From a virus, in the IMG/VR virus record IMGVR_UViG_3300032163_001980, positions 1 to 27,618 of that record: DNA of 27,618 bases. One strand, given 5' to 3'. A program made the translations under genes and the position numbers. Below, piece after piece: positions 1 to 27,618 of the stretch. Positions within the stretch are counted from its first letter, which is position 1. The number at the start of each line of letters is the position of its first letter. The notes under the pieces are model-generated. The model saw nothing but the letters and a program-made list of their open reading frames with translations. It made no database searches and had not been told where the DNA came from.

Positions 1-747
1 TCAGTAGACGCCAATCAGCTTGAGCCCTGCGATGACGAGGACCAATCCGAGCGCCTTGAGAACCATGGGCACGGCGAACCGAATGCCGAGCGTGGTCCCG
101 ATGACGGCGCCGACCAGGACCGCGCCGGCATAGAGCGGCAGGTCGGGTGGCAGAGATTTGACGATCGCGACATTGCCCAACAGTCCCGCGATCGAATTGC
201 AGAGGATGAACACGGCCGCGACACCGGACGCGGTCCTCGTCTCCGACCATCCGAGAAACAGCACGAGTGGCGATAGGAAGATACCGCCGCCGGTTCCAGT
301 CAAACCTGAGAGGAGCCCAATGGCGGCTCCGCATGCGATGCCGATGACGATCGGTGGGTCACGAGGTTGTTGGTTGGCGCTCAGTTCCTTGGGCCACAGC
401 AATCTTACGCCCCCGATGAGCAGCACGACCCCGACAATCGGTCTGTAGTAGGCGCCGGGCAGTTGGATGGCGCCGCCGAGGAACGCGAAAGGGATTGCCC
501 CCACCAGGAATGGCCAGAGCGTGCGCCAGCGGAAGAGTCCGGCATTCAAGTAGCGGAACGACGTGAAGCCGGCGACCAGAATATTGAGCGCGAGCGCCGT
601 AGGCCGCATCGCAGCTGGCGCGACGCTGAAGAGTGCCATCAATGCGATGTAGGCTGAAGCGCCGGCATGCCCTACCGACGTGTAGAGCGCCGCACCCAAC
701 AGCATGCACGCGGCAAGGAGCAGTTCAGTAGTTAGAAATTCGGGCAT
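1..747 (-). CDS. TauE/SafE (TSUP) family membrane permease
   Basis: This is an integral inner-membrane protein of 248 aa, the usual size for the TauE/SafE (TSUP) family, whose members move sulfite, sulfonates or other small organic anions. The sequence is almost entirely hydrophobic helices, about eight by eye. It has the internal duplication typical of the family: a glycine-rich GHAGAS stretch near the N-terminus and a better-preserved GLTGTGGGIFLSP motif in the second half. The ATG at 747 is preferred over a TTG at 762. The stop codon lies exactly at the window edge. The gene points away from the phage genes and shares only a 136-bp upstream gap with them, so it is probably a flanking host gene, or else cargo. 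The substrate cannot be told from sequence. Confidence 0.88.
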   Translation of the reverse strand: MPEFLTTELLLAACMLLGAALYTSVGHAGASAYIALMALFSVAPAAMRPTALALNILVAGFTSFRYLNAGLFRWRTLWPFLVGAIPFAFLGGAIQLPGAYYRPIVGVVLLIGGVRLLWPKELSANQQPRDPPIVIGIACGAAIGLLSGLTGTGGGIFLSPLVLFLGWSETRTASGVAAVFILCNSIAGLLGNVAIVKSLPPDLPLYAGAVLVGAVIGTTLGIRFAVPMVLKALGLVLVIAGLKLIGVY

Positions 748-821
748 GGCGCGGCACGACAAAATCGCGCCCAGAGGCGCTTTGGATGGAATAGCCCACG
801 AACCGTCGTGCCGGTGATTTG

Positions 822-846
822 CACGGTCTGCTTACGGCAGACCGTG
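822..846. repeat. Perfect 10-bp inverted repeat in the divergent gap
   Basis: CACGGTCTGC (822-831) and GCAGACCGTG (837-846) form a perfect 10-bp stem around a 5-nt loop (TTACG). It lies between the divergent TSUP permease and the first methyltransferase, about 38 bp upstream of the latter's ATG. No T-run follows on either strand, so an operator or RNA hairpin in the leader fits better than an intrinsic terminator. Its role is not known from sequence. Confidence 0.5.
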
Positions 847-883
847 GGGCGTCTACATCTTACCAAGGTTTGACAGCCCGTCC

Positions 884-2275
884 ATGAAATCTCGCTTGCC
901 CGACGCGGTCGAGCACTGGCCGCTCGACCGGCTGATTCCCTATGCGCGGAATGCCCGCACGCATGCGGACGACCAGGTCGCGCAGATCGCGGCCTCGATT
1001 GTCGAGTTCGGCTGGACCAATCCGATCCTGGTCGACGCGGAGGGCGGGCTCGTCGCTGGCCACGGCCGGCTGCTTGCGGCACGCAAACTCGGCCTCGACA
1101 CGGTGCCCGTTGTCGTTCTCGATCACCTGACACCGGCGCAGCGACGCGCCTACGTCATCGCCGATAACAAGCTCGCGCTCAACGCCGGCTGGAACGAGGA
1201 ACTGCTGGCGGCCGAGCTGCACGCGTTGAACGGCGAGGGCTTCGACCTTGCGCTCACCGGATTTTCCGAGACGGAGCTCGATGCGCTCATGGCGCCGCTC
1301 GGCGAGGAGACGGAGGGCAGCGATGGTAGCGGCGAGGACGCCGCCGATGAAATGCCGGCACCGCCCCGCGCGCCGATCTCGCGCACCGGCGATCTCTGGC
1401 TGATTGGCAATCACCGCCTGCTGTGTGGCGACAGCACGGATGCTTCGGCCATCGCGCGGGTCATGAACGGCGAGCGCGCGGCGCTCGTTTTCACCTCGCC
1501 GCCTTATGGCAATCAGCGCGATTACACGACCGGCGGCGTGGGCGATTGGGACGCGCTCATGCGCAGGGTGTTCGCGGAATTGCCGGTCATCGAGCCGGCG
1601 CAGGTTCTGGTCAATCTCGGTCTCATTCACCGCGACAACGAGTGGCTGCCGTACTGGCAGACCTGGCTCGCATGGATGGCGGAGCAAGGCTGGCGGCGGT
1701 TCGGACTCTATGTCTGGGACCAGGGGCCAGGACTTCCGGGCGATTGGAACGGGCGCTTGGCGCCTGCATTCGAGCTCGTCTTCCATTTCAATCGCAAGGC
1801 GCGCAAGCCCAACAAGATCGTGCCCTGCAAATGGGCCGGCCACGTCAACGACACGCACGGCGGCATCCGGCACAAGGACGGCCACGTCGGCGAATGGAAT
1901 CACGCGGGACAGGGCGTCCAGGAGACGCGCATCCCCGACAACGTCATCCGCATCACGCGGCACAAGGCGCGCGGGATCGAGACCGAGCACCCGGCCGTGT
2001 TCCCGGTTGCGCTGCCCGAGTTTGTGATGCGCGCCTACAGTGGCAACGGCGATATCATCTACGAGCCCTTTTCCGGCGCGGGCACCAGCATCGTGGCGGG
2101 CGAGCGCACCGGCCGAAAGGTCAGAGCGATCGAGCTCGCCCCCGAATATGTCGACCTCGCCATCCTGCGGTGGCGGAAACTCTTCCCGGACAAATCAGTG
2201 ACCCTCGATGGCGAAGGCCAATCCTTCGAAGCAGTCGCGCGCGAGCGCGGCGTCGCAATCCTTGACGCCGTCTGA
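884..2275 (+). CDS. ParB-domain DNA methyltransferase, beta-class (copy 1, TSPPY)
   Basis: This 463-aa protein is a predicted N4-cytosine or N6-adenine DNA methyltransferase. An N-terminal ParB/sulfiredoxin-like domain (about residues 10-140, with AGHGR at 58-62) is followed by an acidic linker (about 140-160) and a methyltransferase domain. Catalytic motif IV is TSPPY (204-208) and the SAM-binding motif I is EPFSGAGTS (394-402). The order IV then I is that of beta-class enzymes. The TS variant in place of D at motif IV is seen in a number of m4C enzymes, but specificity cannot be assigned. It is immediately followed by a paralogue. Such pairs are common beside terminase genes in alphaproteobacterial prophages, where they probably modify phage DNA against host restriction. 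No cognate nuclease gene is adjacent. Confidence 0.9.
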   Translation: MKSRLPDAVEHWPLDRLIPYARNARTHADDQVAQIAASIVEFGWTNPILVDAEGGLVAGHGRLLAARKLGLDTVPVVVLDHLTPAQRRAYVIADNKLALNAGWNEELLAAELHALNGEGFDLALTGFSETELDALMAPLGEETEGSDGSGEDAADEMPAPPRAPISRTGDLWLIGNHRLLCGDSTDASAIARVMNGERAALVFTSPPYGNQRDYTTGGVGDWDALMRRVFAELPVIEPAQVLVNLGLIHRDNEWLPYWQTWLAWMAEQGWRRFGLYVWDQGPGLPGDWNGRLAPAFELVFHFNRKARKPNKIVPCKWAGHVNDTHGGIRHKDGHVGEWNHAGQGVQETRIPDNVIRITRHKARGIETEHPAVFPVALPEFVMRAYSGNGDIIYEPFSGAGTSIVAGERTGRKVRAIELAPEYVDLAILRWRKLFPDKSVTLDGEGQSFEAVARERGVAILDAV

Positions 2276-3512
2276 CTCGCTGCAGGTCGAGCTATGGCCG
2301 ATCGAGCAGCTCTTGCCATACGCGGCCAATGCGCGGACCCACCCGGGCGAGCAGGTTGCTCAGATCGCGGGATCGATTGCGGAGTTTGGTTTCAACGTTC
2401 CCTGTCTCGTGGACGACCGCGGCGTGTTGATCGCAGGCCATGGACGGATCGTCGCCGCGAAGCGTCTCGGACTGAAGCAGGTTCCGGTTATTCGGCTGGG
2501 GCACCTGACCGACGCCCAGGCGCGCGCCTTCCGGCTCGCCGACAATCGCATCGCGCTCAACGCCGGCTGGGACGAAGCGATGCTGGCTGCCGAGCTCGAT
2601 CGTCTCAAGGAAGACGGCGTCGATCTCGATCTACTCGGCTTTGCCGAGGACGAGCTCGACCGGCTGCTCGATGGCCTCGATCAAAATGGGTCATCCGAGG
2701 AAGAGGACGAAATCCCGGAACCGCCCACCGAGGCGGTCACGCGCCCAGGCGACCTTTGGCTGCTCGGGGCGCATCGGCTCTTGTGTGGCGACGCGACGGT
2801 CGCGACCGACGTTCAACGGTTGCTCGCTGGCGTGCGTCCACACCTGATGGTGACGGACCCGCCCTACGGCGTCGAGTACGATCCGAACTGGCGGAACGAA
2901 TCCGGGGTTTCCGAGACGGCTCGTGTCGGCAAAGTCAGCAACGATGATCGCGCCGATTGGCGCGACGCCTGGAGTCTGTTTCCGGGCGAGGTCGCCTATG
3001 TCTGGCACTCCGGGGTCCACGCGCGGACCGTTGCCGAGAGTCTCGATGCTTGTGGCTTCCTGATCAGGGCGCAGATCGTATGGGCCAAGCCCCGCCTGGT
3101 GCTGAGCCGCGGCGATTATCATTGGCAGCACGAACCGTGCTTCTACGCGGTGCGAAAGGGCGCCACCGGCCATTGGCAGGGCGCCCGCGACCAATCGACT
3201 CTCTGGACCATCGCCACCGGCGAGAACGACGAGGCCACCGAGCACGGGACGCAGAAGCCGGTCGAGTGCATGCGCCGGCCGATCGTGAACAACAGCGCGA
3301 AAGGTGATCTGGTCTACGAGCCCTTCGCAGGTTCAGGCACGACACTGATTGCCGCGGACTCCGTTGGCCGCGTTTGCCTCGCACTCGAAATCGATCCGCG
3401 CTACTGCGACGTCGTCATCGAGCGCTGGCAGCGCCATGCAGGAGTCGCAGCCACGCTTGCCGACGACGGTCGCACCTTCGATGCGCTGAAGAACGAGCGG
3501 TTAGCCGCATGA
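2208..3512 (+). CDS. ParB-domain DNA methyltransferase, beta-class (copy 2, DPPY)
   Basis: This 434-aa paralogue has the same architecture as the preceding gene. It has a ParB-like domain (about 25-155, AGHGR at 76-80), an acidic linker, motif IV DPPYG (217-221), HGTQKPVE (346-353) and SAM motif EPFAGSGTT (371-379). The canonical DPPY suggests N6-adenine or N4-cytosine methylation with a different target from copy 1. The ATG at 2208 overlaps the end of copy 1 by 68 nt. A TTG at 2262 is the only other in-frame candidate before conserved sequence begins, and neither has a clear Shine-Dalgarno, so the exact start is uncertain. The pair looks like an old tandem duplication that has diverged strongly between motifs IV and I. 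Confidence 0.9.
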   Translation: MAKANPSKQSRASAASQSLTPSDSLQVELWPIEQLLPYAANARTHPGEQVAQIAGSIAEFGFNVPCLVDDRGVLIAGHGRIVAAKRLGLKQVPVIRLGHLTDAQARAFRLADNRIALNAGWDEAMLAAELDRLKEDGVDLDLLGFAEDELDRLLDGLDQNGSSEEEDEIPEPPTEAVTRPGDLWLLGAHRLLCGDATVATDVQRLLAGVRPHLMVTDPPYGVEYDPNWRNESGVSETARVGKVSNDDRADWRDAWSLFPGEVAYVWHSGVHARTVAESLDACGFLIRAQIVWAKPRLVLSRGDYHWQHEPCFYAVRKGATGHWQGARDQSTLWTIATGENDEATEHGTQKPVECMRRPIVNNSAKGDLVYEPFAGSGTTLIAADSVGRVCLALEIDPRYCDVVIERWQRHAGVAATLADDGRTFDALKNERLAA

Positions 3513-3519
3513 ACGGCAA

Positions 3520-3549
3520 AGCGCCGCCGGGTTTGAATCCGGCGGCGCT
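3520..3549. terminator. Bidirectional terminator-like hairpin between convergent genes
   Basis: AGCGCCGCCGG (3520-3530) and CCGGCGGCGCT (3539-3549) form a perfect 11-bp GC-rich stem with an 8-nt loop. It lies 8 nt past the stop of the plus-strand methyltransferase and 14 nt past the stop of the convergent DUF3489 gene. TTTT at 3555-3558 follows on the plus strand, and a shorter T-stretch follows on the minus strand. The position and symmetry suggest termination from both directions, although the T-tracts are short. Confidence 0.65.
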
Positions 3550-3563
3550 CGGTCGTTTTCAAA

Positions 3564-4133
3564 TCAGGCGGCGATGCGGTAGACGCGGCCGCGCCCTTCG
3601 ACCTTCTCCGACTGCACGTCGAGCCCGAGCTTCTTCTTTAGCGCACCGGCGATGGCGCCGCGCACGGTATGCGCCTGCCAGTCGAACTTCTTGACGATCT
3701 CCTCGATCGTGGCGCCCTCCCGGCTCTTGAGCATTTCGATGAGCTGCGCCTGCTTGCTGTTGGCGCGCGTGCCGCGCGGCTTCTCCTTCGATTTGCCGGC
3801 TTTTCGCTTCCGGCGCGAGCCCTTGTCGGTGTCAGCACCTGCATCGGCGTCGCTCTCGTCACCGGCAGGCGCTTCGCTCTGCTCGATCCCAAGGGCCTTA
3901 AATGCGGCTGGCGCCGCGCGCAGCGTCAGGCGGCCACGCTTCTTGTCCTCGCGCCAAACGGTGTCCTCGCGCTTGGCCTGCACTTCCTTGATCAGGCTCT
4001 TGTTGAGAAGGCTGCCGAGGACCTTGGCCGCTGCGCCGCCGGGAAGTTTGCCGGTGAGTGGATAGACCGATCGGTCCTGCCGCTGGCATGCGGCTGACAG
4101 AACGACGAGTTGAGAATCGGAAAGCTGTGCCAT
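3564..4133 (-). CDS. DUF3489 domain protein (winged-helix-like C-terminus)
   Basis: This 189-aa protein resembles the DUF3489 family found in Rhizobiales genomes and prophages. The start MAQLSDSQ is the ATG at 4133, because upstream codons run through non-conserved sequence with strong hairpins. The N-terminal part (about 1-85) is helical with a basic character. The middle (about 85-125) is a low-complexity charged linker rich in D, G, K and R. The C-terminal 60 residues (from about SKQAQLIEML) hold the conserved segment, including TIEEIVKKFDWQAHTVRGAI, which reads like a helix-turn-helix. A DNA-binding role is an inference; the family has no settled function. The gene is transcribed against the late operon and converges on the methyltransferase pair. 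Confidence 0.8.
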   Translation of the reverse strand: MAQLSDSQLVVLSAACQRQDRSVYPLTGKLPGGAAAKVLGSLLNKSLIKEVQAKREDTVWREDKKRGRLTLRAAPAAFKALGIEQSEAPAGDESDADAGADTDKGSRRKRKAGKSKEKPRGTRANSKQAQLIEMLKSREGATIEEIVKKFDWQAHTVRGAIAGALKKKLGLDVQSEKVEGRGRVYRIAA

Positions 4134-4154
4134 GGTGTTGGCTCCCTGGTAGTC

Positions 4155-4175
4155 GGGCCGCGACCATCGCGGCCC
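4155..4175. repeat. 9-bp perfect hairpin in the DUF3489 leader
   Basis: GGGCCGCGA (4155-4163) and TCGCGGCCC (4167-4175) form a perfect 9-bp stem with a 3-nt loop. It sits 21 bp upstream of the DUF3489 ATG on the minus strand. It is too GC-rich and close to the start to be neutral in an mRNA leader, and it could be a protein-binding operator or a translation-controlling stem. No T-run follows. Confidence 0.45.
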
Positions 4176-4189
4176 TTCTACGACCCCGA

Positions 4190-4209
4190 GCCCCGCATTG
4201 GTGCGGGGC
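4190..4209. repeat. 8-bp perfect hairpin, second stem in the same leader
   Basis: GCCCCGCA (4190-4197) and TGCGGGGC (4202-4209) form an 8-bp perfect stem with a TTGG loop. It lies 24 bp past the stop of the upstream minus-strand gene. Together with the stem at 4155-4175 it fills most of the 100-bp gap. It may slow or attenuate transcription between the two minus-strand genes, but the flanking T-content is poor. Confidence 0.4.
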
Positions 4210-4233
4210 AGACCTTTAGGTTGCGGGAGCCGT

Positions 4234-4479
4234 TCAGTTCCGGCGCGACAGCACGCGGTCCATGGATTTCTCGAAGGTCTCGTTCGGTAGCGCCGACTCG
4301 GCCGCATGCCGGATCACGCCGAAAATGGCCAACTGCACGCGTCTGACAGCCTGTTCGAGGGTTTCACTGGGCAGAACCGTGGTGCCGTAGTTGGCGAGGA
4401 ATTTGCGCAGGGCAGGCTCCCGCGCAGCGGCGACGCGGGCGCGTATCTCCGCAGGTGTGAGGCCGGTCCAGTCTTCCAT
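4234..4479 (-). CDS. Small hypothetical protein (81 aa)
   Basis: This is an 81-aa soluble protein of unknown function. The ATG at 4479 (MEDWTGLTPAEIRARV) is chosen because the longer ORF upstream overlaps the next gene with arginine-rich out-of-frame-type sequence, and a purine-rich AAGGAGCATCG stretch lies just upstream on the minus strand. Composition is helical and charged, with no signal peptide or membrane segment. It lies 20 bp downstream of another minus-strand hypothetical gene, so the two are probably cotranscribed. I recognise no domain. Confidence 0.65.
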   Translation of the reverse strand: MEDWTGLTPAEIRARVAAAREPALRKFLANYGTTVLPSETLEQAVRRVQLAIFGVIRHAAESALPNETFEKSMDRVLSRRN

Positions 4480-4499
4480 GACGATGCTCCTTCCGATCG

Positions 4500-4868
4500 C
4501 TACGCGGCCGCTTCGGCCATGATCTCGCAGTCGGTGACGAAGCCGACCAAGTAGGGCAGTCCACGCGGAATGCCGGTCTCGCGCTCGACGCGGCGATCGA
4601 TGGTCCAAGTCATCCACCGCTCGACGGCGGCTTCGATTGCTTGCGGCAGGGACAGCCTCTTGAACAGGCCGTTGGCCACATCGTCGGCGAAATGCCGGCC
4701 ATGGCGGCTATCGAGGAAATCGCGAGCACCGGCGTCTGAGCATCCCGTCGCTTCGCCGACTGCCTGCATGGCGATCGGCCAGGCTGCGGCAGGATCGGCA
4801 TGGTGACGGATAGTGCCGAAGAATCCCCAGGCTTCGTTGTTGCTGGCCAGTTTGGCGGTCTTGGTCAT
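4500..4868 (-). CDS. Conserved hypothetical protein (122 aa)
   Basis: This 122-aa protein has a look I associate with conserved hypotheticals of rhizobial genomes and prophages. It opens with an MTKTAKLASNNEAWGFFGTI-type start, followed by DFLDSRHGRHFADDVANGLF and an ETGIPRGLPYLVGF segment near the C-terminus. No catalytic motif can be named. The ATG at 4868 is preferred to the longer ORF start because GGAGAC precedes it on the minus strand and because the sequence upstream looks non-coding. It is divergent from the small terminase gene, with a 101-bp gap between their starts, and probably forms a short operon with the downstream 81-aa gene. Confidence 0.72.
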   Translation of the reverse strand: MTKTAKLASNNEAWGFFGTIRHHADPAAAWPIAMQAVGEATGCSDAGARDFLDSRHGRHFADDVANGLFKRLSLPQAIEAAVERWMTWTIDRRVERETGIPRGLPYLVGFVTDCEIMAEAAA

Positions 4869-4942
4869 GGCGGTCTCCGTTCCGTGATGCCGCCATAGAC
4901 GCGCTGCTTTGGCCCGGAGCCAAGCAGATAATCGCGCCATTT

Positions 4943-4952
4943 GATTGCAATC
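4943..4952. promoter_or_regulatory. 10-bp perfect palindrome in the divergent control region
   Basis: GATTGCAATC is a perfect 10-bp palindrome 17 bp upstream of the small-terminase ATG, in the 101-bp gap between divergent transcription units. It is the most AT-rich stretch in the neighbourhood. It could be an operator for either direction or part of a cos region, since in lambda the cos site lies just upstream of nu1. Neither role is proven, and a palindrome of this length can arise by chance. Confidence 0.3.
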
Positions 4953-4969
4953 TTGCCGCCAGGACGATC

Positions 4970-5527
4970 ATGGGATTATCAATCCGCGCTTATGCCCGCA
5001 GGCGCGGCGTGAGCCATGTTGCGGTGCTGCGCGCGATCAAGCAGGGCCGCGTCCCCGTGGAGCAGGACGGCACCGTCGATCCTGCGAAGGCTGACGCTTC
5101 GTGGGAACGCTCGACAGATCCGGGCCGCGCGAAATCGAAGTCGAAAGCTACCGCAGAGAAGCTGCGCCCGGTCGGCGAGGCGGCGCTTGGCTCGGTGCGC
5201 GAGACGCTGAAGGAGCAAGGGCTGCCTGCAGGCGGCAGCGTCACCTTCGTCCAGGCCCGCACCGCGCACGAAATCGCCAAGGCTCATCTCGCGCGGCTGC
5301 GCCTGCAGCGCATGAAGGGCGAGCTTGTCGACCGCGCCCGCTCGACGGCGCTCGTGTTCCGGCTTGCGCGCGAAGAGAGGGATTCCTGGCTCAACTGGCC
5401 GGCGCGGATCGCAGCCCTGATCGCAGCCGAGCTCGGCGTGGAGGCCCATGCCGTGCAGAAGGTCGTGGAGGGGCATGTCCGCGCTCACCTTGCCGAGCTC
5501 GCCGATATCCGGCCCGAGTTCCGATGA
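4970..5527 (+). CDS. Phage terminase small subunit (Nu1-like)
   Basis: This 185-aa protein begins with a compact helix-turn-helix (SIRAYARRRGVSHVAVLRAI, about 4-23) followed by a short wing-like segment. That is the arrangement of Nu1-type small terminase subunits, which bind the phage DNA packaging site. A basic, Lys/Ser/Ala-rich linker (about 50-65) leads to a helical region with VQARTAHEIAKAHLARLRL and a C-terminal helix rich in Ala/Val/His, likely for oligomerisation and contact with the large subunit. The downstream large terminase overlaps its 3' end, as expected for coupled translation. The assignment rests on the HTH, the size and the position directly before a GpA-type terminase. Confidence 0.85.
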   Translation: MGLSIRAYARRRGVSHVAVLRAIKQGRVPVEQDGTVDPAKADASWERSTDPGRAKSKSKATAEKLRPVGEAALGSVRETLKEQGLPAGGSVTFVQARTAHEIAKAHLARLRLQRMKGELVDRARSTALVFRLAREERDSWLNWPARIAALIAAELGVEAHAVQKVVEGHVRAHLAELADIRPEFR

Positions 5528-7487
5528 CATATTCGCCTTCGATGGCGCGGAGGACCTGAGCCAAGCCTGGCGCGACGGGCTCTTGCCCGATCCGTCGCTC
5601 ACGGTCTCCGAATGGGCGGACCGCCATCGGGTGTTGAGTCCACGCGCCTCGGCCGAGCCTGGACGGTACCGCACCGATCGCACGCCCTACATGCGCGCGA
5701 TCATGGATGCGATGTCGCCGGCGCATCCGGTACGGCGCGTCGTATTCATGAAGGCGGCGCAGGTCGGGGCGACCGAGGCCGGCAACAACTGGATCGGCTA
5801 CGTCATCCATCATGCACCCGGGCCGATGCTCGCGGTGCAGCCGACCGTCGAGCTCGCCAAGCGTTTCTCGCGCCAGCGCCTCGATCCGCTGATCGAGGAA
5901 AGTCCCGCGCTCCGCCAGCGGGTGAAGCCTGCGCGCTCGCGCGATGCCGGCAACACGATGCTGTCGAAGGAGTTCCCGGCGGGGCTCCTCGTCATCACCG
6001 GAGCGAACAGCGCCGTCGGCCTGCGCTCGATGCCGGCGCGTTACCTGTTCCTCGACGAGGTCGATGCCTATCCGCCCTCGGCCGACGAGGAAGGCGATCC
6101 GGTTGCGCTCGCGGAAGCGCGCACGCGCACGTTCTCCTGGCGCGCAAAGGCATTCCTTGCCTCGACCCCGACGCTCGCCGGGCTCTCGCGCATCGAACGC
6201 GAATACGAAGCCTCGGATCAGCGCCGGTACTTCGTGCCGTGCCCGCATTGCGGGGACATGCAGTGGCTCAAATTCGAGCGGCTCCGCTGGGACAAGGGCA
6301 AGCCCGAGACCACACATTATATATGCGCCTCCTGCGATGGCCGGATCGATGAGCACCACAAGACGGAAATGCTCCAGTCCGGTGAGTGGCGCCCGACCGC
6401 GGAGGCGCAGGATCCCGGCACGATCGGGTTCCACATCTCGGCGCTCTATTCGCCGGTGGGATGGTTCTCCTGGGAGAACATCGCGCGTCTCTGGGAAGCA
6501 GCGACCACCGACGAGGCCAAGCGCAGCTTCAAGAACAGCGTCCTCGGGGAGACCTGGATCGAGACCGGTGAGGCACCGGACTGGCAACGCCTCTATGAGC
6601 GCCGCGAAACTTGGCAGATCGGCACAGTGCCGCGAGGCGGTCTGTTCCTGACAGCTGGCGCCGACGTGCAGAAGGATCGTATCGAAGTTGATGTCTGGGC
6701 CTGGGGGAGAGGTCTCGAAAGCTGGCTCGTCGACCACATCGTGGTCGAAGGCGGACCCGAGCAAGCCGAGGCCTGGGACGAGCTTGGTCTCGTCCTCGGT
6801 CGCACCTGGTTGCATGCGCATGGTACGCGGATCGGAATAGCGAAGCTCGCGATCGACACCGGCTATGAGGCGCCGGCCGTGTACGCTTGGGCACGCAAGA
6901 TGGGTCACGCGCAGGTCGCGCCCATCAAAGGTGTGGACGGCTTCAACCGGACGGCGCCGGTCGCCGGCCCGACGCATGTCGACGTTACCGAAGGCGGCAA
7001 GAAACTGCGCCGCGGTGCGCGGCTCTGGACGATCGCGGTTGCGACCTTCAAGAGCGAGACCTACCGCTTCTTGCGCTTGTCGACGCCGACCGACGAAGAA
7101 ATCGCGGCGGGCGCCAAGTTTCCGGTGGGCTACGTCCACCTGGCGCGCGGCACCGAAGCGGAGTGGGTCAAGCAACTCGTCGGCGAACAACTCGTCACGG
7201 TGAAGACCAAGCGCGGCTTCAGCCGGCTCGAATGGCAGAAGCTGCGCGAGCGCAACGAAGCACTCGACTGCCGCGTCTACGCCCGCGCGGCCGCGTGGAT
7301 CGCCGGTGCCGACCGTTGGACCGAGGCCATGTGGCGCGACCTCGAGCAGCAAGTCGGCCTCTCGGGAGAAACAGCGGACGATCCGTCGGGCGATACGGAA
7401 ACGCCGGCCGACAGCGTTGCTGGGGTCATCCGGCGGCGGCCGGAGCGCCGCAGCCGGCGCGTGTTCCGATCGAGCTATCTGAGCTGA
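5475..7487 (+). CDS. Phage terminase large subunit, GpA family
   Basis: This is the packaging motor ATPase and nuclease of the lambda gpA family, 670 aa from the chosen start (lambda gpA is 641 aa). Counting from MSALTLPS, the Walker A-like loop is KAAQVGATE (93-101) and Walker B is LFLDEVD (191-197). A zinc-ribbon-like pair CPHC (256-259) and CASC (284-287) follows. The C-terminal nuclease domain carries candidate metal ligands D397 (GADVQ), D461 (AIDTGY) and D598 (ALDCR). An upstream in-frame ATG at 5448 exists. The ATG at 5475 is preferred because GGAGGGG (5467-5473) precedes it, although spacing is tight. It overlaps the small subunit gene by 53 nt. The GpA type makes cos-type packaging plausible. 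Confidence 0.95.
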   Translation: MSALTLPSSPISGPSSDDIFAFDGAEDLSQAWRDGLLPDPSLTVSEWADRHRVLSPRASAEPGRYRTDRTPYMRAIMDAMSPAHPVRRVVFMKAAQVGATEAGNNWIGYVIHHAPGPMLAVQPTVELAKRFSRQRLDPLIEESPALRQRVKPARSRDAGNTMLSKEFPAGLLVITGANSAVGLRSMPARYLFLDEVDAYPPSADEEGDPVALAEARTRTFSWRAKAFLASTPTLAGLSRIEREYEASDQRRYFVPCPHCGDMQWLKFERLRWDKGKPETTHYICASCDGRIDEHHKTEMLQSGEWRPTAEAQDPGTIGFHISALYSPVGWFSWENIARLWEAATTDEAKRSFKNSVLGETWIETGEAPDWQRLYERRETWQIGTVPRGGLFLTAGADVQKDRIEVDVWAWGRGLESWLVDHIVVEGGPEQAEAWDELGLVLGRTWLHAHGTRIGIAKLAIDTGYEAPAVYAWARKMGHAQVAPIKGVDGFNRTAPVAGPTHVDVTEGGKKLRRGARLWTIAVATFKSETYRFLRLSTPTDEEIAAGAKFPVGYVHLARGTEAEWVKQLVGEQLVTVKTKRGFSRLEWQKLRERNEALDCRVYARAAAWIAGADRWTEAMWRDLEQQVGLSGETADDPSGDTETPADSVAGVIRRRPERRSRRVFRSSYLS

Positions 7488-7492
7488 ACTTA

Positions 7493-7705
7493 ATGACCCT
7501 CGAAGAGATGACGGCGCAGCGCGATGCATTGCTTGCCGCGCGTTTCCGTGGCGTGCGTACGGTCGAAATCGACGGCCGGCGGGTCACGTATGCCACCGAC
7601 GCCGAGATGGCAGCCGCCATCACGGATCTCGAACGCCGGATCGCTGCCGCCGGTGAAGGCGGCCGGCGCCGCCGCATCCTGACGTCTGCTTCGAAGGGAC
7701 TCTGA
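7493..7705 (+). CDS. gpW-like head-tail joining protein
   Basis: This 70-aa protein matches the length and layout of lambda gpW (68 aa), the joiner that closes the filled head and allows tail attachment. An N-terminal helix (MTLEEMTAQRDALLAARFRG) is followed by the short beta hairpin TVEIDGRRVTYAT, a second helix (MAAAITDLERRI) and an arginine-rich tail (GGRRRRIL). The start is the ATG at 7493, 5 nt past the terminase stop. It sits between large terminase and portal, exactly as W sits between A and B in lambda. Confidence 0.88.
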   Translation: MTLEEMTAQRDALLAARFRGVRTVEIDGRRVTYATDAEMAAAITDLERRIAAAGEGGRRRRILTSASKGL

Positions 7706-7709
7706 TCTC

Positions 7710-9194
7710 GTGGTCGTTTCGCTGAAAGCTTTCCGGCGCCGAGTCGGGGCGTTCATCGGTGGGTTCGAGGCAGGGCTGGCAAACCGCCGGCTCAAGGGGT
7801 TCCAGCCGAGCCGAGCGCATCTCAACACGCTGATCGCGGCGGCCGGTCCCGACATCACGGCGCGCGCCCGCTGGCTCATTCGCAACAACGGATATGCGGC
7901 GAACGCGATCGAGAGCTGGGCCGGCAACGTGGTCGGCGCCGGCATCAAGCCGTCCTCGCTGATCAAGGAGCCAGAGCTGAAGGCCAGAGTACAGCAGCTC
8001 TGGCTCGATTGGACCGACGAGGCCGATGCCGAAGGCTTCACGGACTTCTATGGGTTGCAGCGCCGTGCCGCGCGCGAGGTGTTCATCGCGGGCGAGGTGT
8101 TCTTCCGGTTCCGGCCGCGCCGGCCACAGGATGGCCTCACGGTGCCGCTTCAGCTGCAGATGATCCCCTCGGAAATGCTGCCCCTCAATCGCAACGAAGT
8201 CATGCCCGGCGGCAATGTGATCCGCCAGGGCATCGAATTCGATGCGATCGGGCGGCGCGTCGCCTACCACTTCCTGCGGCGGCACCCGGGCGACATCACG
8301 GATCCCGGGCTCGCTGGCGACATCGTGCGCGTGCCGGCCTTCGAGATCGTGCACGTCATCGATCCGGTCGATGCCGGACAGTTGCGCGGGGTCTCACGCT
8401 TTGCGTCGGGGATCGTGAAACTGTTCCTGCTCGATCAGTACGACGATGCCGAGCTCGATCGCAAGAAGGTCGCGGCGATGCACGCGCTCTTCATCACGAC
8501 GCCAGCCCCGGCAGAACCGCTCGATGCCGCGGAGGGACGCGACGAGAACGACGAACGCACGATCGACCTGCAGCCCGGCCAGATCACCATGCTGGAGCCC
8601 GGTGAGGAGGTGCAAACGTCGGCCCCGGCGGACGTGGGCCAGACCTACGAGCCGTTCCAGTACCGCACCCTGCTGCAGGTGTCGGCCGCGCTCGGCGTCC
8701 CCTATGCGTATCTGTCGAACGACATGCTCAAGGCGAACTATTCGAACTCGCGCCTGGCGCTGCTCGAATTCCGCCGCCGCATCGAAGCCTACCAACATGC
8801 CGTCATCGTCTGGCAGCTGTGCCGCCAGGTCTGGGCCCGCTGGATGGACACTGCGGTGCTCGCGGGCGTGCTGGCACTCCCGGATTATGACCAGCGGCGG
8901 CGGGACTACCTTGCTTGCGGATGGCTCCCGCCGAAGTGGGACTGGGTCGATCCGCTCAAGGACGCCCGCGCCGAGATCGAGCAGATCGACGCCGGGCTCA
9001 AGAGCCGGACGCAGGCGCTCGCCGAGCGCGGATACGACGCCGAACAGGTCGATGCCGAGATTGCTGCCGACAAAGCGAGAGAGAAATCGCTCGGTCTGAC
9101 CTTCGGATCGGCCGCACCCCTGGATGCGGCGCAAGCGTCAAGCGATCCCGGCACAACGGGTGACGCCGAAGCGCTGCCTGAGCCGGTTCAATAG
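7710..9194 (+). CDS. Phage portal protein, lambda gpB family
   Basis: This is the dodecameric portal through which DNA enters and leaves the head, 494 aa (lambda gpB is 533 aa). The start is a GTG at 7710, 4 nt after the gpW-like stop, with GAAGGGA (7693-7699) upstream as ribosome-binding site. Family features include the N-terminal RARWLIRNNGYAANAIESWAGNVVG segment (given here only as a position, about residues 52-76), GEVFFRFR, FEIVHVIDPVDAGQLRGVS, and FQYRTLLQVSAALGVPYAYL near residue 310-335. The C-terminus is acidic and low in complexity, and it overlaps the beginning of the next ORF if that ORF's upstream ATG were used. Confidence 0.94.
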   Translation: MVVSLKAFRRRVGAFIGGFEAGLANRRLKGFQPSRAHLNTLIAAAGPDITARARWLIRNNGYAANAIESWAGNVVGAGIKPSSLIKEPELKARVQQLWLDWTDEADAEGFTDFYGLQRRAAREVFIAGEVFFRFRPRRPQDGLTVPLQLQMIPSEMLPLNRNEVMPGGNVIRQGIEFDAIGRRVAYHFLRRHPGDITDPGLAGDIVRVPAFEIVHVIDPVDAGQLRGVSRFASGIVKLFLLDQYDDAELDRKKVAAMHALFITTPAPAEPLDAAEGRDENDERTIDLQPGQITMLEPGEEVQTSAPADVGQTYEPFQYRTLLQVSAALGVPYAYLSNDMLKANYSNSRLALLEFRRRIEAYQHAVIVWQLCRQVWARWMDTAVLAGVLALPDYDQRRRDYLACGWLPPKWDWVDPLKDARAEIEQIDAGLKSRTQALAERGYDAEQVDAEIAADKAREKSLGLTFGSAAPLDAAQASSDPGTTGDAEALPEPVQ

Positions 9195-9207
9195 CGGTAC
9201 GCCCCAA

Positions 9208-10518
9208 ATGATCGACCTGCCCCATGTCGCGTCCCGCGTGTTCGGGACGCCGCTGACGATCGCGCGCGCGAAGCTCGAGGTGATCCTCAGCGTGCTCGCA
9301 CCGCGCCTCGCCGGCAGCACATCGGAACCAATCGATCCGGAAGCTGATCCGGCGCCGCAGACGTCGATCACCGTCGAGCGGATCGCGGTGGTGTCGGTGA
9401 TCGGCACGCTGGTCAGTCGCTCGGGCTATCTCGCCGCCGCCAGCGGGCTCGTTTCATACGCCGATATCGGCGATGCGATTGCGGAAGCAATCGATGACCC
9501 GACGGTGCGCGGCGTCATCCTCGATGTCGACTCGCCGGGCGGCGAGGTCGGCGGCCTGTTCGACCTGGTCGAGCAGATAGGCGCGATCAAGGCCGGCAAC
9601 GGCAAGCCGCTGTGGGCGGTGGCGAACGAGAGCGCGCTGTCCGCGGCCTATGCGGTCGCGAGTGCCGCCGACCGGATTTACGTGACGCGTACCGGCGAGA
9701 CCGGCTCCATCGGCGTCGTCGCGGTCCATGTCGACGAGAGCGGAGCTGACGCAAAAGCAGGCCTCGCCTGGACCTTCGTGTTTGCCGGCGAGCGCAAGAT
9801 CGACGCCAATGGCCACGAGCCGCTCTCCGAGCGCGCCCGCGCCACGATCCAGGCCGACGTCGATCGCCTCTACACCGAATTGTGCGGGCTCGTCGCCGCC
9901 AATCGCGGCCTGACCAACGAGGCCGTGCGCGCGACCGACGCTTCGATCTATCGCGGCGAGCTCGCGATCCGCGCCGGCTTGGCCGACCGCGTGGGTACGC
10001 TCGATCTCGCCATCGCCGAGATGGTCACCGAACTAGACCGCACGGCATCCGCCGCGCGCAACATCGTCAACCCGACCCCGAAGAGGAGCCCGTCCATGGC
10101 GACGACCGAGACCGAACGGATTCAACACGATGCGACCGAGCCGCAGCTGCCGCTCGCGTCGCAAGCAGTGCCGCAGGCACCGAACCCCGAACCCGCTCCC
10201 CCGGCAACTCAGATGCCCGCACCGGAGCCTGCAGCTAATCCGGCGCCCGTACCCGGTCCGGCGGACAAGCTGCGTGCGGAATTCGCCGAGATTGCAGCGC
10301 TCGCGGCTCAAGCCGCCCGGCTCGGCGTCACGGTCGATGCCGCGGATGCCATGCGGAAGGGCATCTCGGCCGATGCACTGCGGCGCTCCGTGCTCGATGC
10401 GCTCGCCGCACGAGCCGAGGCAACAAGCGTCATCGCGGCGGCGCCATCCACAACTGCCGTCGGGGAAAGCCCGATCGTCCGGCGCGCCAAGGAACGCGCC
10501 GCGGCGGCGCGCGCCTGA
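9208..10518 (+). CDS. Head maturation protease (S49, gpC-like) fused to scaffold region
   Basis: This 436-aa protein is a serine peptidase of the S49 (SppA/gpC) group. The fold runs from about residue 55 to 275 with the DSPGGEVGG loop (108-116). The candidate catalytic serine is S145 in ALSAAYAVASAAD, with GSIGV following at 166-170, and the candidate lysine is K197 in AGERKID, together a Ser-Lys dyad. After residue 297 comes a Pro/Ala-rich linker and a helical, Ala-rich C-terminus that corresponds to the lambda Nu3-type scaffold. The ATG at 9208 is chosen, 13 nt after the portal stop. The longer ORF from 9124 would overlap the portal and start with arginine-rich sequence. The protein should cleave scaffold and capsid-associated proteins in the procapsid. 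Confidence 0.92.
   Translation: MIDLPHVASRVFGTPLTIARAKLEVILSVLAPRLAGSTSEPIDPEADPAPQTSITVERIAVVSVIGTLVSRSGYLAAASGLVSYADIGDAIAEAIDDPTVRGVILDVDSPGGEVGGLFDLVEQIGAIKAGNGKPLWAVANESALSAAYAVASAADRIYVTRTGETGSIGVVAVHVDESGADAKAGLAWTFVFAGERKIDANGHEPLSERARATIQADVDRLYTELCGLVAANRGLTNEAVRATDASIYRGELAIRAGLADRVGTLDLAIAEMVTELDRTASAARNIVNPTPKRSPSMATTETERIQHDATEPQLPLASQAVPQAPNPEPAPPATQMPAPEPAANPAPVPGPADKLRAEFAEIAALAAQAARLGVTVDAADAMRKGISADALRRSVLDALAARAEATSVIAAAPSTTAVGESPIVRRAKERAAAARA
10096..10518 (+). CDS. Nested in-frame scaffold protein (Nu3-like), internal start
   Basis: An internal ATG at 10096 lies in the protease frame and is preceded by AGAGGAG (10082-10088), with 7 nt between AGGAG and the ATG. That is a stronger ribosome-binding site than the protease's own. 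It would produce a 140-aa protein comprising the Pro/Ala-rich linker and the helical tail (for example PADKLRAEFAEIAALAAQAA). In lambda, Nu3 scaffold is made in the same way from an internal start within gene C. The start falls exactly at the junction between protease and scaffold-like sequence. This is an inference from sequence and analogy, without direct evidence of expression. Confidence 0.75.
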   Translation: MATTETERIQHDATEPQLPLASQAVPQAPNPEPAPPATQMPAPEPAANPAPVPGPADKLRAEFAEIAALAAQAARLGVTVDAADAMRKGISADALRRSVLDALAARAEATSVIAAAPSTTAVGESPIVRRAKERAAAARA

Positions 10519-10537
10519 TCATTGAGGAGCACCAGAC

Positions 10538-10927
10538 ATGACCACTCTCACGAAGTCGCCGTCGCTCGGCGACCTGCTCAAATACGAGCTCAACGGCAAC
10601 TACAACCGCGAGACCGTGACGCTCAAGTCCGGTACGAACTACGCGCTCGGTTCCGTGCTCGGCAAGATCACCGCCTCGGGCAAGTATCGCCTGTCGCCGG
10701 CAGCCGAAGTCGCCGGCGACGAAGGCGCGGAGGTTGCCGTTGCGGTGCTGATCGAGGCGATCGACGCAACTGCCGCCGACAAGGCCGGGCTCGTGGCCGC
10801 GCGTGGCCCGGCGGTCCTGTCCAAGGCAGCGCTTGTGTTTGATGCATCGGTCGACGACTCGACCAAGACGGCAGCCAAGCACGCGGAGCTTTCTGCCGCG
10901 GGTCTCGTCCCGCGCGACACCGCCTGA
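10538..10927 (+). CDS. Head decoration protein, lambda gpD-like
   Basis: This 129-aa protein matches the lambda gpD family (110 aa), trimeric proteins that plug and stabilise the expanded capsid. It has the flexible N-terminus MTTLTKSPSLGDLLKYEL and the segments ETVTLKSGTNYALGSVLGKI and AAVLI-type beta strands followed by AARGPAVLSKAALVF. A good Shine-Dalgarno GAGGAG (10524-10529) lies 8 nt before the ATG. The position between the protease/scaffold gene and the major capsid gene is the lambda order C-Nu3-D-E. Confidence 0.9.
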   Translation: MTTLTKSPSLGDLLKYELNGNYNRETVTLKSGTNYALGSVLGKITASGKYRLSPAAEVAGDEGAEVAVAVLIEAIDATAADKAGLVAARGPAVLSKAALVFDASVDDSTKTAAKHAELSAAGLVPRDTA

Positions 10928-10931
10928 TCCA

Positions 10932-10949
10932 GACCGGACCCTTCCGGTC
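10932..10949 (+). repeat. 7-bp hairpin after the decoration gene
   Basis: GACCGGA (10932-10938) and TCCGGTC (10943-10949) form a perfect 7-bp stem with loop CCCT, beginning 5 nt after the gpD-like stop codon. No T-tract follows. It is the first of two stems in the 108-bp D-E gap and may protect the mRNA end or slow ribosomes or polymerase. Confidence 0.45.
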
Positions 10950-10984
10950 ATCCACCGCCGCTCTCACCACCACCATCATCATCG

Positions 10985-11011
10985 GGCCTCGACGGCAAAA
11001 CCGTCGGGGCC
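10985..11011 (+). terminator. Terminator-like hairpin before the major capsid gene
   Basis: GGCCTCGACGG (10985-10995) pairs with CCGTCGGGGCC (11001-11011) over 11 bp with one G-U wobble and a CAAAA loop. It ends 24 nt before the capsid ATG. Only a weak T-rich stretch (TTCAGCTTT) follows, so complete termination is unlikely. Partial termination, mRNA processing or 5' stabilisation of the highly expressed capsid message is more plausible. Confidence 0.5.
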
Positions 11012-11035
11012 TTCAGCTTTCAAGGACCCCATTCC

Positions 11036-12058
11036 ATGGCACCCATGATCAATCCGTTCGACGCGGGCGGCTACACGCTCGCCGAGATGACCACAGCCAT
11101 CAACATCCTGCCCAACATCTATACGCGGCTCGGCGAGATGGGCCTGTTCCGCTTCGAGGGCGTCACCCAGCGCAGCGTCATCATCGAGCAGGCCGAAGGC
11201 GTGCTCAACCTGCTGCCGACCGTGCCGCTCGGTGGGCCGGCAACGGTCGCCAATCGCGACACACGCTCGATGCGCTCGTTCTCGGTGCCGTGGATTCCGC
11301 ATGACGACGTGATCACGCCGCAGGACATCCAGGGCGTCCGAGGCTTTGGGGTGGCGGACGCAGCCGACCCGCTCGCCACCGTCATGGAGCGCAAGATCAC
11401 CCGCATGCGGGCCAAGCACGCGCAGACGCGGGAATACATGGAGATCAACGCGCTGCGCGGTATCGTCAAGGATGGCGCAGGCGTCGCGCTCTACGATTAC
11501 TTCGACGAGTTCGGCCTCGCCCAGCAGTCGGTGGATTTCGTGCTCGGGACCGCCGGCACCAATGTTCAGGCCAAGTGCCGCGAGGTGCTGCGCAACGTCG
11601 AGACCGAGCTCAAGGGCGAGACCATGAACGGGGTTCTCGCCCTGGTCAGCCCCGGTTTCTTCGACAAGCTCATCAGTCACGCCAAGGTGGAGGAGGCCTA
11701 CAAGTACTTCTCCTCGACCGGCGCGCAGCCGCTGCGCGAGGACACCCGCCGGCGCTTCCCGTTCTCCGGCATCGTGTTCGAGGAATACAACGCCACGGTC
11801 ACGCTCTCGACCGGAGCGACCGAGACGCTGATCCCCGCGAACGAGGGCATCACCTTCCCGCTCGGCACCCTCGACACCTTCGTCACCTACGGCTCACCGG
11901 CGAACCTGATCGAGACCGTCAATACGATGGGGCTGCCGATCTATGCCCGCCAGATCGCACGTCCGGACGGTAGCGCGATCGACGTGAAGACCGAGGCCTC
12001 GCCGCTGCCGGTGAACAAGCGGCCTCGCCTCGCGGTCAAAATCCTGACCAGCAACTGA
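11036..12058 (+). CDS. Major capsid protein, lambda gpE family
   Basis: This 340-aa protein matches the size of lambda gpE (341 aa) and its family, an HK97-fold shell subunit. Recognisable parts are the N-terminal INPFDAGGYTLAEMTTAINI, RLGEMGLFRFEGVTQRSVII, the FSVPWIPHDDVITPQDIQGV region (about 80-100), the MRAKHAQTREYMEINALRG helix and C-terminal strands ending in NKRPRLAVKILTSN. AAGGA (11022-11026) lies 9 nt before the ATG. A second ATG three codons in is possible but less well spaced. It is preceded by the decoration gene and followed by an FII-like gene, as in lambda. Confidence 0.95.
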   Translation: MAPMINPFDAGGYTLAEMTTAINILPNIYTRLGEMGLFRFEGVTQRSVIIEQAEGVLNLLPTVPLGGPATVANRDTRSMRSFSVPWIPHDDVITPQDIQGVRGFGVADAADPLATVMERKITRMRAKHAQTREYMEINALRGIVKDGAGVALYDYFDEFGLAQQSVDFVLGTAGTNVQAKCREVLRNVETELKGETMNGVLALVSPGFFDKLISHAKVEEAYKYFSSTGAQPLREDTRRRFPFSGIVFEEYNATVTLSTGATETLIPANEGITFPLGTLDTFVTYGSPANLIETVNTMGLPIYARQIARPDGSAIDVKTEASPLPVNKRPRLAVKILTSN

Positions 12059-12067
12059 GCCGCTGTC

Positions 12068-12385
12068 GTGGATGCCTTCTTGGCGGCGACCGACGCGCTG
12101 TTCGCAGACCCGAACATCGCCCGCGACGCCAGCTGGCGCGCGGGCGGCGCGGACGCTGGAATAGCCGTCCGCGTCATCACCAGGCGTCCGGACCAGGTCG
12201 GCTCCTTCGGCGACAGCCGCGCAATCCTGCCGACACTGCTGATCGACGTTCGTCGGTCGGAAATCTCTGAGCCTACGAGCGGCGACACGATTGAGATCGA
12301 AGGGGACGTATTCGAGATCATCGTCACGCCCATTGCGGACAGTCTCGGGCTTGTCTGGACCTGCGAGGCCGCGCCGCCGGCATGA
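12068..12385 (+). CDS. FII-like head-tail attachment protein
   Basis: This 105-aa protein is compatible with the lambda gpFII / Gifsy-2 head-tail attachment family (117 aa in lambda). It has a short N-terminal helix (FLAATDALFADP), then beta strands with VRVITRRPDQVGSFGDSRAI, a LLIDVRR strand and SGDTIEIEGDVFEI, closing with TPIADSLGLVWTCEAAPP. The only possible start is the GTG at 12068. The reading frame is the same as that of the capsid gene and is closed by its TGA 9 nt upstream, so translation probably re-initiates. No clear Shine-Dalgarno is seen. Databases often misname this family 'ATP-binding sugar transporter'; that name should not be used. Confidence 0.7.
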   Translation: MDAFLAATDALFADPNIARDASWRAGGADAGIAVRVITRRPDQVGSFGDSRAILPTLLIDVRRSEISEPTSGDTIEIEGDVFEIIVTPIADSLGLVWTCEAAPPA

Positions 12386-12388
12386 TCC

Positions 12389-13045
12389 ATGCGCTTCACG
12401 CTGAAGACCGACGACCTCGTCAAGGGCCTGGCTGAAGCCGAGATCGACACGGCGCGTTCCGTGACCGGCGCCATGCGCGAGGTGACGGAGGGTCTCAAGT
12501 CCGACCTGCGCGCCGACGTCGTCGACGCCGGCCTCGGACAGCGCCTGGCCAATACCTGGCGCGGCAAGACCTACCCGGAAACCGCGGTCAGCATCGAGGC
12601 GGCTTCGTTCGTCTGGTCAAAGGCACCCAACATCGCCGATGCGTTCGATCGGGGCGTGACCATCAAGTCGAGCCGTGGTTTCTGGCTCGCGATCCCGACC
12701 CCGGCCGCGGGCGTGAAGGGATTGAGTGCGACCGGCGGCATGAAGCGGATCACGCCGGGCGGCTGGGAGCGGCGCACCGGCATGCGGTTGCGGTTCGTCT
12801 ATCGCCGCGGGCGTCCGTCGCTGCTCGTCGCCGACAATGCGCGGCTCAGCAAAAAAGGCCTCGCCAGGCCAAACATCGGACGGACGCGCGGTGGTGCACA
12901 ATTCACCCGCATCGCCGGGCGTTCGACCGTGGTGGTGTTCATCCTCGTGCCGCAGGTCACGTTGCAAAAACGGCTCGACATTGCGAGCGCGGCTCAGCGT
13001 TGGGCCGACCGCGTCCCAGGCCTGATCGCGAGCCACTGGAGATGA
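12389..13045 (+). CDS. DUF6441-like minor tail protein
   Basis: This 218-aa protein occupies the lambda gpZ position, between the FII-like protein and the tail terminator. It resembles DUF6441 proteins of alphaproteobacterial phages. Visible features are an N-terminal helical segment (MRFTLKTDDLVKGLAEAEID, then GAMREVTEGLKSDLRADVVDAGLG), a WRGKTYPE motif, an AFDRGVTIKSSRGFWLAIPTP strand region with a Gly-rich loop (GVKGLSATGG), and a basic patch GRPSLLVADNARLSKKG. A role in joining or stabilising the upper tail is inferred from position. It starts 3 nt after the preceding stop. Confidence 0.65.
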   Translation: MRFTLKTDDLVKGLAEAEIDTARSVTGAMREVTEGLKSDLRADVVDAGLGQRLANTWRGKTYPETAVSIEAASFVWSKAPNIADAFDRGVTIKSSRGFWLAIPTPAAGVKGLSATGGMKRITPGGWERRTGMRLRFVYRRGRPSLLVADNARLSKKGLARPNIGRTRGGAQFTRIAGRSTVVVFILVPQVTLQKRLDIASAAQRWADRVPGLIASHWR

Positions 13046-13047
13046 CG

Positions 13048-13131
13048 ATGGATCAGAGTCGGATCGCGATCCTCATGACGGTCCTGGCAGTCACATTCAT
13101 CGCCTCCTTGCTCGTGGCAACGGCGCCATGA
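13048..13131 (+). CDS. Tiny single-span membrane protein (27 aa)
   Basis: This is a short ORF of 27 codons, MDQSRIAILM and onwards, with one predicted membrane helix (about residues 5-24, ILMTVLAVTFIASLLVA). GGAG at 13038-13041 sits 6 nt before the ATG at 13048; an alternative ATG at 13042 overlaps the previous stop but leaves no space for that site. Its TGA overlaps the next gene's ATG (ATGA at 13128-13131), and that next gene has no visible ribosome-binding site of its own. Translation of the next gene by coupling therefore depends on this ORF. Function is unknown. Confidence 0.6.
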   Translation: MDQSRIAILMTVLAVTFIASLLVATAP

Positions 13132-13562
13132 CCAGCAAGCGAGAACAGGTGCTCGACGCGATCAAGACGCTGATCGCGTCCGCGCTGCCCAATGCGGAGG
13201 TCAAACGCAATCTGGCGAAGCCCGAGCGCATCCCGCCTGGCGGTCTCGTCATCCTCCGTGACGGTGATCCGGGCGAGCCGGAAGTCATCCTTTCGCCGCT
13301 CATCTACGTCTACTCCCACCGCATCCCGATCGAGATCGCAGCGTACGAGACGTCGAGCCAAACCCGTGAGCAGGTGCTCGACGGCATGCTCGGAGCGATC
13401 GGCACAGCCGTCGTTTCCAACCGGACGCTTGGCGGCCTCTGCGACTTTGTCGAGGCCGAAGCGCCGGCAACGGAAGACGTCGAGACGACTGGGGCGCGCG
13501 CGGGCCGCTGGGCTGACGTCGCAATCCTCGCGGTCTACGGCACGACCGACCCGCTGAACTGA
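13128..13562 (+). CDS. Tail terminator-like minor tail protein (gpU position)
   Basis: This 144-aa protein lies just before the tail tube gene, the place of the tail terminator (gpU) in lambda. It has an N-terminal helix (REQVLDAIKTLIASALPNAE), a PGGLVILRDGDPGEPEVIL beta region, a YVYSHRIPIEIAAYE strand and a helix REQVLDGMLGAIGTAV, ending with a WADVAILAVYGTTDPLN strand. This alpha/beta pattern suits tail terminator proteins that cap the tube. It overlaps the tiny membrane ORF through ATGA. Homologues are sometimes labelled 'acyl-CoA transferase', which nothing in the sequence supports. Confidence 0.75.
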   Translation: MTSKREQVLDAIKTLIASALPNAEVKRNLAKPERIPPGGLVILRDGDPGEPEVILSPLIYVYSHRIPIEIAAYETSSQTREQVLDGMLGAIGTAVVSNRTLGGLCDFVEAEAPATEDVETTGARAGRWADVAILAVYGTTDPLN

Positions 13563-13587
13563 ACTCCCTCAATCATCGGAGACTCTC

Positions 13588-14529
13588 ATGGCACGCGCGC
13601 GCGGCGCCAACGCCGTCATGGCTGCGGCATTCGAGACCACCTATGGCACGGCCCCTGTGTCGGGCTTCAAGAAGCTACCGTTTGTGTCCTCGGCGCTGGG
13701 CGACGAGCAGAACCTGATCGCGAGCGATCTCCTGGGTTACGGACGTGAGCCGCTGCCGCCGAGCCGCGACGTGGTCAATAACGATGGTGACGCTGTTATT
13801 CCCGTCGATCTGAGGAATTTCGGCTATTGGCTCAAGCTCCTGATGGGTGCGCCGACCTCCGTCGACAATTCCGGCGTCATCACCCACACCTTCGTGTCGG
13901 GCGCACTGACGCTTCCCTCGATGGCGATCGAGATCGGCATGCCGGAAGTGCCGAGCTACGGCATGAACGTCGGCGTCCGCGCCAACACGATGAAGATTCA
14001 GCTGCAGCGGTCGGGGCTCCTCAACGCCACCATGAGCCTGATCGCGCAGGGCGAAACCAAAACGACCTCGTCGTCTGCCGGCTCGCCTAGCGAAGCCATA
14101 ATTGAGCGCTTCTCCCAGTTCATGGGCGAGATCAAGCGCAACGGCACGGCACTCGGTCATATCGTCTCGGCCGAGCTCACCTACGCTAACAATCTCGACA
14201 AGGTCGAGGTCATCCGTCCCGATGGCCGCATCGAGGACGCCGACCCCGCCATGGTCGCCGTGACCGGCAGCGTCAACGTGCGGTTCGCCGACACCGTGCT
14301 GCTCGATCAGGCGACGTCGGGCGATCCATGCGAGCTCTCATTCGGCTGGGCGATCGACGCCGACAATTCGCTGCTGTTCACGGTTCACAGCGCTTTCCTG
14401 CCGAAACCCAAGACACCGATCCAGGGGCCGGGCGGCATCCAGGCGGCCTTCGCCTGGCAGGCCGCCAAGGATCCGACCCTTCTAAAGACCTGCACCGCGG
14501 CGCTGATCAACGACGTCGCCGCCTACTGA
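13588..14529 (+). CDS. Phage tail tube (major tail) protein
   Basis: This 313-aa protein is the likely major tail tube subunit, polymerised around the tape measure. It starts MARARGANAVMAAAFETTYG with GGAG at 13578-13581, 6 nt upstream. It then has the FKKLPFVSSALGDEQ strand, RNFGYWLKLLMGAPTS, and a long run of alternating hydrophobic strands (SMAIEIGMPEVPSYGMNVGV, MKIQLQRSGLLNATMSLIAQ). The C-terminal half (SAELTYANNLDKVEVIRPDG, then SVNVRFADTVLLDQ) could be a second tube-like or Ig-like domain. It precedes the chaperone frameshift pair and tape measure, the conserved order in long-tailed phages. Confidence 0.88.
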   Translation: MARARGANAVMAAAFETTYGTAPVSGFKKLPFVSSALGDEQNLIASDLLGYGREPLPPSRDVVNNDGDAVIPVDLRNFGYWLKLLMGAPTSVDNSGVITHTFVSGALTLPSMAIEIGMPEVPSYGMNVGVRANTMKIQLQRSGLLNATMSLIAQGETKTTSSSAGSPSEAIIERFSQFMGEIKRNGTALGHIVSAELTYANNLDKVEVIRPDGRIEDADPAMVAVTGSVNVRFADTVLLDQATSGDPCELSFGWAIDADNSLLFTVHSAFLPKPKTPIQGPGGIQAAFAWQAAKDPTLLKTCTAALINDVAAY

Positions 14530-14541
14530 CGGACCGCAAGC

Positions 14542-14952
14542 ATGACCAAGGTCAAATCCAAGCCGTCATCTGACGGCACTCCTCGTTCGAATGCCCGGAT
14601 GCTCAAGCTCGCCTTCGATCGCGAGCCGATCTGGCTCGACGTGATTCCCGGAGTCCGCGTCCAGTTTCGACCGATATCGGTCGCCGCAATCCTGATCGCG
14701 CGCACTGCTGCCGCCGACGTGCTGCGCGCCGGTGGTGACGACGTGATGGTGAAAGCGGGCGTCGCTTTCACGAATTCGCTCGCGCATTCCGGAATCGCCG
14801 CCTGGGAAGGCATCGGGGATGCTGACGGCAATCCGGTCGAGCCGACCAGGGAGACGATCGATGCGGCGCTTGAGCACTGGCCGGTGTTCGACGCGATCGA
14901 TCGCCTCTATGTCGGCCCCGCTCTGATCCAGGACGCGGAAAAAAACGTCTGA
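14542..14952 (+). CDS. Tail assembly chaperone, zero-frame product (gpG-like)
   Basis: This 136-aa protein precedes the tape measure, as gpG does in lambda, and ends in the zero frame at a TGA (14950-14952) just after a slippery heptamer. It is compact and mainly helical: LAFDREPIWLDVIPGVRVQF strands, RPISVAAILIARTAAADVLR helix and a C-terminal helix VFDAIDRLYVGPALIQDAEK. It is thought to bind the tape measure with its longer frameshifted partner and recruit tail tube protein, and to be absent from finished virions. The identification rests on position, size and the frameshift signal rather than close family motifs. Confidence 0.85.
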   Translation: MTKVKSKPSSDGTPRSNARMLKLAFDREPIWLDVIPGVRVQFRPISVAAILIARTAAADVLRAGGDDVMVKAGVAFTNSLAHSGIAAWEGIGDADGNPVEPTRETIDAALEHWPVFDAIDRLYVGPALIQDAEKNV

Positions 14953-14984
14953 TCGCCCTCGCCGAGTGGCACTTCGGCGGGGGC
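14940..14984 (+). promoter_or_regulatory. Programmed -1 ribosomal frameshift signal
   Basis: The heptamer A AAA AAC (14940-14946) lies in the correct phase for the zero frame (GAA AAA AAC GTC TGA). After an 8-nt spacer comes a stem of 11 pairs with one G-U: GCCCTCGCCGA (14955-14965) with TCGGCGGGGGC (14974-14984) and an 8-nt loop. The zero-frame stop lies inside the spacer. The -1 frame stays open for a further 102 codons up to the TAG at 15252-15254. All the parts of a classical bacterial and phage -1 signal are present with ideal spacing. Confidence 0.9.
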
Positions 14985-15254
14985 GACGGTTATTGCGCCG
15001 CTTGCCCCGAAACCTGCGCCGCCTGTCCGTATCTCGAACACGCGCCGCAAACGCCGGACGGCATTACCGCCTGGGCTGTACTCCAGCGCGCGGCCGGACA
15101 GGTCCGCGCCGTCATGGGCGGCGTCTACTCGCTCGATTTCGGCGCCGTGCTGCTGCTCGCCGAGGCGATGGGCGCCCTCAACACGCTGCTCATCGAACTC
15201 CTTCCCGAGGTCGAACCGATCATCGTTCGCGCTTACGGCCGGAATAACGAATAG
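14946..15254 (+). CDS. Frameshift extension of the tail chaperone (gpT-like part of gpGT)
   Basis: This 102-codon open frame has no start of its own and continues the chaperone as join(14542..14946,14946..15254), giving a 237-aa GT fusion. It begins RLIALAEWHFGGGDGY and carries the cysteine cluster CAACPETCAAC. The second half, AGQVRAVMGGVYSLDFGAVL followed by LAEAMGALN, resembles the conserved core of DUF1799-type T proteins (aromatic or Arg residue, Gly, then LDY/LDF). The TAG abuts the tape measure ATG. Third-position GC bias continues in this frame, supporting real coding. The ATG at 15115 lies deep inside and is not a sensible separate start. Confidence 0.85.
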   Translation, partial: RLIALAEWHFGGGDGYCAACPETCAACPYLEHAPQTPDGITAWAVLQRAAGQVRAVMGGVYSLDFGAVLLLAEAMGALNTLLIELLPEVEPIIVRAYGRNNE

Positions 15255-18200
15255 ATGAGCACGACCCAGGTTTCGATCCGTCTCGGCGTCGAGGGCAAGG
15301 CTGACGTCAAGCGCGCGTTCGAAGAAGTCGGCAAGGCCGGGCAGGATGCATTCCGCGGCGTCGCAGCCGATATGGATGCAACGGGCGCTGCCACCGATCG
15401 CCAGGCCCAGCGTCTTCAGCGCCTGGCGGAGGCCGCGCGACAGGCTGGCGCCGCCGACCAGTCGCAGCGCAGTTTCAACCAGGTCCTCGGCGTTGGCACC
15501 GCGCAGCCGAAGTCGGCGCGCGAGTCGGCCGCGGTGTTCGAGGAAACCGCCAGGGCCGCAGAAGACCTGGAAGCCAGAACCTCGGCGCTTCGTGCGCAGA
15601 TCGATCCGCTCGGGACGGCGCAGAAGAAGCTCAACACCGACGTCGCGGAAGCGGGCTCGCTGTTCAAGGCAGGCGCGATCACGCAGGCGGAGCATGCGGC
15701 GGCGGTCGCGCTTGCCAACAGCCGCTACAGGGAAGCCGCCAGCGTCATCGAGAAGTATGGTGGCAGCGCGGCGCTCAGCACGAACCAGGTCCTGGTCCTG
15801 GGCTCGGCCGCGCGGCATACGGTCGACGCGCTTATTTCGGGCCAAAGCCCGATGCGGGTTCTGACCGTCGAGGGCATCAAGGCCTCTGCGGCCTTGGGCG
15901 AAGGCGGACTGGGCGGACTTCTCAGGGGCGTTTGGCAAGGCCTCACCGGCCTGATCACGCCCACGATGGCAGTGGTTGCCGGCATCGCGGCAATCGGCGC
16001 CGCGGTCGGCTACTCCTATTACCGCTACATTGAGTCGCAGAAGGAACTTGAGGTCGCGCTCGGGGGTACCGGCCGAGCCGCCGGCGCGACCGTCGGCCAG
16101 GTTGAGCGCATCGCCGAGCAATCGGCTTCGGCCGGCAAGGTCTCGGTCGCCGCCGCGCGCGAGATGGAGGCGGCGTTCCTGCAGACCGGCAGGATCGCGG
16201 TCTCGAATTTCGACGGCCTGATCAAGGTCGCGAAGAATTACGCGGCAACCACCGGCACCGACGTTGCGACCGCCGCCAAGGAACTGGCGGGAGCGTTTGC
16301 CGACCCGATCAAGGGCGCCGACGCGCTCAATGCCAAGCTCAACTTCCTCGACGACAAGACCCGGCAGTATGTCCGCACGCTTGCCGACCATAACGACCGC
16401 ACCGCCGCGCAGCGGGTGCTGCTCGATGCGCTCAAGGGCAGCCTCATCAACGCGGCCGATGCGACCACGGCGCTTGGCCGCGCCTGGGATTTCGTCGGGC
16501 GCATGGCGTCGAATGCCTACGACGCGCTCGGCCGGGGGATTTCGCGTGTCCTCGACGGGGCGCCGATTGAGGAGCGGCTCAAAGAGCTTCAGCAGGAACG
16601 CGCGCGCCTGCAAGCGCTGATCGCGAACCCGCCCACGCGTTTTGCCGCCCAGGCCCGCAACTTCAACACGCGGATGCTGGCGGAGGTCGATGCCGAGATT
16701 GCCAAGATCGAGGCCAAGCTGGACGCCATCCAGGTCCGCGCCAAGGAGGCAAGGGCCAACGAGCTGTCGGTTCGTGCCGGCAGCGTGGCGCGCGACCTCA
16801 CGCCCGGCTTTGAAGAGCTGCAATCGCTGAAAGCGCGCGAGGCGCAGATTCGCACCGCGCTCGACGACCCGCTCGCACGCCAGAAGGTCGCCGATCTCAA
16901 GCAGGTCGAGACCGCCTATGATGCGGTGACGCGAGCGATCCTGACCTGGCTCGATCCGGCCGATAAGGCCCGCCGCCTCGACGAACTCGAAATCCAAGCT
17001 CTTGCCGCCAAGACCCCGGCCCAGAAGGCGGCAATTGCGGAAGAGCGGCGGCGCGTCGAACTCGCCGGCCAGGCGATTCCGGTCGCAATCGCCGAAGCCG
17101 ATATCACGCGTGCCGGCACCAAGGCGCGCGCCGAGGCAACGCAGGCGCTGATCGACCAGGCGCGCGTCCTCGACGTCAACACCAAGGCGACCATTGGCCT
17201 CGCCGAAGCTTGGCTGAAGGGTGCCGCCGCCGCCCAGCAGGCGGAAGCCCGCCGCAAGGCGCTCACCGAGGCGGTGCAGAACGGCGTCGACGTCGACACC
17301 CGGGCCCGCGACTTGCTCCGGGAACAGATCGCCGAGCAGGCGGCGCAATCGGCGAAGTCCGTCAACGACCTTGGCGCCGAGTCGGCCGCGCAGCGGCGGC
17401 TCAACGACGCAGTTTTTGCTGGCCGGCTCTCGACCGAACAGGCGCAGCGGCAGATGCAGGTCGAACAGGCGCTGCGCCCGCTGATCGTCGCGCAATCGCT
17501 CGCCGAGGGCGATGCAAAAAGCACGCTCGGCCGCGTCATCGATGCGCTGCGCGGCGCTTATGCGAGGCTCCATGGCGAGCAGGCCCGTGCCGCGGCCCTG
17601 CAGACTCTGGAAGGCCAGAGGAACCAGGTCGAGCTCTTACAGAAGCAGATCGATCTTGCGGGCATCGGGGAATCGCAGCGGGCGATCATCATTGCGCAGC
17701 TGCAGGTCGAGCAGCAGCTCCGCCAGAAGGGCGTCGACCTTGCCAGCGCCGAAGGCCAGGCGATCCTCGCCAATGCCGGCAACATCGAACGCCTCAACCA
17801 GTCGCTCGCCCGTTCGCAAGGCGCGATGCAGTCCCTGCAGGGCATGACCGACACGACCTTCAATCATTTCGCGACGCTGATTGCCGAGGGCAAGATGGAC
17901 TGGAAATCGTGGGCCGATGCCGGGCGCGCGGCGCTCGCCGATATCGAGAAGGAAATTCTCAAGCTTGCGGTTCTCAATCCGCTCAAGAACTTCATCTTCG
18001 GCACCAACCTCATGACGCTCGATAATGTCGGCGGCCTGCTCGGCAGCCTGTTCAAGGGGGGACTGAAATTCCACGAGGGCGGAGTCGTCGGCGTCGACGG
18101 AACACCGACCTTTGTGCCGGCGGGCGTGTTCCGCAACGCGCCCCGCTTTCACGATGGTGCTTTCCTTTCGCCCGACGAGGTGCCGGCGATCCTGCAACGC

Positions 18201-18377
18201 GGCGAGCGGGTGCTGAGCCGCGACGAGGCGCGCGGCTACGGCGCACGCGGTTCAATGGCGACGCCGGTGATCAACGTCACGATCCAGACGCCAAGCCCCT
18301 CGGCGTTCCAGGCGAGCCGCACCCAGGTGGCCGCCGACCTGGCGCGTGCGGTGCGGATGGGCATGCGCGGAAGCTGA
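15255..18377 (+). CDS. Tail length tape measure protein
   Basis: This 1040-aa protein is long, Ala/Gln/Glu-rich and mostly helical, as expected for the rod that sets tail length. The N-terminal region up to about 210 includes STNQVLVLGSAARHTVDALI and GQSPMRVLTVEGIKA, typical of lambda-type tape measure proteins (TMP_2). A hydrophobic stretch at about 227-256 (LTGLITPTMAVVAGIAAIGA) could cross a membrane at DNA ejection. Coiled-coil-like heptads dominate 430-850. The C-terminal part (KMDWKSWADAGRAALADIEK, then FHEGGVVG and EVPAILQRGERVLSRDEARG) resembles the lambda tape measure C-terminus. Scaling from lambda (853 aa, about 135 nm) suggests a tail near 160 nm, an inference. It starts right after the GT stop. 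Confidence 0.95.
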   Translation: MSTTQVSIRLGVEGKADVKRAFEEVGKAGQDAFRGVAADMDATGAATDRQAQRLQRLAEAARQAGAADQSQRSFNQVLGVGTAQPKSARESAAVFEETARAAEDLEARTSALRAQIDPLGTAQKKLNTDVAEAGSLFKAGAITQAEHAAAVALANSRYREAASVIEKYGGSAALSTNQVLVLGSAARHTVDALISGQSPMRVLTVEGIKASAALGEGGLGGLLRGVWQGLTGLITPTMAVVAGIAAIGAAVGYSYYRYIESQKELEVALGGTGRAAGATVGQVERIAEQSASAGKVSVAAAREMEAAFLQTGRIAVSNFDGLIKVAKNYAATTGTDVATAAKELAGAFADPIKGADALNAKLNFLDDKTRQYVRTLADHNDRTAAQRVLLDALKGSLINAADATTALGRAWDFVGRMASNAYDALGRGISRVLDGAPIEERLKELQQERARLQALIANPPTRFAAQARNFNTRMLAEVDAEIAKIEAKLDAIQVRAKEARANELSVRAGSVARDLTPGFEELQSLKAREAQIRTALDDPLARQKVADLKQVETAYDAVTRAILTWLDPADKARRLDELEIQALAAKTPAQKAAIAEERRRVELAGQAIPVAIAEADITRAGTKARAEATQALIDQARVLDVNTKATIGLAEAWLKGAAAAQQAEARRKALTEAVQNGVDVDTRARDLLREQIAEQAAQSAKSVNDLGAESAAQRRLNDAVFAGRLSTEQAQRQMQVEQALRPLIVAQSLAEGDAKSTLGRVIDALRGAYARLHGEQARAAALQTLEGQRNQVELLQKQIDLAGIGESQRAIIIAQLQVEQQLRQKGVDLASAEGQAILANAGNIERLNQSLARSQGAMQSLQGMTDTTFNHFATLIAEGKMDWKSWADAGRAALADIEKEILKLAVLNPLKNFIFGTNLMTLDNVGGLLGSLFKGGLKFHEGGVVGVDGTPTFVPAGVFRNAPRFHDGAFLSPDEVPAILQRGERVLSRDEARGYGARGSMATPVINVTIQTPSPSAFQASRTQVAADLARAVRMGMRGS

Positions 18378-18389
18378 TCATGAGCGGTC

Positions 18390-18433
18390 GCATTCTCGAA
18401 CGGAAAACCGGTTCCCACTTTTCCTGAGAATGC
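18390..18433. repeat. REP-like palindromic element of Bradyrhizobiaceae type
   Basis: GCATTCTC (18390-18397) pairs perfectly with GAGAATGC (18426-18433). Inside, GGAAAA (18402-18407) pairs with TTTTCC (18419-18424), leaving loop CCGGTTCCCAC. The core, CGGAAAACCGGTTCCCAC then TTTTCC, looks like the small palindromic repeat that I know as widespread in intergenic DNA of Bradyrhizobium and relatives. It fills most of the 60-bp gap between tape measure and DUF2460, and it ends 4 nt before the next ATG. Copy number cannot be checked here. Confidence 0.65.
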
Positions 18434-18437
18434 TCCA

Positions 18438-19028
18438 ATGCCGCAGCCCTTCCGAGATATCTCGTTCCCGCCATTTGTCGCGCGGGGTGCCACCGGCGGG
18501 CCGTCGTTTTCGACCAGCATCGTGACGCTCGCCTCGGGAGCCGAAGAGCGCAACATCCTGTGGGCGAACTCGCGCGGCAAATGGAACATCTCGACCGGGA
18601 TCCGCACGCGCGAGCAGATGCTCGACGTCATTGCGTTCTTCCATGTCGTGAAGGGGCGCGCCTATTCGTTTCGTCTCAAGGATTGGAACGATTACAACGC
18701 CGCCGACCAGACGATGGTCGAGATCACCTCGACCGTTTGGCAGTTGGTCAAGCGCTACGACATCGGCGGCTTTCAGCATGTCCGCACCATCACCAAGCCG
18801 GTCGTCGGCACGGTCATTGTGATGGTCGGTGGCTCTCCGGTCGCGCCTTCCGGAATCGACTATCAGACCGGCCAGGTCACCTTCGCGTCCGCGCCCGGCT
18901 CGAACCCCACCGCGAGTTTTGAGTTCGACGTACCGGTGCGTTTCGATACCGACCACTTGCCGGTGCAGGCCAATGCCTGGGATCAACAGGTCGTCTCGCA
19001 GATCGACCTCGTCGAGGTGCGCGAGTGA
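18438..19028 (+). CDS. DUF2460 tail-tip protein (GTA gp12-like, distal tail)
   Basis: This 196-aa protein belongs to DUF2460 (TIGR02217), the distal-tail-type protein of alphaproteobacterial gene transfer agents and related phages. Family signatures are the opening FRDISFPPFVARGATGGPSF, the RGKWNISTGIRTREQMLDVI helix, FFHVVKGRAYSFRLKDWNDY, the IDYQTGQVTFASAPG turn and the final FDTDHLPVQANAWDQQ. It forms the ring connecting tail tube to hub. The ATG at 18438 follows the palindromic repeat. It lies upstream of DUF2163, NlpC/P60 and gp15-like genes in the conserved GTA order. Confidence 0.95.
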   Translation: MPQPFRDISFPPFVARGATGGPSFSTSIVTLASGAEERNILWANSRGKWNISTGIRTREQMLDVIAFFHVVKGRAYSFRLKDWNDYNAADQTMVEITSTVWQLVKRYDIGGFQHVRTITKPVVGTVIVMVGGSPVAPSGIDYQTGQVTFASAPGSNPTASFEFDVPVRFDTDHLPVQANAWDQQVVSQIDLVEVRE

Positions 19029-19056
19029 GCGCAGCAGAGAGCTGGTGACCTAAGCC

Positions 19057-19956
19057 ATGCGCGATCTGTCAGCTTCAATGCAGGCAAAGCTCGCAAGCGG
19101 GCTCACGACATTCTGCCATTGCTGGCTGCTGCAGCGAACCGATGGCGTGAAGCTTGGATTTACCGACCATGACGAGGATTTGACCTTCGATGGCGTGATC
19201 TACGAGCGGCTGGCCGGCATGACGGCCTCGGCCGTGACCCAGACGCTCTCGTTGAACGTCGACACGATAGATATCGCGGGCGCGCTGCAGAGCGATCATC
19301 TCAACGAAGCCGATTTGGCCGCGGGTCTCTACGACAATGCTTCGCTTACCCTGTTTCTTGCCGATTGGACCGACGTCGGTGATCGCGACATCGTATTCTC
19401 GGGCTCGGTCGGGGAGATTTCGCGCGGTCTCAACGCATTCACGACCGAGATGCGCGGGCTGTCGCACGCGCTCAACCAGGAGCGCGGGCGCATCTATCAA
19501 CGTTCATGCGATGCCGACTTGGGCGATGCTCGGTGCACGGTCGATCTCAATTCGCCGACCTACAAGGGCAGCGGCACGGTCGATGGCGTTGCCACCAACC
19601 ACACATTTTCTGCGAGCGGTCTAAACGGCTACCAGGACGGCTGGTTTACCAGCGGCAAGGTGACATGGCTCACCGGCGCCAACGCGGGCGCCGTCATGGA
19701 AGTCAAATTCCACGTCAACAACGGCGCCGAGGTGTCGTTCGAGCTGTGGGAGACCATGCCGTTCGACATCGATGTCGGTGACACCTTCGCGGTGACGGCC
19801 GGCTGCGACAAGAGTCTTGCGACCTGCCGCGACCGCTTCAACAACGTCCCGAACTTCCGCGGCTTCCCCTACATCCCCGGAAACGATTCGGTGACGGCCT
19901 ATGCCAACACCGGGGACCAGAACGATGGCGGATCAAAAGTTGGCGGACAGGCTTGA
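19057..19956 (+). CDS. DUF2163 tail hub protein (GTA gp13-like, gpL-related)
   Basis: This 299-aa protein matches DUF2163 (TIGR02218) with a C-terminal BR0599-type domain. The N-terminal part contains FCHCWLLQRTDGVKLGFTDH and TLSLNVDTIDIAGALQSDHL. The C-terminal part has four spaced cysteines, C151 and C160 (SCDADLGDARC) and C250 and C257 (GCDKSLATC), followed by the conserved RFNNVPNFRGFPYIPG. Lambda gpL, the equivalent hub protein, carries an Fe-S cluster on C-terminal cysteines, so these four are candidate ligands. The gene overlaps the next gene by 32 nt. It sits at the tail tip as the hub. Confidence 0.93.
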   Translation: MRDLSASMQAKLASGLTTFCHCWLLQRTDGVKLGFTDHDEDLTFDGVIYERLAGMTASAVTQTLSLNVDTIDIAGALQSDHLNEADLAAGLYDNASLTLFLADWTDVGDRDIVFSGSVGEISRGLNAFTTEMRGLSHALNQERGRIYQRSCDADLGDARCTVDLNSPTYKGSGTVDGVATNHTFSASGLNGYQDGWFTSGKVTWLTGANAGAVMEVKFHVNNGAEVSFELWETMPFDIDVGDTFAVTAGCDKSLATCRDRFNNVPNFRGFPYIPGNDSVTAYANTGDQNDGGSKVGGQA

Positions 19957-20401
19957 CCGCGCCGCTATCGTCGCCGAGGCGCGCTCCTGGATCGACACGC
20001 CGTATCGCCATCAGGCCTCGCTCAAGGGCGCCGGCGCCGACTGCCTTGGGCTCATTCGCGGCGTGTACCGCGCCTTCTACGGGTCCGAGAAGGAACCGAT
20101 CGCGCCCTATTCGCCCAACTGGGCCGAGGAGACCGGTCAGGAAACGCTGCGCGATGCCGCGCGCCGGCACCTGGTCGAGATCGATGCTGCGCCGTTTCGA
20201 GACGGTGCGCCACTGCAAGAGGGCGACGTGATCCTGATCCGCGTCAAGGACCGCGGGCCCGCGAAGCATGCGGCGATCGTCTCGGGCGCGGACTCGATCA
20301 TTCACGCCTACGATCGGCATGCGGTGGCGGAGAACGTATTGCCGGCCGCCTGGCGCCGCCGCATCGCCTATGCGTTCCAATTTCCGGGCGTGACGGACTG
20401 A
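19925..20401 (+). CDS. NlpC/P60 family peptidase (GTA gp14-like)
   Basis: This 158-aa NlpC/P60 cysteine peptidase probably cleaves peptidoglycan stem peptides during DNA injection. The catalytic cysteine lies in GADCLGLIRG, the histidine in AKHAAIVSG, and a further polar residue is likely His in DSIIHAYDRHAV. The fold begins with AIVAEARSWIDTPYRHQAS, typical of the family. The start is the ATG at 19925 (MADQKLAD), inside the hub gene's end with a 32-nt overlap. An upstream in-frame ATG at 19901 is less likely because it overlaps further. It is equivalent to the N-terminal peptidase part of lambda gpK. Confidence 0.93.
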   Translation: MADQKLADRLDRAAIVAEARSWIDTPYRHQASLKGAGADCLGLIRGVYRAFYGSEKEPIAPYSPNWAEETGQETLRDAARRHLVEIDAAPFRDGAPLQEGDVILIRVKDRGPAKHAAIVSGADSIIHAYDRHAVAENVLPAAWRRRIAYAFQFPGVTD

Positions 20402-20404
20402 CCG

Positions 20405-23400
20405 ATGGCCTCCCTCGTCTTGTCGGTCGCCGGCTACGCGGTCGGCGGGCCGATCGGCGCGCTCGTCGGTGCCTTCGCCGGAAAGTTCATCGACCAGCAA
20501 ATCTTTGCGCCGGGGCCGACCCAGAACCAGGAGGAAGGCCCGCGGCTGACCAGCCTGTTCGTCACGTCCTCAAGCGAGGGCGCGTCGGTCCTGCGCGTCT
20601 ACGGCCGCATGCGGGTGAGCCCGCAGATGATCTGGGCCACAAACTTCCGCGAGGTCGTCACCACATCGACGAGCACGCAGGGTGGTGGCGGCAAGGGTGG
20701 GGGCGGTGGTGGCGGCCAGACCGTCACCACGACGACGACGACTTACACTTATTTCGTGTCGTTTGCGCTCGGGCTTTGCGAAGGACCGATCGTCGATATC
20801 GGAGGCGTCTGGGCGGACGGCAAACCGCTCGACATGTCGCAGTTCACCTGGCGGCTCTACAAGGGCGACGCAAGCCAGGGCGCCGATCCGAAGATCGAAG
20901 CCGTCGAGGGCGCCGGCAACGTGCCGGGCTTTCGCGACTTGGCGTACCTCGTGTTCGAGGAAATGCCGGTCGAGAAATTCGGCAACCGCATCCCGCAGAT
21001 CACCGTCGAGGTAATCCGCCGCCCGAGCGCCATGGGCGTTCGCCTCGAGGACATCCTGACCGGCGTTACGCTCATTCCGAGCCTTGGCGAGTTCGCCTAC
21101 GCGACCGACACGGTCTATCGCGACGATGGGTTCGGCCACACGATCGCCGAGAACCGGCACGGCAGCGTCGGCAAGGCCGACTTTTTGGTTTCGCTTGATC
21201 AACTGCAGTCCGGCGCCCCAAACATCGACACGATCTCGCTCGTCGTCGCATGGCATGGCACCGATCTGCGCTGCGGCAACTGCCAGATCAAGCCGAAGGT
21301 CGAGTTCAGCGCGAAAGCCACGACGCCCTGGAGCTGGCAGGTCTCAGGGCTTGGCCGCGCGAGCGCCGATGTCGTCTCGTCCGACAGTTTCGGTCCGCTG
21401 CTCGGGGGCGCGCCGGCCGACCGCGCGGTGGTCCAGGCCATCACCGAACTCAAGGCGCGCGGCTTCCGCGTCGTGCTCTACCCGTTCGTCATGATGGATG
21501 TCTCGGCGGGCAACAGCCTGCCGAACCCCTACAGCAACAATGCCGCGACCAACGGGCAGCCGCCGTTTCCCTGGCGCGGACGCATCACCTGCTCGCCGGC
21601 ACCGGGATATACCGGCACCGTCGACAAGACCACGGCGGCGGCAAGCCAGGTGGACGCCTTCTTCGGCAGCGCGGCGCCATCGGACTTCGGCGCCTGGAAC
21701 GGCGACACGATTCCCTACAGCGGACCCAACGAGTGGTCGTACCGCCGGCTGATCCTGCACTACGGCAAGCTCGCCGTCGCGGCGGGCGGGGCAGACGCGT
21801 TCCTGATCGGCTCCGAGATGGTCGCGCTCAATGCGGTGCGATCGAGCGCGTCGGCATTCCCGGCGGTCTCGAAGATGGTCACGCTCGCAGCCGACGTGAA
21901 AGGCATCGTCGGCGCCGGCTGCAAGGTCGGCTATGCGGCGGACTGGAGCGAATACGCCAACTTCCGGCCGAGCGACGGCTCGAATGACGTCTATTTCCAC
22001 CTCGATCCGCTCTGGGCCGATTCACACGTCGATTTCATCGGCGTCGACAATTACATGCCACTGTCCGACTGGCGGTCGGGCCGGCTGCACCTCGATGCCG
22101 AGGCCGGCGCGCCGTCGATCTACGACCAGGGTTACCTGCAAGGTAACATTGAGGGCGGCGAGTTGTTCGACTGGTTCTATGCGTCGAGCAACGACCGCAA
22201 GACGCAAACGCGGACCAACGTCACGGATGGCGCCTATGGCAAGCCGTGGGTCTTCCGCTACAAGGATTTTTATAGCTGGTGGACGAACCAGCACTATGAC
22301 CGCCCCGGCGGCGTCGAGAGCGTCTTGCCGACCGCCTGGGTGCCGCAGTCAAAGCCGATTTGGTTTACCGAGTTCGGCTGCCCGGCGATCGACAAGGGCG
22401 CGAACCAGCCGAACGTCTTCTACGACCCGAAATCGTCCGAGAGCTTCTTTCCGTATTTCTCGACCGGCCGCCGCGACGACCTGATCCAGCGCGCGTTCCT
22501 CGAAGCGCACCTGATCTATTGGGAGCCGGCGAACGGCCATAACCCCACGTCCTCGGTCTACGGCGCGCCGATAATCGACCGCGCCTCGATCTGGGCCTGG
22601 ACCTGGGACGCGCGACCCTATCCGCAATACCCGAACAGTTCGCTCGTTTGGCGCGACGGGCCGAATTGGCGGCGCGGCCACTGGCTGACCGGCCGCCTGG
22701 GCCTCGTCACGCTATCGGACGTGGTCGCCGAGATTTGCGCCGGGCTCGGTGTCTCGATCGATGTGTCCGGCATCAACGGCATCGTCCGTGGGTATCTCAT
22801 CAATAACATCATGAGCCCGCGGTCGGCGCTTGGCCCCCTGATGCAGCTCTACTTTTTCGATGCCTGCGAGACGAACGGCCTGATCAAGTTCGTCCAGCGT
22901 GGCGGGTCCCCGGTTGGGAGCTTTTCAATCGACCAGTTGGTCGACAGCGGAAATGACAGCAAGGGGGTCTATAGCCTGACGCGCGCGCAGGAGACCGACC
23001 TGCCGCGCACCGTGCATCTGCAATTCCTCGACCCAGACAACGATTTCCAGGCCGCCGACGTTTATGCCCGCCGGCTGCGCGGATCGAGTGCCAAGACCAT
23101 CGAATTGCAGCCGGCCATTGTGTTCGACTTCGCCGAGGCACAGGGCATCGTCGACACGCTGCTCGTCGATGCCTGGGTGATGCGAGAACGCTCGGAGCTT
23201 ACGCTTCCGCCGTCGGCCTTTGCGATCGAGCCGACCGACGTGGTCAATCTCGATCTCAACGGCCGCATTTTCCAGATGCGCGCCGACTCCGTCGGGTTCG
23301 AACGGATTAGGCCTGCAAAACTCGTCCGCACCGACGAAGCAACCTACGGCGCCTCGGACGGCCCGCCACCGACGCGGCAACCGAAGCCGATCATCGAGCC

Positions 23401-24346
23401 CGGACCGGCAGCCCTTCAGATCATGGACCTGCCGATCCTGACGCCGACCGAGGTCCCCGGCGTTCCACGTCTCGCCGCCTACGCCGAGCCATGGGCACGG
23501 GTGAACGTGTTCCGATCGCCCACGACCAGCGGCTACCTGCTCGACCAGCTCGTCATCAACCGGTCGACAATCGGGAAGACGCTGTTCGATTTCTATTCCG
23601 GGCCGCTCTGGAACTGGGACATGGCAAACAGCCTCTATGTCCAGATCCCGTCTAGCCAGGGCTTGTTCTCGCTCGAAGACCTGTTCGTGCTCGCCGGCGG
23701 CAACACCTGCGCGATCCACAACGCCGACGGCCAATGGGAAATCCTGCAATTCGCGACGGCCGAACTTATCGCGGCCGATCAATACAAGCTGACGCGGCTC
23801 CTCCGCGGCCAGCTCGGCAGCGAATACGCCATGCGCAGTCCGGTTGCTGCCGGCGCACCGTTCGTCGTCCTCGATGCCACCGTCATGCAGTCGTCGATCG
23901 CGGTCACCGAGCGGCATAATCCCTGGAACTGGAAATGGGGTCCGTCGACCAAGACCATCGATGACCCGACCTATCAAGTCGTCTCATTCACATTCGACGG
24001 CGTGGGCTTGCGGCCCTACAGCCCAGTGCAGCTCGCAGGCCTCCGCGACCCGAGCACGTCCGACTGGGCGCTCAGCTGGATTCGCCGCACGCGCATCGAC
24101 GGCGACAACTGGGAAGCGCCGGACGTGCCGCTCGGCGAGGAGGTCGAGCTCTACGACGTTGACATCATCAACATCGGCACCGGCGCGGTCCTCCGCACGA
24201 CCCGCGTCGGCCAGCCGAGCTTCGCCTACACCTCGGCCATGCAGGTCGCCGACTTCGGCAGCAACCAGGCCCAGGTGAAATTCACCGTCTACCAGGTCAG
24301 CCTCGCCTACGGGCGCGGCACCGGCACGACCAGAACGGTTCCATAA
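20405..24346 (+). CDS. GTA gp15-like tail tip protein with TIM-barrel domain
   Basis: This 1313-aa protein is the central tail tip (megatron), host-specificity factor, similar in length to GTA gp15 proteins. The N-terminus is a glycine-zipper-like hydrophobic segment (LSVAGYAVGGPIGALVGAFA). A Gly run (about 93-104) then a Thr run (106-113) interrupts the N-terminal domain, probably a surface loop. The middle part holds a GTA TIM-barrel-like domain (about 430-770) with AFLIGSEMVALNAVRS, VDFIGVDNYMPLSDWRSG, KPIWFTEFGCPAIDKGANQP and AHLIYWEPANG, recalling glycoside hydrolases with Glu near FTEFG. Then follow phage_tail_3-like sequence and a C-terminal beta-rich segment with LTRLLRGQLGSEYAM. It begins 3 nt after the NlpC stop. 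Confidence 0.94.
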   Translation: MASLVLSVAGYAVGGPIGALVGAFAGKFIDQQIFAPGPTQNQEEGPRLTSLFVTSSSEGASVLRVYGRMRVSPQMIWATNFREVVTTSTSTQGGGGKGGGGGGGQTVTTTTTTYTYFVSFALGLCEGPIVDIGGVWADGKPLDMSQFTWRLYKGDASQGADPKIEAVEGAGNVPGFRDLAYLVFEEMPVEKFGNRIPQITVEVIRRPSAMGVRLEDILTGVTLIPSLGEFAYATDTVYRDDGFGHTIAENRHGSVGKADFLVSLDQLQSGAPNIDTISLVVAWHGTDLRCGNCQIKPKVEFSAKATTPWSWQVSGLGRASADVVSSDSFGPLLGGAPADRAVVQAITELKARGFRVVLYPFVMMDVSAGNSLPNPYSNNAATNGQPPFPWRGRITCSPAPGYTGTVDKTTAAASQVDAFFGSAAPSDFGAWNGDTIPYSGPNEWSYRRLILHYGKLAVAAGGADAFLIGSEMVALNAVRSSASAFPAVSKMVTLAADVKGIVGAGCKVGYAADWSEYANFRPSDGSNDVYFHLDPLWADSHVDFIGVDNYMPLSDWRSGRLHLDAEAGAPSIYDQGYLQGNIEGGELFDWFYASSNDRKTQTRTNVTDGAYGKPWVFRYKDFYSWWTNQHYDRPGGVESVLPTAWVPQSKPIWFTEFGCPAIDKGANQPNVFYDPKSSESFFPYFSTGRRDDLIQRAFLEAHLIYWEPANGHNPTSSVYGAPIIDRASIWAWTWDARPYPQYPNSSLVWRDGPNWRRGHWLTGRLGLVTLSDVVAEICAGLGVSIDVSGINGIVRGYLINNIMSPRSALGPLMQLYFFDACETNGLIKFVQRGGSPVGSFSIDQLVDSGNDSKGVYSLTRAQETDLPRTVHLQFLDPDNDFQAADVYARRLRGSSAKTIELQPAIVFDFAEAQGIVDTLLVDAWVMRERSELTLPPSAFAIEPTDVVNLDLNGRIFQMRADSVGFERIRPAKLVRTDEATYGASDGPPPTRQPKPIIEPGPAALQIMDLPILTPTEVPGVPRLAAYAEPWARVNVFRSPTTSGYLLDQLVINRSTIGKTLFDFYSGPLWNWDMANSLYVQIPSSQGLFSLEDLFVLAGGNTCAIHNADGQWEILQFATAELIAADQYKLTRLLRGQLGSEYAMRSPVAAGAPFVVLDATVMQSSIAVTERHNPWNWKWGPSTKTIDDPTYQVVSFTFDGVGLRPYSPVQLAGLRDPSTSDWALSWIRRTRIDGDNWEAPDVPLGEEVELYDVDIINIGTGAVLRTTRVGQPSFAYTSAMQVADFGSNQAQVKFTVYQVSLAYGRGTGTTRTVP

Positions 24347-25702
24347 ATGACCGATACGCCCCATCTCGGCATGCCGCTGATCGCGGCAAGCCAGTCGCAG
24401 AAGCACGTCACCCACAACCAGGCGATCGTGATCCTCGATTCGATCGTCATGTTGTCGGTGATCGATTCGACCCACACGGCGCCGCCTGGCTCGCCGGCCG
24501 AGGGCGACCGCTACAAGGTTGCCTCCGCCGCGACCGGCGCCTGGGCGACCTGGGACCTCAACGTCGCGCTCTACACCAACGGCCAGTGGGTCAAGCTCAC
24601 GCCCAGGAAGGGCTGGACCTGCTTCGACGAGGCGACCGGCGCGCTCACGGTCTGGACCGGCTCGGCCTGGACCGACTTCGGGACCGCTGGCGGTTATCTG
24701 ACGTTGACCGGCGCGGGGAACGGTACGCTGACGAAGCTCGGCATCAATACGGCGGCTGACACCACCAACCGCCTCGCGCTCAAGTCCAACGCTGCGCTGT
24801 TCAGCCACGATGACGTGACGCCCGGAACGGGCGACATGCGAATTGTCCTGAACAAGAGCGCTGCCACAAAGGATGCCGCGTTCAATTTCCAGGACGGTTT
24901 CAGCACGCGGGCCCTGTTCGGGCTCTTGGGTGATGACAATTTCACCATCAAGGTTTCGCCGGACGGCTCGACCTTCAAAACTGCGATCGTGATCGACAAG
25001 AGCAACGGTCACATCGGCATCAATGGCTCCCCCGACTCCAACAACTGGCTCGCGGTCAATGCCGATGGCGTCCTCTTCAACAAGGACGCCTCCGGCGACA
25101 TGCGCGTCACGATCAACAAGAGCGCTGCGGCAAAGGATGCAGGCTTCACCCTTCAGGACAACTTCAGCACTCGGGCGCTGTTCGGCCTGCTCGGCGACGA
25201 CAATTTCACCATCAAGGTCACGCCCGATGCCTCGACCTTTTACACGGCGCTGACGATCGACAAGAGCAGCGGCAAGATCGACCACACACAAGGGGCCAAG
25301 TTCTCGGCCTACGTGAACTTTGACGATTACCACGCTGCCGGCGCCTGGGCGAAGATCGGCTTCAACAACGCCAATCACAACGACCAGAACGCGTTCAGTG
25401 CGGCGAATAGCAATTTCGTGGCGCCGGTTGCGGGCTACTACTTCTTCGGCGCGCATTTCGTGTTCAAGAAGAATGCGACGCTGCCGACCGAGGTCGATCT
25501 CGCCCTCTACCTCAATGGATCGATCGTCACGCAATCCGAGGTGTTGACAAAGACTGTCGTTGATGTCGGCACCTTCCTGCACACCACCGCGGTGCTCAAG
25601 CTCAGTGCCGGGGACACGGTGGATGCGCGCATCCAGTTCGTCACCAACGACGGTTACGTGGCCGCCAACACGAACAACTTCTGCGGCGCCCGCATCGCCT
25701 GA
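24347..25702 (+). CDS. DUF2793 tail fibre protein with tandem repeats and C1q-like head
   Basis: This 451-aa protein is a likely fibre or receptor-binding protein. The N-terminal part (1-118, HLGMPLIAASQSQKHVTHNQ, and GLFC-like WTCFDEATGALTVWTGSAW) is DUF2793, common directly after gp15-like genes and probably the attachment domain. Two tandem repeats follow, residues 141-225 and 232-313, sharing FSTRALFGLLGDDNFTIKV exactly. The C-terminus (about 319-451) has the C1q/TNF-like pattern of short beta strands: FVAPVAGYYFFGAHFVF, then VDLALYLNGSIV and TAVLKLSAGDTVDARI. It begins directly after the gp15 stop (TAAATG). The C1q call is by pattern and should be tested by structure prediction. Confidence 0.85.
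   Translation: MTDTPHLGMPLIAASQSQKHVTHNQAIVILDSIVMLSVIDSTHTAPPGSPAEGDRYKVASAATGAWATWDLNVALYTNGQWVKLTPRKGWTCFDEATGALTVWTGSAWTDFGTAGGYLTLTGAGNGTLTKLGINTAADTTNRLALKSNAALFSHDDVTPGTGDMRIVLNKSAATKDAAFNFQDGFSTRALFGLLGDDNFTIKVSPDGSTFKTAIVIDKSNGHIGINGSPDSNNWLAVNADGVLFNKDASGDMRVTINKSAAAKDAGFTLQDNFSTRALFGLLGDDNFTIKVTPDASTFYTALTIDKSSGKIDHTQGAKFSAYVNFDDYHAAGAWAKIGFNNANHNDQNAFSAANSNFVAPVAGYYFFGAHFVFKKNATLPTEVDLALYLNGSIVTQSEVLTKTVVDVGTFLHTTAVLKLSAGDTVDARIQFVTNDGYVAANTNNFCGARIA
24767..25285 (+). repeat. In-frame tandem repeat inside the fibre gene
   Basis: Two roughly 250-bp units encode similar segments of about 83 aa, nucleotides 24767-25021 and 25040-25285. The shared core is nearly identical at the protein level (STRALFGLLGDDNFTIKV), with differences concentrated elsewhere. 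The repeats probably set the length of the shaft and allow unit gain or loss by recombination. Confidence 0.8.
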
Positions 25703-25721
25703 ACTGAATTTGGAGAGGGTC

Positions 25722-25943
25722 ATGACCGAGCAGATCGTCCTGCCGACCGGCGTGCGCGGGTATGTCCGCGAGCTTCAAGCGCAGATCCAGGTGCTGTCGG
25801 AACGCGCCGCAAACCTCGCCGCCAACCTGGCCGCGGCGAACGAGCAGGACGAACTTCACCTCGCGCGCATCGACGCGCTCCAGGACGAGCTCGCGAAGGC
25901 CAAGGAGCCGCGCGACCCGAAATCGGACGCTCCTTCGGGCTGA
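25722..25943 (+). CDS. Small coiled-coil protein
   Basis: This 73-aa protein is chosen from the ATG at 25722 with GGAG at 25712-25715, 6 nt upstream. After a short N-terminal segment (MTEQIVLPTGVRGYVREL) it is one continuous Ala/Leu/Gln-rich helix with heptad-like spacing (LQAQIQVLSERAANLAANLA, then ELHLARIDALQDELAKAKE). It carries no signal peptide or membrane segment. The position between fibre and endolysin could suit a fibre-associated chaperone or a spanin-like partner, but a spanin would need a membrane anchor. Function unknown. Confidence 0.7.
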   Translation: MTEQIVLPTGVRGYVRELQAQIQVLSERAANLAANLAAANEQDELHLARIDALQDELAKAKEPRDPKSDAPSG

Positions 25944-25973
25944 TCCCGACCGCTTCAAGCCAACCCCAACGCA

Positions 25974-25996
25974 GGCCGCCTCCGGGCGGTCTTTTC
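25974..25996 (+). terminator. Intrinsic terminator before the lysis genes
   Basis: GGCCGCC (25974-25980) pairs with GGCGGTC (25985-25991) over 7 bp with one G-U and a 4-nt TCCG loop, followed directly by TTTT and then CATTT. This is the best intrinsic-terminator shape in the window. It lies in the 68-bp gap between the coiled-coil gene and the endolysin, and suggests reduced or separately controlled expression of the lysis cassette. Confidence 0.7.
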
Positions 25997-26011
25997 ATTT
26001 GGCGAACCGTC

Positions 26012-26827
26012 ATGGCGGCTTCGACCTACGACGAGGCGCTGCGGCGCCTGCTCGTCCACGAGGGCGGGTACACCAACCACCCGTCCGACCCCGGCGGCCC
26101 GACGAACTTCGGCATCACTATCGCGGACTACCGCAAGTACGTGAAGCCCGGCGCCACGGCGGCCGACGTGCGCGCCATGTCGGTCGATGAAGCAAGGGCG
26201 ATCTACCGCAAACGCTACTGGGATGCACAGCGTTGCGACGAGCTGCCGGCCGGCGTCGACTACAGCATCTTCGATTACGGCGTGAATTCTGGAATTGGTC
26301 GCAGCGGCAAGGTTCTCCACCGCGTCGTTGGTCTTCCGGACAACACGAGTGTTGTGACCGACGAAGTCCTCCGGGCCGTCGCCAAGCGCGACCCAAAAGC
26401 CGTGATCGTCGCGATCAATGAAGAGCGCCTGGCCTTCCTCAAGCGCCTGAAGACCTGGCCGGTGTTCGGAAAAGGGTGGGGCGCACGCGTCACCGCCGTT
26501 CGGGCGGTGAGCCTGCGCATGGCAGGCGAGAGAGTGTTGGTGCCATCCGTTGTCCCGTCGGACGCGCCAATTCCCGGCAAGGGTGCGGTGCTGGCGCCGG
26601 CCGGCACAAAGAAAGTCATCGTCGGCACTGGCACGGCGGGTCCCATCGCTGCCGGCGGCAGCTTCTGGGATTGGGTCGCGGCTCATCCCTGGGAGACCGT
26701 GGCGATCGGCTGTGGCGTCGGCGTTGCCGTGGGCGGGTCGATCTATGCGCTGAACCTTTGGCACCAGCGTCGGCAGGAAGGTGCGATCCCCGAGACGCCG
26801 CTCGTCCCTGAACTCAAAGCCGCCTGA
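26012..26827 (+). CDS. GH108 endolysin with C-terminal membrane segment
   Basis: This 271-aa peptidoglycan hydrolase belongs to glycoside hydrolase family 108, with the catalytic glutamate E17 in LVHEGGYTNHPSDPGGPTNF and the conserved GITIADYRKY. It then has a PG_binding_3-like part (YDYGVNSG-type FDYGVNSGIGRSGKVLHRVV, residues about 80-165). A flexible Pro/Ala-rich linker (about 175-215) leads to a hydrophobic segment (about 229-250, VAIGCGVGVAVGGSIYAL) and a short charged tail. No N-terminal signal is visible. The C-terminal span suggests tethering to the inner membrane until the holin acts. It lies at the head of the lysis cassette. Confidence 0.92.
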   Translation: MAASTYDEALRRLLVHEGGYTNHPSDPGGPTNFGITIADYRKYVKPGATAADVRAMSVDEARAIYRKRYWDAQRCDELPAGVDYSIFDYGVNSGIGRSGKVLHRVVGLPDNTSVVTDEVLRAVAKRDPKAVIVAINEERLAFLKRLKTWPVFGKGWGARVTAVRAVSLRMAGERVLVPSVVPSDAPIPGKGAVLAPAGTKKVIVGTGTAGPIAAGGSFWDWVAAHPWETVAIGCGVGVAVGGSIYALNLWHQRRQEGAIPETPLVPELKAA

Positions 26828-26844
26828 TCAAAGGAGACAAAGCC

Positions 26845-27225
26845 ATGGTGATGGCCGTCATGCTGTTTGCAACGCTCGTCGCAATCTACGCCTTTTGGAT
26901 TCGCCCAATCCTGCAATCGCGCCCGGCGTTCCGCGAACTCTACGATAAGGAAAAGAGCGTTTTCGGCGCGCTGCGCCAGAAGCTCAAGGGCATCAAGCAG
27001 AAGCTCTCGTCCGCTATCGTGATCATCGCCAGTGCCGCGGTGACGGGCTACGACTTCTTCGCGCCGATCGTGAGCGGTGTGGATGTGAGTGGTCTCACGT
27101 CCAGGGTTCCGTCATGGGCCTGGCCCCTGGTCCTGATCTCCGTGACGGCGCTGTTCCAGTTCCTGCGCAATCTCGCCGACAAGCGGCATCGCGACGAGGC
27201 GTCGAACGTCGGGCAGGAGGCATAG
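26845..27225 (+). CDS. Membrane protein of the lysis cassette
   Basis: This 126-aa membrane protein has an N-terminal span (MVMAVMLFATLVAIYAFWIR), a basic, helical middle (GALRQKLKGIKQKLSSA), a second hydrophobic stretch (SAIVIIASAAVTGYDFFA) and a third (WAWPLVLISVTALFQFL). The C-terminus is charged (ADKRHRDEASNVGQEA). A strong Shine-Dalgarno AAAGGAGA (26829-26836) precedes the ATG. Three spans next to endolysin and a second holin-like gene suggest a holin or accessory lysis factor, but I recognise no family. Confidence 0.72.
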   Translation: MVMAVMLFATLVAIYAFWIRPILQSRPAFRELYDKEKSVFGALRQKLKGIKQKLSSAIVIIASAAVTGYDFFAPIVSGVDVSGLTSRVPSWAWPLVLISVTALFQFLRNLADKRHRDEASNVGQEA

Positions 27226-27228
27226 GTT

Positions 27229-27618
27229 ATGTGGACCTGGCTTGCGAGCCTCATCGGTGGGCCCGTCGTCAGCGGCCTGATCAATGCCTACAAGGCCAAG
27301 CTCGATGCTGCCAACACGCAGGACCGCATCGCGGCCGATCTCGCTGTCAAGGAAATCGAGGCCGAGATCGACGCGCGCAGGCAGGCGTCCGCCATTGTGA
27401 TCGCGGAGCAGGGCCGATGGTACACGGCCGTCATCCGCCCGCTGCTGGCCGCCCCCGTGATCATTTATTTCTGGAAGGTGATTGTCTGGGACAAGGTCCT
27501 GGGATTGGGAACGACCGATCCAATCACCGGCATGATTGCTGATTGGACCGGAATGATCATTACCGCCTACGTGGGCGGGCGATCGATTGAGAAGGTCGCT
27601 CGGATTTTCAGGCGGTAG
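27229..27618 (+). CDS. 3TM holin, gene-transfer-release type
   Basis: This 129-aa protein matches the 3TM holin family (Holin_3TM, gene transfer release). It opens with MWTWLASLIGGPVVSGLINA, has a charged helix (EIEAEIDARRQASAIVIAEQ) and the signature RWYTAVIRPLLAAPVIIYFW, then a last span TGMIITAYVGGRSIEKVARI. A perfect AGGAGG at 27215-27220 lies 8 nt before the ATG. It would make pores that release or activate the endolysin. The stop codon lies at the window end, so any downstream lysis genes are not visible. Confidence 0.9.
   Translation: MWTWLASLIGGPVVSGLINAYKAKLDAANTQDRIAADLAVKEIEAEIDARRQASAIVIAEQGRWYTAVIRPLLAAPVIIYFWKVIVWDKVLGLGTTDPITGMIADWTGMIITAYVGGRSIEKVARIFRR

Follow-up and report, generated by a model that had tools for sequence, protein, structure and literature searches.

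A conserved candidate -1 frameshift signal of the lambda G/GT type in the tail assembly chaperone gene of a viral record

Main finding

The window, that is, the whole stretch of 27,618 nt analysed here, came from a viral record (IMG/VR IMGVR_UViG_3300032163_001980). Near the 3′-end of its tail assembly chaperone gene (G) lay a site that is, with high probability, a -1 programmed ribosomal frameshift of the lambda G/GT type, through which two chaperones would be produced from one gene. As judged from the sequence, this candidate belongs to a known class, of which it is a strong, ordinary example, and its signal is very well conserved. The likeness to lambda gpGT, proposed in an earlier note made from the letters of this DNA, was supported by the profile match of G, its neighbours, and the conservation of the heptamer and the hairpin. 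The features concerned, numbered by position in the window, were as follows.

13588-14529, + strand: tail tube protein, upstream neighbour (Pfam Phage_tube_2, E 2.6e-57)
14542-14952, + strand: G, tail assembly chaperone, 136 aa (profile match to phrog_313; predicted fold)
14940-14946, + strand: slippery heptamer A_AAA_AAC, in phase (sequence; conservation across 262 loci)
14950-14952, + strand: zero-frame stop TGA, one codon past the heptamer (sequence; stop distance in clusters)
14953-14986, + strand: hairpin, 13-bp stem 14953-14965/14974-14986, with an optional closing G-U pair 14966/14973 (folding)
14946-15254, + strand: T domain, 102 codons and stop (Pfam DUF7697, phrog_11212, predicted fold)
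15255-18377, + strand: tape measure protein, directly after the T stop (Pfam TMP_2, E 3.5e-38)

By the proposed mechanism, most ribosomes would translate G and terminate at the TGA, while some would pause at the hairpin, with AAA and AAC occupied by tRNA-Lys and tRNA-Asn, respectively, slip one base back on A_AAA_AAC, and read on as ...EKN-RLIALAEWHFGGG... into T. The product of the slipped ribosomes would be a GT fusion of 237 aa (135 + 102 residues), as the earlier note had calculated. The shift on the ribosome and its frequency are inferred; the assembly roles are assigned by analogy with lambda, in that the tape measure protein would be bound by G, and tail tube subunits would be recruited by the T portion of GT, the rarer product.

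The G gene and its neighbours

The protein predicted for G matched PHROG phrog_313, 'Tail assembly chaperone', in a profile search (E 1.2e-8), as did 49 of 51 aligned G homologues at E <= 0.01; no Pfam profile match was obtained for G. Its predicted structure had a pLDDT of 91.0, and of 212 PDB chains realigned with it the best was YqbN 3klu (Z 6.5, rmsd 3.8, 98 aligned), followed by the HK97 tail assembly chaperone 2ob9 (Z 5.8, rmsd 5.6, 97 aligned) and then by a row with Z 3.0, values below 8 such as the first two being ones that may reflect only a common arrangement. No hit below E 1.9 came from a Foldseek search of PDB with G, nor did a sequence-profile search for solved structures yield a credible one. 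The G/T locus sat between the tail tube gene and the tape measure gene, which is the lambda-type placement. Megablast of positions 13500-16000 against phage records found no close DNA relative.

Several other parts of the record were recognizable. A large tail protein at 20405-24346 possessed GTA_TIM, Phage-tail_3, and Rcc01698_C domains, whose names suggest a link with the Rhodobacter gene transfer agent. After it, at 24347-25702, came a DUF2793 protein that has a C1q-like domain at its C-terminus and may be a tail fibre or tip. At 884-3512, two DNA methylase genes (N6_N4_Mtase) overlapped, a ParB_N domain being present in the first, and a TauE/SafE sulfite exporter gene lay at the record end (4-762, minus strand), possibly host DNA at a prophage edge.

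Slippery heptamer, reading frames and stop codon

The zero-frame codons at the end of G read GAA (14938-14940), AAA (14941-14943), AAC (14944-14946), GTC, and TGA (14950-14952). Codon reading thus bore out the earlier note on three points, namely that A AAA AAC at 14940-14946 is in the correct phase, that the zero-frame TGA lies within the spacer (the stem starts at 14953), and that the -1 frame, beginning with CGT at 14946 and ending with TAG at 15252-15254, is open for 102 codons. The same note held that this frame lacks a start codon, which was true up to codon 56; an in-frame ATG follows at 15114 (codon 57). Since no ATG, GTG, or TTG precedes that ATG in the T frame, the T frame was absent from the mechanical list of open reading frames (at least 60 aa).

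The heptamer taken alone is suggestive only, and a single instance in the window proves little, as it could be due to chance. It occurred once in the window, and at least one copy was present in 61 of 100 shuffles; an in-phase AAAAAAC appeared in the 22 main genes of the window in 8.9% of 2000 synonymous recodings, and within the G gene in 4.7%. Those 22 genes contained seven in-phase sites of the type XXXYYYZ, three of which were on a list of slippery types. An AGGA similar to a Shine-Dalgarno (SD) sequence was located at 14930-14933, 6 nt 5′ of the heptamer, and likewise in 33 of 124 clusters of relatives (defined below), while a search of the 20 nt before the heptamer for seven SD-like cores found none of them in 69 of the 124. 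Such an upstream SD-like element, which serves as stimulator in sites of the dnaX type, was not generally conserved over these clusters.

Conservation of the heptamer in related loci

Besides the window, 261 loci were collected, consisting of 183 viral fetches (repeats included), 73 from genomes, and 5 from phages. From the viral T scans came the best 80 matches out of 119 and the best 80 out of 283, so that the sample comprises the less distant viral relatives; one further viral scan (26) and the genome contigs (73) were returned completely, and 5 of the 13 phage records with matches were fetched. Since the 262 loci contain repeat fetches of the same contigs, rates are given per cluster; grouping by identity over a 480-nt context, with the window included, gave 165 clusters at the 99% level, 124 at 90%, and 66 at 80%.

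According to the earlier note, a homologue search should show conservation of heptamer and stem in related phages, and it did so. With the viral T scans represented by their best 80 of 119 and best 80 of 283 matches, a slippery heptamer was present at the shift point in all 262 loci (AAAAAAC in 243, GGGAAAC in 15, AAAAAAA in 4) and T lay in the -1 frame relative to G in 260, and the stem was under selection in the 124 clusters (see below). At the 90% level, the heptamer Lys was encoded by AAA in 116 of 116 cases, versus 40 of the 245 other Lys codons in these G genes, and the GGGAAAC group retained the slippery form with Lys replaced by Gly. The first residue of T was Arg in 124 of 124 clusters; the first base of its codon is the last base of the heptamer, so that heptamers with a terminal C are followed through as CGN, and the four loci with a terminal A have AGG.

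Fusion of T in frame with G, which the earlier note had named as evidence against a shift, was found in only 1 of 262 loci, L094, in which a run of eight A made G and T one continuous frame; its 92%-identical relative L089 has seven. The extra A falls in the run before the T frame, around 2493-2500 of that locus, and the IMG id suggests that L094 is from an isolate genome. This relative may manage without a shift, or it may be broken or mis-sequenced. The second exception to the -1 arrangement, L082, had four single-base gaps relative to the 99%-identical L079, which are probably sequencing errors, and in L076 an indel was misplaced by the ungapped alignment A2.

The phase of substitutions was counted in 1349 of 7626 cluster pairs, those with 3-25% divergence. 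In three stretches upstream of the heptamer, third positions of the G frame received 52-72% of pairwise substitutions. Downstream, third positions of the T frame received 62% in the first nine bases and 98%, 60%, and 55% in the three stretches beyond. Read in this way, the alignments indicate that constraint changes from the G frame to the T frame at the heptamer. Because of the heptamer conservation, this change of phase, and the hairpin described next, a chance origin of the site was rejected.

The downstream hairpin

The earlier note had described an 11-bp hairpin (14955-14965 with 14974-14984) after an 8-nt spacer. The stem was real and included one G-U pair, with two more pairs closing below it to give 13 bp; because of these extra pairs, the spacer is 6 nt to the full stem rather than 8, and it is 7 nt to the conserved core, since the outermost stem pair is poorly kept. 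The usual distance from heptamer to structure in -1 frameshifting is about 5-9 nt. An X_XXY_YYZ heptamer, a spacer of 6-7 nt, and a stable 13-bp stem, by which -1 programmed frameshift sites are recognized, were all present. Folded alone, the 44-nt hairpin stretch gave -30.4 kcal/mol (z -4.6 versus dinucleotide shuffles); in a 141-nt context the same helix formed and the total energy was ordinary (z -0.8; 40 of 200 shuffles folded as well or better).

Across the 124 clusters, the 36-nt hairpin region had a mean energy of -24.8 kcal/mol versus -15.4 for synonymous recodings of the same peptide. The hairpin was more stable than the recoding mean in 123 clusters (mean z -2.59; z above 0 in the remaining one) and within the best 5% of recodings in 106, whereas five control regions further down T had mean z values of -0.22 to +0.36. 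The stability beyond that of recodings is explained by codon choice at Ala-4 and Gly-12 of T: Ala-4 was GCC or GCT in 124 of 124 clusters, though 754 of the 1871 Ala codons in the rest of T were GCG, and Gly-12 was GGG in 103 of 117 Gly, versus 169 of 1062 elsewhere. These comparisons clearly point to selection on hairpin stability beyond codon constraint.

Pairing and covariation were examined in 66 rows, one of them a duplicate, hence in 65 distinct sequences. The stem was paired in 92.1% of cells, versus 42-56% if the structure was slid by 1-3 columns. Classical covariation was weak, since the part of the T peptide encoded by the stem hardly varies. Double-sided changes numbered 18 cells, against a shuffled mean of 10.1, and were confined to 3 of 14 pairs; 15 of the 18 belonged to the outermost pair, itself unpaired in 31 of 65 sequences, and stem pair 19/42 was unpaired in 14 of 65. 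The structure slid by +1 column likewise had 3 double-changed pairs, with 17 such cells.

The T domain reached by the shift

The T domain matched Pfam DUF7697 (E 4.6e-12; 46.1 bits versus a gathering cut-off of 27) over residues 56-98 only (15111-15239), and PHROG phrog_11212 over residues 53-96. The first of these families was matched by 17 of 17 T homologues at E <= 1 and the second by 62 of 64 at E <= 0.01. The part of the window's T that would be read first after the shift, with WHFGGGD and four cysteines, was outside these matches (53-98). As their starts at 53-56 adjoin the ATG at codon 57, it is probable that gene callers had truncated the proteins from which both families were built. 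The T gene annotated in two cyanophage records (locus 1965-2198) starts 40 codons inside a frame opening at 1845.

The four-cysteine motif, C17-x2-C20-x3-C24-x2-C27, occupies T codons 17-27 (14994-15026). In the alignments, which comprised all 64 listed sequences for T and 51 of the 64 for G, residues C20, C24, C27, W8, H9, and F10 were invariant among the T homologues and C17 nearly so, and the CxxC-x3-CxxC spacing suggests a putative metal site. The predicted structure of T had a pLDDT of 89.6 and a pTM of 0.80. A sequence-profile search of T for solved structures gave no credible one, Foldseek against PDB gave nothing below E 2.6 (realigning 50 of those chains gave Z <= 3.2), and comparison of the fold with predicted viral proteins gave no match at E <= 0.001, the best having E 0.015-0.2. 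The predicted viral proteins near T included three 'Tape measure chaperone' entries (E 0.06-0.21), which is suggestive and not proof. No paper on DUF7697 was found, and partial texts on tail assembly chaperones and zinc contained no apparent account of the T module, which leaves its absence from the literature unproven.

Other explanations for the expression of T

Downstream hairpins are used by ribosomal shifting and are unnecessary for polymerase slippage. Transcriptional slippage, in which RNA polymerase would add one A in the seven-A run at 14939-14945 and normal ribosomes would then enter the T frame, is very unlikely here. Runs of A can slip in transcription and one inserted A does give the -1 frame, yet the run in the window is just seven A, whereas the passages available from a recoding paper count A runs of n > 7 as so used (PMC3711429). 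Moreover, fifteen loci have at this place GGGAAAC, which contains no long run, and the conserved hairpin downstream fits ribosomal shifting.

Ribosomes might instead start on T independently, either internally or by re-initiating near the stop of G. In agreement with this, the open T frame had an ATG, GTG, or TTG upstream by more than 10 codons in 60 of 124 clusters and near the shift codon in 2 more, and in two phage records a portion of T is annotated as a short CDS of its own. We consider such independent translation scarcely credible for this locus, since the first T-frame start in the window, codon 57, comes past the most conserved part of T, the first start falls after codon 40 in 52 of 124 clusters and is lacking in one, and the heptamer would be left unexplained.

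That G and T are one continuous gene split by an indel in the A run of the window, as artefact or mutation, has next to no probability and is largely refuted by conservation: homopolymer indels occur, and L094 and L089 differ by one A in the run, but the -1 arrangement in 260 of 262 loci extends to the five phage records and to bacterial genome contigs, and a continuous gene would have no need of selected heptamer codons and hairpin.

Reach of the finding

GT represents a well-supported fused gene that gene callers based on start codons would miss. The natural swaps of the heptamer (AAAAAAC, GGGAAAC, and AAAAAAA) before one conserved hairpin offer a ready test set, which would probe ribosomes of bacteria other than E. 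coli on heptamers ending in C.

A wider reading is tentative and, taken as a whole, rather doubtful: in many phages and prophages, which by their record titles are mainly of Alphaproteobacteria, the shift would be kept weak and locked in place, the hairpin would compensate, and a putative zinc-binding module would be peculiar to GT. On this reading, A_AAA_AAC and G_GGA_AAC would be favoured because the heptamer shares its last base with the invariant Arg codon, which starts there, the strongly conserved hairpin would offset heptamers that are poor in E. coli, and the four-cysteine module, outside the DUF7697 match, would be present only in GT. From the portion available of a survey in E. coli, the best bacterial heptamers permit cognate re-pairing in the A site, and A_AAA_AAC and G_GGA_AAC are of low efficiency, yet very likely used by insertion elements (PMC4066793). 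The chaperone family has mostly these two heptamers, a choice that might suit a rare GT product.

Comparison with known systems

Lambda has the same gene order, and its heptamer is G_GGA_AAG. The window can be likened by description to lambda gpG/gpGT, with a predicted -1 shift close to the 3′-end of G and a predicted fusion to T, but it differs in having another heptamer, a strong simple hairpin, and a four-cysteine stretch that opens T. In lambda, as described in the sections seen of PMC5009743, the T domain is joined to the chaperone by a -1 shift that takes place at low level towards the 3′-end of G, an arrangement widely conserved; the partner of G is the tape measure protein, and T binds the tail tube protein. 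The sections seen of PMC10783043 and PMC11409702 mentioned tail chaperones, and the word 'frameshift' did not appear in them.

Closer relatives were the Rhodobacter capsulatus phages RcOceanus, RcKemmy, and RcMamaDuck, which share 34-35% identity in G and 45-46% in T and have the -1 shift at the same place; in their GenBank records the chaperone is annotated as a joined two-piece CDS. These phages have GGGAAAC whereas the window has AAAAAAC, and in RcOceanus the zero-frame stop is about 29 codons past the heptamer, versus one codon in the window. Among the 124 clusters, the stop was at the window's distance in 45 and 20-59 codons further on in the other 79. A paper on Rhodobacter phages, as far as its text was available, regards a frameshift as usual in these genes and RcZahn as without clear evidence for one (PMC8601537). 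The fold predicted for G aligned with the HK97 chaperone (2ob9) and YqbN (3klu) above all other rows, at a sequence identity of 11%, and for two genes of an HK97-like chaperone cluster a genome-wide study measured shifts of 6% and 7%, as given in the part seen of PMC3711429.
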